Part shown: piece after piece, positions 1 through 64,000 of the stretch
Position numbering within the stretch: the stretch's first letter is position 1
Layout: every line of letters begins with the position of its first letter
Assembly (NCBI GenBank): GCA_024742495.1
Contig: JANSYJ010000005.1
Location: 124,001-188,000 of the forward strand
Direction of reading: 5' to 3'
Length of the DNA: 64,000 nucleotides
DNA from: Bacteroidota bacterium
GTDB lineage: Bacteria > Bacteroidota > Bacteroidia > Flavobacteriales > Schleiferiaceae
Translations under genes and position numbers: made by a program
The notes under the pieces: model-generated
Seen by the model: only the letters and a program-made list of their open reading frames with translations
What the model was told of the DNA's origin: nothing
Database searches by the model: none

Positions 1-1962
1 CTCTAAATAGTTATTGGTGGTGCTATAAGTATAATAGGGTAAAGTACTAAACTGCTTAATGAGGGCCGAACGATCGGTACTTGGCTGTAGGAAGAAAATC
101 TGAACACCATCAAAATGCCGAAAGTCAACAAAGGGCACATTGGCCTTTCTTAAGAACTGACCACCGCTAATGTCAAATTGAGAAAGCCCAATATTTCCCC
201 AGCGGAATTGATGCTGGATGCCAAGGCTATGAAAGATGAAATCGGTTTGAGCATCTAAATAAGGCAGGCCAAGTTTAAGGTCGTAATAGATCTTGGGTGC
301 GCGCACCACCAAATTTTGTCTTCCCTTTAATACGTCTTGAAAACGCTGCTTATAACGCAGTTCATAGCGATCTTGAAATTGATAGGTTAAGTTAATATCC
401 AATCCTAAGGATCGATGACTGGGGAAGCCACCGGGGTTTATATTAGGCGCAAAACCCAGGTTGTTGAAATTATAACTAGCATCGGGATTAAAAAGGTTGA
501 AATTGGTTTTGTTGAAAACGGGGTAGCGCCAAGCGTATTCTGCCTCTAAGCCCAGAGTTAGTCCGCTAATCGACTCACCTTGATACTTTATCTTAAAGTA
601 ATCCTTCCCATACAAATTGATGTAATTTTCAGCCAAAGCAAGGTTGAAGAAGGTATTTAATACTGGAAGTATGGGTTCTTCTTCATTGAGTTGCTTGTAA
701 TCGGTTCCGCCTTCAATTGAGATGTTTAAGGGAAATGTTGAATTGGATTGCCAATTGAGTTCCGCTACTGGTTTAAATCTTTGGTCTGCCGTTCCTATGC
801 GTCCCTGAAGCCGCAAATTTAATTCACGAGATCCCGAGTTATAACCAAAAAGCGTTTGTCCGCGCCAGTATAATCCTTCCACGGGGTTAAATCCTAAACC
901 CCTATAAATGGGCGGTAAATCCCAGTAAAATTGTCCTTTGCGACGGGTATATCCGCGGTAAAAGTTTTTATAGAAAATATAGGGACCCGGATCAAGTCGG
1001 CTGGAGCCGAAGCTTCGAAATTGATTTTCGCGATTATCATTTATTTCTAAGCTGGACATATAAGCGGAGTCGAGGGGACTTCGTTCCCAAGCATCCCAAT
1101 AAGTACTGTCTGCATTAAAATTTTCCTTTTGCTGTTCATAAACCAATTTATCAAACTCCGACTTTTCCCAGAATTCACGATATCGAAAGCTTTGATATAC
1201 CTGTTGAACTTGGTAGTAACCACGGTAATTGAATAAATTCAAATGAAGCTCTATTACCTGATCAACAGCTTTATAGATGCCATTTTCAAGCTTAAAATTT
1301 TGTTTAACCGAAATACTATCTAATAACTCTAATTGATTATTTGCAGAAATACTAAACTCAGCATGAAGGGGTAAGCCACTATTTTTATCCAAGTCAATAA
1401 AGCCGGTCATGGCTGGGAATTTTTCTTTCCGCGCCCGAAAGCTTATACGAAGCTTAGTGCTGTCGCCCTTTGGCGGAGGATGAAGTTTAAAATCGTACAT
1501 CTTCGCTCCTTCTTCGCTTAGCGGGCTAACAAAACCACGGTCGAAAACCTCATTTAGGTAAATGCGCTGCTGAAGTAGATTGAAATCGTAGGAGGGAAGA
1601 TGCTGCCAATTGGGGATGGGCAATTTCCCTGACTCCCTTTTTAAAACCACCTTCTGATAGTAATGCTTTGGGTCGCCATACTCCGCCAAGATTAATGCCT
1701 CGCTATAATAAGCCATGCCCGAATCGCTTTTTGCGGGAATGAAAATCCCCGAAAAGGGCCATATATCGTAGGGAACTTCAAGCACTTGAGCCTTGCAGGT
1801 TTCCAAAACCCTCGCTTTATAGCTGTAATACTTTTGAAGATTTTGGGCTCTTTGCCCACGAACTTTGACTAAAACAGAATCAAGATTATCCTGCCCCGGT
1901 AAGGGGATTGTAAAGGCAAGGCAAAGGCAGAGCAGGATATTTGAGGTTTTAAACAAGTTCAT
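1..1962 (-). CDS. DUF5686-like outer-membrane family protein, C-terminus truncated by window edge
   Basis: Open reading frame on minus strand from ATG at 1962-1960 (MNLFKTSNILLCLCLAFTIPLPGQ..., signal peptide) with 'FDRGFVSPLSEEGAKMYDFKL'-type motif seen in DUF5686 proteins; runs off the left edge, so absent from the ORF track. Confidence 0.65.
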   Translation of the reverse strand, partial: MNLFKTSNILLCLCLAFTIPLPGQDNLDSVLVKVRGQRAQNLQKYYSYKARVLETCKAQVLEVPYDIWPFSGIFIPAKSDSGMAYYSEALILAEYGDPKHYYQKVVLKRESGKLPIPNWQHLPSYDFNLLQQRIYLNEVFDRGFVSPLSEEGAKMYDFKLHPPPKGDSTKLRISFRARKEKFPAMTGFIDLDKNSGLPLHAEFSISANNQLELLDSISVKQNFKLENGIYKAVDQVIELHLNLFNYRGYYQVQQVYQSFRYREFWEKSEFDKLVYEQQKENFNADSTYWDAWERSPLDSAYMSSLEINDNRENQFRSFGSSRLDPGPYIFYKNFYRGYTRRKGQFYWDLPPIYRGLGFNPVEGLYWRGQTLFGYNSGSRELNLRLQGRIGTADQRFKPVAELNWQSNSTFPLNISIEGGTDYKQLNEEEPILPVLNTFFNLALAENYINLYGKDYFKIKYQGESISGLTLGLEAEYAWRYPVFNKTNFNLFNPDASYNFNNLGFAPNINPGGFPSHRSLGLDINLTYQFQDRYELRYKQRFQDVLKGRQNLVVRAPKIYYDLKLGLPYLDAQTDFIFHSLGIQHQFRWGNIGLSQFDISGGQFLRKANVPFVDFRHFDGVQIFFLQPSTDRSALIKQFSTLPYYTYSTTNNYLE

Positions 1963-2033
1963 CCGAACACAAAGAAAATACATATGCGCCGCACAGACCT
2001 AAAAATTTTGCAAGAATAAATATCTTCGTCCCG

Positions 2034-3308
2034 ATGTATTGCGTAGTAGATATTGAATCTTCCGGCGGTCCCTTTGGTAAGGAATCCATGATTGAGATTG
2101 CGGCTTTCCGTTATGATGGGGAAGAAGTGGTTGATCAGTTAATAAGTCTGGTACACCCGCATCGCAAGGTGCAGCCTTTTGTATCCAAGATGACCGGCAT
2201 AACCGACAAGATGCTGATTCGTGCGCCACGTTTTCATGAAATTGCCAAACGGCTGATTGAGATTACCGAAGATGCCGTAATTGTTGGTCATAATGTGGAG
2301 TTCGATTACCGCATGATTCGTCAGGAATTTGATCGTTTAGGCTATCAGTTTGAACGCTCTACCTTGGATACCATTAATTTAGCGGAGTCTTTAATCCCTG
2401 GTTTGAAGAGCTATGGCTTGGATTCATTATGTCAAGAATTAGGACTTACGAGACCAGCTAAACACCGCGCTGAGCACGATGCCAGAGCTACCTTGGAGCT
2501 ATTCGAGATTTTGAGGGATAAGGACCAAAGTAAAGGGATCAATTCCTTCGAGCAAAGTGTGCTTGAGGGTGATTATCACAAGGATAAAATTAGAGATCTA
2601 CTGCGATCGGTGAAGCATAATAAAGGCATTTATTATTTGCATGATCGGCATGGTAAACTTCTTTACTTGGGCGCTTCGGATAATGTGAAGGCGGCCATAA
2701 ATCGCCTTTTTATGGGCGATGGTGAGCGCATCACTAATTTGAAGGATTTAACTTATACCCTTAAAGTTGAGCCAACCGGTAATTGGTTAGTTGCTCGAAT
2801 TAAGAAACAAGAGGAATTAAATCTTACTCATCCAAGCTTTAATCGCATTCAGAAGCAAAGTTTCCAAGTGGGAATTTATGTAGATCAGCGCGAAAATCCA
2901 CCTAAAATTTATAGCAAGGACTTGGAGCAAGCGGGAAAAAAGAAAACCTTGTTTAAGGTTTCGAATAATACCGCCGCCCAGAGAGCTTTAAGGATGTATA
3001 ATCGCATGAAGAAAGGACAGCGCGCACAGGATATTTTAAAGCTGCTTTTGGATTTTCCTGAAAGAGCCTTGTTCCAGGCTAAAGGCCGGCAAAATGGTGA
3101 AAAAGCGGTTTTTGTAATTGAAGATGGGCAGTTGAAGGGTTACCTTTTTTACAAGCTCAACGATAAGTTAAAAAGCTGGGATCGCGTCCATAATTTAATG
3201 ACCCCCGTGCAGCCCGAGCCCGAATATCTCGACTTATTAAAGCTTGGGATTTTAGCCGGTGAGTTTAGTGCTTTAAGCGATAGCCACCTTTCATCAGCGG
3301 AAAGCTAA
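2034..3308 (+). CDS. DnaQ-like 3'-5' exonuclease fused to GIY-YIG (UvrC/Cho-like) nuclease domain
   Basis: N-term MYCVVDIESSGG...HNVEFDYRMI...HRAEHDARAT (DEDDh exonuclease motifs); middle GIYYLHDRHGKLLYLGAS...NVKAAI (GIY-YIG-like). Confidence 0.85.
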   Translation: MYCVVDIESSGGPFGKESMIEIAAFRYDGEEVVDQLISLVHPHRKVQPFVSKMTGITDKMLIRAPRFHEIAKRLIEITEDAVIVGHNVEFDYRMIRQEFDRLGYQFERSTLDTINLAESLIPGLKSYGLDSLCQELGLTRPAKHRAEHDARATLELFEILRDKDQSKGINSFEQSVLEGDYHKDKIRDLLRSVKHNKGIYYLHDRHGKLLYLGASDNVKAAINRLFMGDGERITNLKDLTYTLKVEPTGNWLVARIKKQEELNLTHPSFNRIQKQSFQVGIYVDQRENPPKIYSKDLEQAGKKKTLFKVSNNTAAQRALRMYNRMKKGQRAQDILKLLLDFPERALFQAKGRQNGEKAVFVIEDGQLKGYLFYKLNDKLKSWDRVHNLMTPVQPEPEYLDLLKLGILAGEFSALSDSHLSSAES

Positions 3309-3913
3309 AAAATCTCAAAAGCCAAGCACAGTAAAATTTGGCTGGTCCTAAGGTCTACTTGATAATTGGTGTTATCAATAATTAGATTCGAAGCCCAAGG
3401 CGAGAAGGCTCCTTCATATCTAAAATCAATCAGAAGTTTCTTTACTTCAAAACCAAGGCCCAGTTGATAGCCAAAAGTGCCGCTCTCTAAATCGGTTTTT
3501 ACCGCCCCGGTAAGATCGCTAATATTAGCACTGTAAACCGGTCCGGCCATTAGGCGAAAAGCTCCAAATTGTTTTCCAATTAGCAGGGGGATATCCACTC
3601 TGCTCAAATCCAGCTCTAGGCTTCGGCTGGGGCTGTTCGCTCCTTGGTCGGCGTTTACGCTTTGGCTTATCTGAGAGAAAATTACCTCTGGTTGAATGAA
3701 AAAATCATCCGTTTCAATTTTAAAGTAAAGACCAGCGTGTATGCTTAATTCACGCTCGGCATCTTCAATACCTTCAATGGCCTGTTGTGCACTTTCAAAG
3801 TCGTTAATTCCAGCTTTTGCTAAGCCTACTCCTGCACGAAGGCCAAAATCTAATTGGGCTTTTAAGCCGTTGCTTGATAGCAGAACTAGAAGAATAATAA
3901 CACTTTTTTTCAT
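3305..3913 (-). CDS. Outer-membrane beta-barrel (PorT-like/porin family) protein
   Basis: Signal peptide MKKSVIILLVLLSSNGLKAQ then LDFGLRAGVGLAKAG... amphipathic barrel pattern, terminal F. Confidence 0.7.
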   Translation of the reverse strand: MKKSVIILLVLLSSNGLKAQLDFGLRAGVGLAKAGINDFESAQQAIEGIEDAERELSIHAGLYFKIETDDFFIQPEVIFSQISQSVNADQGANSPSRSLELDLSRVDIPLLIGKQFGAFRLMAGPVYSANISDLTGAVKTDLESGTFGYQLGLGFEVKKLLIDFRYEGAFSPWASNLIIDNTNYQVDLRTSQILLCLAFEIF

Positions 3914-3915
3914 CG

Positions 3916-4863
3916 CTAATGCTTTAAATAATTTATCACGTTTTTTTCAATCCGCGCTTCAGGCTCTCCACTTAAAGGCAATTCCAATTTAGCTCCGGTA
4001 ATTTTTTCAAATAATTCTGCATAGCGATCGCTAACTTCTTTGATGAAGCCTTCGGTCATCTCAGGAACGGATTGCCCTTCTTTTCCTTGAAAGCCATTTT
4101 CCATTAACCACTCCCTCACAAACTCCTTACTCAATTGCTTTTGCGCTTCCCCTTTTTCTTGTCTGTTATCATAGCCATCAGCATAAAAATAGCGCGAGGA
4201 ATCTGGGGTGTGAATTTCATCAATTAGTATGATCTGGCCTTTGGCATTCTTGCCGAATTCATACTTAGTATCTACTAAAAGCAAACCTCTCTCGCGGGCC
4301 ATTTCCTGCCCTCGCTTAAATAAAGCGCGGGTATAGTCTTCCAGTTGGAGGTAATCATTCTCGCTTACAATACCTTGTTCCAAAATTGCTTCTCTGCTAA
4401 TATCTTCATCATGTTCACCTTGATCGGCCTTAGTGGTCGGGGTGATGATTGGCGTTTCGAAAGCCTGATTTTCTTTAAGACCTTCAGCTAGAGGGATTCC
4501 ACAAAGGCTTCGCTCCCCGCTTTTATAGGTTCGCCAAGCATGTCCAGTAAGGTAGCCTCTGATAACCATCTCCACTTTAAAAGGCTCAGCCTTTTGTCCA
4601 ATGGTAACCATGGGGTCAATCATGGCTTTTTTCCAATTGGGAACAATATCTGCCGTAGCATCTAGGAAATGATTGGCAATTTGGTTTAAAACTTGGCCTT
4701 TGCCAGGGATGCCTTTAGGGAGTACAACATCAAAGGCTGAGATGCGATCTGAGGCAATCATCACTAATTGGTCTTCTCCAATGCTATAAACATCCCTTAC
4801 TTTACCTTGGTAAAAGTTCGTTTGTCCTGGAAATTGAAAATTAGTCTTGGTTAGAGCTTTCAT
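3916..4863 (-). CDS. purC: Phosphoribosylaminoimidazole-succinocarboxamide synthase
   Basis: [65 protein letters not shown] synthetase motifs. Confidence 0.95.
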
Positions 4864-5806
4864 TTTTTTCTTCTTTATCGTAAGCGCGGATAATATCTTT
4901 CACCAATTGATGACGAATTACGTCGTTCTCCGCCAGGTAAATTTGATCAATACCTTCAATTCCTTTTAATATGTAGAGGGCCTCTTTTAGTCCAGAAACT
5001 TGCTTCCGTGGAAGGTCGATTTGAGAGGCATCACCGGTAACAATAAATTTTGCCGAAGAGCCCATCCGGGTTAAAAACATTTTCATTTGGGCCCTAGTTG
5101 TATTTTGGGCTTCATCTAAAATTACAAATGCCCGATCCAAGGTGCGGCCGCGCATAAAGGCCAAAGGTGCAATTTGTATAGTACCACTCTCAAGGTAGTA
5201 AGCCAATTTTTCGGGAGGAATCATTTCCCTTAAAGCATCATATAAAGGCTGCAAGTAGGGGTCTAGTTTCTCCTTTAAATCTCCCGGTAGGAAACCCAAA
5301 TTTTCCCCAGCCTCAACTGCAGGTCTGGTTAGGATAATCCTTTTAATTTCCTTGTTTTTTAAGGCGCGCACTGCGAGGGCAACAGCGGTATAGGTTTTAC
5401 CCGTACCTGCCGGACCAACAGCGAAAATCACATCATTATCATCAATGGATTTCAGCATGCGCCTCTGATTGAGGGTGCGGGCTTTAATCGGCTGTCCATT
5501 GGTGCCAAAAAGAATCACATCACTCCCAGAGTGATCCGTAGATTCCAAAACCATCTCATCCTTCAAAATGCGATCAATTTGATTTAGACTTAGGGAGTTA
5601 AACCGATTTAGATAATTAATGATTTCTTCAACCTTTTCCTCAAATTTAAGGATTTGGCTTTCCTCGCCATTCACTTTAATCTTATCGCCACGAGCGGTAA
5701 TTTTCAGTTCGGGAAAGTAGCTCTTAATTAGGTTGAGATACTTGTTATTCGCGCCGTAAATCTCCAGTGGATCAACGGATTCGACGTTCAGGGTTTTTTC
5801 GCTCAA
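4841..5806 (-). CDS. phoH: PhoH family ATPase
   Basis: [72 protein letters not shown]. Confidence 0.93.
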
Positions 5807-5909
5807 ATTACTCTGGCTTCAATGATTTAAGCTTGCGCTTGTTTTAAATACTTTTGTGCTACAAAATAACAACAAAAAGGTCGATTGGCATTTTAGCTAA
5901 TCCGGGTTC

Positions 5910-6707
5910 ATGGCATTAATTACCCTTAGTTCAGATTACGGATACAAAGACCCCTACCGCGCTATGGTACACGGGACTATCGCCGCTCAGGCTCCAGACC
6001 TTAAGGTTGTTGACTTAAGTCATGGCTTGCAGCCGGGTAACCTCATTGAGTCTGCTTTTGTGGTTGGCCACGCCAGTAAGAGTTTCCCCGCTGGAACGGT
6101 GCATATGATTTTAAATAGTGAGTTGGCAGGACAAGGACAATGGCTAGCCATGGAGCTGGAGGGGCAGTTTTTTATCGCGGCGGATAATGGAGTATTAAGT
6201 CTATTGCAGGAATCGAGAAGAGCGCAAAGCCTTCATCGTATAGAAATAGGAGAGCAGGAAGGGAGTTTATTTCCCGGTCGCGACTTTTTAGCGCAAGCGG
6301 CTATCCATCTTGCCCAAAAGGGAGCGATTAGTTTATTGGGTAAGCCGATTGAACAAATTAAAAACAGCAGCATGCCCAGGCCGCAGGTGGATTCGATTCG
6401 AAAACGAATAAACGGTCATGTGATCTATGTTGATAATTATGGCAACCTTATTACGAATATTCGTCAACAAGATTTGCTGGAAGCCCTACAAGCGGATAAA
6501 TTGGAAGTGCATTTACCCAGAAATAGAGATTTGAATAAAATTAGTAAGTCCTATAAGGATATTGGTCAAGATGGAGTTCTTGCCCTTATTAATTCTTTAG
6601 GTTTGCTGGAAATTGCCTTCAGAGATGGGCAAAGTACGGCCGGTAATGGAGCCAGCACTTTACTGGGCTTAGGTATAATGAGTGAAATTACTATCACATA
6701 CGAATGA
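5910..6707 (+). CDS. SAM hydrolase/SAM-hydroxide adenosyltransferase (DUF62 family)
   Basis: ITLSSDYGYKDPYRAMVHGTI...VVDLSHGLQPGN; YVDNYGNLITNI. Confidence 0.85.
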   Translation: MALITLSSDYGYKDPYRAMVHGTIAAQAPDLKVVDLSHGLQPGNLIESAFVVGHASKSFPAGTVHMILNSELAGQGQWLAMELEGQFFIAADNGVLSLLQESRRAQSLHRIEIGEQEGSLFPGRDFLAQAAIHLAQKGAISLLGKPIEQIKNSSMPRPQVDSIRKRINGHVIYVDNYGNLITNIRQQDLLEALQADKLEVHLPRNRDLNKISKSYKDIGQDGVLALINSLGLLEIAFRDGQSTAGNGASTLLGLGIMSEITITYE

Positions 6708-7000
6708 TCGTTCGCATTGTAAAAATGACTTTTCGGGAAGAAGAAGTGCCTGAATTTCTAGCTAATTTTCATGAGCACAAGGCACGGATTCGCGCCTTTT
6801 CAGGTTGTGAAAGACTGCTATTGTTGAAGGATCTTAATAAGCCGAATATTTATTTTACCTATAGCTGGTGGCACAGTGAGGAGGATTTGGAGCGCTATCG
6901 CCATTCATCATTATTTAAAGGTGTTTGGGCCTTTACCAAGGCATTATTTGCGGAGAAAGCTGAAGCATGGAGTACCGAAGAAATTGAAGCACTACGATGA
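6704..7000 (+). CDS. Antibiotic biosynthesis monooxygenase (ABM/dimeric alpha-beta barrel)-like protein
   Basis: MIVRIVKMTFREEEVPEFLANFHEHKARIRAFSGCERLLLLKD; ATGA overlap with upstream gene. Confidence 0.7.
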   Translation: MIVRIVKMTFREEEVPEFLANFHEHKARIRAFSGCERLLLLKDLNKPNIYFTYSWWHSEEDLERYRHSSLFKGVWAFTKALFAEKAEAWSTEEIEALR

Positions 7001-7728
7001 TTGCATTAATACAGAAAGAAATTCGCGCCTTTTTTGGTAGCATTATCGGCTATTTGGTGATTTTGGTTTACCTATTGATCAATGGGGTGTTTTTATGGCT
7101 CTTTCCTGGCAACTTTAATATACTCGATGGCGGGTATGCCAGCTTGGGGAACCTCTTTACTATTTCGCCCTGGGTATTTCTTTTTCTAATTCCAGCTTTA
7201 AGCATGCGCTTGTTTGCCGATGAAAAAAAGGCGGGCACCATGGAGCTTTTATTTACCAAACCTTTATCAGACCTTCAAATAATCTTAGCCAAATACAGCG
7301 CGGGTTTACTTCTATTGCTGGTCGCCCTTTTGCCAACCATACTTTACTATTACAGCGTTTATCAATTAGGAGCGCCTCCAGGAAATTTAGATAGCGGTGG
7401 AACCTTTGGTTCCTATATTGGCCTTCTTTTTCTGGGAGCAGCATTTTTAAGTATCGGGCTGTTTGCCTCTTCCTTAACCGATAACCAAATCGTAGCCTTT
7501 TTGCTGGCAATGTTTTTATGCTTTTTTGTTTTTTATGGATTTGATCAAATTGCAGGCTTTGAGCTCTTCGGTACGGCCGACTTATTAATCCTTAAACTTG
7601 GGATAAATGAACATTATGTATCCATGAGTCGGGGGGTAATTGATAGTCGTGATGTCCTCTATTTTTTAAGTGTAATAGCCCTCTTTGTTGGCGCAACACG
7701 TTTAGTCATTCAAAGTCGTAAATGGTGA
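6997..7728 (+). CDS. gldF: Gliding motility-associated ABC transporter permease GldF
   Basis: MIALIQKEIRAFFGSIIGYLVI...SMRLFADEKKAGTMELLFTKPLSDLQIILAKY; followed by gldG. Confidence 0.88.
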   Translation: MIALIQKEIRAFFGSIIGYLVILVYLLINGVFLWLFPGNFNILDGGYASLGNLFTISPWVFLFLIPALSMRLFADEKKAGTMELLFTKPLSDLQIILAKYSAGLLLLLVALLPTILYYYSVYQLGAPPGNLDSGGTFGSYIGLLFLGAAFLSIGLFASSLTDNQIVAFLLAMFLCFFVFYGFDQIAGFELFGTADLLILKLGINEHYVSMSRGVIDSRDVLYFLSVIALFVGATRLVIQSRKW

Positions 7729-9437
7729 TGAAGAAAAGAAGAGACTTAGTTCGTTTTGCCCTTTTTGCAGGAATTCTTATTCTCCTGAACTTCATTGGTA
7801 GCCTTAAATTTTTCCGGATTGATTTAACCGCGGAAGGCCGCTATTCTCTGTCTGAAGCCACCATTCAATTATTGGAAAGCTTCGACGATGTGATTTTGGT
7901 TAAAGTTTATTTAGATGGAGAGTTCCCGGCAGGATTTCAGCGTATGCAGCTGGAGACTAAGCAAATGCTAGATGAGTTTCGTGCCTATAATCCCAATATT
8001 CAATACACTTTTATTGATCCCACTGCGAATGCTACGGAGCAGGAAACACAAACCTTGTTTCAGCAATTGCAAACCAAGGGCCTAAAACCCTATCAACTAT
8101 CCATGAATCAGGATGGTGGTAGTGCAGTGAAAACGATATTCCCTGGGGCGATATTGAGTTATGGCGAGAATGAAATTCCAACCTTACTGCTCAAGGACCA
8201 ACTGGGCATAGCACCGGAGCAGCAGATAAATAGCAGCATTGAAAACCTTGAGTTTAGTTTAGCTAATTCTATTCGTGGTTTAGTAAGTCGGAGGAAACCA
8301 CTAGTGGGATTTCTGCAAGGTCATGAGGAGCTCGGTCCGATGGATGTAGCCGATTTTGCCCGGGAATTAAGCACTAATTATCAGATCAATAAATTTAACA
8401 TTCGTGAATTTAAGAGCGATTCTACCGGTCAGGATTTAAGTCTCGCCGAGCAGCAAAACCGAATGAATCGCTTTGATGCTTTAATCATTGCAAAGCCGCA
8501 AAAAGCTTTCAATGACTTGGATAAATATCTGCTCGATCAGTATGTTATGAATGGCGGTAAAACCATCTGGTTATTAGATGGAGCTGAAGCATCTATGGAT
8601 AGCCTTAGCGCTAAGTCACAATTTATGAGCTTACCGCTTTTCGACCGTTTGCAACTCAACGATTTACTCTTTAAATATGGCGTGCGGGTAAATACGGATT
8701 TGGTCGGCGATCTTGTAGCAGCGGGGGTTAATGATCAACGAAAAGTGCGCCCATGGATATATTTTCCCATGGTGATGGCACAGAGCAAACATCCCATAGT
8801 TAAGGATCTAAATGCAGTTTGGATGCGCTTTGCTTCTAGCTTAGACACGGTAAGTGCGTCTGGGGTGAAGAAGACGATAATTTTGCGTTCATCGCCCTAT
8901 AGCGTGCGTAGGCCAACACCTCATATAGTGAGTCTGGCCGATTTATATCAGGCCCCACCAAGAGAACGTTTTCGCGAGCAAGGAGTGCCTTTGGGGATTT
9001 TATTAGAAGGGAAGTTTCAATCGCTATTTACTAATCGCATAAAGCCTAGAGAGGGAGGGGAGCCGCTGAAAATGCGCGAGACCAGCCCCGAAAACCAAAT
9101 GCTGATTATTGGCGATGGCGATGTTATTCAAAATCAACTGAACGTTGTAAATCCCAATATTCAGAAAGGAATGCCACTTCCTTTGGGTTACGATCAATAT
9201 ACAGGAACCCAATATGGTAATAAGGACTTATTGGTAAATGCCATTGATTATATGCTAGATGACAGCGGTCTAATAGAAATTCGTTCTCGAGAATTAAAAA
9301 TCCGTTTGTTAGATTTAACCAAAGCCAAAAAGCAACGCTTAAGCTGGCAATTAGTCAATACTTTAATTCCTACAATTTCCATTTTGCTTTTAGCAGTGGT
9401 AAATTATTATTGGCGTCGAAGGAAATATCTCAAATAG
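7722..9437 (+). CDS. gldG: Gliding motility-associated ABC transporter substrate-binding protein GldG
   Basis: FFRIDLTAEGRYSLSEATIQLLESFDDVILVKVYLDGEFPAGFQRMQLETKQMLDEFRAYNPNI. Confidence 0.9.
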   Translation: MVMKKRRDLVRFALFAGILILLNFIGSLKFFRIDLTAEGRYSLSEATIQLLESFDDVILVKVYLDGEFPAGFQRMQLETKQMLDEFRAYNPNIQYTFIDPTANATEQETQTLFQQLQTKGLKPYQLSMNQDGGSAVKTIFPGAILSYGENEIPTLLLKDQLGIAPEQQINSSIENLEFSLANSIRGLVSRRKPLVGFLQGHEELGPMDVADFARELSTNYQINKFNIREFKSDSTGQDLSLAEQQNRMNRFDALIIAKPQKAFNDLDKYLLDQYVMNGGKTIWLLDGAEASMDSLSAKSQFMSLPLFDRLQLNDLLFKYGVRVNTDLVGDLVAAGVNDQRKVRPWIYFPMVMAQSKHPIVKDLNAVWMRFASSLDTVSASGVKKTIILRSSPYSVRRPTPHIVSLADLYQAPPRERFREQGVPLGILLEGKFQSLFTNRIKPREGGEPLKMRETSPENQMLIIGDGDVIQNQLNVVNPNIQKGMPLPLGYDQYTGTQYGNKDLLVNAIDYMLDDSGLIEIRSRELKIRLLDLTKAKKQRLSWQLVNTLIPTISILLLAVVNYYWRRRKYLK

Positions 9438-9439
9438 AA

Positions 9440-10465
9440 ATGAAAAAGAATCTTCTCTACTTAATAGTTTTTGTGATTTTACTGCTGGTAGCAGGTTATT
9501 TTATTTCTCAAGATAGTGGGAAAAGTACCCTAGAGGGGCCAGAGAACTATGCCTTTGCGATTAAGGATACCGCTTCAATCGACAAAATTATCATCACCGA
9601 TAAAACACCTAACCAATCTGTTTTAAAGCGCAGTTCAGATGGGTGGATTTTAAATGATGAATACCCCGTTCGTAGAGATGGAATTGAAATTTTGTTAGAA
9701 ACCTTGTACCGGATGGAGATGAAAAACTTCCTTCCGCAAAGAATAGTGCCGGAAGTTGAGAAGCAACTCGCCGTATATGGAAAACAAGTGCGCATTTACC
9801 AAAATGGTGAGTTAAGCAAGGCGATGATTGTAGGAACTCCCATCCCCAGTGAGATGGGCACCTACATGAAACTCGAAGATGGCGATTTGCCCTATGCCGT
9901 TCATATTCCTGGCTTTAATGGCTTTTTAAATACGCGGTTTATTTCCGAATCATACCTCTGGCGCTCCCGAAGCTTAGTGCGCATGAAGCCACGAAGCATT
10001 AAAGAAGTAGAATTAATTTATCCCGATTCTTTAGGGGCAAGCTTTAAGCTGACAGTTTTCTCTACCGATAGCATGTACCTTACAAATTTGGCAACTAATG
10101 AAATCGTTCCAAATTTCTCCCAACTAAAAGGTCAGCTCTTGCTAGCCGCCTGCGGCAGTTTAAAGGCGGAAGGGGAAATCTTACCTTCTGATCCCATTTT
10201 TGCCCGTAGAGATTCCTTGTTGGCCTCCACGCCGGCATTTACCCTGAAAGTGCGCAGCAAGGGCGGTGATGAGCGAAAAATCAGAGCTTATCGCATAAAG
10301 GCTGCTCCCGAGACTATTGACTACGATGATCCGAATTCCTTCTTTGATCCCGATCGTTTACATGGCTTTGTAAATGAAGATCGAATGGTGCTGCTTCAAT
10401 ATTATGGACTGCGGAATGTGCTTAAATCAAGTCAAGATTTAATGCTAGAAACTACCGCACCGTAA
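9440..10465 (+). CDS. DUF4340-like membrane-anchored protein downstream of gldG
   Basis: Single N-terminal TM (MKKNLLYLIVFVILLLVAGYFI) then repeat-poor extracytoplasmic domain; position between gldG and dnaN. Start moved to internal Met from ORF-track 9410. Confidence 0.55.
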   Translation: MKKNLLYLIVFVILLLVAGYFISQDSGKSTLEGPENYAFAIKDTASIDKIIITDKTPNQSVLKRSSDGWILNDEYPVRRDGIEILLETLYRMEMKNFLPQRIVPEVEKQLAVYGKQVRIYQNGELSKAMIVGTPIPSEMGTYMKLEDGDLPYAVHIPGFNGFLNTRFISESYLWRSRSLVRMKPRSIKEVELIYPDSLGASFKLTVFSTDSMYLTNLATNEIVPNFSQLKGQLLLAACGSLKAEGEILPSDPIFARRDSLLASTPAFTLKVRSKGGDERKIRAYRIKAAPETIDYDDPNSFFDPDRLHGFVNEDRMVLLQYYGLRNVLKSSQDLMLETTAP

Positions 10466-10541
10466 TTTTTCAAATATACAAGGAGGCTGCCACATGGAAG
10501 TGGCTATATTTGTAGCCTAAAATTCATTCAAAAGCGGATTT

Positions 10542-11663
10542 ATGAAATTCATCGTTTCCAGCGGAGCCTTGCTCAAGCAGTTGCAAATTGTGGGTGGCGT
10601 GCTCAACAATAACAACACCTTACCGATTCTCGATAATTTCCTTCTTCAGCTAGAAGGGTCCGAATTAAGTATCTCAGCTTCTGACTTGGAGTCTACCATT
10701 AAATCTACCTTGGAAGTGCAAGGGGATGAGAATGGTATTGCTGCCGTTCCAGCGCGTTTACTTTTAGATGGATTAAAGGCATTACCCGAACAGCCGGTTA
10801 CTTTTACGACTGATGAAAGTAGCATGACGGTAGAGATTTCTTCCGACTACGGTCGCTACAGTTTAGCCTTTGTTGAGGGTGATGAGTTTCCACAACTTCC
10901 AGAGATGGAGGACGTGAGTACTACTACCATTTCAGGTGAAATCTTAGCTACGGCAATAAATAAAACTCTTTTTGCAGCAGGAAACGACGATTTACGTCCG
11001 GTAATGTCTGGCGTGTTCTTCCAGTTTAGCAGTGAGAATATCACTTTCGTTGCTACTGATGCTCATAAATTAGTGCGTTATCGCCGCAATGATATTCAAG
11101 CCGACCAAACGGCGGAGTTCATTATGCCGCGCAAGCCCCTTACCATATTAAAAACAACCCTTGCCAGCCAAGGTGATGATGTTAAGATTCATTACAACGA
11201 AACTAATGCTCGTTTTGAGTTTGATAACATCGTGCTAAGCAGCCGATTAATTGATGGCAAGTATCCAAATTATGAGGCGGTTATCCCGAAGGATAATCCC
11301 AATGTTTTGGAAATTGAAAGGACTAAGTTTTTAAGCTCCGCCAAGCGCGTTGCCATTTTCTCCAATAAAACCACGCATCAGGTTCGACTAAAAATGGCTG
11401 GTAGTGAGTTGCAAATGATGGCCGAAGATGTAGATTTCTCGAATAGGGCTCATGAAAGATTGACCTGTAACTATCAGGGAGAGGATATGGAGATTGGCTT
11501 TAATTCTCGCTTTTTAACTGAGATGCTTACAAACCTCGATTCCGACAATATCCATCTAGAGATGTCTGCTCCGAATCGTGCTGGTATCATTCTTCCAGCG
11601 GATGCCTTGGAGGAAGGAGAGGATGTACTGATGCTGGTGATGCCAGTGATGTTAAATTCCTAA
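10542..11663 (+). CDS. dnaN: DNA polymerase III beta subunit (sliding clamp)
   Basis: MKFIVSSGALLKQLQIVGGVLNNNNTLPILDNFLL..., C-term MLVMPVMLNS. Confidence 0.97.
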   Translation: MKFIVSSGALLKQLQIVGGVLNNNNTLPILDNFLLQLEGSELSISASDLESTIKSTLEVQGDENGIAAVPARLLLDGLKALPEQPVTFTTDESSMTVEISSDYGRYSLAFVEGDEFPQLPEMEDVSTTTISGEILATAINKTLFAAGNDDLRPVMSGVFFQFSSENITFVATDAHKLVRYRRNDIQADQTAEFIMPRKPLTILKTTLASQGDDVKIHYNETNARFEFDNIVLSSRLIDGKYPNYEAVIPKDNPNVLEIERTKFLSSAKRVAIFSNKTTHQVRLKMAGSELQMMAEDVDFSNRAHERLTCNYQGEDMEIGFNSRFLTEMLTNLDSDNIHLEMSAPNRAGIILPADALEEGEDVLMLVMPVMLNS

Positions 11664-11672
11664 GTCTTAAAA

Positions 11673-12326
11673 ATGGGAGTGCTCATCCTCGGTGATGTGC
11701 ATGGCTGTTATTACACCCTCAAGTCATTGCTCCGAGAGCATTGGAACCCTGAGGAAGATCAGCTTGTATTGATTGGTGACCTTATCAATAAGGGCCCTCA
11801 TTCGGCCAGAACTTTTAAATATTGGCTAAAACTAAAGGAACAATATCCCTCCAGGGTTTACTGTATTCGTGGAAATCATGAACAGTGGTTTCTAGATGCC
11901 TATCGGGAAAAAGAAAAAACTAAAGCCTATCTACAGCTTTGCTCCGAATTTGAGGAACGATCATTAAGGCCGGCAGAAGTAGCTACGGAAATCGGTCAAA
12001 TGCCGCTGCATTTCGAAAATGACTATTTGTTTGTTAGTCATGCAGGAGTATCCGAAGCTACGCTCGATCCATTCGATACCAGGCATGCTTCGGGGGTCTT
12101 AAAGAACCGTAAGGCTTTAAAGTCTTTGAGGAAAATTCAAGTAATTGGGCATACCATCATAGATCGGGATAAACCCTTATTTAAGGCCAGTGAAAATGCT
12201 TGGTATGTGGATACTGGAGCTTGGTGCAGAAAATATCTAAGTGCCTTAAACTTCCAATCTGAAAAAATTGCTCCGCGAATCCTTCAAGTTCCAACTAAGA
12301 AGAAGGATAAATCTAAACTCAACTAA
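11673..12326 (+). CDS. Metallophosphoesterase, PPP (ApaH/PrpE-like) family
   Basis: LGDVHGCYYTL, LIGDLINKGPHSA, IRGNHEQWFL, VSHAGV, GHT motifs. Confidence 0.9.
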   Translation: MGVLILGDVHGCYYTLKSLLREHWNPEEDQLVLIGDLINKGPHSARTFKYWLKLKEQYPSRVYCIRGNHEQWFLDAYREKEKTKAYLQLCSEFEERSLRPAEVATEIGQMPLHFENDYLFVSHAGVSEATLDPFDTRHASGVLKNRKALKSLRKIQVIGHTIIDRDKPLFKASENAWYVDTGAWCRKYLSALNFQSEKIAPRILQVPTKKKDKSKLN

Positions 12327-12337
12327 TCAAAATCGCC

Positions 12338-12895
12338 ATGAAAACTTTTAAATTTTTTGTAATCCTTTTTGCCTTTTTTGGTGCTAGCAATCTTCAGGCT
12401 CAGTTTAAATCAGGGGAAATTTTTGGTGGGGCCTCCTTGGGTTTAATTCCTCAAGGAACCGGTGATTTCACCATTCCTCCCATTGGCTTAATGGCTGAGT
12501 ATGCTATTAATAAAAATATGGTTGGTGGCTTCTACGCGGGCTACTCAAGTGCCGAAAATCAAAGTGACATCTTTAACTTAAAATGGAGAGATAACTTCAT
12601 CATTGTTGGTATTCGTGGAAGCTACAATTATGAGCTTGTTAAGAATTTTGATGTTTATGCCGGTGGTTTTTTTGGCTATTCAGTTGCTTCCAGTGTTTTA
12701 ATTGAAGGAGACTGGCCTTTAGGTACAAACCTTTTAGGTTTAGCGGTAAACGATACTCGCATTGCGGCCTTTGTTGGTGCTCGGTATTTAATTGATAATC
12801 GCTTTGGAGTTTTTGGTGAACTAGGCTATGGTATAAGCTTTATCAATCTTGGTGTAACGGTTAATTTTGGCCGACATGAATTGCCATTTATGTAG
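12338..12895 (+). CDS. Outer-membrane beta-barrel protein
   Basis: Signal peptide ...SNLQAQ, glycine/aromatic alternation typical of OMP barrels. Confidence 0.7.
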   Translation: MKTFKFFVILFAFFGASNLQAQFKSGEIFGGASLGLIPQGTGDFTIPPIGLMAEYAINKNMVGGFYAGYSSAENQSDIFNLKWRDNFIIVGIRGSYNYELVKNFDVYAGGFFGYSVASSVLIEGDWPLGTNLLGLAVNDTRIAAFVGARYLIDNRFGVFGELGYGISFINLGVTVNFGRHELPFM

Positions 12896-12930
12896 ATCGG
12901 GTCAATTCTAAAGCCCAGCCCATACTTTTT

Positions 12931-12957
12931 TTTGACCGGTCATAAGCCGTACCTTTG
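12931..12957 (+). promoter_or_regulatory. Candidate Bacteroidota promoter for pruA (TTTG ... TACCTTTG)
   Basis: TTTG 12931-12934, TACCTTTG 12950-12957, spacer 15 nt (slightly short for consensus). Confidence 0.5.
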
Positions 12958-12989
12958 TGCTGCTTTTTTAACCTCTTAAAAATTTAATA

Positions 12990-14627
12990 ATGGATAAAGG
13001 CTTTTACAAAGTTCCCGTGGCTATAAATGAGCCCATAAAATCCTATGCTCCTGGAACATCAGAACGCGCGGAAGTGCAAGCAGCATACGATAAAATGTGG
13101 GCTGAGTCTCTAGATATTCCCATGGTCATTAATGGTAAGCAAGTTCGCACTGCCAAAACGATGCGCGTTCTTCCTCCTCATGATCATCAGCATAATGTAG
13201 GATCTTTTCATTTTGGTGAAACACAGCATGTTCATGATGCTATCAATGCTGCATTAGAAGCCAAGGAAGCTTGGGAAGGGATGTCTTGGGCGAATCGCTC
13301 TGCCATATTTTTAAAAGCAGCTGATCTTGTAGCTGGGCCATACCGGGCACGCATTAATGCAGCCACTATGATTCAGCAGTCGAAAACAATTTTTCAAGCA
13401 GAAATTGATGCGGCTTGTGAATTTGCAGATTTCTTGCGCTTTAATGTGCAGTATGCAACCGAGATTTACCAAGAGCAGCCTTATACCCACTCGCATTCAA
13501 CTTTGTGGAATCGCGTTGATTATCGTCCATTAGAAGGATTCACCTTTGCTATTACCCCCTTTAACTTTACGGCCATCGCTGGTAACCTTCCAAGTTGTAT
13601 GGCTATGATGGGGAATACGGTAGTATGGAAACCATCACTTAGCCAAATGTACTCCGCGCACATCGTGATGGAGATTTTTGAAGAAGCTGGTGTTCCTCCA
13701 GGGGTAATCAATATGATTGCCACCGATCCACAGGAAACGGCGGATATCGTATTTGGTCACCCAGATTTTTCAGGCTTACATTATACCGGTTCTACCACGG
13801 TGTTCCAAGATATTTGGAAAACCATCGGAAGCAATATAAACAAGTATAAAACCTACCCACGTATCGTTGGTGAAACAGGAGGTAAGGATTTTGTAATGGT
13901 ACACCGAAGTTCCAAAGTGCAACAAGTAGTTACGGCATTAGTACGCGGCTCCTTTGAATTTCAAGGTCAAAAATGTAGCGCAGCCTCTCGTGCTTATATT
14001 CCAAGTAATATGTGGCCAGCGGTTAAGCAAGGTCTTATAGATACCATGTCGGAATTAAAAATGGGTAGCCCGAGGGATTTTGAAAACTTCATTACCGCAG
14101 TTATCCATGAGGCTTCCTTTGATAAGCTGGCAGGCTATCTCGACCAGGCTAAGGCTGATGCTAATGCAGAGATTATAGCGGGTGGTAATTACGATAAATC
14201 TAAAGGTTACTTCGTGGAGCCTACGGTAATCGTTACTACCGACCCTAAGTATAAAACTATGGAGGAGGAGCTTTTTGGCCCCGTACTTACTATATATGTA
14301 TATCCAGAAGATCAGTACGAGGAAACCTTGAAGCTGGTGGATGAAACTTCACCCTACGCCTTGACAGGGGCATTGTTTTCACAAGATCGCTATGCTCTAG
14401 AAGTAGGGGAGCGCGCTTTGCGCAATGCAGCTGGTAACTTCTATATTAATGATAAGCCTACTGGAGCGGTTGTTGGACAACAGCCTTTTGGAGGGGCACG
14501 TGCTTCCGGTACAAACGATAAAGCAGGATCAAAGCAGAACCTATACCGCTGGGTGAGCCCAAGGTTAATCAAAGAAACCTTGGTAACACCAGAGCATTAT
14601 GGGTATCCATTTCTAGCGAAAGACTAG
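12990..14627 (+). CDS. pruA: L-glutamate gamma-semialdehyde dehydrogenase (1-pyrroline-5-carboxylate dehydrogenase)
   Basis: FAITPFNFTAIAGNLPS, GETGGKDFVMVH, FQGQKCSAASRAYIP, full length ALDH4 motifs. Confidence 0.95.
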   Translation: MDKGFYKVPVAINEPIKSYAPGTSERAEVQAAYDKMWAESLDIPMVINGKQVRTAKTMRVLPPHDHQHNVGSFHFGETQHVHDAINAALEAKEAWEGMSWANRSAIFLKAADLVAGPYRARINAATMIQQSKTIFQAEIDAACEFADFLRFNVQYATEIYQEQPYTHSHSTLWNRVDYRPLEGFTFAITPFNFTAIAGNLPSCMAMMGNTVVWKPSLSQMYSAHIVMEIFEEAGVPPGVINMIATDPQETADIVFGHPDFSGLHYTGSTTVFQDIWKTIGSNINKYKTYPRIVGETGGKDFVMVHRSSKVQQVVTALVRGSFEFQGQKCSAASRAYIPSNMWPAVKQGLIDTMSELKMGSPRDFENFITAVIHEASFDKLAGYLDQAKADANAEIIAGGNYDKSKGYFVEPTVIVTTDPKYKTMEEELFGPVLTIYVYPEDQYEETLKLVDETSPYALTGALFSQDRYALEVGERALRNAAGNFYINDKPTGAVVGQQPFGGARASGTNDKAGSKQNLYRWVSPRLIKETLVTPEHYGYPFLAKD

Positions 14628-14635
14628 GGAATCGC

Positions 14636-14655
14636 CAATGTTATCTTAATGTTAA
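14636..14655. promoter_or_regulatory. PhoB/PhoP-like box pair (copy 1)
   Basis: CAATGTTATCTTAATGTTAA; reverse complement TTAACA-TTAAG-ATAACA-TTG, 11-bp period. Confidence 0.4.
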
Positions 14656-14686
14656 GCCCGGGTTAACCGGGCTTTCCTTTTTTATT
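14654..14686 (+). terminator. Rho-independent terminator of pruA
   Basis: AAGCCCGG-GTTAA-CCGGGCTT stem-loop followed by TCCTTTTTTATTT. Confidence 0.85.
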
Positions 14687-14724
14687 TAACTGATAAACAG
14701 TGATTTAGTTTACGCGGGGACATC

Positions 14725-14757
14725 TAATGTTACCTTAATGTTAATTTAATGTAAATA
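14725..14757. promoter_or_regulatory. Three tandem 11-bp PhoB/PhoP-like boxes (copy 2)
   Basis: TAATGTTACCT|TAATGTTAATT|TAATGTAAATA immediately upstream of -7 element. Confidence 0.5.
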
Positions 14758-14763
14758 ATTCCA

Positions 14764-14771
14764 TATCTTTG
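14764..14771 (+). promoter_or_regulatory. -7 element TATCTTTG upstream of YwqK-like gene
   Basis: Perfect TAnnTTTG, 25 nt upstream of ATG. Confidence 0.65.
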
Positions 14772-14795
14772 TCGGGTAATTAAAAATCTGTAGTC

Positions 14796-15158
14796 ATGAA
14801 AAAGTTATTTGGAATCTTAATGATAGGCTTAATGATGGCGGCTACAGCGAATGCTCAAAATCCTACTTACGAGCGCGTTGGGAAACAAGTTAAAGTAACC
14901 AACTATTATGAAGGCACTGACTTGATTAAGGAAGTAGGTTTTTTCAAAGACGGCAAATCACATGGTCAATGGACCGAATTCGATCGTAACGGTGAAGTGA
15001 AAATCGAAGCTACTTATGTAGATGGTAAAAAAGAAGGTGTTTGGTTTGTTTGGTCTGAAGATCGTACAACACTTTATGAGGTAAGTTACCTTGATAACAG
15101 TGTAAACGACATTCGCTCTTGGTCACTCGATGATCGTAAGCTACACGTTGAACGTTAA
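14796..15158 (+). CDS. Secreted MORN-repeat/YwqK-like protein
   Basis: Signal peptide MKKLFGILMIGLMMAATANAQ; repeats GFFKDGKSHGQWTEFDRNGEVKIEATYVDGKKEGVWFVW. Confidence 0.75.
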   Translation: MKKLFGILMIGLMMAATANAQNPTYERVGKQVKVTNYYEGTDLIKEVGFFKDGKSHGQWTEFDRNGEVKIEATYVDGKKEGVWFVWSEDRTTLYEVSYLDNSVNDIRSWSLDDRKLHVER

Positions 15159-15178
15159 ACGTATTTTTTAATAAGATT

Positions 15179-15212
15179 TAAAGGCGCGATGTTTTCACAT
15201 CGCGCCTTTTTT
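15179..15212 (+). terminator. Rho-independent terminator of YwqK-like gene
   Basis: AAGGCGCGATG-TTTTCA-CATCGCGCCTT followed by TTTT: 11-bp perfect stem. Confidence 0.95.
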
Positions 15213-15308
15213 ATATTTGAGCCTTGGCTCCGTTATGGGGCAATTTCTTTTTTAGCACCTAAACAATAGGAGGGAACTTTTTATTAATTAGCTCTAAAAG
15301 TATAAGCC

Positions 15309-16073
15309 TTGAAAGTATTACTGTCTCCAGCCAAAACCTTAAACTTTGAGAATGAGCAGACTATTGGTGAAGGAGTAGCACCACTGTTCATAGAAGAAGC
15401 CCAGAAAGTAAATAATAAACTGGCGAAACTGAGTGGCCCCAAATTAATGGAGCTGCAAAAGATTAGTAAAGATTTAGCTAAACTCAACCGACAGCGCAAT
15501 CTAGAACGGGACTTGTCGTCCCTAGCTAACACCCGCCAAGCCGCCTTGGCCTTTAAAGGTGATGTATACCTTGGCATGGAAGCCGAGCATTGGTCGGAAG
15601 CAGACATGGAATTTGCGATCCAGCATTTATGGATTTTATCCGGGCTTTATGGTATCCTAAGTCCTAATACCTTAATTGCTCCCTACCGATTGGAGATGGG
15701 AACAGCTTTAAGCATCGGGCGAAAACGGAATTTATACGCCTTTTGGAAGGATAGTTTCAAGGCCTATTTCGACGCGAATCTAGATCCGGAATTGCCTATT
15801 GTTAACCTCGCCAGTAAGGAATATGCTGAAGCCGTTTTGCAATTAAACTTGGCAAATCCAGTTATTGATGTTGAGTTTCTTGACGCATCGAATGGAGATT
15901 ATAAGATCCTATCCTTCTTCGCTAAGAAGGCCCGAGGAATGATGGCAAATTATATCGTTCAAAATCGACTAAATGATTGGAAAGAGCTAAAAGATTTTAA
16001 CTTAGCAGGGTACTATTATAACCCTAGTCGCTCTAAGGAGCGTAAACTTGTTTTCCTAAGGGATAAAAAATGA
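15309..16073 (+). CDS. yaaA: Peroxide stress protein YaaA (UPF0246); TTG start
   Basis: MKVLLSPAKTLNFE..., YLGMEAEHWSEADMEFAIQHLWILSGLYGILSPNTLIAPYRLEMGT; start codon in DNA is TTG. Confidence 0.93.
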   Translation: MKVLLSPAKTLNFENEQTIGEGVAPLFIEEAQKVNNKLAKLSGPKLMELQKISKDLAKLNRQRNLERDLSSLANTRQAALAFKGDVYLGMEAEHWSEADMEFAIQHLWILSGLYGILSPNTLIAPYRLEMGTALSIGRKRNLYAFWKDSFKAYFDANLDPELPIVNLASKEYAEAVLQLNLANPVIDVEFLDASNGDYKILSFFAKKARGMMANYIVQNRLNDWKELKDFNLAGYYYNPSRSKERKLVFLRDKK

Positions 16074-16750
16074 AGCACACTATGAAATACGGAGCCCTAA
16101 TTTTGATGCTTTGCATCGGGATGAGCAGCCAAGCTCAGTCTAAGCGAACTAAATATTATGAGTTCGGAGCGGGCATTGGTACCCTTAATATGAGCAATGA
16201 AATTGCTAACTCTTCTAATGTAAACGGTGTGCTTACTGAGATGGCCCCTCAGTTTAGCATTTTTGCACGCTATCATTTTAATGATTGGTTTGGCATGGGG
16301 GTAGATATCAATTATGCCAATTTGCAAGCTTCAGACGCGAATCATAATAACTTCAATCGTGGACTAAACGTAAGTACCAGCTTATTAAATAGTAATGTAT
16401 TTACAGAAATGCACTTTATGCGTTTTGGTAAGTACCACCTTGAAGATAAGTGGACTATCTACATCAAAGGTGGAGCCGGTGTTTCAGGTTGGAATCCGGA
16501 ATTGACTTTTGATAATCTAATTCCAGAGGATATAGAAGTTGAAACCAACGCTTATTCAGGATTTAGCTATTTCTATGGATTCGGTACAAAGTACCGCCTG
16601 GGCTATCAGAGTATTTTAAGTTTGGAGTTCCGTTATACCAATTGTGGTGGCGATACAATGGACGGATTCCTACAAACTGCGGAAGGCGTGGCAAGCAATA
16701 ATGACACTTTTTGGGGCCTTAGCCTATCTTATTCCTACGCTATCTTTTAA
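16070..16750 (+). CDS. Outer-membrane beta-barrel protein
   Basis: Signal peptide ...CIGMSSQAQ; YYEFGAGIGTLNMSNEI...; barrel-like C-term SLSYSYAIF. Confidence 0.7.
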   Translation: MKHTMKYGALILMLCIGMSSQAQSKRTKYYEFGAGIGTLNMSNEIANSSNVNGVLTEMAPQFSIFARYHFNDWFGMGVDINYANLQASDANHNNFNRGLNVSTSLLNSNVFTEMHFMRFGKYHLEDKWTIYIKGGAGVSGWNPELTFDNLIPEDIEVETNAYSGFSYFYGFGTKYRLGYQSILSLEFRYTNCGGDTMDGFLQTAEGVASNNDTFWGLSLSYSYAIF

Positions 16751-18244
16751 TTAATACTGGCGTTCAAAAGCGCCAAGATCAGGGAGTCCATTAAAGTTTC
16801 TGATCTTCCCTAAAATATCGGTTGGCACCAAGAATCCATCGGTGGTATTTCCTTGGTCAATTAGTTGGGATAAACTATCCAATTGATAGTTATTGCTGTT
16901 TCGGTCCACGAAATCACTAACTAAGTTTACATAGACAGTATTAAAACCTGGATCAGTAATGGAGAAGCCACGCTCCTCAGGATCATTGTCCAGCTTCATC
17001 ATTACATTGTTAAAACTGAAGTTCATCAGAGCCGCAGGATCTTCTGCTAGGCCTAATTCCTGACTATTATTTCCATCAATTACGCAGTTTCCGAAATAGG
17101 CATTCTCAAGATCTCGAGCAATCCTTTGAATGGAACCATTCGCATCTTGGAACTCCAAGAAATTAGTGAGTAAGACGCAGGATTCTTGTCTTGTAGATTG
17201 ATTCCAATAATTTAAGAAGGAGCACTGGCGAAATTCGTAATTACCACCAAAAGCATAAAAGCCATACAAGCCTTGGTTCGCAATTACTAAATTATACGCT
17301 TTAACATTGCTATAGCCCGCGTAAAAGGCAGTTCGTGACGAATTTAGAATATAGGAGTTGGTGATCTGTAATTGATCGGAATAAACCGCGCTATCGGACC
17401 TTAAGCCATTAACCGCGTTTTTTAGCACCAGATTATTAATATTAGCGCGGGCGCCTTGGCCGATATATAGTCCGCCTAAAACACCACCCCACTGACCAGG
17501 AACATCTTCATAAAAAGGTTCCAAGCGATCACTACTAAAAGTTACCGAATCTCCCCGTCCTGGACTTTCATTTGCTGCGATATTTAGTTGCCCATCATTA
17601 AAGACCCACAAGCCACTATTCTCATGAAAATGTACATCCAAGCCAGGGTCTAAATTTAAGGTACAACCACTATCAACAACGGCATAACCGTAAACAACAT
17701 GTGGTAAACTCCCGTCCCAATTGGTGTTGCAATCTATAATTGAATAGGGTATCACCACCGCTCCCGGTCCGCTGCCCAGGACTATAAAACGATCTGGGAA
17801 ATGGAAGATGGCCTGTTTGGCAAGACTTACTAATTGTACTTCTTGAGAGCGGCCTTGTAAATCAAATATTAATTGATCTTCCACCAGCATTTCAGGAACG
17901 GCGCTTAATTCGCCTGCATTCACCTCAATGAAAATGTAAATACTATCCTCGGGTAGGATCTCAACATTAGCGAGCTGCTTAGTGGCGGTTCCATTTATGT
18001 TAAGACGATAAGGACTAGCCGGATCAGCTAATCGAATTTGCGGTATGGAGATGGACTCCTTTCCGTCGTTATATACCTTCAGCTCATAGGTGCTAGAGCC
18101 AATAGTTTCAAATACGGTGTCTAAGAAAACCGTATCTGTAGAAAATCGCAAATCACTGCTAGCGACAACGATATTCTCTTCGCGCCTACATGCGCCCAAT
18201 ATTATTAAACCCAATAGGGCGATAAGACTAAATTTCTTCAGCAT
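16751..18244 (-). CDS. Lipoprotein with right-handed parallel beta-helix-like repeats
   Basis: Lipobox LIILGAC; repeated short beta-strand/loop pattern (GLYIGQGARANINNLVLKNAVNGLRSDSAV...); C-term LPDLGAFERQY. Confidence 0.7.
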   Translation of the reverse strand: MLKKFSLIALLGLIILGACRREENIVVASSDLRFSTDTVFLDTVFETIGSSTYELKVYNDGKESISIPQIRLADPASPYRLNINGTATKQLANVEILPEDSIYIFIEVNAGELSAVPEMLVEDQLIFDLQGRSQEVQLVSLAKQAIFHFPDRFIVLGSGPGAVVIPYSIIDCNTNWDGSLPHVVYGYAVVDSGCTLNLDPGLDVHFHENSGLWVFNDGQLNIAANESPGRGDSVTFSSDRLEPFYEDVPGQWGGVLGGLYIGQGARANINNLVLKNAVNGLRSDSAVYSDQLQITNSYILNSSRTAFYAGYSNVKAYNLVIANQGLYGFYAFGGNYEFRQCSFLNYWNQSTRQESCVLLTNFLEFQDANGSIQRIARDLENAYFGNCVIDGNNSQELGLAEDPAALMNFSFNNVMMKLDNDPEERGFSITDPGFNTVYVNLVSDFVDRNSNNYQLDSLSQLIDQGNTTDGFLVPTDILGKIRNFNGLPDLGAFERQY

Positions 18245-18268
18245 TTGCTTCTAACGATTCGAAAGGCT

Positions 18269-18289
18269 CAAAAGTACTTTCTATCTTTG
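18269..18289. promoter_or_regulatory. Divergent -7 elements: minus TACTTTTG (18269-18276) and plus TATCTTTG (18282-18289)
   Basis: CAAAAGTA on plus strand for the minus gene; TATCTTTG for plus. Confidence 0.45.
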
Positions 18290-18332
18290 AAATCGCTTAA
18301 AAACAAGGCTTTCATTTTTTCCAATTAAAGCC

Positions 18333-18363
18333 TTTGCCTTCTTTACTAATTTGCATAGCTTTG
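18333..18363 (+). promoter_or_regulatory. Consensus Bacteroidota promoter for rpmE2
   Basis: TTTG (18333-18336) - N19 - TAGCTTTG (18356-18363), matching the TTTG/TAnnTTTG consensus. Confidence 0.75.
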
Positions 18364-18410
18364 CAGCCCTTTTTTGGCTTGGGCAAAATCCTAACCACAA
18401 GATAATAGTT

Positions 18411-18662
18411 ATGCAAAAAGACATTCACCCAGAAAATTACCGTCTTTGTGTTTTCAAAGACATGAGTACTAATGAACACTTCATCACCCGTTCTTGCGCA
18501 GATACGCGCGATACTATGGAGGTAGAAGGAGTAGAGTATCCATTGATTAAAATGGAAATTTCTGCCGCTTCACATCCCTTCTACACTGGTAAGGTGAAGT
18601 TAGTAGATACTGCTGGTCGTGTGGACAAGTTCCGCAACCGCTACGCAAATCGCAACAAGTAA
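18411..18662 (+). CDS. rpmE2: 50S ribosomal protein L31 type B
   Basis: [32 protein letters not shown]...[28 protein letters not shown]-track start 18351 corrected to internal ATG downstream of promoter. Confidence 0.94.
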
Positions 18663-18684
18663 GATTTGCCACATTCTTAAAATT

Positions 18685-18717
18685 AACCCCTTTTCCTTTA
18701 GGTTGAGGGGTTTTTTT
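18685..18717 (+). terminator. Rho-independent terminator of rpmE2
   Basis: AACCCCTT...GAGGGGTT followed by TTTTTT. Confidence 0.75.
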
Positions 18718-18755
18718 ATGCTTCATAATTTATCTTGCAAAGACATTTAGGACCT

Positions 18756-19931
18756 ATGAATATTATCTTCTTCGATGATGCTAATCGCGATCATCTCTTA
18801 CCATTAACCTTTACTCGTCCCAGCGCAAAGCTCCGTTGTGGGATTTTAAACTTAGAAGAAAAGTGGTTAAAGCGACTACCAGATAACCTAGCCTATTCTT
18901 ACCTCACGGAAGACTATCTAGCGAAAAAATTCCCTTTGGTAGAGACAGATACTAATCTCTATATAAATCCGGCAGTTTGCCCAACTCAGCAACTTATGGA
19001 TGCGGTATTAAGTCTAGGAGCCTCTGAAACCTTAATGAAGGGTGAAATAATAATCGCCAGCAGAACCAAAGCTGCATTGCTAGACGCCAATGAACAAGAC
19101 ACGGAAGTATTGGATTTTGAAGGAGACTTTAATTACATCAGCCGACCTTATCACCTTTTTCAGTATAATGGAGCGGAGCTGGAGCTGGATTATAAGTTGC
19201 TTACTGATGGCAGACAATCGGCAAGCATTTCAGAAACCAATACTATAATTGGAGATGATGTTTTCGTGGAGGAAGGGGCCTTTGTGGAAGCGGCAGTTTT
19301 AAATGCTAAATCAGGTCCTATTTATATTGGTAAGGACGCAACGGTAATGGAGGGTTCGGTAGTTCGCGGGCCATTTGCCCTTTGCGATCATTCCACCCTA
19401 AAGCTTTCTGCGAAAATTTATGGACCTACTACCATTGGTCCACATTGTAAGGTAGGAGGAGAGGTTAATAACAGCCTCTTATTGGGTTACTCCAATAAAG
19501 GGCATGACGGTTTTTTAGGGAACTCGGTAATTGGCGAATGGTGCAATATCGGTGCGGATAGCAATAACTCTAACCTGAAAAACAATTACGAAGAGGTTAA
19601 GCTATGGGACTATGTTGAGGGGCGTTTTGCTAAAACCGGACTACAGTTTTGCGGTCTAGTTATGGGCGACCACTCTAAATGTGGCATTAATACCATGTTT
19701 AATACCGGTACCGTGGTGGGCGTAAGTGCCAATATTTATGGCGGAGGCTTTCCTCGGAATTTCATTTCTTCCTTCGCTTGGGGCGGATCCGGTGGTTTTA
19801 CCGAATACCGTTTTGATAAAGCGATGAAGACCGCCGCCCTAGTAATGGAGCGCCGCGGAATAGAGCTTGATGAAGTGGAGCGTGACATTTTGCAGGTAGT
19901 TTTTGACAAAACGGCCAGCTACCGAGCCTAA
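18756..19931 (+). CDS. GlmU-like sugar nucleotidyltransferase/acetyltransferase family protein
   Basis: MNIIFFDDANRDHLLPLTFTRPSAKLRCGILNLEEKW; left-handed beta-helix C-term (AKIYGPTTIGPHCKVGGEVNNSLLLGYSNKGHDGFLGNSVIGEWCNIGA). Confidence 0.85.
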   Translation: MNIIFFDDANRDHLLPLTFTRPSAKLRCGILNLEEKWLKRLPDNLAYSYLTEDYLAKKFPLVETDTNLYINPAVCPTQQLMDAVLSLGASETLMKGEIIIASRTKAALLDANEQDTEVLDFEGDFNYISRPYHLFQYNGAELELDYKLLTDGRQSASISETNTIIGDDVFVEEGAFVEAAVLNAKSGPIYIGKDATVMEGSVVRGPFALCDHSTLKLSAKIYGPTTIGPHCKVGGEVNNSLLLGYSNKGHDGFLGNSVIGEWCNIGADSNNSNLKNNYEEVKLWDYVEGRFAKTGLQFCGLVMGDHSKCGINTMFNTGTVVGVSANIYGGGFPRNFISSFAWGGSGGFTEYRFDKAMKTAALVMERRGIELDEVERDILQVVFDKTASYRA

Positions 19932-20001
19932 AGCCTATTTGGCATAGCGATTGACATTTGAAGAGTCGATTCATCCCAGAATCACCTCTTATTTCAAATG
20001 C

Positions 20002-22494
20002 ATGAGTTTTAGCAATTTCAACGATATAGATAAGTTTCAATTAAGTGTCCTTCGTGAAGATGGGGATTATATCCCTCTGATGAGCAAGGAAGATGAGGAG
20101 AGCTTAAAGAATCAGGACTTACCAGAAGAATTACCCATTCTTCCCCTTCGAAATACCGTACTCTTTCCTGGCGTGGTTATTCCTATTACCGCCGGAAGAG
20201 AAAAATCCATCAGCCTATTAAACCAGGTTAGTAAGTCTGGAGGCCTCTTAGGTGTAGTGAGCCAAAAGAACGGCGATAAGGAAGAACCAGAAACGGATGA
20301 CCTATATCCAACCGGTACCGTGGCCAAAGTGGTTCGTCAGTTTAAGCTACCCAATGGGCATACCGCGGTAATTCTGCAAGGCTTAAGACGATTTGTCATA
20401 GATGGCTTCACTAAAACCGACCCGCATATTTATGCGAAGGTGCAGAAGTCGGACGAGCGAATTCCAGAGGATTCCAATCAGCACTTCAAGTTAATGATGG
20501 ACTCCATCAAGGAAGTAGCTTTAGAAATCATTGATAAGTCTCAAGAGATTCCCAATGAAGCGGCGCTTACCATCCGCAACATCGATAGCGATACATTCTT
20601 ACTCAACTTTGTGAGTAATAATATGAATGCCGAGGTGGGCAAAAAGCAGCACCTGCTGGAGATTGATGACTTAGGTGATAGAGCAACTGAGGTTTTAAAG
20701 TTGCTAAACTTAGAGTCTCAAATGTTGGAAATGAAAAATGAGATTCAGGATAAGGTAAGACTGGATTTCGATAAGCAGCAGAGGGACTACTTCTTACAAC
20801 AGCAACTTCGACAGATTCAAGAGGAACTAGGTGGCAGTAGCACCGAATCGGAGATTGAAGAAATGCGGGCCAAAGGCCGTAAGAAAAAATGGCCTGAGAA
20901 AACTGCCGAACTTTTTGAAAAGGAATTAAACAAATTACAGCGCGTAAACCCGCAGGTTCCAGAATTCAGCATCCAACGCAACTACCTCGAGTTTATGTTG
21001 GACCTTCCTTGGGATAAAGTAAGTAGCGATAATTTCAATCTAAATCGAGCGGAACGCATTCTTAACCGTGATCATTACGGTTTAGAAAAAGTTAAAGAAC
21101 GCCTTTTGGAATACCTGGCGGTGCTTAAGCTGAAAGGTGATATGAAAGCGCCTATCCTTTGTTTGTACGGCCCTCCGGGTGTTGGTAAAACGAGTTTAGG
21201 TAAAAGTGTTGCCGAAGCCTTAGGAAGACCTTATGTGCGTATGGCCCTTGGAGGCTTAGGCGACGAAGCCGAAATTAGAGGACACCGCAAGACTTACATT
21301 GGCGCAATGCCTGGTCGTTTACTCCAAAGTATAAAGAAGGCGGAAACCTCAAACCCGGTTTTTGTATTGGATGAGATCGATAAGCTAACCGCTGGTCGTG
21401 GCAATGGTGATCCAGCTTCAGCTATGCTAGAGGTATTGGATCCAGAGCAAAATCACAGCTTTTACGATAATTATCTTGAGGTAGGTTATGATTTAAGTAA
21501 GGTGCTTTTTATCGCTACCGCCAATAACCTTGGTACCATTCATCCCGCTTTAAGAGACCGGATGGAAATTATCGAAATCAACGGTTATACCGTAGAGGAA
21601 AAAGTACAAATTGCCGCCAAACATTTGATGCCAAAGCAACTGAATGCTCATGGTCTTGAGAAAAAGCATTTAAGTTTAAGTAAGCGAGTACTAGAGTATG
21701 TGGTAGAGCATTACACCCGTGAATCGGGAGTGCGCGGTTTAGATAAGGTCATTGCCAAAATGGTTCGCTATGCTGCTAAGAGTATTGCCATGGAGAAGGA
21801 GTATCACCTAAAGCCAAAAACCGCTCAGGTTTCTGAGATTTTAGGTTCAGAGCGCTTTAGCAAGGATCGCTATGAGGATCGGTCTATAGCTGGTTTGGTT
21901 ACAGGATTGGCTTGGACACCAGTTGGCGGCGATATCCTTTATATTGAATCTTCCATATCTAAAGGCAAAGGACGATTGAGTATTACCGGAAATCTTGGTG
22001 ATGTAATGCGCGAATCAGCAAGCATTGCCATGTCCTATTTGAAATCCAATGCCGATCGCTTTGGCGTTGATTACCGATTGTTCGATCAGTACGATGTGCA
22101 TGTTCATTTTCCGGAAGGAGCCGTGCCTAAAGATGGTCCTTCGGCCGGTGTGAGTATTCTTACTTCCTTAGCCTCTCTCTTTTCCCAAAGAAGAGTACAA
22201 CCAAGGTTGGCCATGACGGGCGAGATTACCCTAAGAGGTGAAGTATTGCCAGTTGGCGGTATTAAGGAGAAAATTTTAGCCGCCAAGCGCGCGGATATTA
22301 CGGATATTATTCTTTCCAAGAAAAACGAAAAGGATATTAAGGAAATCCGTGAGGACTATTTAAAGGGCCTAAATTTTCACTTTGTGGATCAAATGATGGA
22401 GGTTATCGAGATTGCTCTTAGCGACGAAATGGTGGAAAATGCCAAGAATCTAAAGGCGGAATCGAAAGCGATTGGTTTTGGAGCAAAGAAGTAG
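20002..22494 (+). CDS. lon: ATP-dependent endopeptidase La
   Basis: LYGPPGVGKTSLGKSVAEALGRPYVRMALGGLGDEAEIRGHRKTYIGAMPGRL; PKDGPSAGVSI (catalytic Ser), Lys in GGIKEKILAAKRA. Confidence 0.97.
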   Translation: MSFSNFNDIDKFQLSVLREDGDYIPLMSKEDEESLKNQDLPEELPILPLRNTVLFPGVVIPITAGREKSISLLNQVSKSGGLLGVVSQKNGDKEEPETDDLYPTGTVAKVVRQFKLPNGHTAVILQGLRRFVIDGFTKTDPHIYAKVQKSDERIPEDSNQHFKLMMDSIKEVALEIIDKSQEIPNEAALTIRNIDSDTFLLNFVSNNMNAEVGKKQHLLEIDDLGDRATEVLKLLNLESQMLEMKNEIQDKVRLDFDKQQRDYFLQQQLRQIQEELGGSSTESEIEEMRAKGRKKKWPEKTAELFEKELNKLQRVNPQVPEFSIQRNYLEFMLDLPWDKVSSDNFNLNRAERILNRDHYGLEKVKERLLEYLAVLKLKGDMKAPILCLYGPPGVGKTSLGKSVAEALGRPYVRMALGGLGDEAEIRGHRKTYIGAMPGRLLQSIKKAETSNPVFVLDEIDKLTAGRGNGDPASAMLEVLDPEQNHSFYDNYLEVGYDLSKVLFIATANNLGTIHPALRDRMEIIEINGYTVEEKVQIAAKHLMPKQLNAHGLEKKHLSLSKRVLEYVVEHYTRESGVRGLDKVIAKMVRYAAKSIAMEKEYHLKPKTAQVSEILGSERFSKDRYEDRSIAGLVTGLAWTPVGGDILYIESSISKGKGRLSITGNLGDVMRESASIAMSYLKSNADRFGVDYRLFDQYDVHVHFPEGAVPKDGPSAGVSILTSLASLFSQRRVQPRLAMTGEITLRGEVLPVGGIKEKILAAKRADITDIILSKKNEKDIKEIREDYLKGLNFHFVDQMMEVIEIALSDEMVENAKNLKAESKAIGFGAKK

Positions 22495-22605
22495 CTTTAG
22501 CTTCATAAACTTGAGCAAATCCCTAATTCTCCCATGGAAAAATTCCAAGGCGGGCTTAGCCAATAATGGCTCAGGGTATGCGTTCTTTTCATAACTTTCG
22601 CGCTC

Positions 22606-23628
22606 ATGAATAGATTGCTACTAGCCCTAGTTTTGTTCCCGGTATTGGGCTTTGCTCAAATTGGCGGGCAAACCACTTTTCAGTTTTTAAATAATATTGC
22701 TTCTGCTCGAGTGGCTGGTCAAGGAAGCAATGCTATTGCCAATACTGCTCCGGATCTAAATTTTGCCTTGTATAATCCGGCTCTCCTAAATGAGCAGGTG
22801 CACGGGCAGTTAAGCACGAGCATTGTGGATTATGTGTCGGATATCAGATATGCCGATGTAGCCTATGCACATCATCAAGATAGTGTTGGGACATTCTTTG
22901 CCCAGATTATGTATTTCGACTACGGCACATTTGATCGCGCTAATGTTATTGGGATACGCCAGGGAACCTTCACTGGAAACGATTTAGCCGTGAACTTAGG
23001 TTATGCTTATTCCATCGATTCCAATTGGTCGGTAGGAGCTACCATGAAAGTGATTAATTCGGTTTATGATACTTGGAGCTCCTGGGGCTTGGCTTGGGAT
23101 GCAGGATTGCTGTATCAAATTCCTTCACGCAGAATTGCCATGTCGCTGGTTATGCGCAATGCCGGTTTTCAGCTAAACCCTTATGCGGATGAAAGGGAGA
23201 ACCTACCTTTTGAATTGCAGTTTGGATTCTCCAATCGATTTGAGCATATGCCTTTGCGTTGGCAAATTACCTTAGAGCATCTAGAGACTTTAGATTTAAG
23301 ATATCGAGACCCAACAGCTTTTACGGTCAATCAGTTTGATGGTTCCGTAAATGAGAACTTTCCGAGTATTTGGAATAATTTATTGCGACATGTAGTAATA
23401 GGAGCCGAATTTGCTCCTTCCGAATCCTTCAACATTCAATTCGGCTATAATTTCCGAAGAAGAGAAGAACTTAATTTAGATACCCGTCGAACGGTAGCTG
23501 GTTTTTCCGTTGGGGGAGGCATAAAGATTTATAAATTCTACTTTCACTACAGTCGCAACATGTATCATATTGCCGGTGGAGCAAATCAAATTACCCTCCG
23601 CACCAGCCTGGATCAATTTAAAAAGTAA
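22606..23628 (+). CDS. porQ: Type IX secretion system protein PorQ
   Basis: IGGQTTFQFLNNIASARVAGQGSNAIANTAPDLNFALYNPALL...; immediately followed by cmk, a common Bacteroidota arrangement. Confidence 0.85.
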   Translation: MNRLLLALVLFPVLGFAQIGGQTTFQFLNNIASARVAGQGSNAIANTAPDLNFALYNPALLNEQVHGQLSTSIVDYVSDIRYADVAYAHHQDSVGTFFAQIMYFDYGTFDRANVIGIRQGTFTGNDLAVNLGYAYSIDSNWSVGATMKVINSVYDTWSSWGLAWDAGLLYQIPSRRIAMSLVMRNAGFQLNPYADERENLPFELQFGFSNRFEHMPLRWQITLEHLETLDLRYRDPTAFTVNQFDGSVNENFPSIWNNLLRHVVIGAEFAPSESFNIQFGYNFRRREELNLDTRRTVAGFSVGGGIKIYKFYFHYSRNMYHIAGGANQITLRTSLDQFKK

Positions 23629-23632
23629 AAAC

Positions 23633-24322
23633 ATGGCTAAAGGTATTCGCATTGCCATTGATGGCTATTCTTCTACCGGAAAAAGTACCATTGCTAAGGC
23701 TTTAGCAGACCGTTTGGACTACCGTTATATAGATACAGGCGCCATGTATCGCGCCATTACTTTTTGGGCGCTAAAGAATGGTTTTATTGGCAATGAGCAG
23801 TTTAAATCAGATGAGCTGGTGGAATCCTTGCAGGCTGTGAAATTGGATTTTAAACATTCAGCCAAACATGCAAAGCCGGTTATTTTTCTAAATGGAGAAA
23901 ATATAGAGGATAATATCCGAGGAGCGGAAGTGGCCTCCAATGTAAGTCATGTGGCTAAAATCGCCGAAGTACGCAAGTTCTTAGTAAAGCAGCAACAAGC
24001 CATAGCGGCTGCAGGTGCGGTGGTTATGGATGGTAGAGATATTGCTTCTGTGGTGATGCCGGATGCGGAACTAAAAATATTTATGACCGCCGATCCTAAT
24101 ATCAGAGCCCAAAGAAGGTTTGAGGAATTAGAAAGGCTTGGTCAAGCCATGGATTTTAAAGACGTAATGGCGAATCTTAAAGAGCGAGATCATCTGGACA
24201 CAAGTCGCAAAGAATCGCCGCTTATCCAAACTGAGGATGCTTTAGTCTTGGATAATTCTAATATGACTAGGGAAGAACAGTTAAATTTAGCCGAAGCTTG
24301 GGCCAAAGACCGAATGGTCTAA
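23633..24322 (+). CDS. cmk: (d)CMP kinase
   Basis: IRIAIDGYSSTGKSTIAKALADRLDYRYIDTGAMYRAITFWAL; MDGRDIASVVMPDAELKIFMTADPNIRAQRR. Confidence 0.95.
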   Translation: MAKGIRIAIDGYSSTGKSTIAKALADRLDYRYIDTGAMYRAITFWALKNGFIGNEQFKSDELVESLQAVKLDFKHSAKHAKPVIFLNGENIEDNIRGAEVASNVSHVAKIAEVRKFLVKQQQAIAAAGAVVMDGRDIASVVMPDAELKIFMTADPNIRAQRRFEELERLGQAMDFKDVMANLKERDHLDTSRKESPLIQTEDALVLDNSNMTREEQLNLAEAWAKDRMV

Positions 24323-24604
24323 CTATTCGGATTTTTTAGCGGCACGCTCCTTTAGCTCGATGATGGTTTTGATATAGCGCTTTTTTGCCTCTTCCATGGG
24401 CATGCCTTCCAATCTGCGCCAAGCATCATATTTAAAAGTTTGCACAACATTACTGGATTCAGTCGGTCGAACGCCACTTACATCGCCTTCGGTTGCTTGT
24501 TTAAAATAGGCATAGGCAATGAGCATGTCATCCGCCGCTTGAGGAGGCATGGCATTGCCTATTTCAACGTATTTTTCAAAGTCTTTGTCCAAATCGCTGC
24601 TCAT
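24323..24604 (-). CDS. Acyl-CoA-binding protein
   Basis: AYAYFKQATEGDVSGVRP...KYDAWRRLEGMPMEEAKKRYIKTI: ACBP signature. Confidence 0.88.
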   Translation of the reverse strand: MSSDLDKDFEKYVEIGNAMPPQAADDMLIAYAYFKQATEGDVSGVRPTESSNVVQTFKYDAWRRLEGMPMEEAKKRYIKTIIELKERAAKKSE

Positions 24605-24611
24605 GCTTCAA

Positions 24612-25271
24612 TTACTTTAAGGCTGCCAATATTTGTTCGCCTCCGCGAGCTTTATCTCCTACCTTCACAAGGATATTGGCGTCTAAAGGTAAAACAATGT
24701 CTACTCTTGAGCCAAAACGAATAAATCCACAATCGGCTCCTTGAACTGCTTTGGAGCCAACTTTCGCGTAATTTATAATACGTCGGGCAACCGCACCGGC
24801 AATTTGCTTATGCATAACTTCAATACCGGAGGGGTTTTGAACCACTACTGCTGTGCGCTCATTAAGGGTACTGGATTTTGGATGCCAAGCCACTAAATAA
24901 GCCCCAGCATGATACTGTGAGTAAACTACTTTTCCACTTACAGGGTATCGATTAACATGCACATTAAGAGGCGACATGAAAATGCTAATCTGCAGCATTT
25001 TCTTTTTAAAATATTCCGACTCCTCAATTTCTTCAATGGCCACAATTTTACCATCCGCCGGTGCAATAACTATGTCTTCACCTTGAGGAGGGTAGCGTTT
25101 TGGGTTGCGGAAAAATTGCAATACCAATACATAAAGGACAATACTTAGGATCAGTACTCCATTTTCCAACCAAGCAAGGTCACTTAGCCAAATGACTAAA
25201 GCATTTAAAAGACCAAGACCTATTAAGGTTTGCAGGAGAATTCGAAATCCTTCGTGATGAATGCGTATCAT
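24612..25271 (-). CDS. psd: Phosphatidylserine decarboxylase family protein
   Basis: APADGKIVAIEEI, ISIFMSPLNVHVNRYPVSG, IRFGSRVDIVLP (processing site FGS). Confidence 0.92.
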   Translation of the reverse strand: MIRIHHEGFRILLQTLIGLGLLNALVIWLSDLAWLENGVLILSIVLYVLVLQFFRNPKRYPPQGEDIVIAPADGKIVAIEEIEESEYFKKKMLQISIFMSPLNVHVNRYPVSGKVVYSQYHAGAYLVAWHPKSSTLNERTAVVVQNPSGIEVMHKQIAGAVARRIINYAKVGSKAVQGADCGFIRFGSRVDIVLPLDANILVKVGDKARGGEQILAALK

Positions 25272-26086
25272 AAGCTGTTGGATGCAACAAGTTTTAAAAA
25301 TAAATAAGCAACCGGCATGGCCACCAATAAACTATCAATTCGGTCTAAAATACCACCATGGCCAGGCATGAGTTTACCGCTATCTTTTTTTCCGTGGTTT
25401 CGCTTTAAGGCAGATTCAAACAAATCTCCAAGAGTAGCGCTAAAAACTACCAAAATGGCTAAAATGAGCCAATGCCAAAGCGCCATGGTAGATTCGCCAG
25501 CATAAAGATGTAATAAATAGCCGGCAAGGCTAGCGAAAAGAGCGCCTCCTGCGAATCCTTCCCAAGTTTTATTCGGCGAGATATTCGGACTCATTTTATG
25601 TTTACCAAGTAATCGACCACTAAGGTAAGCGAAGCTATCAAAGCACCAGATCATAATAAAGACGCCGGCTAAAACCCATGGCCGATCGCCCATGGCCGCT
25701 AATGCTAATAAGGGGAGGATGAGGTAAACTAGGCCAAAGGTGTTTCGAAATAAAGACTCTAAGGCATTTTCCTTTTTAGGCTTACTCAGCAAGCTATGAA
25801 AGGCGATCCATAGAATTAATAGAACGTTTATAAATCCTAGAACGCCATTAATAGCCCCTTGTTCTTTAGGATAAAGAATGGCCATGGATATCAAAAGGAT
25901 AGAGATGGAAAGGCCGGTGTATAAGCGATATTGAGAATCGGGTTCAAATTGTTGCCATTCGATAAGGGCTAATAAACCAAAGAGAGCCGCTAAATAGTAG
26001 GATCCCTGAGGTATGAAAAAGGTAGCTCCGAGTATCAGCAGAACATATACCAAGCCACTAAGGCCTCTGACTACAAGGTTCGACAT
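25268..26086 (-). CDS. cdsA: Phosphatidate cytidylyltransferase
   Basis: SPNISPNKTWEGFAGG; GDLFESALKRNHGKKDSGKLMPGHGGILDRIDSL: CDP-DG synthase signature. Confidence 0.95.
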   Translation of the reverse strand: MSNLVVRGLSGLVYVLLILGATFFIPQGSYYLAALFGLLALIEWQQFEPDSQYRLYTGLSISILLISMAILYPKEQGAINGVLGFINVLLILWIAFHSLLSKPKKENALESLFRNTFGLVYLILPLLALAAMGDRPWVLAGVFIMIWCFDSFAYLSGRLLGKHKMSPNISPNKTWEGFAGGALFASLAGYLLHLYAGESTMALWHWLILAILVVFSATLGDLFESALKRNHGKKDSGKLMPGHGGILDRIDSLLVAMPVAYLFLKLVASNSL

Positions 26087-26740
26087 CTACAATTGGTCTT
26101 CCAAAAGGAGTAGGTATATCTCCTTATTACATACTTTACCTTGACTGTTCTCTTCATCAAGACCCTCCACCTTTTTTGGGCCTTTAATAGTCGTAATCTG
26201 AGAAGGAAGGTTATTCTTATAACGGAAACGAATGCCGGCTAAAGCAGTACGAAGGTTTTCTACAATTTGGCTGGTTTTCCCGATGGCGATAAAAGTCTCG
26301 GGCAAGTCTTCAAGCTTTTTCCCGTGCAATTGATTTTCAGAAATCATAATGCCACCGTTAAAGCTCACTAAATATTCGCAAGAAGTGCAAAATGCATCGC
26401 TGCTTTGCCAATCATCTTCACTAATATTAACATTCGCTTTTTTAAGAATGGAGTTAAGATTAGCATCTGTGCAAAAAACCTGATCTAGGCCAGATTCTTC
26501 CATTATTTGGTGAAGGTATTGATAGGCTTCACCCTCATCAATACAATAAAGAAATTTACCCCCGGAAGAGGTAAATTTCTTAACAAATTCTAAGTCAGTA
26601 GGATCAGAGTCGGCGGTGGCAAAATCAATGATCGGTTTTTCCGATTTCAATGAGGGGCTTTCATCGCTCGGTTTTCCGGAAATTACATCCAGAACCCGTC
26701 CAAAGAACCCTTTTTTAGTTTTTTGCTCCGCCATAGGCAT
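26087..26740 (-). CDS. LUD (LutC/YkgG-like) domain protein
   Basis: YQYLHQIMEESG..., CTSCEYLVSFNGGIMISENQLHGKKLEDLPETFIAIGKTSQIVENLRTAL. Confidence 0.75.
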   Translation of the reverse strand: MPMAEQKTKKGFFGRVLDVISGKPSDESPSLKSEKPIIDFATADSDPTDLEFVKKFTSSGGKFLYCIDEGEAYQYLHQIMEESGLDQVFCTDANLNSILKKANVNISEDDWQSSDAFCTSCEYLVSFNGGIMISENQLHGKKLEDLPETFIAIGKTSQIVENLRTALAGIRFRYKNNLPSQITTIKGPKKVEGLDEENSQGKVCNKEIYLLLLEDQL

Positions 26741-28840
26741 TTAAGCTGGATGATCCTTGGAGGAGGTTTCTTCCTCCTTTGCTTCTGGATTGATTGGAGC
26801 TGCCTCCTCAACGGGATTTTCGCTGAGAATGACTTCATCTCGACTCATCCATTGGCGCTTGCCAAAGATATCTTCCAAATTTTCCTTAAAAATAACTTCT
26901 TTCTCGAGCAAGAGCTCAGCTAATTGAACAAGTTTTTCCTTATTCTCTGTTAATATTCTTTTGGCCCTAAGGTATTGTTCCTCAATGATTTTGCTGATTT
27001 CCTCATCAATTGTCTGAGCTGTTCTCTCACTATAAGGCTTGGTAAAGCCCATGTCATTTCCGTTCTGAGAGTCGTAATAAGTGATGTTGCCAAGCTTCTC
27101 ATTAAGGCCGTAAACGGTTACCATAGCTCGGGCTTGCTTAGTAACTTTTTCCAAATCACTCAAGGCCCCGGTGGAAATCTTATTAAAGATAATTTCCTCT
27201 GCTGCACGCCCGCCTAAGGCCGCACACATTTCATCTAAAATTTGGTCGGTATTGGTAAGCTGACGTTCTTCCGGAAGGTACCAAGCAGCACCTAATGATC
27301 GTCCGCGAGGAACAATGGTAACCTTAACCAAGGGATGAGCATGTTCCAATAACCAACTTACAGTTGCGTGACCCGCTTCATGATGTGCGATAATATTCTT
27401 CTCTCCGCTGGAGATGATTTTACTTTTCTTTTCTAAACCGCCAATAATCCTGTCAACAGCATCTAGAAAATCTTGTTGCTCAATGGCGCTTTTGCCTTTA
27501 CGAGCTGCAATGAGGGCCGCTTCATTACAAACATTGGCAATATCGGCACCACTAAAACCTGGTGTTTGACGGGCCAAGAAATCTGAATCCACTTTGGGCG
27601 CCATCTTTAAAGGAGCGACATGCACCTTGAAAATTTCCTTACGCTCATTAAGTTCTGGAAGGTCCACGTAAATCTGACGGTCAAATCTTCCCGCTCTTAA
27701 CAGGGCCTTATCCAAGATATCAGCTCGGTTGGTAGCTGCAATAACAATTACATGCTCATTGGTACCGAAACCATCCATTTCAGTTAATAGCTGGTTGAGG
27801 GTGTTTTCCCGTTCATCATTGCCACCAGAAATGGCATTTTTACCACGCGCTCTACCGATGGCATCAATTTCATCAATGAAAATTATACTGGGAGATTTCT
27901 CTTTGGCCTGCTTAAACAGATCACGCACACGTGAAGCACCAACCCCAACGAACATTTCCACAAAATCTGAACCCGAAAGAGAGAAGAAGGGAACTTTGGC
28001 TTCACCGGCAACCGCCTTCGCTAAAAGGGTTTTACCTGTTCCTGGAGGGCCAACTAATAAGGCGCCTTTAGGAATTTTACCACCAAGGGAAGTGTATCGG
28101 TCGGGATCCTTTAAAAAGGAAACTACTTCTTCAACTTCTTCTTTAGCACCTTCTAAGCCCGCTACATTTTTAAAGGTGATTTTCACATTGGTATTTTGAT
28201 CAAAAAGCTGCGCTTTCGACTTACCAATATTAAATATTTGTGCTCCGGGACCTGCACCACCGCCACTCATGCGACGCATGATGAAAATCCAAACGCCAAT
28301 GAGGATTACTAAGGGCAAGATATAACCTAATGAATCACCCCAAAAATCACGACGCTCCTCAAATACTGGGGTAATGCGCTTGTCTCTTAAATCTGGATTT
28401 CGCTCATAGAAATAGGACATGTTTTCTTTAAAGGCCTCATAAGGCATCTCAAAAGTAAAGTGAGGCCCCTTTGGATTATTAAGCGGTCCCTGCTCTAAAT
28501 CCTTATAGGCTTCGGCGTCAGAGCTAAGTGCTTCCTCATTGAGGTAAACTTGAACCACCTTTTCATTAATAATCTTTACCTGCTCTACATCACCACGGTT
28601 GATCATTTCAGTGAAATCATCAAAATTTGTTTTGGCGATATTGCTTCCAAAGCTGCTCAGGATTTGAATGGCAATAAATATGAGCGCTATAATGCCATAA
28701 ATCCAATAGAAATTAAAGCGACGTCGTGGATCACCAGGACCATTGCCTTTGTTATTGCCATTGGGTTTTTCGTTGGAATTTCGAGAGAACTGCTCTTTTA
28801 GCTTACGCAGCTGCTCCTTGTTATCTTTTTCGTTTTCCAT
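26741..28840 (-). CDS. ftsH: ATP-dependent zinc metalloprotease FtsH
   Basis: [56 protein letters not shown] zinc motif; start uncertain (ORF track 28870). Confidence 0.97.
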
Positions 28841-28847
28841 TCTTGTT

Positions 28848-29228
28848 TTAGTCTTTTTTATTTGCTTCAATTACTTGAAGCTCTGCATCGCCCCATAGGC
28901 TTTCCAAATCATAGAACTTCCGCGTTTCAGGCTGAAATATATGAACAACCGTGTCCACATAATCCATCAATACCCACTCGGCGTTTTCCATGCCTTCAAC
29001 ATGCCAGGGCTTATCTTTTAGGTTCTCGCGCACACGTTTTTCAACCGAATTACTGATTGCTTTTACCTGAGTGTTTGAATTTCCTTCTCCTATAACAAAG
29101 AAAGAGCAGATAGAGTTTTCGATAGTACGCATATCCATCACCGTAATATTTGATGCCTTTAGGTCATCCATGCCTTCGATGATCTCATCAACCAGTTTCG
29201 AAAAATTCGTTTGCGTCATTAAATACAT
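28848..29228 (-). CDS. rsfS: Ribosome silencing factor RsfS
   Basis: FVIGEGNSNTQVKAISNSVEKRVRE...WHVEGMENAEWVLMDYVDTVVHIFQPETRKFYDLESLWGDA. Confidence 0.93.
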   Translation of the reverse strand: MYLMTQTNFSKLVDEIIEGMDDLKASNITVMDMRTIENSICSFFVIGEGNSNTQVKAISNSVEKRVRENLKDKPWHVEGMENAEWVLMDYVDTVVHIFQPETRKFYDLESLWGDAELQVIEANKKD

Positions 29229-29240
29229 TTAATTTGAGGG

Positions 29241-29248
29241 CAAAACTA
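29241..29248 (-). promoter_or_regulatory. -7 element (TAGTTTTG on minus strand) for rsfS-ftsH operon
   Basis: CAAAACTA on plus strand just upstream of rsfS. Confidence 0.5.
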
Positions 29249-29293
29249 AGCATTGTCGCTAAGGGTGCCTGACTCATTATCGAATTAAGCCTT

Positions 29294-30049
29294 ATGAATA
29301 CCGAATTGGTTGCCAAACAATATCAAATTTTAAAAGAAGTTGATAGCACCAACACCGCATTAAAAGAATTAGCGTCGCAACAAAACTTGCCCGAAGGATT
29401 TTGTCTGCTTTCTGATTACCAAAGACTGGGCCGAGGACAATATGGCAAGCAGTGGGATTCAAAGGCAGGCGAAAACCTGCTTATGAGCCTTTTTCTTAGA
29501 CCGAACTTTCTGCCAGCCGCAGAGTCCTATCGCCTTACTATGTCAGTTTGTCTTGCCATGCACGACCTTGGAAGGCATTACAATTTGGAAACTCAAATTA
29601 AATGGCCAAACGATTGGTATCACGGAAAAAAGAAATTAGCAGGAGTTCTAGCCGAAAGTAACCTCAGAGGTAATTACTTGGAAAACTGCATTATCGGAAT
29701 AGGAATTAACGTAAGCCAAAAGAATTTCCCGCATCCACAGGCATCGAGTTTAGCTCTGGCACTGGAACGAGATATTCAACCTATGGCGGTCTTTGAGCAA
29801 TTTGCCGAATGTCTCGATCGGCGTTACCTCCAACTTAAGATGGGGCAGACTGCTACACAAGTTCAGCAATTTAATGCCCTGCTTTATGGAAGGGAAGAGT
29901 GGGTGCCTGTCCTTAAAAAAGGGAAAAAGGCCCATTTGCGTTGTTTGGAGGTTTTTCCATCTGGTGCACTTAAGGTGAGATGGAAGAATGGATTTGAAGA
30001 AACCATCCGCCATCAAGAAATAACTTTCCTAATGACGGATGAAATATAG
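29294..30049 (+). CDS. birA: Biotin--[acetyl-CoA-carboxylase] ligase
   Basis: DSTNTALKEL, YQRLGRGQYGKQWDSKAGENLLMSLFLRP, KWPNDWYHGKKKLAGVLAES, GIGINVSQ. Confidence 0.93.
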   Translation: MNTELVAKQYQILKEVDSTNTALKELASQQNLPEGFCLLSDYQRLGRGQYGKQWDSKAGENLLMSLFLRPNFLPAAESYRLTMSVCLAMHDLGRHYNLETQIKWPNDWYHGKKKLAGVLAESNLRGNYLENCIIGIGINVSQKNFPHPQASSLALALERDIQPMAVFEQFAECLDRRYLQLKMGQTATQVQQFNALLYGREEWVPVLKKGKKAHLRCLEVFPSGALKVRWKNGFEETIRHQEITFLMTDEI

Positions 30050-30052
30050 CTT

Positions 30053-30439
30053 TTAGAGCTTGCTGGTGCTTTCGGCCAGATCATGAATGAATCGTGTTAA
30101 AGGACGCTCCACCATCATTTTCATCATAGGATTAAAGTTTCCTTCAAAGAGGTATTTCACCTTAGTTCCTTGATCTCCGGCCTCTAAAATGGTGCTTAAA
30201 GTGAAGTCTAATTTAGAGCTGGCGGCCTTGAACTTTAAAAGATCGGGTTTTCGAACTTCATCAATAAGTAAACGCACATCGGGCATGCCTTTAAGTCCAA
30301 AAACGAAAGTGTTTTCCCCTGCTTCAAATCGTTCTACCGATTCAGGCATCACCAATTTCATATTGTTTAAATCCTCCATTAAGGAGAAAAACTCGTCCTG
30401 ACTTTTAGAAATCTGAACGACACTGGATTCAATTTGCAT
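30053..30439 (-). CDS. SRPBCC (START-like) family protein
   Basis: MQIESSVVQISKSQDEFFSLMEDLNNMKLVMPESVERFEAGENTFVFGLKGMPDVRL: polyketide cyclase/START-like pattern. Confidence 0.65.
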   Translation of the reverse strand: MQIESSVVQISKSQDEFFSLMEDLNNMKLVMPESVERFEAGENTFVFGLKGMPDVRLLIDEVRKPDLLKFKAASSKLDFTLSTILEAGDQGTKVKYLFEGNFNPMMKMMVERPLTRFIHDLAESTSKL

Positions 30440-30445
30440 AATTTT

Positions 30446-31087
30446 TTAAGCTTGCCATGCACTGGGGTCTTCACGCCAGTTTATGAGGGTTTCAAATGTT
30501 TCTTGATTTAGATTACCACTGTGCTTTAAGGCTTCGAGTAGATGAGGGTAATCACTAAGAGTATATAAGTCTAAGTTGGCGGATTTAAAATTCTCTTCCG
30601 CAATTCTGAAAGCGTAAGTGAACAGAGCTAGCATGCCTTGAACTTCAGCGCCGCTATCTCTTAAAACATTTACAACTTTTAGGCTGCTACCGCCAGTAGA
30701 GATTAAATCTTCTATCACTACTACCTTGCTATTAGGAGGAAGTTCCCCCTCAATTTGATTTTGGCGACCGTGCTTCTTAGGCTCTGGCCGAACATAAACA
30801 AATGGAAGATCGAGCTCATCTGCCACCAAAGCACCAATGGCAATGGCGCCGGTTGCAACTCCAACCACCACTTCTGCATCGGGGTAAAGGCTCTTTAAAG
30901 CCTTGGCGAGTGATTTTTTTAAGTAGTTTCTAAGTTCTGGATAACTGAGGCTTACGCGGTTATCACAATAAATTGGTGACTGCCATCCACTAGCCCAAGT
31001 AAAAGGTTCTTTGGGTTGCAGTTTTATTGCCTTAATTTGCATGAGCTTTTCTGCCGTCTCATGCGCGGTACGAGCGTCTAAAATCAT
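30446..31087 (-). CDS. pyrE: Orotate phosphoribosyltransferase
   Basis: FTWASGWQSPIYCDNRVSLSYPELR; VVVIEDLISTGGSSLKVV (PRPP motif). Confidence 0.96.
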   Translation of the reverse strand: MILDARTAHETAEKLMQIKAIKLQPKEPFTWASGWQSPIYCDNRVSLSYPELRNYLKKSLAKALKSLYPDAEVVVGVATGAIAIGALVADELDLPFVYVRPEPKKHGRQNQIEGELPPNSKVVVIEDLISTGGSSLKVVNVLRDSGAEVQGMLALFTYAFRIAEENFKSANLDLYTLSDYPHLLEALKHSGNLNQETFETLINWREDPSAWQA

Positions 31088-31697
31088 GGCTCAAATGTAT
31101 AAAGTTTTCATCAAGGAATCGCTTATTATCATCGGGGATGAAGCCCGACCTGATGCTGTTGATTTTTTGGGTGAACAGCAGATTATGAATATGGTGCGGT
31201 CTAGGCTAAATAGCTATTCCAAACCGGTTTATGTATTTGCTCGAGATTTAAAGTCGGTATGGCTGAAATTTAAATCTCAATTTAAGATAATTGAAGCGGC
31301 AGGAGGAGCGGTCCTGAATCCTGATGAGGAATTATTAATGATTTACCGCCTTGGTAAATGGGACCTACCTAAAGGAAAAATCGAGTTTGGCGAGCCTAAA
31401 GAAATGGCGGCCATTCGCGAAGTAGAGGAGGAGACTGGCGTTCCTCGCCCAAAAATAACTGGGATTCTACCTACAACCTACCACGTTTACAGCTTAGAAG
31501 ATCGTTTAATCCTCAAACGCACCCATTGGTATGCCATGCGCATTGCCAACGGTTTTGATTTTCTCGTACCTCAATTGGAAGAGGATATTATCGATGCGAC
31601 TTGGTGCGATCCTGCCCAGATTTTAGAGAATCGCCAAAATACCTATGGCAATATCGCTCAGGTTTTAGATGCTTTAAATGAGCTTGATGAAGATTAA
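31086..31697 (+). CDS. NUDIX hydrolase with N-terminal extension
   Basis: GKIEFGEPKEMAAIREVEEETGV Nudix box; start either 31086 or 31095. Confidence 0.9.
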   Translation: MAQMYKVFIKESLIIIGDEARPDAVDFLGEQQIMNMVRSRLNSYSKPVYVFARDLKSVWLKFKSQFKIIEAAGGAVLNPDEELLMIYRLGKWDLPKGKIEFGEPKEMAAIREVEEETGVPRPKITGILPTTYHVYSLEDRLILKRTHWYAMRIANGFDFLVPQLEEDIIDATWCDPAQILENRQNTYGNIAQVLDALNELDED

Positions 31698-32152
31698 AGC
31701 TGATGTACTGCCTTAGGTACGAATTGCTGATAATCACCATTATTCCTAATAACATCGCGTACAATGCTACTGCTAATGGCAGATAGGCCAGAGGAGGTTA
31801 ATAGAAAAACCGTTTCTAAATCCCCTTTTAACTTCCGATTGGTTTGGGCGATGGCCTTTTCAAATTCAAAGTCGGCAGGATTTCTTAATCCGCGTAAAAT
31901 AAACTGAGCTCCTAGCTCCGAACAAAACTTTGTCGTTAGCCCGGTATATTGAGCAATACTAATCTTAGATTCACCTTTAAAGGTTTCTTCTAGCCAAGCC
32001 AGTCTTTGGGCTTCGGGAAACATATAGTTCTTGGTTGCGTTCCGCCCAAGAGCCACGACAATTTTATCAAATAAGGGCAAGGCACGTTCTACAATATCTA
32101 CATGCCCCAAGGTGATCGGGTCAAAGGAGCCCGGAAAAACCGCAATCTTCAT
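31694..32152 (-). CDS. coaD: Phosphopantetheine adenylyltransferase
   Basis: KIAVFPGSFDPITLGHVDIVERALPLFDKIVVALGRNATKN; LRNPADFEFEKAIAQTNRKL; SSSIVRDVIRNNGD. Confidence 0.97.
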   Translation of the reverse strand: MKIAVFPGSFDPITLGHVDIVERALPLFDKIVVALGRNATKNYMFPEAQRLAWLEETFKGESKISIAQYTGLTTKFCSELGAQFILRGLRNPADFEFEKAIAQTNRKLKGDLETVFLLTSSGLSAISSSIVRDVIRNNGDYQQFVPKAVHQL

Positions 32153-32156
32153 GCTT

Positions 32157-33131
32157 CTAAGATAAGGTGTTTTCTATGCAGGAACTAAAAAGCTCGGGCA
32201 GGGAAATCCCGGCATAAACAGCCTGCTTCGGTAAAATACTTTCGGCACTAAAGCCAGGTACGGTGTTTACTTCAATCAATACAGGCTTTCCTTCCGCGTC
32301 AAGTATATAATCTACTCTAGCCAGGCCTTTTAGCTCGAGCAGTTGGTACACTTGCTCGGTTTCACGCATAATCTTTTCGTAAACTTCAGCAGGAATATCT
32401 GCCGGGGTAATTTCTTCGGTGGTTCCGCTGTACTTAGATTCGTAATCGAAAAAATCGCCAAGGGGCCTAATATGAGTTACGGCAAGTGATTGCACCTTTC
32501 CACTATGATCGCTCACACCGCAAGCAAGCTCTAAGCCGGGTACCATACTTTCGATAAGTACTTTATGATCTATTGCTTGGGCTTTTTTAATCGCAGGCTC
32601 TAATTCGGAGAGGCTCTTCACTTTACTAACGCCTAGGGATGAGCCACTTCGACAAGGTTTTACGAAGCAAGGCAATTGCAGGCGTTCCACAATTTCAGCT
32701 TCCGAAATACTGGACTCGGCATGAAGAAAGATGCTCTTTGGAACTTTAAATCCATAACGCTCCAAAATTATATTGCACTCAGCTTTATTAAAAGTGAGAG
32801 CGCTGGCAAACTGACCAGAACTGGTATAAGCTTGGCCAATCATGTCAAAATATCCCGCTAAGGGACCATCTTCACCCGGGTGGCCATGGATGGCATTGAA
32901 TACCACATCGAATTTTATTTTCCGATCGCCAATGAAAAAGCTAAAGTCATCACTAATAATTGGATAGCGCTTATTGCCCTGATCAATAGCTTCCCATTTC
33001 TTAGGCCTTAACTCAACACGGAATAGTTCGAAATTTTTATGGGCTAAACTTTCAAAAACGACCTGACCACTAGCCATGGAAACATCTGCTTCTCCAGAGT
33101 ATCCGCCCATTATAACGCCCACCGTTTTCAT
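32157..33131 (-). CDS. ddl: D-alanine--D-alanine ligase
   Basis: MGGYSGEADVSMASG, IHGHPGEDGPLAGYFD, PCRSGSSLGVSKV, VLIEVNTVPGFSAESILPKQA. Confidence 0.94.
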   Translation of the reverse strand: MKTVGVIMGGYSGEADVSMASGQVVFESLAHKNFELFRVELRPKKWEAIDQGNKRYPIISDDFSFFIGDRKIKFDVVFNAIHGHPGEDGPLAGYFDMIGQAYTSSGQFASALTFNKAECNIILERYGFKVPKSIFLHAESSISEAEIVERLQLPCFVKPCRSGSSLGVSKVKSLSELEPAIKKAQAIDHKVLIESMVPGLELACGVSDHSGKVQSLAVTHIRPLGDFFDYESKYSGTTEEITPADIPAEVYEKIMRETEQVYQLLELKGLARVDYILDAEGKPVLIEVNTVPGFSAESILPKQAVYAGISLPELFSSCIENTLS

Positions 33132-33574
33132 TAGCCCTGGCTCTTTTTTATCGTTAACAGTCTTTCTTGTAATGCTGGATCCGATTGAACGGTAAGTTGC
33201 ATGTGTTGGTAGTAATCCTCATCCCAAGCATAGACACTAATGAGCTTTATTAATTGCTGACGCATGCTCTGCTTTAGGCCGGCGCGAAAATTCATTAACT
33301 GCTCAAATGCTTTTGCAAATTGTGGATCTAATTCTGGTTTTAGGGCATCCCAAGAACCAGCCTCTTTAAGGGCCTGCAGGGTGCCTTCCATTTCTTGAGG
33401 ACTAATTTGTAATTCCTCCTGCAGACTTTTAGCCTTAGCAGCTAGTTCTAATCTATAGCTAAACATAGCATCTGATACGGCTATATAATGCTTTAGGTCT
33501 TCATCCGAATAAGCGGCGCTATTTTGTGCTATCGCCCCAAAGGGAAAGAATAGGAACAGAAGGTATTTATACAT
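33131..33574 (-). CDS. Exported hypothetical protein
   Basis: Signal peptide MYKYLLFLFFPFGAIAQ; overlaps ddl start in operon. Confidence 0.55.
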   Translation of the reverse strand: MYKYLLFLFFPFGAIAQNSAAYSDEDLKHYIAVSDAMFSYRLELAAKAKSLQEELQISPQEMEGTLQALKEAGSWDALKPELDPQFAKAFEQLMNFRAGLKQSMRQQLIKLISVYAWDEDYYQHMQLTVQSDPALQERLLTIKKSQG

Positions 33575-34413
33575 TAGTTCAATAGTCCAAATACTAAGGC
33601 CAGCAAGTCATTTACACGTGCCGCTGGGTCGTTGCGAATGGCAGTTTCTTCTTCTCCCATTTTGTCATAAAGACCATCAAGGGCACGCTCGGTTGTATAA
33701 GCGGAAAGATCATCTACTTGAATAGGAGTAAGGTTGGCGAGGCTACCAATATTCCCAAAACCTGGCAAACCAATGTTCAAGAGATCATTATAGTCTTGAA
33801 CTAAATCTTCATAAGATTTTGCAACGCTAACATTTCCAATATTTATGGCTTCCAAAGTGCTATCTACCTTAGGCTCATAGGCCTGATACATTTGACCGCC
33901 GGTATTTGTACGTAAATAGGAAGTTGCCGATGTATCGCTGCCGCTTAATAAAATTGAACTCGCATCGAGGATACTCACATTGGTGATGGCGTCTGCAAAG
34001 ATGGGCTTAGCGGTATTAGCGGCACTTTCCGCTGCGCGGTTAATTCCTTCAATTACTTCGGCCTCAGTGCTGCTAATGCCAGGAATGGTAATTCCTAAAA
34101 TCGTAGTGCCATTGTATAAATCGTCACCAGTAATGGTGGCAATACCTAAATCGATGGTCTTAGTTTTTAAAGCCTCAATGGCAAATTTGGTTCCCGAAGG
34201 TAGGTTAAGCTTAACCTCAGGGTCGCCGAAATAGCCGTCAAATTGAGATAAATTGGCGATAGAGGTATCGGAACTCACATTGAGCGCCATTTTTAAACCG
34301 TCAATGATTTGAGCGGTGGAAATATTTCCGCTTAATACATCATCAATGGTATCATCGCTACAGGCAACAAAAAATATCGGGCTAAAAGCCAAAATCCAGA
34401 ATATCTTTTTCAT
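33574..34413 (-). CDS. DUF4197-like lipoprotein
   Basis: Lipobox IFFVACSDD; ISTAQIIDGLKMALNVSSDTSIANLSQFDGYFGDPEVKLNLP; start moved to MKKIFWIL. Confidence 0.75.
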   Translation of the reverse strand: MKKIFWILAFSPIFFVACSDDTIDDVLSGNISTAQIIDGLKMALNVSSDTSIANLSQFDGYFGDPEVKLNLPSGTKFAIEALKTKTIDLGIATITGDDLYNGTTILGITIPGISSTEAEVIEGINRAAESAANTAKPIFADAITNVSILDASSILLSGSDTSATSYLRTNTGGQMYQAYEPKVDSTLEAINIGNVSVAKSYEDLVQDYNDLLNIGLPGFGNIGSLANLTPIQVDDLSAYTTERALDGLYDKMGEEETAIRNDPAARVNDLLALVFGLLN

Positions 34414-34462
34414 AAGATTAATTTGTGCAAATCTAATCATTAGTACAGCTTTGTGTTCCAAT

Positions 34463-35221
34463 TTATTGAGCTGCTTCTTTATTTTTCAAATAATGTTCAA
34501 AGCGCAGTCTATTTAAGAGACCAGGCCTTTCCCGTAAACCGGCCTTGCCCATGTAAATGCTGATTCCAACACCCGTGCCGGTAAAGTAAATACTGCTGCG
34601 ACTAGGCTCGAAAAGCTCTATCAGGTAGTCTTCACCTTCTTGTAAGCTCAAGCTAAGAGTATCGCTATTATCCACCCTTAAATTGATATCATCGGAAAGT
34701 GGCACCCTCACCGAGAAATAGTCTCTTTGTTTGAGGTCCCCAATCTCTTTATTCTCCATATAAACCTTAAGACCGTTCTTTATATTGGGATTAAGTTTCT
34801 TGGCAAAACGGAAAAAGTGCAGCACAGCACATTGACAATTTTTCAAACTGTCCTCGTTTTCCTTTTGGATCAAATGATACCTGATTGCCGCTACATCTTC
34901 ATGGTAAAAGAAAGTAGCAATTAGCTTTTCCCCACCGAAAGTTCGTTTTACGCTTTCAAGTCGAATAATATTACAACCCTTTCTTTGGGCATCGGCCTTT
35001 AGTCTATTGATTAAGACCACATCTGTTTTTCCATTGGAGTTGGAGTACTCCCACTCGCCCATTTCTACTGAACCTTCTGGCAATTCTTCCTGAGGTAGGA
35101 AAAGGTAAACCCCTAATTCGTTTTTGGCAAGCTTAAGGTAATTGTCGGATGGCACGAAACGAGTTCTGCTGCACCCTATGGCCAAAAGCGCTGTACTAAT
35201 AAGGAAGAGTTTTTTAAACAT
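34463..35221 (-). CDS. Hypothetical lipoprotein
   Basis: Lipobox LLAIGCSRTR; no recognised family. Confidence 0.6.
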   Translation of the reverse strand: MFKKLFLISTALLAIGCSRTRFVPSDNYLKLAKNELGVYLFLPQEELPEGSVEMGEWEYSNSNGKTDVVLINRLKADAQRKGCNIIRLESVKRTFGGEKLIATFFYHEDVAAIRYHLIQKENEDSLKNCQCAVLHFFRFAKKLNPNIKNGLKVYMENKEIGDLKQRDYFSVRVPLSDDINLRVDNSDTLSLSLQEGEDYLIELFEPSRSSIYFTGTGVGISIYMGKAGLRERPGLLNRLRFEHYLKNKEAAQ

Positions 35222-35233
35222 GGCGGGCCGATC

Positions 35234-36319
35234 TTAAAACTTTAAGGTTAACTGGGTGCTGCTTGAATTGTTTTCGGGGTCGAAATTAGACAAACTAAGC
35301 CCTAAAAGTCGAATAGCTTCCCCGCGATATGAATTATTTAAAAGTTCCAAAGCGGCAGCCTTCAGTGTATCGCGATCTAAACTAAGCATAGCTATAGTTT
35401 TACTGCGGCTTATAGTCTCAAAATTTTGACTTTTCATTTTTAAAGTAACGGTTCTACCGGGCATAGCTTGCTCTTTAAGCCGCTTATACCAAATTTCAAA
35501 TATGTCGTTAAAAGCCGATTCGACTTCAATTTGGCCAATGAGGTCGCGATCGAAGGTTCTTTCGGCCCCTAGGGATTTACGTTCACGGGAGGGTTTAACC
35601 GCAGTCTTTTGGAGGCCGCGAACAATCTGATAATAATGCTGACCTGCTTTACCAAACTCCTGTTTTAAAAGGGCAAGATCCCATTCCTTTAAATCGCGTC
35701 CCCGGTGTATGCCCAGGCTTTTCATCTTAGCGGCCGTTTTTTCACCAACGCCAAAAAACTTGTTAATGGCCAAGTCCTCTAAAAAGGGAATTACTTCTTC
35801 GGGCATTATGGTTTTTTGCCCATTTGGTTTGTTGATGTCCGAAGCGACCTTGGCCAAGAATTTATTAATGCTTATTCCGGCTGAAGCATTTAGCGACACT
35901 TCATTTTTAATTTCGGCTCTAATTTGACGCGCTATTTTACTGGCGCTGCTAATCCCCGCTTTGTTTACGCTAACATCTAAATAGGCTTCATCTAAAGAGA
36001 GGGGTTCTACTAAATCGGTATAACGGAAAAATATGTGCCGAATTTGCTCTGAAACGGCTCGATACTTTTTAAAATCGGGTTTAACGAAAATCAAACCGGG
36101 GCATCTTCGATAGGCAATTGCAGAAGCCATTGCAGAGCGCACCCCATATTTTCGTGCCTCATAACTCGCGGCGGCAACTACGCCCCGTTCTCGGGAGCCT
36201 CCCACCGCTATGGCTTTACCTCGAAGTGCTGGATCATCCCGCTGTTCAACGGATGCGTAAAATGCATCCATATCAACATGAATTATTTTGCGAATGTATT
36301 CTTCCGGGATATCTTCCAA
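35234..36319 (-). CDS. dinB: DNA polymerase IV
   Basis: IIHVDMDAFYASVEQRDDPALRGKAIAVGGSRERGVVAAASYEARKYGVRSAM; PLSLDEAYLDVS. Confidence 0.96.
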   Translation of the reverse strand: MEDIPEEYIRKIIHVDMDAFYASVEQRDDPALRGKAIAVGGSRERGVVAAASYEARKYGVRSAMASAIAYRRCPGLIFVKPDFKKYRAVSEQIRHIFFRYTDLVEPLSLDEAYLDVSVNKAGISSASKIARQIRAEIKNEVSLNASAGISINKFLAKVASDINKPNGQKTIMPEEVIPFLEDLAINKFFGVGEKTAAKMKSLGIHRGRDLKEWDLALLKQEFGKAGQHYYQIVRGLQKTAVKPSRERKSLGAERTFDRDLIGQIEVESAFNDIFEIWYKRLKEQAMPGRTVTLKMKSQNFETISRSKTIAMLSLDRDTLKAAALELLNNSYRGEAIRLLGLSLSNFDPENNSSSTQLTLKF

Positions 36320-36365
36320 GGTGGAGCAAATTTTGGCCTAATTTAGCAGGAATTCAATTTTCACT

Positions 36366-39300
36366 ATGCCTATTTTATACCGTACTCTAAGTTTCTGCGC
36401 TGCTTTAATTTGTGTTTTCTCGCTTAATGCACAAGACTATAAAGCAATGATGGAAGATCCAACATTTTCAATTGCTGAAGTTAAGCAAGCCGCTGAAACT
36501 TGGTTTGAAGAAAATGGCAAAGGGGAAGGTTCAGGGTATAAAGGCTTTCAGCGTTGGTTATGGTCGCAAGAATATCGATTTGGATTAGATGGTAATCGCG
36601 CAAATACCGACCCCTATTTTGCCGAAAAACAGTTCGAGCAGATTCAAGCAGGAATGCAACAAGCAGCTTCTAGTAGCTGGCAAGATTTTGGTCCCTATGC
36701 GGTAGATAGCATTACCGGGCATTACAGTCCGGGTTTAGGAAGAGTGGAATGCTTTTACTTTGATCCAAACGACCTAGATTATCTTTACTTGGGTTCGCGA
36801 AGCGGCGGTTTTTGGAAAAGCACCGATGGCGGCCAAAGCTGGTCCGGTTCAAGCACGGAGTTTCTAGTGGCAACTGGTGTAAATACCATGGCCGTATCAC
36901 CAACTAATCGGGATTCGGTATTAATTAATCTCCGCAATGCACGCAATGGCACCAGTCACGGTATTTACCGCTCCATTGATGGCGGCTTAACTTGGTCTCT
37001 TTCGGCCTTTAACCCGACTGCAATTTCGTGGACTGGCCTTGGGAATAACGGACAGGTTTACCAATTGGCTTACCACCCTACGATTAAGGATCGGGTATAT
37101 GTTGGAACCAATGAAGGACTCTATATTTCAAATGATAATCTTCAAACTTGGACCCGTGTTGTGCCAAATGCGAATGTGACTCATATTCAATTTCACCCAA
37201 GCGATAGCGCCATTGTTTATATCTACGACGATTATCACTGGGGTGCCAATGGCAACTACATCTTGGTTTCCCAGGATGGAGGATTAACTTTCAGTCAGAG
37301 TGATGAGCTCATTAATAATAGTGGTTCCAATGTAGAAATTGCTGTTAGTCCAGATTGCCCAGATTGTTTATTCGCGGCCTCAGCGAATGGGGTATGGAAA
37401 AGCTTTGACAAAGGACTTAACTTTACCTTCATGACCAATCCCGCAGGAGTTTGCGATGGCTTTGCGGTAAGTGATATGGATACCTCAGTGATGATTTATG
37501 GTATGCTTGATGTTTACCGAAGCTTTGATGGCGGACGAAACTTCAATAAAGTGGCCAATTGGTTTGTAAATGGTGGTAGCCTTCCTTTCAACGGTCCACA
37601 ATACGTGCATGCCGACCTCCGGGAAATTCGTGCCCATAATGGGGAGTTTTACATTGGTACAGATGGCTATCTCGCAAAAAGTAGCAATAGCGGAATCGAT
37701 TGGCAAAGACTATCGAGAGGTACGGGAATACGTGAGTTTTACTCAATTGGCCTTTCGCAATCCGAGCATTATTCTACCATGGCTGGTTCACAAGATAACG
37801 GCACTAGCATTTACCGCAAAGAAGGTTGGGTGGAGTTTTACGGCGCCGATGGCATGGAGTCTTTAATCCATCCTTTAAACCCCGAATGGATGATGGGCAG
37901 TGTTCAGTATGGCACACGCAGATTAACTTTCGATGCCGGTCGCAGTCAAAGAGCAGCAACGCCAACGGGACAATCTGGAGCCTGGGAAGCACCATTGGAA
38001 CGCAGCAGCACCAATCACATGAAGCTTTATCATTTTGGAGAAGATGTATATGAGAGTGAAGACTTCGGTTTAAATTGGAACCAAATAGGCAGCCCATTAT
38101 TTACTGATGAAACAGTAAGGGCGGCCATCGCCCCTAATGATGGAAACATTATTGCTGTTTCACGGCAAAGTTCTTTAGAGTTGTCCTTTAATGGAGGTAA
38201 TACCTTCCGATTGCGAAGTACTGGATTGCCAAGTGCTAGCATTACAGATGTCACTTTTGCCCCCCATTCAGATTCGATTATTGTGGTTACCTATGCTACC
38301 CATCAAAATAATGGACAAAAGGTTTTCATCAGCTATGATCAAGGTTTAAGCTGGTCTAATATCACGGCGAACTTGGGTGATATGCCTATTCGCTCAGTTG
38401 TTATTGATCACAGCCCAGATCATAACATTTACCTAGGCGCGGAAATTGGAGTTTATGTAAAGCCAATGCAAGGCAGCAACTGGTCTCTCTATAATGCGGG
38501 CTTACCGAATATGAGCGTTACAGATCTCGAGATAATGTATGGCGCCAATCTTTTAAGAGCGGCAACTTGGGGTCGTGGTATGTGGCAAATTTCTCTAAAG
38601 GATAGGGTGGATTACCCAAAAATCATCCACACCGAGATGGAACATCGCATCGGCTTTCAATCACCAACGGATGTGATGAGCCAGCATGTTCAGGCCACTA
38701 TATCTTATGCACGAAGTATTGACACCGTTTACCTGCAATGGTCCGCAAATGGCTTGGGCCTTGATAGTATTATTGGGATGGTATTTCAACAAGATTCAAC
38801 CTGGCAAACCATTGAACCAATCCCTGCCCAAGCGAAGGATTCAGATCTTTACTTTAAAATTATCGCTGTTGGTGATCAAAATGATACTTCCATCACTTTT
38901 CGATATCACTATCGCGTTCAAGGGGAAGATTATTGTTTAACTGGAAATGATCCCGCCGACTTTACCGATGCCTATATCGATGAGGTTCAAATGTCTAATA
39001 TTCAGAATATTAGTTCTCGTTCACCTTATAGCGATTTCACTTCTAATTATATAAATCTAAACACCAATCAATCCTATACCTTATTAGTAGTAACGGTAAA
39101 TCCAAGTCCTACTGATGTGGTGCGAGCTTGGATTGATTTTGATGGCGATTCGGCATTTTCACCTTCCGAGCAATTGAATATGTCGGCTTTAGATCCTTTA
39201 AACTCCTCCTTTGTAACCATTAATCTACCTCAGTTTAGCAATACCGATACGGTGCGAATGAGGGTGCGGGTAATGCCCAATTATCTGCCAGCTGATGCTT

Positions 39301-39602
39301 GTAATTATTATGGGGGAGAGGCGGAAGACTACAGCGTGGTGCTCATTGGAAATGGCTTAAGCTTATCGGAATGGGAAGGTCCTGAACCGAAAATTTATCC
39401 AAATCCAGCCAGCGAATTTTTAAATATTGAGGCCAAACAGCTTGATTCTTATAGAATTCTAAATGCCAATGGTCAGGAGCTAAAAGCGGCGGACCTTAAC
39501 CGTGATCAAATATCTTTGAAAGACCTTGGTTCAGGGACCTATATCATCGAATTACATCATCAGAATGGGCAGTTCTGGCGTTCAACCTTCATTAAAAACT
39601 AA
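36366..39602 (+). CDS. T9SS-secreted protein with sortilin/BNR-like repeats, GEVED domain and type A sorting domain
   Basis: Repeated 'S.DGG.TWS' blades; PADFTDAYIDEVQM...AEDYSVVLIG (GEVED); C-term PKIYPNPASEFLNIEAKQLDSYRILNANGQEL...GTYIIELHHQNGQFWRSTFIKN. Confidence 0.88.
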   Translation: MPILYRTLSFCAALICVFSLNAQDYKAMMEDPTFSIAEVKQAAETWFEENGKGEGSGYKGFQRWLWSQEYRFGLDGNRANTDPYFAEKQFEQIQAGMQQAASSSWQDFGPYAVDSITGHYSPGLGRVECFYFDPNDLDYLYLGSRSGGFWKSTDGGQSWSGSSTEFLVATGVNTMAVSPTNRDSVLINLRNARNGTSHGIYRSIDGGLTWSLSAFNPTAISWTGLGNNGQVYQLAYHPTIKDRVYVGTNEGLYISNDNLQTWTRVVPNANVTHIQFHPSDSAIVYIYDDYHWGANGNYILVSQDGGLTFSQSDELINNSGSNVEIAVSPDCPDCLFAASANGVWKSFDKGLNFTFMTNPAGVCDGFAVSDMDTSVMIYGMLDVYRSFDGGRNFNKVANWFVNGGSLPFNGPQYVHADLREIRAHNGEFYIGTDGYLAKSSNSGIDWQRLSRGTGIREFYSIGLSQSEHYSTMAGSQDNGTSIYRKEGWVEFYGADGMESLIHPLNPEWMMGSVQYGTRRLTFDAGRSQRAATPTGQSGAWEAPLERSSTNHMKLYHFGEDVYESEDFGLNWNQIGSPLFTDETVRAAIAPNDGNIIAVSRQSSLELSFNGGNTFRLRSTGLPSASITDVTFAPHSDSIIVVTYATHQNNGQKVFISYDQGLSWSNITANLGDMPIRSVVIDHSPDHNIYLGAEIGVYVKPMQGSNWSLYNAGLPNMSVTDLEIMYGANLLRAATWGRGMWQISLKDRVDYPKIIHTEMEHRIGFQSPTDVMSQHVQATISYARSIDTVYLQWSANGLGLDSIIGMVFQQDSTWQTIEPIPAQAKDSDLYFKIIAVGDQNDTSITFRYHYRVQGEDYCLTGNDPADFTDAYIDEVQMSNIQNISSRSPYSDFTSNYINLNTNQSYTLLVVTVNPSPTDVVRAWIDFDGDSAFSPSEQLNMSALDPLNSSFVTINLPQFSNTDTVRMRVRVMPNYLPADACNYYGGEAEDYSVVLIGNGLSLSEWEGPEPKIYPNPASEFLNIEAKQLDSYRILNANGQELKAADLNRDQISLKDLGSGTYIIELHHQNGQFWRSTFIKN

Positions 39603-39604
39603 GT

Positions 39605-40021
39605 ATGCGAAAATTAGTAGCATTTCTATTGGTGCTTAGCGCGATGGCCTGTGGGAGTCAAAAGAAAAATGGTGCCTTGCAGGTTGAGATCCAAGATTAC
39701 TATTTCGATCAACAGATTGGCGGCACAGCGGAAGCGGGGATAAATGAATCCTACTATTTTAAGTTTGAGGATGATTCTGCGATTATGGAGCGCATGACCG
39801 TAGGAGGGAAAAGCTATGATCTTAAAAGCAAAGATGGGATGCTTTTTCAGGCCACAACCGAACTAATGTCTAATGATGAGGTTAATCCTGCCTCTTTTCG
39901 CAAAGTGAGCCTTATCGGAAAAGCAAGGCGTGGAGATGGCATGATTCATATTCAACTGGACTCCGTGCCGATGCGAGAGCAAATTTTTATGCCTAGTGCT
40001 CTACCGCAAGGAGATCGTTAA
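39605..40021 (+). CDS. Hypothetical lipoprotein
   Basis: Lipobox LSAMACGSQ. Confidence 0.6.
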   Translation: MRKLVAFLLVLSAMACGSQKKNGALQVEIQDYYFDQQIGGTAEAGINESYYFKFEDDSAIMERMTVGGKSYDLKSKDGMLFQATTELMSNDEVNPASFRKVSLIGKARRGDGMIHIQLDSVPMREQIFMPSALPQGDR

Positions 40022-40767
40022 ATTTTACGAGCGATAAAGAAGCCATAACTGTAATAGGCTTGGAACTTGCGATATAGTTCATATTCCATGCGATGCGCTT
40101 CAACTACTTTTTTGGCTAGTTCCGAATGCTTGTGCTCCTTCAAGAAAAGAGGAATTGTTTGCTCCAAAGGTTCAAAGTAGTTGTTTAGCCAGCTATTCGC
40201 TTCTAAAATAAAGCTGTTAATTAGCTCATATCCGTGCGACTCCAATTGCTTGGCCTTTTCTTCAAGCGTAGCTATTTCTGGATATTCAGCATTCCAATAG
40301 GCCTCAATTTCAGCGGGGCGATTAGCGCTAGTCCAGCAAATTTCACTTATTGCCAAAATGCCATCATCAACCAGAAATTCCCGCCATTTTTTTAGGCCAT
40401 TGGCAAAGCCCATGCTGTAAATAGCACCTTCCGACCAAATTAAATCTAAACTCTGGGCCTTAAAGCTCAGTTGATTCATGTCTTCTTGTGCAAGGCTAAT
40501 GGTCTGTTTCGGTGCTAAGCTTGAGGCTTGCTTTTCAAGCTTTTTTAAAAAAGCAGGAAAGAGGTCAACTGCCCTAATCTGCCAATTTGTTTCCCTCGCA
40601 AGAATTAAGGTACTGGCTCCTGTGCCACAACCAATATCGGCTACCTTTAATGAGGAGGCTGGATTAAGACCAGTAAGGGCCATGGCTTTAAGGGTTTCCG
40701 TTGTGCTCCCTGGACCTTGGCGGTGATTTCGAAGATGTAAATCGATCAGTAGACCTAATTCAGTCAC
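40018..40767 (-). CDS. Class I SAM-dependent methyltransferase
   Basis: LKVADIGCGTGASTLILARE; LDLIWSEGAIYSMGF. Confidence 0.85.
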   Translation of the reverse strand: MTELGLLIDLHLRNHRQGPGSTTETLKAMALTGLNPASSLKVADIGCGTGASTLILARETNWQIRAVDLFPAFLKKLEKQASSLAPKQTISLAQEDMNQLSFKAQSLDLIWSEGAIYSMGFANGLKKWREFLVDDGILAISEICWTSANRPAEIEAYWNAEYPEIATLEEKAKQLESHGYELINSFILEANSWLNNYFEPLEQTIPLFLKEHKHSELAKKVVEAHRMEYELYRKFQAYYSYGFFIARKI

Positions 40768-41458
40768 GAGGCTCGGGTTTTAATTGCCCTAAGAATTTTT
40801 GGAGGTATTCATCCAAGGCTTTTCGCTTATACTGCATAATATAGCGCGGATGCTCCAAAGGAATTAAGCTTTCGAAGAGCTTTGCTTCTTTATTGAGTTT
40901 TGTGAGGTATTTCATGTTTTTACCGGTACCCCAAACTACCGCGCTTTTGGGATTTCCGCAGAGCTCGATTTGGCATCTAAGCTGCTCAATCATAAAATCT
41001 TTAACCGCCAGAAATAGCGCCTCTTCATCGTAATAGTTCCAATTTATCCAATTGCCTTTCTCATTAAAATGCAGGAAGCCCAAGGGACAAGCAGCGCCTA
41101 TAAACCAGTCTTGGTAAAATAGATCTGGACCGCCATAAGCTTCGATCATCTTGTACACAAACTCCGATGAAGTTTCACGTGTTTCAATGCTGGTGCTAAT
41201 TTCGCAGGCATCGCGTAAGGAAGGACTATCGGTAAATGGAATTCCAGTTTGACCTGCTCCTAAGCGGCCGGGGTTTATACCGAGAATTAAGCCACGAGGA
41301 CGAGTGTCGGAATAATACTTTCCGTAAAATTCATGAAGTAAACGATCAACCTCCGCTTCTTGGTTTTGATAGGGGTTCATCACCCGTACCTTAGCCGGAA
41401 GCTTATTTTCATCTAAACTAAGCTGACCGTAAAATTTAAGAATTTGATCTTTAAGCAT
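40760..41458 (-). CDS. SMUG2-type uracil-DNA glycosylase family protein
   Basis: RGLILGINPGRLGAGQTGIPFTDSPSLRDACEI; AVVWGTGKNMKYL...LEHPRYIMQYKR. Confidence 0.8.
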   Translation of the reverse strand: MLKDQILKFYGQLSLDENKLPAKVRVMNPYQNQEAEVDRLLHEFYGKYYSDTRPRGLILGINPGRLGAGQTGIPFTDSPSLRDACEISTSIETRETSSEFVYKMIEAYGGPDLFYQDWFIGAACPLGFLHFNEKGNWINWNYYDEEALFLAVKDFMIEQLRCQIELCGNPKSAVVWGTGKNMKYLTKLNKEAKLFESLIPLEHPRYIMQYKRKALDEYLQKFLGQLKPEPRD

Positions 41459-41459
41459 C

Positions 41460-43259
41460 TTAATTTTTTAAGACTCTTAAACTGGCGCCATCTTCAGACT
41501 TTAAAAAGTAATAGCCTTTGGCGTATACACTTAGATCTATGTGATCGCGATTTTTAAAGCTTCCTAAATACTGACCTTGGGAATTATAGAGTTTAAAACT
41601 GCTTTTAGTTGAAAGGGAGAGCGGCCCTGAGGTAGGATTGGGATAAGCTTGCAATGCTTCCCATTGCTCTTCATTAAGGCTTAAGCCTGATCCGATCTGA
41701 TAAATGGTCAAAGTCCCGCTAACCCCGTTGGATACTAGCAGCAGTGGCAATCCGCTCGGACTATCGCTTGCCTTAATATAGCTCATAAACTCGGGGCCAA
41801 GATCGCCCGCGGCGCTATCGCTAGCCGCAACGGAAAAATCCCGATCCAATAGATAGGAGTCAAAAACAGGCGCCGCAGGATTGTCAATATTGTAAATCAT
41901 AATGCCGCCCATCTGCTCCAAAGCAATAAAAGCATAATTACTTCCACCATAAGTACCCGTGCAAATGGCCTTAGGCTCGGCTCCCTTTTCGGGGCTGCTT
42001 ATTTTAAAACTATTGTTAGAAGTAGCACTGGAATTAAAGTTCATGGCTTCCAAACTACTTAGGGTTTGTTCAAATTCATCGCCACTATCCCAAATTAATT
42101 GTCCGCTGGTATTCCATATACTAAAGCTTCGGCTGCCAAAGGTGAAAAGCGAATCGTAGATAAAGGGATTGTTATAATTACCAATGCCGGTGTTTATTCG
42201 TAAACGGCCCAATACCGTATCATTTTGTAGGGTACTCGGACTGTTAAACACAATCGGGTTGAGGTTTACATTGTTGATGCGTTCATTATCGGTAAAGGCA
42301 CTGTAATTCCTGCTTTCCCCTTCATTGGCACTGAGGATATAGGAGCCACTCGCATCGCTATGATAGCTAATAGCTTTTGGCTGATAAAGTCCGAATAAAT
42401 TAAAATGATTTTCAATCTTAATGCTACTACTTTGATCAGAGGCATCTAAGCCCATACCTGGAAGATTGTAATCCTTATAGCCCAGTCCAACTACCGTATC
42501 TAAACTGGCAGTTTGAAGGTCAATTATCGCGAGGGCATTATTTTCCTGTAGGCTCACATATACCTTATTTCCAGCATCATTAAAGGCCAGGTGCTCTGGT
42601 TCAACATCCTCGGAAAAGCTGGCATTACCATTGTCGCCTAAAATTAAAACCTTGGGATCAAAGGGGAGGGTATCATAGCGGGCGAAGCTTACGGTTTGCA
42701 CATCAGCCTGACTAAGATTATCTGCTCTGCCGCTACTAAAGTTAATTATGGATACTGTTCCCGCTGGGTCAATGGAATAATCATCGGAAGGAATGCCTTC
42801 ATTGGCAACTACCAAATGTTGTAAGCTGGGACTAAAACTGAGCATTTTCGGTTTTGGACCAACCACCAATTGGTTAATGTATGTTCCATTGGTGTCGAAG
42901 AAGAGAACTTTACCATCCGATTGGGCAAAGCTTGCCTGAACGGCTACGGCTACATTGTTGCCTTGCACGGCAATGGAGTTTACACGATCGCCATAGGCAC
43001 TAAGATCAATACTTGCTATAGGGCCGGCTTTACTTAAATCGGCAATTCTTAGGATGTCAAATTGAGCTTGGGCCGCGTTGGATGAAAAAAGTCTTTTTGA
43101 TAATGGATCGAATGCATGATGTTCTGCTCCACCTTGATTAAAGTTACCGCTGTGAAAGCGATAAATCTTATATATCGGAAGGCCTTGCGCTTGAGCTAAA
43201 GTGCTACAAAGAAGAAGGAAAGCGAATAATTGAAAACGACGCATGGATTTTTTTTTCAA
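41460..43259 (-). CDS. Choice-of-anchor I-like beta-propeller protein with T9SS sorting domain
   Basis: SYILSANEGESRNYSAFTDNERINNVNL, PKAICTGTYGGSNYAFIALEQMGGIMIYNIDNPAAPVF; C-term LQAYPNPTSGPLSLSTKSSFKLYNSQGQYLG. Confidence 0.85.
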   Translation of the reverse strand: MKKKSMRRFQLFAFLLLCSTLAQAQGLPIYKIYRFHSGNFNQGGAEHHAFDPLSKRLFSSNAAQAQFDILRIADLSKAGPIASIDLSAYGDRVNSIAVQGNNVAVAVQASFAQSDGKVLFFDTNGTYINQLVVGPKPKMLSFSPSLQHLVVANEGIPSDDYSIDPAGTVSIINFSSGRADNLSQADVQTVSFARYDTLPFDPKVLILGDNGNASFSEDVEPEHLAFNDAGNKVYVSLQENNALAIIDLQTASLDTVVGLGYKDYNLPGMGLDASDQSSSIKIENHFNLFGLYQPKAISYHSDASGSYILSANEGESRNYSAFTDNERINNVNLNPIVFNSPSTLQNDTVLGRLRINTGIGNYNNPFIYDSLFTFGSRSFSIWNTSGQLIWDSGDEFEQTLSSLEAMNFNSSATSNNSFKISSPEKGAEPKAICTGTYGGSNYAFIALEQMGGIMIYNIDNPAAPVFDSYLLDRDFSVAASDSAAGDLGPEFMSYIKASDSPSGLPLLLVSNGVSGTLTIYQIGSGLSLNEEQWEALQAYPNPTSGPLSLSTKSSFKLYNSQGQYLGSFKNRDHIDLSVYAKGYYFLKSEDGASLRVLKN

Positions 43260-43361
43260 AGAACGGAATTATATGGCTATAGTTAGAATCGATAAACCTT
43301 AAAGGCCCTCCCTTAGTTATTTAGAGAGTTTTAGTAGAATAAGATTGGAAAATGATAAGGA

Positions 43362-43380
43362 GGGCTATTCTGAATAGCCC
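43362..43380. repeat. Perfect 9-bp inverted repeat (hairpin)
   Basis: GGGCTATTC-T-GAATAGCCC. Confidence 0.9.
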
Positions 43381-43394
43381 ATGTTGGTTGGTTG

Positions 43395-43441
43395 ATGAGG
43401 TCCTGACTGCCCTAATAAGGGAGTCAGGATTTCTCATTTTT
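43395..43441. terminator. Long hairpin downstream of hemL; T-run lies on plus-strand side
   Basis: ATGAG-g-TCCTGACT-g-CCCT-AATA-AGGG-AGTCAGGA-ttt-CTCAT then TTTT; 17 paired positions. Confidence 0.6.
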
Positions 43442-44726
43442 AGAGCTTATCAATACTGCGTTTTGCCGCTTCTAAGGTTTTTGAAATATCGTCTTCTGAA
43501 AGGGCAGCATTTAAGAACCAACTCTCATAAGCGCTAGGCGGAAGGTAAACCCCTTCTCTAAGCATATTGTGGAAGAAATCCTTAAAGTGTTGATTGTCGC
43601 CCAGCTTAGCACTGTCAAAATCGCGCACTGCTTGATCAGTAAAGTGCAAGCTTATCATGGAGCCAATGCGATTGATTTGATAGGGCATCCCTTTGGTTTT
43701 TAGAAGATCATGCAGTCCATTTTCTATTTGCATGCATCGTGATGCCATTTGCTCGTAAACGGAGGGCTCATCTCTTAAATGCTTAAGAAGGGTATATCCC
43801 GCAGTCATGGCAATGGGATTTCCCGAAAGGGTGCCTGCCTGATAAACCGGTCCATTGGGCGCTACATATTCCATAATATCCGCTCTACCGCCATAGGCGC
43901 CAACGGGCAGGCCAGCACCGATAACCTTACCGTAGGTGATAAGATCTGCTTCAATCCCAAAGGTGCCTTGTACACCGCCAAAACCCAAGCGGAAGCCAGT
44001 CATCACTTCATCAAAGATTAAAATGATATTATGATCATCACATAGTTTGCGAAGGCCCTCTAAAAATCCTTTTTCGGGAAGAATACATCCCATATTTCCT
44101 GGCACCGGCTCTATTATTATGGCAGCGATGTCTTCTGGATGCTGAGCCACCAAGGCTTGTAGGCCTTCCAAATCATTGTATTCGGCAAGCAGCGTGTCTT
44201 TTGCGGTGCCCGGTGTAACTCCTGGACTACTCGGATGACCAAGCGTTACCGCGCCACTGCCCGCTTTAATTAAAAAGCTATCGCCATGTCCATGATAATT
44301 CCCTGCGAATTTCACAAACTTGTTTCTGCCGCTAAAGCCGCGCGCTAATCGAACCGCACTCATAGTGGCCTCGGTCCCGGAATTAACCATGCGAATTCGC
44401 TCAACGTTGGGAATTTCTTGAACGATTAATCGCGCCAATTCAATCTCCATTTCTGTTGGTGCGCCAAAGGAGGTCGATTTTTCCGCGGCTTTTTGCACTG
44501 CTTCAATAACCGGTTCCCAAGCGTGTCCCATGATCATCGGTCCCCAAGAAGCGATGTAGTCGATATAGGCATTGCCATCCGCATCATAGAGGTAGGCGCC
44601 TTTGGCGCGCTCCATAAATATAGGATCTCCACCAACCGATTTAAAAGCACGAACGGGTGAGTTTACGCCTCCTGGAATGTACTTAGAGGCTTCGGCGAAA
44701 AGCTGTTTGCTATTGGCTGTGCTCAT
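43440..44726 (-). CDS. hemL: Glutamate-1-semialdehyde 2,1-aminomutase
   Basis: [63 protein letters not shown]. Confidence 0.97.
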
Positions 44727-44796
44727 GAAAATATATTAAAGGTCTTATGGTCAGAATTGAAACTAATTTCAATCCTGAGCTTTCGACAATTTGGAT

Positions 44797-45786
44797 TTAG
44801 TTTTCCTTAAGGTAGTTGATGATATCCTTAACAAAATAGGTAGCGATTAAATCGGCGCCAGCCCTTTTAATGGCAGTTAAGGATTCTACCATCGCTTCGG
44901 TTTCATTTAACCAGCCATTGGCTGCTGCGGCCTTTATCATCGCATACTCGCCACTTACGTGATAAGCGCTAACAGGTACGGTGCTGATATCCTTGCTTTG
45001 GCGGATGATATCCAGATAAGCCATAGCGGGTTTCACCATCACCATATCGGCTCCTTCCTGCAAGTCTAATAAAACCTCCCTTTGTGCTTCCATGGCGTTT
45101 GCGGGATTCATCTGATAAGTTTTTTTATCCTTTGGGACATTTATCATATCCACTGGTGCAGAATCTAATGCATCCCGAAAAGGACCGTAAAAGCAAGAGG
45201 CATATTTAGCGCTGTAGCTCATAATGCCTACGTCCTCAAAACCGGCGGTGTCGAGGGCAATTCGCATGGCCTCAATACGTCCATCCATCATGTCGCTGGG
45301 AGCTACAAAATCGGCTCCGGCTTGGGCATGACTGATTGCCATTTCGGCTAATGCCCCTACCGACTCATCATTAATTATTTTACCATCTTCAACTATTCCA
45401 TCGTGACCCATACTGGAAAAAGGATCTAGGGCCACATCGGTCATTAAAAGGAGGTTTGGCACCGTTTCTTTAATCATGCGAATAGCGCGCTGCATCAATC
45501 CATCGGGATTTAGCGCCTCGGTACCATCATTATCTTTAAGCTCATCTGCCACTTTTACAAATAGAAGTAGGGCAGTACAGCCAATACTTTGTAGTTCTAA
45601 GACCTCCTCTTTTAAAAGGTCAAGACTATATCTATAATAACCAGGCATAGAACTTATCTCACTTTTCACCTTTTTACCTTCAACAGCAAATAAGGGGGCA
45701 ATGAAATCACTGGCATGCAATCGGGTTTCTTGGGCAATTCCCCGAATAGCGGCATTTTGTCTTAAACGTCTGGGTCTTTGTAACAT
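44797..45786 (-). CDS. hemB: Porphobilinogen synthase
   Basis: RPRRLRQNAAIRGIAQETRL; VAPSDMMDGRI; GADMVMVKPAMAYLDIIR. Confidence 0.97.
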   Translation of the reverse strand: MLQRPRRLRQNAAIRGIAQETRLHASDFIAPLFAVEGKKVKSEISSMPGYYRYSLDLLKEEVLELQSIGCTALLLFVKVADELKDNDGTEALNPDGLMQRAIRMIKETVPNLLLMTDVALDPFSSMGHDGIVEDGKIINDESVGALAEMAISHAQAGADFVAPSDMMDGRIEAMRIALDTAGFEDVGIMSYSAKYASCFYGPFRDALDSAPVDMINVPKDKKTYQMNPANAMEAQREVLLDLQEGADMVMVKPAMAYLDIIRQSKDISTVPVSAYHVSGEYAMIKAAAANGWLNETEAMVESLTAIKRAGADLIATYFVKDIINYLKEN

Positions 45787-45790
45787 AAAT

Positions 45791-46705
45791 TTAGTTTAAC
45801 CAGTTTTTAGGCTCTTTTAGCACGGCAATCAGCTCAGCTTCAGGACTACCTTCTTCGACCTGAACATTATAGTCCCAACGCACTCTTGGTGGTAGGCTCA
45901 TTAAGATACTTTCCGTTCTGCCATTGGTGCGTAGGCCAAAGAGGGTTCCTCTATCGTGAACGAGATTAAATTCTACATAACGACCTCGGCGCAACTCCTG
46001 CCAATAACGCTGATCATCAGTGTAGGACTGATCTTTACGCTTTGCCACAATGGGTAAATAGGAGGGGAGAAAGCTTTTCCCCATGTCGGTAGTAAAGTTG
46101 TACCAGTCTTCTAAGCTATGGTTTTCATTCGCTTTGCAATAATCGAAAAAGGTACCTCCAATCCCGCGACCTTCATCGCGATGATGGTTTCGAAAATAAT
46201 CGTCACAAGCTTTTTTAAAGCGGGGGTATAAAGCACTGTCATGCTTATCCGCCGCCTTTTTTTGCTCCGCATGAAAATGAATGGCATCCTCTTCAAAGAG
46301 GTAATAAGGGGTTAAATCACTACCACCACCAAACCAAGCGTCGATAATAGTATCATTCTTATCATACATCTCAAAAAAGCGGAAATTGGCGTGGGTAGTA
46401 GGGGCCATGGGATTTTCGGGATGGATCACCAAAGAGATGCCACAAGCGAAAAACTTCGAGCCTTCCGTTTTCATGTTTTTCTTCAGGGCTTCGGGCATTT
46501 CGCCATGCACTATTGAAGTACTTACGCCGGCTTTTTCAAAAACTTTCCCATTACTCAACACGCGCGAACGGCCACCACCACCGCCCGGTCTATCCCACAA
46601 ATCTTCTTGAAATGTTGCTAGGCCATCTAGCTCTTCAATTGCCTGACAAATTTCATCTTGCAGGCCGCGGATAAAATCAACAAAGCGATCTTTTAAATCA
46701 GCCAT
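45791..46705 (-). CDS. hemF: Oxygen-dependent coproporphyrinogen III oxidase
   Basis: [69 protein letters not shown]. Confidence 0.97.
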
Positions 46706-47726
46706 AGTTTTTCACGGTATTCACAAAGGCTTTGGCATGATCAACCGGAATGTTTGGCAAAATACCATGACCTAAATTGGCGATGTATTTGTAGCTGCCA
46801 AAGTCATCAATCATTTGCTTAGTTAACCTTTCAATTTCGGGAATCGGGGAGAGCAAGCGAGCGGGGTCGAAGTTTCCTTGTAAGGTGATGTTAAATCGTG
46901 TAAACTCGCGTGCCATTTGTGGGCTAATAGTCCAATCTACTCCCAAGGCATTCACAGGCATAGCACTCATCTCCTCCAGGGCAAACCAACAACCTTTGGC
47001 AAAAGCTATTACTGGCGTATGTTCCTGTAAGGCTTCTGCAATTTGTTGGATGTAAGGCAGGGAAAAGCTGCGGTAGTCTTGGGGAGATAATAATCCGCCC
47101 CAGCTATCAAATATTTGCACCGCATGTACCCCTCGCTCTTGCTTATGACGCAAATAAGCAATGGTTACATCGGTTATTTTTTGCAATAATTTATGGGCCG
47201 CTTCGGGGTGAGAAAAACAAAATTCCTTGGCCTTGTCGAATGTCTTACTACCCTGACCTTCTACCATATAGCAGAGAATGGTCCAAGGCGAGCCTGCGAA
47301 ACCAATTAAAGGAACTTCATTTTCAAGCGCTTCAAGGGTTAAGTCGATGGCCGAATAAACATAATGTAAGCGGTCTTTAACATCAATATCAGGCAGGGCA
47401 TCTACTTGTTCTGGGCTGCGTATTGGTTTTGGAAGGTAAGGGCCCTTGCCAGGAATCATCTGCACCTCTACATCCAATGCCTGGGGAATTACTAGGATAT
47501 CACTAAATAAAATTGCGGCATCTGGTCCAACCTGATGGATTGGCATTACCGTGATCTCCGTGGCGAGTTCGGGGTTTTCGGCACGCTCGAAAAAGCTGTA
47601 CTTCGCCTTTAACTTCATAAAGTCGGGAAGGTAGCGTCCGGCTTGACGCATCATCCAAACGGGTGGACGTTCCACTTTTTCTCCATTTAGAGCTTTGAGG
47701 AAGAGGTCGTTTTTAGGTTGAGTCAT
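46698..47726 (-). CDS. hemE: Uroporphyrinogen decarboxylase
   Basis: [47 protein letters not shown]. Confidence 0.97.
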
Positions 47727-48457
47727 GTATTCGGGTTTGGGCTTTCGCCAAAAAATTCGATTACTTTATTTACCACGCCCTGAAGGGTCGGGTCGTCTGC
47801 GCAAATCCTCGGGTTATCGCATCTCAAGCGAACGGCTTCGGCGGTAGTGGCCCCAATGCAAATTACGGGAATTGTAGAGGAAACTTTGTTTTTCTTAAAA
47901 AAGCTAAAGGCAGCAGTTGGACTAAGGAATATTAAACCTTTGATATCTTCCGTAGCCACGGTTTCATGCACTAATTCCGTTTCGTAAACTACTTCTAAGT
48001 GGACACGGATATTTTTGCTTTCCAGGTATTCGGGTAAATCATCCAAGGCTTTGTTACCACAGAAAAAGTCAATGGATTTAACGTCTGGATTACGGGCAAT
48101 TATTTGCGCCAGCTTAAGAGCGTTTTCGGCACGGACATTTGATTTTACCCCAAGCTCTGCTAGCATTTCGGTTGCTTTTATGCCTACTGTGAAAGTTTTC
48201 TTTTCCGGTATGCTGATCTTGGGATCCGAATCAAGTAGGGCTTTTAAGCTACGCACCGCATTCTTACTGGTGAAAACGCGAGCGGAACTTTCCGAGTGCA
48301 TCAGGCAGTCGCGAAATTTAGCGGCATCAAAAGTATTTTCAACTTTAATAAAGTCTTTGGAGCGTAATTCTAGACCAGCATTTTTTATCTGTTCTTCCAT
48401 TTCGGAAGGGAGAACTCGCGTTGAAAATAGTAAGGGAGGATTTGTGTCGCTAGTCAT
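47723..48457 (-). CDS. hemD: Uroporphyrinogen-III synthase
   Basis: [41 protein letters not shown]; position between hemE and hemC. Confidence 0.88.
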
Positions 48458-49358
48458 TTTTAATCTTATCCATGATCGCCTTGGCTCCTTGATTTAGTGC
48501 TTCATTAGCTAGGTTTATTCCTAGTTCTGAAGCAGCTTCCAAAGGTACCGTATTTTCAAGGATCACCTTGTTTGAACCATCTAAGCTAAAAACCCCTGCG
48601 CGCAAGGAAAGTTTAGAATCAACTTGCACGGCATGAGCGCCCACCGGTGCGGAGCAGCCCCCTTCCACTTGCTTTAAAAAATTGCGTTCAACTTGGGCCT
48701 GCAATGCAGTCGCTTCATGATTTATGGCTGCGAGGATAGCTTTGCTCTTAGCATCGTCCACTCGGCAAGTAATGCCAATTATGCCTTGCGCCGGAGCGGG
48801 TATCATCCAATCTAATTCAAGGTAATGCTGCGGTAAGAGGCCTAGGCGCTCCAGGCCTGCTTTGGCGAAAATTGCTCCATCCCAATTGCCATCCCTAAGT
48901 TTAGCTAAACGGGTTTGCACATTACCCCTTAAGTTGGGATTGCTATGATTTGGATAACGACTTTTCCATTGCGCAATACGGCGAATGCTACCCGTGGCAA
49001 TTTGCGCTTCTTCTTTTTCTAAAAAGCTAGTATCCCCTTTATGGACAAGAATATCATTTACGGCCCCTCGTTCTAAAACAGCAGCCATTACAATGCCATT
49101 TGGAGCCTGTGTAGGATAGTCTTTTAGCGAGTGTACGGCAATGTCAACCTCTTCCTCAAGGAGGGCATCGTCTAGGATTTTAGTGAAAACTCCAGTGCTG
49201 CCAAATTGATGCAATGGTGTTTTTAGATCGATATCCCCAGATGATTTTAAGGGAACTAATTCTGTTTCCAGGCCTTGATCATTTAAGAGGGAGGCTACTC
49301 GTTTTGCCTGCCAAAGTGCCAAGGCCGAATCTCTCGTGCCTATCCTTAATTTAGTCAT
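48450..49358 (-). CDS. hemC: Hydroxymethylbilane synthase
   Basis: LRIGTRDSALALWQAKRVA; IAVHSLKDYPT; AKAGLERLGL; PAPAQGIIGI. Confidence 0.97.
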   Translation of the reverse strand: MTKLRIGTRDSALALWQAKRVASLLNDQGLETELVPLKSSGDIDLKTPLHQFGSTGVFTKILDDALLEEEVDIAVHSLKDYPTQAPNGIVMAAVLERGAVNDILVHKGDTSFLEKEEAQIATGSIRRIAQWKSRYPNHSNPNLRGNVQTRLAKLRDGNWDGAIFAKAGLERLGLLPQHYLELDWMIPAPAQGIIGITCRVDDAKSKAILAAINHEATALQAQVERNFLKQVEGGCSAPVGAHAVQVDSKLSLRAGVFSLDGSNKVILENTVPLEAASELGINLANEALNQGAKAIMDKIKND

Positions 49359-49361
49359 CTT

Positions 49362-50600
49362 TTAGAGCTCAAAGATGTGATGTATAGTACGAAGGTCGCC
49401 ATTGAGATCGGCGCCATTTTTTAGTTTTCGGGCAAATTGTCCGGTAATACGATTTAGCATTTGGCTCGCAAAATACTCCGCTTGATCCACGGGCATTTCA
49501 GGGAATTTCTTTTGGAGGGTTTTAAGCTCCTTTTCCTTCCAGCTATCCATTTTGCTGCGCATTGCTTGTAAGGTAGGTGCCACGCGGCGGGTTTCCAGCC
49601 AATCGTAAAATTCGCCAATCTTTTGGTCGATAATTGTTTCGGCTAAAGGTATTTGGGATTGCCGGTTGCGAATGCTTTCTTCCGCTACTTCGGAGAGGTG
49701 ATCTACATCAATAACCGTATAGTGAGGATCGGCATAGAGCTCAGTTGCCACATTGCGAGGCATGCTGAGGTCCAGTAAAAGTCGGCTTTTGGTTTCTTTA
49801 AAGTCTTCGAGCTTAACAGTTGCTTCGGCAGCACCAGTGGCCACTATAATTATATCCGCCTTATTTAAACCTTCTTTAAGGTGATCGAGATCCAAATGCT
49901 TCACGCCAAAGCGATCGGCTAAGCGCATGGCCTTTTCCTCGGTGCGATTGATTAAAGTGATATCACTTATCCCGGTTTGATTTACGAGGTTTTCGCAGGT
50001 GGTGCGCCCCATTTTACCAATACCGTAGAGTAATACGCTGGGATTAGATTTGGTTTTCAGGTACTGCTTAACCTGCAGCACCGCTGCAAAAGCCACCGAG
50101 GCAGCGCCGGTACTTAATTCCGTTTCGTTTTTAACACGCTTACTACATTGAACTGAAATGTTTATCAAGCGATCTAAAAAGGAATTGTGCATTGCCAGTT
50201 CCTTAGATCTTTGATAAGCCTTCTTTACCTGACCGATGATTTCAAAATCACCAAGAATCTTAGATTCTAATCCAGAGCTCACCCGAAACAAGTGTTCTAT
50301 GGCAGCGCGATTTTGTAAAACGTTTTGATAGGGCTCAAAAGCCTCCTTGCTGTTCCCAGTAAATTCGCAGAAAAGCTGAATTAAATTTCGCGGGCAATTT
50401 GCAAAGGCATAGAGTTCGGTTCGATTACATGTGGAGAGAACCAATATTCCATCGCCTTCTTCATTGCGGTATTTTTGCACCAATTGATTGGCTTGCTCAT
50501 CACTAAGAGAGAAGCGCTCCCTAACGGAGACATCTGCTTTTTGGTGATCTATTCCTACCAAAAAGAAATTGGCAAAACGGCTAACTTCGAATTCCTTCAT
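49362..50600 (-). CDS. hemA: Glutamyl-tRNA reductase
   Basis: GIDHQKADVSVRERFSLSDEQA; LSTCNRTELYAF; LLYGIGKMGRTTCENL; start set to MKEFEVSRF. Confidence 0.95.
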   Translation of the reverse strand: MKEFEVSRFANFFLVGIDHQKADVSVRERFSLSDEQANQLVQKYRNEEGDGILVLSTCNRTELYAFANCPRNLIQLFCEFTGNSKEAFEPYQNVLQNRAAIEHLFRVSSGLESKILGDFEIIGQVKKAYQRSKELAMHNSFLDRLINISVQCSKRVKNETELSTGAASVAFAAVLQVKQYLKTKSNPSVLLYGIGKMGRTTCENLVNQTGISDITLINRTEEKAMRLADRFGVKHLDLDHLKEGLNKADIIIVATGAAEATVKLEDFKETKSRLLLDLSMPRNVATELYADPHYTVIDVDHLSEVAEESIRNRQSQIPLAETIIDQKIGEFYDWLETRRVAPTLQAMRSKMDSWKEKELKTLQKKFPEMPVDQAEYFASQMLNRITGQFARKLKNGADLNGDLRTIHHIFEL

Positions 50601-50610
50601 ATTGCGATCG

Positions 50611-50618
50611 CAAAAGTA
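50611..50618 (-). promoter_or_regulatory. -7 element (TACTTTTG on minus) for hemA operon
   Basis: CAAAAGTA on plus strand 11 nt upstream of hemA ATG; abuts palindrome GCGATCGC (50604-50611). Confidence 0.5.
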
Positions 50619-50787
50619 TCCCATTCAGCGCCGGTAATTTTACCTTGATTGGTATGAAAAATAACCCAAAAGGTAGTAAGACGCTTATTTAGAACCATTC
50701 TTTGTAAATTGCTGTATTCTTGCATTACCATTGCGCTTGCAAGGATAAAATAAACGAGGAATATGGTACTATGATATTTATCATGTC

Positions 50788-50795
50788 TAATTTTG
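50788..50795 (+). promoter_or_regulatory. -7 element TAATTTTG for AraC regulator
   Basis: TAATTTTG ends only 4 nt before ATG at 50800. Confidence 0.5.
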
Positions 50796-50799
50796 CCCC

Positions 50800-51705
50800 A
50801 TGGAATTAAGTATAGAGATTTTGCAATCTGAAATAAATACCCCAAAAAGTAGGGTTAAGCAATTGGCTTTAAATGAAGATGAGGCCATGGTGAAAGTGGA
50901 GCATCCTGAGGGTGAGGACTTAGGCCTTAAGATCGATGTGGATCAAAGTCTTATTCAGTTTTACTTTGCTTTTGAGGGTGCCGCCACATTTTCATTTAAT
51001 CAAGGCGCTTATCAGCTGCAGCTGAAAACCGGGACTTGTCTTTTGTTTTACAATCCATTGCAGTCGCTTCCAATGGATATGATGGTGAAGCCCGGTAGTA
51101 AGCTATTGCATCTTTATTTATCGGTAGAGAGTTTACATCGGATGTTTGTAGACGCCAGCGAAGAGTTGGCTTTTATAAACCCCGAAAATGTGGATAAGAA
51201 GTTTTATTCGGAAACCGCTTTAAATCCAGTCACTACTTTGGCTTTAAGTCAAATCTTTCAACTGCCCGTTAATGGGGCCTCCCAGAGTATTTACGAAAAA
51301 GCAAAAGTTTACGAGATCCTCGCTTGGTACTTTAATCGCAGTGAGGAAACGGATATTGAATCTTGTCCCTTCCTGGAGAATGAAGATAATGTTCAGAAAA
51401 TAAGGTTGGCAAAAAAGATTTTGATTGAGAAAATGACCGATCCGCCAACGATTCCGCAACTAGCGAAGGAAATTGGCCTAAATGAATACCGATTAAAAGA
51501 AGGTTTCAAGAACATTTACGGGACTACGGTATTTAAGTACCTGAGCGATTACCGCATGGATGTGGCTAGGCATATTTTAGAAGATGGCAAAGTGAAAGTA
51601 AATGAAGCGGCCTATCAAATAGGATATACCAACCCCAGTCATTTTATAGCGGCCTTCCGCAAGAAATTCGGGGTAACACCCAAAAAATATTTAATGAATC
51701 GATAA
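50800..51705 (+). CDS. AraC family transcriptional regulator
   Basis: C-term double HTH: TIPQLAKEIGLNEYRLKEGFKNIYGTTVFKYLSDYRMDVARHIL...VNEAAYQIGYTNPSHFIAAFRKKFGVTPKKYL. Confidence 0.93.
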   Translation: MELSIEILQSEINTPKSRVKQLALNEDEAMVKVEHPEGEDLGLKIDVDQSLIQFYFAFEGAATFSFNQGAYQLQLKTGTCLLFYNPLQSLPMDMMVKPGSKLLHLYLSVESLHRMFVDASEELAFINPENVDKKFYSETALNPVTTLALSQIFQLPVNGASQSIYEKAKVYEILAWYFNRSEETDIESCPFLENEDNVQKIRLAKKILIEKMTDPPTIPQLAKEIGLNEYRLKEGFKNIYGTTVFKYLSDYRMDVARHILEDGKVKVNEAAYQIGYTNPSHFIAAFRKKFGVTPKKYLMNR

Positions 51706-51711
51706 GCCTCA

Positions 51712-52734
51712 ATGAAGGAAGCAACATTAATAGTCAATTTAGGATCACCAGACTCCTACGCCGTAAAAGACGTGCGCAAATACCTAGGTGAGTTTTTAAT
51801 GGATGAAAGGGTGGTGGATTTTTCAAAATGGTTCCGCACTTTTTTGGTGAAGGGAATTATTTTAAACACTCGTCCTCCAAAGTCGGCCGCTGCCTATAAA
51901 AGCATTTGGTGGGAAGAGGGATCACCATTAATGGTCTTGTCTAAACGTCTTCAAGAAAGGGTACAAGCCCATAGTTCGGTACCAGTAGCCTTAGGCATGC
52001 GCTATGGAAATCCTTCTATAAAACAAGCTATTAGCGACCTTATAGCAGCACATCCCGATTTAGAAAAACTCAGTTTAGTGCCCCTTTACCCGCATTATGC
52101 TATGAGTAGTTATGAGACGGTGGTAGTTAAAGCTAGAGAGGTGGTGGAAAGCTTTTTTCCGCAATTGGAGATGCGGGTTCAAAAAGCATTTTATGAGGAT
52201 CCTCGATATATTGAAATTTTAAGTAACTCAATAAAGGCGGGACTTCCGGAAGACTATGATCATTTACTTTTTAGCTATCACGGGGTTCCGGAGCGACAAA
52301 TTAAAGGATCGGATGTAAGTAAATCACATTGTTTACGTCTAGAGGATTGTTGTGCAAAGGATAGTCCTGTGCAATCATTTTGTTATCGGCATCAAACATT
52401 GGCAACCACTAAATTGGTGGCGCGTCAATTAAACTTAAAAGAAGGCACTTATTCAACCAGCTTTCAAAGTCGTTTGGGACCGATTAAATGGTTAGATCCT
52501 TTTACGGATAAAACCATTGCAGAATTAGCGCAGAATGGAATAAAGAAGTTGGCCATTGTTTGTCCGGCTTTTGTTTCGGATTGTTTGGAAACGATTGAGG
52601 AAATCGGAGAAGAAGGAAAAGAGATATTCCAGGAGCATGGCGGGGAGGAGTTTACACTTATACCTTGCCTAAACGATCAGGATGATTGGGCAGAATACCT
52701 TGCCAAACTAGCATCGGAGCTATTTGAAAATTAG
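51712..52734 (+). CDS. hemH: Ferrochelatase
   Basis: LIVNLGSPDSYAVKDVRKYLGEFLMD; LFSYHGVPERQI; FQSRLGPIKWLDPFTD; IVCPAFVSDCLETIEEI. Confidence 0.96.
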   Translation: MKEATLIVNLGSPDSYAVKDVRKYLGEFLMDERVVDFSKWFRTFLVKGIILNTRPPKSAAAYKSIWWEEGSPLMVLSKRLQERVQAHSSVPVALGMRYGNPSIKQAISDLIAAHPDLEKLSLVPLYPHYAMSSYETVVVKAREVVESFFPQLEMRVQKAFYEDPRYIEILSNSIKAGLPEDYDHLLFSYHGVPERQIKGSDVSKSHCLRLEDCCAKDSPVQSFCYRHQTLATTKLVARQLNLKEGTYSTSFQSRLGPIKWLDPFTDKTIAELAQNGIKKLAIVCPAFVSDCLETIEEIGEEGKEIFQEHGGEEFTLIPCLNDQDDWAEYLAKLASELFEN

Positions 52735-52768
52735 GTCCTTAACCGGAATTATTAAAATTAAAAGATTT

Positions 52769-53482
52769 ATGAAAAAGCTTTATCCCCTTCTCTTAGCCTT
52801 TGTAGGCTTTGGTCTTAATGCGCAAGTTGCCAATCACATGGTAGAAGATTGTAACAACAATCAAAATTCAATTTATCAAGTATTAAGCACTGGAACCCCA
52901 CTTATTGTGGCTTCCAAAGGATTCGATTGCAGCATCTGCGTATCTCGGGCTCCCGGTTGGGGAAATTGGGCGAGCAACAATCCACAAGTAGCGGTTTGGG
53001 GCGCCATGACCAATACCTACAATTCAAATATCCCTCCTTGTAGCCAATTAGCTACTTGGGTATCAAACCATGGTTGGTCGGATATCTATAGCTTCATTGA
53101 TTCAAGCAAGCACTTTTTTGAGTTTGGAACACCACGCTATATTGTTTACGATCCAAGCGATAGCACCATTGCTTATGAAGGTGGCAATCAAAGTACGGCT
53201 CGCAGTACGGCACTCGGTTTGGTTAGCAATAATATCTCGCTTAAAGAGAATGCATTAGAGTCTTTATATTTCTATTATCAAGACGGAAATCTCAACTTTG
53301 AGAATGTTCCCGAGGGAAATACGGCGCTTGAACTTTACAATTTGGCCGGTAAGAAGGAGCGCTCACTAAATCTTGGTGACGGTCGTAAATCATTTATGAT
53401 GAGTGATTTACCCAGCGGAATTTACTTAATGCGACTACAGAATAGCAGCGCGGTAATTAGCCGGAAAATAGTTCTTCCTTAG
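52769..53482 (+). CDS. T9SS-sorted secreted protein with CxxC, possibly thioredoxin-like
   Basis: Signal peptide ...FGLNAQ; ASKGFDCSICVSRAP; GTPRYIVYDP; C-term sorting-like ALELYNLAGKKERSLNLGDGRKSFMMSDLPSGIYLMRLQNSSAVISRKIVLP. Confidence 0.7.
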   Translation: MKKLYPLLLAFVGFGLNAQVANHMVEDCNNNQNSIYQVLSTGTPLIVASKGFDCSICVSRAPGWGNWASNNPQVAVWGAMTNTYNSNIPPCSQLATWVSNHGWSDIYSFIDSSKHFFEFGTPRYIVYDPSDSTIAYEGGNQSTARSTALGLVSNNISLKENALESLYFYYQDGNLNFENVPEGNTALELYNLAGKKERSLNLGDGRKSFMMSDLPSGIYLMRLQNSSAVISRKIVLP

Positions 53483-53508
53483 AGGGAATCTAACCCAATA
53501 CAAAGGTG

Positions 53509-53516
53509 TAGCTTTG
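53509..53516 (+). promoter_or_regulatory. -7 element TAGCTTTG for typA
   Basis: TAGCTTTG 20 nt upstream of ATG. Confidence 0.5.
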
Positions 53517-53536
53517 CCGGCTCTAATGCGCCCTAT

Positions 53537-55339
53537 ATGAAGCTGCGAAATATTGCAATTATTGCCCACGTAGACCACGGTAAAACTACCCTGGTAGATA
53601 AGATGTTATTGTCCTGTAAAATCTTCGAGGATCACGAGACCCCTGGAGAGCTTATTATGGATAGTAATGATTTGGAGAAGGAAAGGGGAATTACCATTCT
53701 TGCCAAAAATGTCTCGGTACGCTACGGAGATTATAAAATTAACATCTTAGATACTCCTGGTCACAGCGACTTTGGTGGTGAGGTGGAGCGCGTTTTAAAC
53801 ATGGCCGACTCGGTTGTGCTTTTAGTGGATGCCTTTGAAGGTCCAATGCCACAAACACGTTTCGTTTTGGCCAAAGCTCTGGAGTTAGGCATGCGCCCAA
53901 TTGTGGTGATTAATAAGGTGGATAAGCCAAACTGTACCCCGGAAGAGGTGTATGAGATGGTTTTCGATTTAATGTTCAGCTTAGAAGCAACTGAGGAGCA
54001 ATTAGACTTCCCAGTAATTTATGGCAGTGCTAAAAATGGCTGGATGAGCGAAGATTGGCAAAAGCCAACGGATAACATCCTTCCTTTATTAGATACCATT
54101 ATAGAGCATACTCCGGAACCCACGCATAGAGATGGAACACCACAAATGCTGGTTACCAGCCTAGACTATTCCGCCTATATCGGTAGGATTGCTATTGGCC
54201 GTGTGCACCGTGGCATCTTAAAGCCCAACATGCCAGTAAGCCTGGTTAAGCGTGATGGCTCAATTGTAAAATCGAGAATTAAGGAGCTTTTTGTTTTTGA
54301 AGGTTTTGAGAAACGAAAAGTAGATGAGGTTAGCAGTGGTGAAATTTGCGCCATTACCGGATTAGAAGGTTTTGATATTGGTGATACCGTTGCTGATGCT
54401 GAAAACCCAGATGGACTTCCAACTATTAATATTGATGAACCTACCATGAGTATGTTCTTCACCATTAATGATTCACCATTCTTTGGTAAGGAAGGAAAGT
54501 TTGTGACTTCACGCCATATTAAGGATCGTTTGGATAAGGAGCTGGAAAAGAACCTTGCCTTACGAGTGGAAGAAACGGGTACTGCCGATGCTTGGCGTGT
54601 TTATGGCCGCGGGGTATTACACCTTTCGGTTCTAATTGAAACCATGCGCAGAGAAGGATATGAGCTGCAAATTGGTCAGCCTCAAGTTATCTTTAAAGAA
54701 ATTGATGGTCGCAAATGCGAGCCAGTAGAAGAATTAAATATTGACTTACCGGAAGCTATTCATGGTAAAGCCATAGAAGCCGTAACCCTACGTAAAGGTG
54801 AGCTTACGCAGATGGTGCCAAAAGGAGATCGCATGCATTTGGATTTCCAAGTTCCATCTCGTGGTATTATTGGATTAAGGAACTATTTAATGACTGCCAC
54901 CGCTGGTGAAGCGGTAATGTCGCACCGATTTATAGAGTATCAACCCTTTAAAGGGGAGATTCCAGGTCGCCAAAACGGTTCCCTAATTGCCTTAGAAACT
55001 GGAAAGGCGATTCCTTACTCTATCAATAACCTGCAGGATCGTGGTCGTTTCTTTATTCCACCGAATAGGGAAATTTACGAAGGACAGGTAGTTGGCGAAA
55101 ATAGTCGTCCTGGTGATCTTACTATCAATATTACCAAGACCAAGAAGATGTCGAATATGCGTTCTGCAGGAGCAGATGATAAAATGCGCATTGCACCCCA
55201 TATCGACTTCTCCTTAGAAGAGGCCTTGGAATATATTCAGTCGGATGAGTATGTGGAAGTAACACCGGTGAGCATACGCTTGCGGAAAATGTTACTGCGC
55301 GAAGCCGAAAGAAGAAGAGGCGAAAAGATTAAGTTTTAA
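53537..55339 (+). CDS. typA: Translational GTPase TypA/BipA
   Basis: [55 protein letters not shown]. Confidence 0.97.
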
Positions 55340-55345
55340 GCATAG

Positions 55346-55372
55346 AAAAAGTCGCGGATTCCGCGACTTTTT
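55346..55372. terminator. Bidirectional rho-independent terminator after typA
   Basis: AAAAAGTCGCGG-ATT-CCGCGACTTTTT: 12-bp perfect stem. Confidence 0.95.
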
Positions 55373-55390
55373 CATTCCAAAAAAACACCA

Positions 55391-55500
55391 AAAAATGCAT
55401 CCCTTTTAGGATGCGGAAAACAAACAGGTCTATGAATTTGCTTCAAAGACCATCAGCCTATGCGTTAAGGTTTGGCTGACTGTATAAGAACTCTAATGAC
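55391..55500 (-). ncRNA. Candidate structured RNA / small RNA (or long 3' UTR) ending in minus-strand terminator
   Basis: Minus strand: CAGCC...GGCTG hairpin, GGTCTTTGAAGCAAATTCATAGACC hairpin, then GCATCC-TAAAAG-GGATGC-ATTTTTT terminator. Confidence 0.35.
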
Positions 55501-55552
55501 TTTGTAAAGGTAAAGGAGCGACTTCCGCCTGAAAATGATATTTATCAGCTCC

Positions 55553-55897
55553 CTATTTTTTTTGGTCTAGTTTAAGGGCTTCCTCTAAAATAGCATCAAT
55601 CGCTTCCAGGGGTACATCAGCTTCTGGCCAAAGAACTAAACTACTAATCTGCCTGCGTTCCCGGGCTTGAAGCAAACCAGTGGGATCTTTAAATTGATTG
55701 GCGCGGGTAAAGGACAAGTCCAAACTCTCATCTTTATTGGGTTTTAAATAGCAAACCCATTTCTTGCCATAGTAAAAAGGAAGGCCATAGGCTATTTTCG
55801 GCTGCAAGCCTTTCTTTTCAAAATGCTGGTGCAGAAAAGCCATCAGCGCAGCTTGGGCACCTTTAAAATTTAAGATGTAGTCCTCGGCGGGATTCAT
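55553..55897 (-). CDS. DUF1801-like protein
   Basis: PKIAYGLPFYYGKKWVCYLKPNKDESLDLSFTRANQFKD. Confidence 0.75.
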   Translation of the reverse strand: MNPAEDYILNFKGAQAALMAFLHQHFEKKGLQPKIAYGLPFYYGKKWVCYLKPNKDESLDLSFTRANQFKDPTGLLQARERRQISSLVLWPEADVPLEAIDAILEEALKLDQKK

Positions 55898-58239
55898 TAA
55901 TGCTGAATCAACATTTTACTTTGTTGGCCATTCTCAAATTTAATTAAATACAAGCCATTTTGTAAATGCCCAGTCGGAAAAGCGCTTTCCGCTTTAGTAC
56001 TTTCATATACTTTTTGACCTAGCAGATTGAAAACCTGGACTTTCATTTCTCCAGACCAATTCACTTGCTCGTCAGCCGGGTTTGGATAAAGCTGCAAAGC
56101 CATTTTAGTAGAGTTTTCCTCTAGGCTTACATTATTGATGAGGTCGTGGGCATAAAGTCCTGTTCCCGTGCCAACTAGCAATTCGTCGTAAAAAAGAACA
56201 TTGATTTGGGTGCCAATGGGGTAGGAGTAAGCCAGAGTCCATCCTAAAGAGCCATCCGCAGTATTTAGGTAAATCTCTTCATCCATGGCAATGAAAACAT
56301 AGCTATTTCCATAGGTAATGGCTGTGGGCTCGCCTAGGGCGCTAATTCCTGCGATATGTTGCCAAGTACCTGAATTAAGATCCTTCACGTGACATTTATT
56401 GTTTGGGCTCAAGCCTTGGTTTTCAACCAGTACAAAGAGGCTATCTCTACTGTCGTTTAATTCAAGGTCCACTACGCCGTCCACAGAGGAGCTAAAGCTC
56501 GATAATTCCCGACTAAGACTAAAGCCAGTACTGCCTAGTTCCGCTCGGAAAAGACCGTAGTGACCGGTAGTTGTATTATCCGAGGCTAAGCCAATATAAG
56601 CAACGATTTTACCCGATTCCATGGTGAAAACTATATCACTTACATCGGCATCATGACCAGGACTGGTAGCTAGAATAAGCAGCTGCTGCCAATTGTTACC
56701 GCCATCAAGACTATAAAAACATCCACCGTGCTGATTGTGATCAATGCTATAGCCGACCATTACAAGTTCGGCGCTATCTGGCGAAACCGCAATACTGGTG
56801 CAATGCGTGTTAATTCGGTTAAAGTTTAATGGTGCGTTTTCCGGACTAAAAACTTGTGTCCAGCCATCGTTTGAAGCGCTAATCGCCTGGCCTCCGTTTT
56901 GACTGCGATAAATCCTTTGATTTCCTGCGAAAACGGTATCCGGATTTTCAGGACAAATGCCAATAGCGGTATAAGGAGCCCCATCGAACTGTGGGAAAAT
57001 TGGCGATGACCATGTAGGGGAGCTTGTTTTATAATCACTTACTTTCCGAAGTCCTGATTTTGAAGCCACCCATCCAATGGAAAAGTCAGCCGTCATATCA
57101 ATATCATTGACTTGTATCGCCTCCAAACCTTCATTCCATCCAAAAATAGAATCACCTATTTCAGTGGAAAAACCAAAACCAATATTAGTTGAATGGTAAA
57201 CGATATTACCGTCTAGTGGGTCGGCTTTAGTATAACCATCATTGGCGCGATTTAAATTATCAATGTGAAGAATCCCGGGATTGAGCCAATTGCCAATGCT
57301 GCTGATATCCTTTTCGATGGCATTTCCGATGTAGAGGCTTTCCGTACTGCCATTATCTTTAATGAGCATATTGTTTCCAACTACGCCTCCTATGGGTCCA
57401 GGGGTGTTGATGTCTCCTTCACTCCAGGTAAATCCATTGTCGGTGCTCCAGGCGAGTCGTCGATCGCGAATAGTTGGATTGGCCAAAGGTGGTTGGCCGG
57501 CAAGGTACCAGTTACCGGCATCGTCAAAACCAAAGGTGCGCCATTCAATATTAGGAGTAGTAGGCGAAGGCGATACTGCCGAGCTTAAGGAGGTGGAAGC
57601 GCTCATATTGTAAAAGGGATCCATCACCATATACATATGTGGAGATGCGCCACGATCAAATAAGTGTAAATGATTATTTGAGGGGTTAAGGAGCATTTGA
57701 GGCGGTTCGGAATAATTCTTTAAGAGGTTTATGGTGGCAGATTTAGTGTAAACTCCAGAGCTGCTTAAGGGACCAAAGTCGAGGATATCCTGGCCACTAG
57801 GCAAGGGATTGTTACGCACAATTGCCATGGTGTCTCCCACAATAATAAAGTCTTTAACTATGCTTTCAACTAAATTGGCGGTAGTCGCAGAAAGGCTGGT
57901 GCTGTAAAGGTCGCCATTGGAGAGAAAGAAGACCGTGTTGCTGGCCTCGTGAATTTCAATATTTGAAATTGAGCTACCAAAGCCATCATCCGCATCCGCA
58001 GATGGAATAGTTTGCCAATTAAGGTTTTCTCGACTGCCATTTCTTTTAGCCTTTACCCAAAAAAGGGAGTTGGGACTGAGGGTACTGGTAACAATGTAAA
58101 TGGAGTCGCTGCTAAAGGACCATACTTCAAAATCTCCAACTTGACCTCCATAAACACCTTCCGCTTTTGGAACGCTTAAAGTCTGAGAAAAGCCAAGGAA
58201 AGAAGTAAACAGTAATAGTACAGATAGTTTTATTTTCAT
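55897..58239 (-). CDS. T9SS-secreted exosialidase/BNR-like repeat protein with type A sorting domain
   Basis: Signal peptide, 'STDNGFTWSEGD', 'YSLDGGNNWQQL' blades; C-term LQLYPNPADEQVNWSGEMKVQVFNLLGQKVYES...GLYLIKFENGQQSKMLIQH. Confidence 0.85.
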   Translation of the reverse strand: MKIKLSVLLLFTSFLGFSQTLSVPKAEGVYGGQVGDFEVWSFSSDSIYIVTSTLSPNSLFWVKAKRNGSRENLNWQTIPSADADDGFGSSISNIEIHEASNTVFFLSNGDLYSTSLSATTANLVESIVKDFIIVGDTMAIVRNNPLPSGQDILDFGPLSSSGVYTKSATINLLKNYSEPPQMLLNPSNNHLHLFDRGASPHMYMVMDPFYNMSASTSLSSAVSPSPTTPNIEWRTFGFDDAGNWYLAGQPPLANPTIRDRRLAWSTDNGFTWSEGDINTPGPIGGVVGNNMLIKDNGSTESLYIGNAIEKDISSIGNWLNPGILHIDNLNRANDGYTKADPLDGNIVYHSTNIGFGFSTEIGDSIFGWNEGLEAIQVNDIDMTADFSIGWVASKSGLRKVSDYKTSSPTWSSPIFPQFDGAPYTAIGICPENPDTVFAGNQRIYRSQNGGQAISASNDGWTQVFSPENAPLNFNRINTHCTSIAVSPDSAELVMVGYSIDHNQHGGCFYSLDGGNNWQQLLILATSPGHDADVSDIVFTMESGKIVAYIGLASDNTTTGHYGLFRAELGSTGFSLSRELSSFSSSVDGVVDLELNDSRDSLFVLVENQGLSPNNKCHVKDLNSGTWQHIAGISALGEPTAITYGNSYVFIAMDEEIYLNTADGSLGWTLAYSYPIGTQINVLFYDELLVGTGTGLYAHDLINNVSLEENSTKMALQLYPNPADEQVNWSGEMKVQVFNLLGQKVYESTKAESAFPTGHLQNGLYLIKFENGQQSKMLIQH

Positions 58240-58394
58240 GTTAGGTAGGCTTGATTAATGAAGTCGTAGTTCGTTTTTTTAATGAAGGCCCAATTCTTTA
58301 TTTCGACTAAGGGTTTAAATTTTTCGATAAAATGCAAAAGGCTGGGAATATCATTAAAATCTATAGCCTAATAATTTGTTATCAGAATCATTTC

Positions 58395-58442
58395 GATGTT
58401 TAAACGTTAAACCTATATTTGCCCTATCAAAGTTTAAACATC
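58395..58442. promoter_or_regulatory. Candidate operator: GTTTAA-acg-TTAAAC dyad plus outer 11-bp inverted repeat around yceI promoter
   Basis: GATGTTTAAAC (58395-58405) / GTTTAAACATC (58432-58442); dyad GTTTAAACGTTAAAC 58398-58412; -7 TATATTTG 58414-58421 in between. Confidence 0.7.
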
Positions 58443-58459
58443 AATTAAAACTATTTTAT

Positions 58460-59008
58460 ATGGAAACTAAGAAATGGACCATCGATCCAGCGCATACCAA
58501 CATTCACTTTAAAGCGAAGCATTTAATGATCACCACCGTAACCGGCAGCTTCGGTGAATTCAGTGGTTCGGTAGAAAGCTTAGGGGATGATTTTAGTCAA
58601 GGTAAATTCGAATTCACCGCTAAAGTTGATTCCATTTCAACCGGGAATGCTGAGCGTGACGGGCATCTTAAGAGTGATGATTTCTTTAATGCCGAAACCT
58701 ATCCAGAGCTTCGCTTCCAAAGCAAAGAGGTGAAATCCGTGGATGGCGATAGCTTTGAGCTGATAGGCGATATGACCATTCGCGACGTCACCAAATCGGT
58801 AAGCCTCAACATTGAAGTGGGCGGAATTGCCAAGGACCCATGGGGTAACTTAAAGGCAGGATTTTCATTCAGTGGCAAGATGAACCGCAAAGACTTTGGA
58901 TTAAAATTCCACGTCGTAAATGAGGCAGGAAACCTACTGGTATCAGATCAAATTAAGTTGGAAGGCGAGGTACAGCTAGCCGCAGTAGAAGCGCCGGTAG
59001 AAGCCTAA
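58460..59008 (+). CDS. YceI family protein
   Basis: METKKWTIDPAHTNIHFKAKHLMITTVTGSFGEFSG...; start corrected from 58376 to ATG after promoter. Confidence 0.92.
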   Translation: METKKWTIDPAHTNIHFKAKHLMITTVTGSFGEFSGSVESLGDDFSQGKFEFTAKVDSISTGNAERDGHLKSDDFFNAETYPELRFQSKEVKSVDGDSFELIGDMTIRDVTKSVSLNIEVGGIAKDPWGNLKAGFSFSGKMNRKDFGLKFHVVNEAGNLLVSDQIKLEGEVQLAAVEAPVEA

Positions 59009-59037
59009 AATTTTTTTCTCTCAATTGGTTGTTGAAG

Positions 59038-59066
59038 GCCCCGTTCCTAGGATCGGGGCTTTTTTG
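59038..59066 (+). terminator. Rho-independent terminator of yceI
   Basis: GCCCCG-TTCCTAGGAT-CGGGGC-TTTTTT. Confidence 0.92.
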
Positions 59067-59076
59067 TGCTCCATGA

Positions 59077-59109
59077 TTTGGCGGTCTGAGCCATCAGCGA
59101 TTATCTTCG
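59077..59109 (+). promoter_or_regulatory. Candidate promoter TTTG-N21-TATCTTCG
   Basis: TTTG 59077-59080; TATCTTCG 59102-59109 (variant of TAnnTTTG). Confidence 0.4.
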
Positions 59110-59133
59110 CCGTATACCCTAAACCTGCCTAAT

Positions 59134-60696
59134 ATGAAAAGGATTATTACGCTTCTCCTTTCTTTCACAATTGCATCACAACTTTATGGTCAAATAAGCT
59201 TTTCTTCGAAAAGCTATAAACTCGAGGTACCGAATATGTTTAAAGTGAAGCGGGGTACCGATTTTATAGGGTTTTATGGCAGACAAGCAGAAAAGCACTA
59301 CGTTTTACGACTTAGGAAGGAACCTCGATTTAAATTTTCGGGATCTGAGTTTAGCATCGAGGAGTACGACAAGAAACTAAATTTTATTAGAGAGTCAGAG
59401 GATCCTTTTACCCACACGGATTTTGGCGGTAGTTGGTTTTACCCTAGACTGAATTTGGGCATGAGGGTGTTTAATTCCGAAATATTTATTTTCACCCGAG
59501 GCGAGGGCAGTGAGCCAAGATCTCACTCGGTGTACAGACAAAGAATTGATCCGACTAGCTTAGAACCCAATAAGAAGGTTTTTGAGGAATTCATAAGCAT
59601 TCAGGATGATAAGTTTAAAAAGCACAGTAGAGGGGATTTTAAACTATACAGTTCCGAGGATAATAGTAAACATCTTATCATCCACTTCTACCCCGAGGAG
59701 GGATTTACTAGTTTTCAATACAAGGTTTTTGTTTTTGATAGGAATTGGCAAAAGCTTTACGAAAGAACTATAACCTTGCCATTACTCACCGCACTTACCG
59801 ACTTTAAGAACTTGGAAATCACGAGTGATGGTCAGGTTCATTTATTGTTAAAATCCTATAAAGACAAAAGAGAAGAGTACCTCAAGGATCAGCCTAATTA
59901 CAAGTTAAAATTGATTACCTGTAAGGACGCTGATTCAGAATATTCTGTTATCGAGGTTCAAGCTCGGGATTACCGTCTTAGAGAATTAAATATGGCACTT
60001 GCCCCAAATGGCGATTTGGTAATTGCTGCGAATGCAATCGGTTTAAAGACCGAGGCTCCGGTAAAGATGTTTTGCTCTCGTTTGAGACCTTCCGAGGAAT
60101 CGGTAGTTTTTACCAGCTATGGCGATCTGCCTTTGGACTCTATGAAAAAAGACCTGGAAAAAGGTTTTGAGGAGGCAACTGCCTATTCTCAACCAAAAAT
60201 TTGCTTTGCTGATGATGGATCAGTCTTTTGTTTAGCCGAAAGGCAAGCCAGGTACTGGGCACATAAAACAGATATTAATGGGAATATTCAAAGTGGAAAG
60301 GACTTAGGTTATACATTTTTCGGGATAATTGTATCTCATTTTGATGCTGCTGGAAAAGATGATTGGTCTAAATTTATTTTTAAGAAGCAAGAAACTGTGA
60401 ACGATGAGGCAAAGTACTCATCATTTTATGCGATGGCCCATAAAGATGTCCTACACGTATTTTATACCGATTTTGATGAATTAAAAAATCTAAGCTGGTT
60501 TGTCCCAATAAGCTTGTTTACGCACCATCAATTTCGCCTTGACGGTAAAGAGCGCAAAAGATTGATGTTTGATACCACTAAATTGAAACGAATTCCGGTG
60601 ACTAAAGATGGGTTAAGAATGAGTGCTGATCAGGTTATATTCCCGGTGGATGCTCGCAAGAAAGCGGGCTTGATTCGCATTACCGTTAAAAACTAA
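59134..60696 (+). CDS. Exported hypothetical protein, no recognised family
   Basis: Signal peptide MKRIITLLLSFTIASQLYGQ; 520 aa ORF between terminator and tex. Confidence 0.7.
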   Translation: MKRIITLLLSFTIASQLYGQISFSSKSYKLEVPNMFKVKRGTDFIGFYGRQAEKHYVLRLRKEPRFKFSGSEFSIEEYDKKLNFIRESEDPFTHTDFGGSWFYPRLNLGMRVFNSEIFIFTRGEGSEPRSHSVYRQRIDPTSLEPNKKVFEEFISIQDDKFKKHSRGDFKLYSSEDNSKHLIIHFYPEEGFTSFQYKVFVFDRNWQKLYERTITLPLLTALTDFKNLEITSDGQVHLLLKSYKDKREEYLKDQPNYKLKLITCKDADSEYSVIEVQARDYRLRELNMALAPNGDLVIAANAIGLKTEAPVKMFCSRLRPSEESVVFTSYGDLPLDSMKKDLEKGFEEATAYSQPKICFADDGSVFCLAERQARYWAHKTDINGNIQSGKDLGYTFFGIIVSHFDAAGKDDWSKFIFKKQETVNDEAKYSSFYAMAHKDVLHVFYTDFDELKNLSWFVPISLFTHHQFRLDGKERKRLMFDTTKLKRIPVTKDGLRMSADQVIFPVDARKKAGLIRITVKN

Positions 60697-60726
60697 GGTC
60701 GCATTTAACTAGAATATACTTTTAAT

Positions 60727-62850
60727 TTGAAGCACAATTCATTTCTCGCCAAAAAGCTCAGTTTATCTGAGAAGCAGGTGTCTAGTACCCTGGCTCTCTT
60801 TTCAGAGGGTGCTACCATTCCCTTCATTGCCCGCTACCGAAAAGAACAAACCGGGAGCTTAGATGAAACTCAAATTGCGGCCATAAAGGATGCCGATGAA
60901 AACTTGCAGAAACTCCTAAAACGCAAGGAAAGCATCCTGAAATCTATAGAAGAGCAAGGAAAGCTAGACCTTGAGCTAAAAGCACGAATCAGCGATTGCT
61001 GGGACTTGGCTGAATTAGAGGACCTTTATCTGCCTTATAAGTCGAAGCGGAAAACGCGGGCTGAGATTGCAAGACAAAAAGGACTAGAGCCCCTGGCGGG
61101 GACGATCATGAAGCAAGGTCATGGCGATCCAGAAAATTTAGCGTGGTCCTTTGTTAAAGGGTCGGTAGAGTCGGCAGATGATGCCTTAGCAGGAGCGCGA
61201 GATATTATGGCGGAGTGGATGAATGAACGCCTATCTGCCCGTGCTCAATTGAGACGCTTATTTGAAAGGGAAGCGCAAATCCAAGCTAAATTGGTGAAAT
61301 CGAAGGAGGAGGAAGCCCAAAAATTCCGTGACTATTTCGATTTTAGTGATAGCCTCAAACGAATACCAGGCCATCGCTTATTGGCCATTCGAAGAGGGGA
61401 GAAGGAGGGTTTTTTACGTGTAAACATTGCGCCAGATGAAGAAGGTGCCTTGGATATCCTCGATAGGATTTTCAGGAAAGCAAATAACGCTTTTGCAGAT
61501 CAAGTATCACTTGCCGCTAAAGATGCCTATAAGCGCCTTATTCGTCCGAGTTTAGAATCGGAGTTTGCCGCGGCTTCAAAGCAAAAGGCCGATGAGATTG
61601 CGATCGTAGTTTTTGCCGAAAACCTAAAGCAGTTACTATTGAATCCACCTTTAGGTCCGAAGCGCATTTTGGCCATTGATCCTGGTTTTAGAACCGGTTG
61701 TAAGGTGGTTTGCCTCGATGAGCAGGGAAGCCTTTTACATAATGATACCATATATCCGCATCCTCCGCAAAAGGAAACTTCACGGGCGGCGGCTAAAATT
61801 GCTCAGCTCGCAGAAGCATACAAGATTGAGGCCATCGCCATTGGCAATGGTACCGCAGGCAGAGAAACGGAAGAGTTTATAAGTAAGCGGGTTCGCTTTA
61901 AATATCCCCTAGAAGCCTATGTGGTTAATGAGGCGGGAGCTTCCATTTATTCGGCCTCTAAAATTGCCAGGGAAGAATTTCCAACTTATGATGTTACGGT
62001 CCGAGGATCAGTGAGTATCGGCCGACGCCTAATGGATCCTTTGGCAGAATTAGTGAAAATTGATCCCAAGAGTATCGGGGTTGGACAGTATCAGCACGAT
62101 GTTGATCAAAGTCAGCTGAAGGCATCCTTGGATCGCATTGTAGAGCAGGTGGTAAATGCAGTTGGGGTAAATTTAAATACAAGTAGCAAGCATTTGTTGG
62201 AATATGTTTCGGGCTTAGGACCGGCACTAGCAGAGCGAATTGTAGCCTACCGAGAAGAGCATGGTCCCTTTAAAAATCGAAAGGAACTTTTAAAAGTGCC
62301 AAAGCTTGGTCCAAAAGCTTTTGAGCAGGCCGCCGGCTTTTTACGAATTCCTCAAGCCGCAAATCCCCTCGATAATTCAGGCGTGCATCCCGAGCGTTAT
62401 TCGGTGGTTGAAACAATGGCCGCAGATCTTAAAAAACCCCTTTCTGAATTAATTGGTCAGAAGGAAATTTTAGACCGTATTGATTTGAATCCATATTGTA
62501 AAGATGACCTTGGCCTGCCGACCTTAAAGGATATTATTTCGGAATTGGCCAAGCACGGGCGCGACCCGCGAGGGAAGGCTAGGACCTTTCAGTTTGATCC
62601 TCGAATTCGCAGCATCAATGATTTAAAAGAAGGAATGATACTGCCTGGCTTAGTGAGTAATATTACCAATTTCGGCGCCTTTGTGGATGTCGGCGCCAAG
62701 CAAGATGGTTTAGTACATGTTAGTGAATTGGCAAATCGCTTTGTTAGTGATCCAAATGAAATAGTGCGCCTCCAGCAACAGGTGCAGGTAAAGGTGATTT
62801 CCATCGACACCAGTCGCAAGCGCATTCAGTTTAGTATGAAGCAGGTTTAG
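60727..62850 (+). CDS. tex: Tex family RNA-binding transcription accessory protein; TTG start
   Basis: GATIPFIARYRKEQTGSLDE; RILAIDPGFRTGCKVVCLD; S1 domain LPGLVSNITNFGAFVDVGAKQDGLVHVSELANRFV. Confidence 0.95.
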   Translation: MKHNSFLAKKLSLSEKQVSSTLALFSEGATIPFIARYRKEQTGSLDETQIAAIKDADENLQKLLKRKESILKSIEEQGKLDLELKARISDCWDLAELEDLYLPYKSKRKTRAEIARQKGLEPLAGTIMKQGHGDPENLAWSFVKGSVESADDALAGARDIMAEWMNERLSARAQLRRLFEREAQIQAKLVKSKEEEAQKFRDYFDFSDSLKRIPGHRLLAIRRGEKEGFLRVNIAPDEEGALDILDRIFRKANNAFADQVSLAAKDAYKRLIRPSLESEFAAASKQKADEIAIVVFAENLKQLLLNPPLGPKRILAIDPGFRTGCKVVCLDEQGSLLHNDTIYPHPPQKETSRAAAKIAQLAEAYKIEAIAIGNGTAGRETEEFISKRVRFKYPLEAYVVNEAGASIYSASKIAREEFPTYDVTVRGSVSIGRRLMDPLAELVKIDPKSIGVGQYQHDVDQSQLKASLDRIVEQVVNAVGVNLNTSSKHLLEYVSGLGPALAERIVAYREEHGPFKNRKELLKVPKLGPKAFEQAAGFLRIPQAANPLDNSGVHPERYSVVETMAADLKKPLSELIGQKEILDRIDLNPYCKDDLGLPTLKDIISELAKHGRDPRGKARTFQFDPRIRSINDLKEGMILPGLVSNITNFGAFVDVGAKQDGLVHVSELANRFVSDPNEIVRLQQQVQVKVISIDTSRKRIQFSMKQV

Positions 62851-62854
62851 GCTA

Positions 62855-64000
62855 TCATAAGCCTGCTATTTGGCTTGACTCTTCTTGGCGGGCCCTATTT
62901 CGTTCCCATATCAGGGCCACTAAAAAACCAGCCACCATTAGTCCGGCAAGCAGGCGGAATAAATCATAGTGCCCTTCAGCTCCAGGTTTATTTTCGAGGA
63001 TGTATCCCATCAAAGGGCTCATGAAAACATCTGGTAAATAGCCAACAACGGAGATTATTCCCACCGCGGTGCCACTTAATGCTCTTGGTACGGCATTTTC
63101 ACGCATCAAGGCGATATATATTCCCCTTAATCCATAAATCCCGGCAAGGGCAATTCCAAACCATATTAAACTAAAAGCAGAATAATTGGCGCTGCCTTCA
63201 AAACTCAATAAAAATGCACCTAAGGCGCCACTGCCAAAGCAAAGCAATAGAACTCGACTAGCCTTTAATCGGTCGGCCGCAATGCCTGCAAGTATCGCGG
63301 CTATTGGTCGTAGATATAGCGCTTTGCTGGTAATTGCCAAAGCCGCTTTTTCCTTCAGTCCCCAAACTTCATGAGCATAAAGGGATAGGTCATCGGTAAG
63401 CTTATAGGCGCAATAGGCCAGTAAAACGATTAAAGCTTGTAACCAAAGCCCCTTGTTCTTCAGTAGTTTTTGAAATCCTTGTAAAGAATGGTCTATGTCT
63501 ACCCCCGGTTCTTTTTTGGGTAGCACTAAAAATGTAAAAGCGGCAACTAAAATTAGAACTATACTGCATGCAAAGAGCACATATTGATAAGCGCCATTTC
63601 TGCTTTCGCTGAGATCGCTGGCTTCCTCAATAAAAAACCAATTGAATAAAAGAACCGCTAGGCTGGCCCATAAAGCAGAGCTGAGGCCTCTGCCGCCTTC
63701 CACCCAACCAAAGGCTTTGGCTTCATTTTCACGATTAACTAAAATGCGAGTGCTTTTCATTAAGGCCGCCCAAAAAAGGAAAATGGTACTAAAGCCCCAA
63801 AAGCCGTAAATCCATAGTAGGCTTTGGAAGGAGGGACTAATCGCTAAAATGAAACCACCAATCGCCGTAAGGCCCAAAGCGCCAGACATTAATTTACGAG
63901 ATGGAATTAAGTCTGCCAAAGGACCGCCGAAGAAGTAAGAAGCAATAGCCACTAATCCGTAAATGGAAAAGCAGTAGCCTAATTCAATATTGTCGATTTG
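62855..64000 (-). CDS. MFS transporter (N-terminus beyond window)
   Basis: Hydrophobic multi-TM protein; frame remains open through 64000 (…QIDNIELGYCFSIYGLVAIASYFFGGPLADLIPSRKLM), so the ORF-track Met at 63952 is probably internal. Confidence 0.85.
   Translation of the reverse strand, partial: QIDNIELGYCFSIYGLVAIASYFFGGPLADLIPSRKLMSGALGLTAIGGFILAISPSFQSLLWIYGFWGFSTIFLFWAALMKSTRILVNRENEAKAFGWVEGGRGLSSALWASLAVLLFNWFFIEEASDLSESRNGAYQYVLFACSIVLILVAAFTFLVLPKKEPGVDIDHSLQGFQKLLKNKGLWLQALIVLLAYCAYKLTDDLSLYAHEVWGLKEKAALAITSKALYLRPIAAILAGIAADRLKASRVLLLCFGSGALGAFLLSFEGSANYSAFSLIWFGIALAGIYGLRGIYIALMRENAVPRALSGTAVGIISVVGYLPDVFMSPLMGYILENKPGAEGHYDLFRLLAGLMVAGFLVALIWERNRARQEESSQIAGL

Follow-up and report, generated by a model that had tools for sequence, protein, structure and literature searches.

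An AraC-type regulator with an invariant Cys-Pro motif as a proposed heme-status regulator beside heme synthesis and uptake genes of Bacteroidota

Cys-Pro (CP) motifs are the best-studied heme-regulatory motifs, and a CP dipeptide by itself is no guarantee of heme binding (PMC6356037). Such a motif occurs in Irr of Bradyrhizobium which, like the regulator proposed here, is a bacterial heme-synthesis regulator with a Cys-Pro, Cys29-Pro30 in its case, and which has a separate His site (PMC4700492, PMC11442138); these sources agree with the first-pass annotation of this DNA, in which CP was treated as an established heme-regulatory motif. The bacterial heme regulators covered by a 2024 review are of the Fur, MarR, TetR and LysR types or are two-component systems, and the review mentions neither an AraC member nor Bacteroidota (PMC11442138). 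The first-pass annotation had also remarked that a heme-sensing AraC regulator was not known to be described, and none was found, in Bacteroidota or elsewhere, in the open-access papers searched. The regulator clade presented below is apparently an undescribed Bacteroidota family.

The window, that is, the whole stretch of 64,000 nucleotides analysed, contains the regulator gene between hemA and hemH, a position now confirmed by the Pfam identities of the neighbours. The genes and codons of interest are the following.

43440..49358, minus strand: hemC-hemD-hemE-hemF-hemB-hemL, the remainder of the divergent cluster (Pfam)
49362..50600, minus strand: hemA (glutamyl-tRNA reductase), first gene of the divergent operon, with probable start M9 at 50600 (Pfam)
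50800..51705, plus strand: AraC/PchR-like regulator of 301 aa, the proposed heme-status regulator (ORF translation, Pfam, clade placement)
51136..51138, plus strand: codon of H113, candidate second heme ligand (invariant in 107/107 clade sequences, 4/39 outside)
51364..51369, plus strand: codons of C189-P190, the CPFL motif in the linker (alignment, clade conservation)
51712..52734, plus strand: hemH (ferrochelatase), 6 bp after araC (Pfam)

Translation of the regulator ORF agreed with the earlier reading of a 301-aa AraC protein, and its C189-P190 is encoded by TGT-CCC. Two features of the AraC/XylS family were found in the protein, namely a C-terminal double HTH and a cupin-like N-terminal domain; the HTH domain (PF12833, residues 221-298, E=3e-21) was the sole Pfam match. 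No NCBIfam AraC equivalog cut-off was reached, the best score being 47.6 bits against the 900 of Btr, and the genome search gave no close paralogue in the same genome. Downstream of hemH, positions 52769-53479 encode a protein with a type IX secretion C-terminal domain (PF18962), for which no relation to heme was seen.

The AlphaFold2 model of the regulator had a mean pLDDT of 82.6. In this model a beta-rich N-domain ends near residue 140 and is followed by helices at 143-177, a loop at 181-189 with pLDDT below 50 and a helix into the HTH that begins at residue 190; therefore, the dipeptide stands in the linker, where the first-pass annotation had placed it. Foldseek matches were the AraC-type regulators ToxT, Rns and CuxR together with cupins, with low full-length TM-scores of about 0.3. 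The Cys-Pro is invariant in the clade and located, as far as a loop modelled at low confidence allows, in a flexible segment, and an invariant Cys-Pro ending a loop of otherwise variable residues is the pattern to be expected of a functional motif, although it may also serve to cap the helix.

Conservation of the dipeptide was studied in an alignment joining relatives from a contig search with orthologues from whole-genome searches. The contig search with the window protein yielded 63 loci, chosen without regard to CP, and in all 61 relatives that were full-length or nearly so the CP was aligned and present. The motif read CPFL in essentially all aligned orthologues, and CPFL or CPYV in the deep branches, while residues 181-188, just N-terminal of it, were variable. 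For the outgroup, a profile of 50 orthologues was run over 295 genomes of the same class and flanking DNA was added. CP was present in 107 of 107 clade sequences versus none of the 39 PchR-like outgroup homologues, and in the maximum-likelihood tree all CP proteins lay on one side of a branch with support of 100/99. Pairwise identity within the clade goes down to 22%, and H113, C189 and P190 were the only positions identical in the 107 sequences. The invariance of C189 and P190 is in part a circular result, since CP served to name the set. H113 played no part in choosing the set and was found in four of the 39 outgroup proteins (10%); as read from the alignment and tree, this figure and the absence of non-CP members inside the clade are free of that circularity. 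The alignment of hemH-linked orthologues, by which the first-pass annotation had suggested that its reading be judged, gave an invariant CP in the hemA/hemH-linked set, and the dipeptide was also invariant in the orthologues adjoining HmuY/TonB heme-uptake genes. The original observation was right and its significance was understated.

A few outgroup proteins have CKFL instead of CPFL. This outgroup AraC subfamily (L125, L126, L128, L185, L186, L193 and L197) includes three members with N-domain Cys pairs (L125, L126 and L128) and one located near a TonB receptor (L185), and it may sense another metal-containing ligand.

Regarding gene context, hemA was divergent within 700 bp in 66 of the 107 clade loci and a TonB receptor occupied that place in 24; for the other 17 no divergent partner was recognised in the available range, and short flanks, start calls or contig ends account for some of these cases. 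HmuY-domain proteins neighbour the TonB receptor in the loci examined, and both domains were confirmed with Pfam in examples. L085 additionally encodes a metal-chelate ABC-type periplasmic binding protein, and L098 combines both contexts, with a TonB receptor and HmuY to one side of the gene and hemL-hemB-hemE-hemD-hemC-hemA to the other. HmuY/TonB operons also adjoin the gene in the deep branches f109 and f68 (Pfam). Loci of the hem and hmu contexts are interspersed across the tree, with CP kept throughout; the fewest context changes were 6 for hem and 3 for hmu, and the well-supported branches alone force 3 and 2, respectively. Eight clade genomes gave no match in the ferrochelatase search and retain the CP regulator; heme is therefore a likelier common signal than a precursor. 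Against the heme-sensing reading stand two small-genome relatives, L134 and L135, in which the gene persists, its surroundings showed no heme gene and the ferrochelatase search gave no match. Outside the clade, the non-CP AraC protein of L181, whose linker has two other cysteines (ECNCQKE), is divergent to a HmuY-like/TonB operon and, as a consequence, CP is not needed for a HmuY/TonB neighbourhood. One Flavobacteriaceae genome has, besides a normal locus, a second and diverged araC that lies next to hemH, with hemA a few kb away (L129, G258:C7).

Comparison of intergenic regions and an EM motif search, cross-tested against dinucleotide shuffles, revealed an operator-like element with the consensus AAAAATAnC[CG]CnnAAAAGTA and half-sites 21 bp apart. 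The DNA elements of the window are listed below.

50612..50619, minus strand: hemA -7 promoter-like box TACTTTTG (TAnnTTTG; intergenic comparison)
50636..50656, plus strand: candidate proximal half-site AATTTTACCTTGATTGGTATG, 21 bp from the distal one (half-site spacing)
50657..50677, plus strand: candidate operator op1, distal half-site AAAAATAACCCAAAAGGTAGT (motif search; the core's only perfect match in the genome)
50688..50704, no strand: degenerate copy TTTAGAATnATTCTAAA of a conserved palindrome (intergenic comparison, motif search)
50771..50784, no strand: palindrome ATGATATTTATCAT near the araC promoter, kept in relatives (intergenic comparison)
50788..50795, plus strand: araC -7 promoter-like box TAATTTTG (intergenic comparison)
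50833..50853, plus strand: candidate operator op2 in the araC 5' coding sequence, ATAAATACCCCAAAAAGTAGG (p=0.005 versus synonymous recodings)

The motif took three forms, namely AAAaTAACGCTaAAAGtACT ahead of hemA in Flavobacteriaceae, aAATAnCCCgAttaataG among the relatives of the window and TACCCaaanAaGTATAATTA at hmu loci, and these had a common core in the cross-test against shuffles. The motif learned upstream of hemA in the window's relatives was enriched in hmuR-araC intergenic regions (z=18), 70% of which scored above the 95% shuffle level. The distance between a half-site and the -7-like box of the target was exactly 18 nt in 36 of 43 Flavobacteriaceae loci, 7 of 23 other hem loci and 10 of 24 hmu loci, and at this distance the box reads CAAAnnTA or CAAAnnTT on the other strand whether the target is hemA or hmuR. 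The offset of the second half-site peaked at 21 bp, which was the top offset in both hemA groups and weak in the hmu set; this may correspond to the tandem half-sites, about 21 bp apart near the promoter, of AraC-family operators. In 36 of 82 loci, against some 4 expected, the copy inside araC outscored synonymous recodings at p<=0.05, although these loci are related and not independent; therefore the DNA, and not the peptide alone, appears to be constrained. Upstream of hemA, 12 genomes without the araC gave shuffle-level scores, two of them borderline, and one genome with it gave 21.2 bits. In addition, in family f77, whose araC is remote from the heme genes and whose loci took no part in motif building, pairs of half-sites exactly 21 bp apart precede a HmuY-TonB-HmuY operon in the three genomes examined; singly, these matches reach only near the shuffle maximum, and it is their pairing, spacing and place that stand out. 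The motif search gave no clear operator at the remote HmuY loci of G008 and G026. Altogether, the comparison of sequences makes the linkage of the DNA element to heme genes strong.

Within the 3.6-Mb genome of the window, the 18-base core of op1 had one perfect match, and the search for further regulon members with the operator core brought out only op1 and op2, the latter with 3 mismatches but in place. A reversed control pattern matched this genome more often than the operator-core pattern, and therefore single weaker matches mean nothing. A covariation of second-HTH residues with the CGC and CCC operator types was also considered, and it was dropped since two families break it.

The hemA and araC boxes we take to be of the -7 type, as assigned from Bacteroidota promoters in general. 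The hemA box falls inside the longest hemA ORF and, for this reason, that ORF likely starts too early and the gene would begin at M9 with a very short leader; the araC box ends 4 nt ahead of the ATG. The conserved palindrome TTTAGAATnATTCTAAATAA, noted in the window and in the intergenic regions of L085, L096 and L099, is placed near araC in hem loci and over the hmuR core promoter in hmu loci, and it is a possible Fur/PerR-type box. As an AraC operator its copy TTTAGAATnATTCTAAA is disfavoured by its 7-1-7 Fur-type look and by this same placement, and searching the window's own genome with it returned only matches with 2 mismatches. Palindrome ATGATATTTATCAT is possibly the site of another regulator; ATGAnnnnnTCAT elements similar to it occur in relatives and in hmu loci (motif hmu2).

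A clade with a constant Cys-Pro and His, usually beside genes of heme synthesis or import, probably serves to sense how much heme the cell has. On these comparative data we favour, with reasonable if limited confidence, a one-component regulator of heme acquisition in which heme would be sensed directly through C189, in the flexible linker between the sensing and DNA-binding domains, and whose heme-free form would activate synthesis or uptake. The AraC HTH would bind a tandem pair of half-sites, spaced by 21 bp and placed immediately ahead of the -7 box of the divergent target, as well as a second site at the start of the regulator's own gene. The target would be the hemA operon in the window and the HmuY/TonB uptake operon in other lineages. 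H113, the probable candidate, would perhaps provide the other heme ligand. At low heme the heme-free protein would activate heme synthesis or import, heme at C189 would switch the activator off, and the araC-hemH transcript would be autoregulated. We infer the binding of the regulator to the element, the sensing of heme by C189 and the sign of control; the location of the candidate operator just upstream of the -7 box is, by AraC-family practice, that of an activator, and the heme-off sign is preferred because one logic, to make or import heme when it is low, fits both types of target. The broader proposal of a Bacteroidota-wide AraC family of heme sensors with His/Cys-Pro ligation, in which control has switched between synthesis and import with the same sensor residues and operator layout, we rate at slightly better than even.

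The main rival to this heme-off model is that the regulator senses heme and its heme-bound form is the activator, in the manner of PchR, where ligand present and iron low mean on. Uptake genes are often induced by their substrate, and the core promoter of the hmu loci shares bases with a Fur-like palindrome, the operator-like element standing just upstream. The effector of PchR is the siderophore pyochelin, according to the title of Michel et al. (2005) as cited in PMC7857532. However, under such an activator heme would switch on hemA and thereby feed back positively on synthesis, and the family adjoins hemA in most loci, for which we regard this sign of control as rather unlikely. Unlikely as well is a heme-pathway regulator answering a non-heme cue, be it iron, a siderophore, redox through C189 or a porphyrin precursor, with CPFL as a linker-helix cap or thiol switch. 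That a known PchR-like protein senses a siderophore, that CPFL stands at a helix start in the AlphaFold2 model and that some outgroups keep CKFL, so that the Cys can be conserved without the Pro, would fit this explanation. Nevertheless, the pre-C189 loop is variable and of low confidence while C-P is invariant, the targets include synthesis and HmuY-type uptake, both of which supply heme, and the CP retained in the eight genomes without ferrochelatase speaks against a self-made precursor.

On the same grounds, the heme- or porphyrin-sensing reading of the first-pass annotation is supported for heme, through the two heme contexts, the retention without ferrochelatase and the shared operator-like element, whereas porphyrin or ALA as the ligand becomes less likely. 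The idea that CP is a chance or merely inherited dipeptide without function, in a regulator of unrelated genes, has nothing for it beyond the caution voiced when the motif was noticed. This caution is answered by a CP invariant in the clade and missing from related AraC proteins outside; conservation across the 107 members rules out chance, CP being retained at identities as low as 22% and through changing gene contexts, with the heme linkage repeated across loci. The conservation data already contradict a CP without function, and we consider it highly improbable. The heme-sensing interpretation is supported at the level of comparative genomics. If true, control of the heme supply of Flavobacteriales and Cytophagales by one regulator family would explain how synthesis is matched to import, and the proposal names residues, DNA sites and targets open to test in one laboratory strain.

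Among the known systems, the HfpR/HfpY-type operon is presumably related to the TonB operons beside the regulator in Cytophagales and in the deep branches. HfpR/HfpY of Flavobacterium psychrophilum is a TonB heme-uptake system whose regulation was studied via iron, and that study does not mention an AraC regulator (PMC9331221). HemKR of Leptospira controls heme and iron metabolism (PMC11426443), but it is a two-component system, and the window regulator is of the AraC type. Irr differs in being a member of the Fur family and not of AraC, and heme both weakens its binding to DNA and brings about its degradation. PchR of Pseudomonas aeruginosa resembles the proposed window regulator in being a one-component AraC-type protein that serves an iron-compound pathway and works together with the gene of a TonB receptor and a biosynthetic operon, and we take the linker-HTH sequence of the window regulator to resemble that of PchR. 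However, PchR answers ferripyochelin, whereas the clade adjoins genes of heme synthesis or of HmuY/TonB uptake and not those of siderophore synthesis, and, in a comparison with PchR made by description only, the invariant Cys-Pro and His are a feature of the clade.
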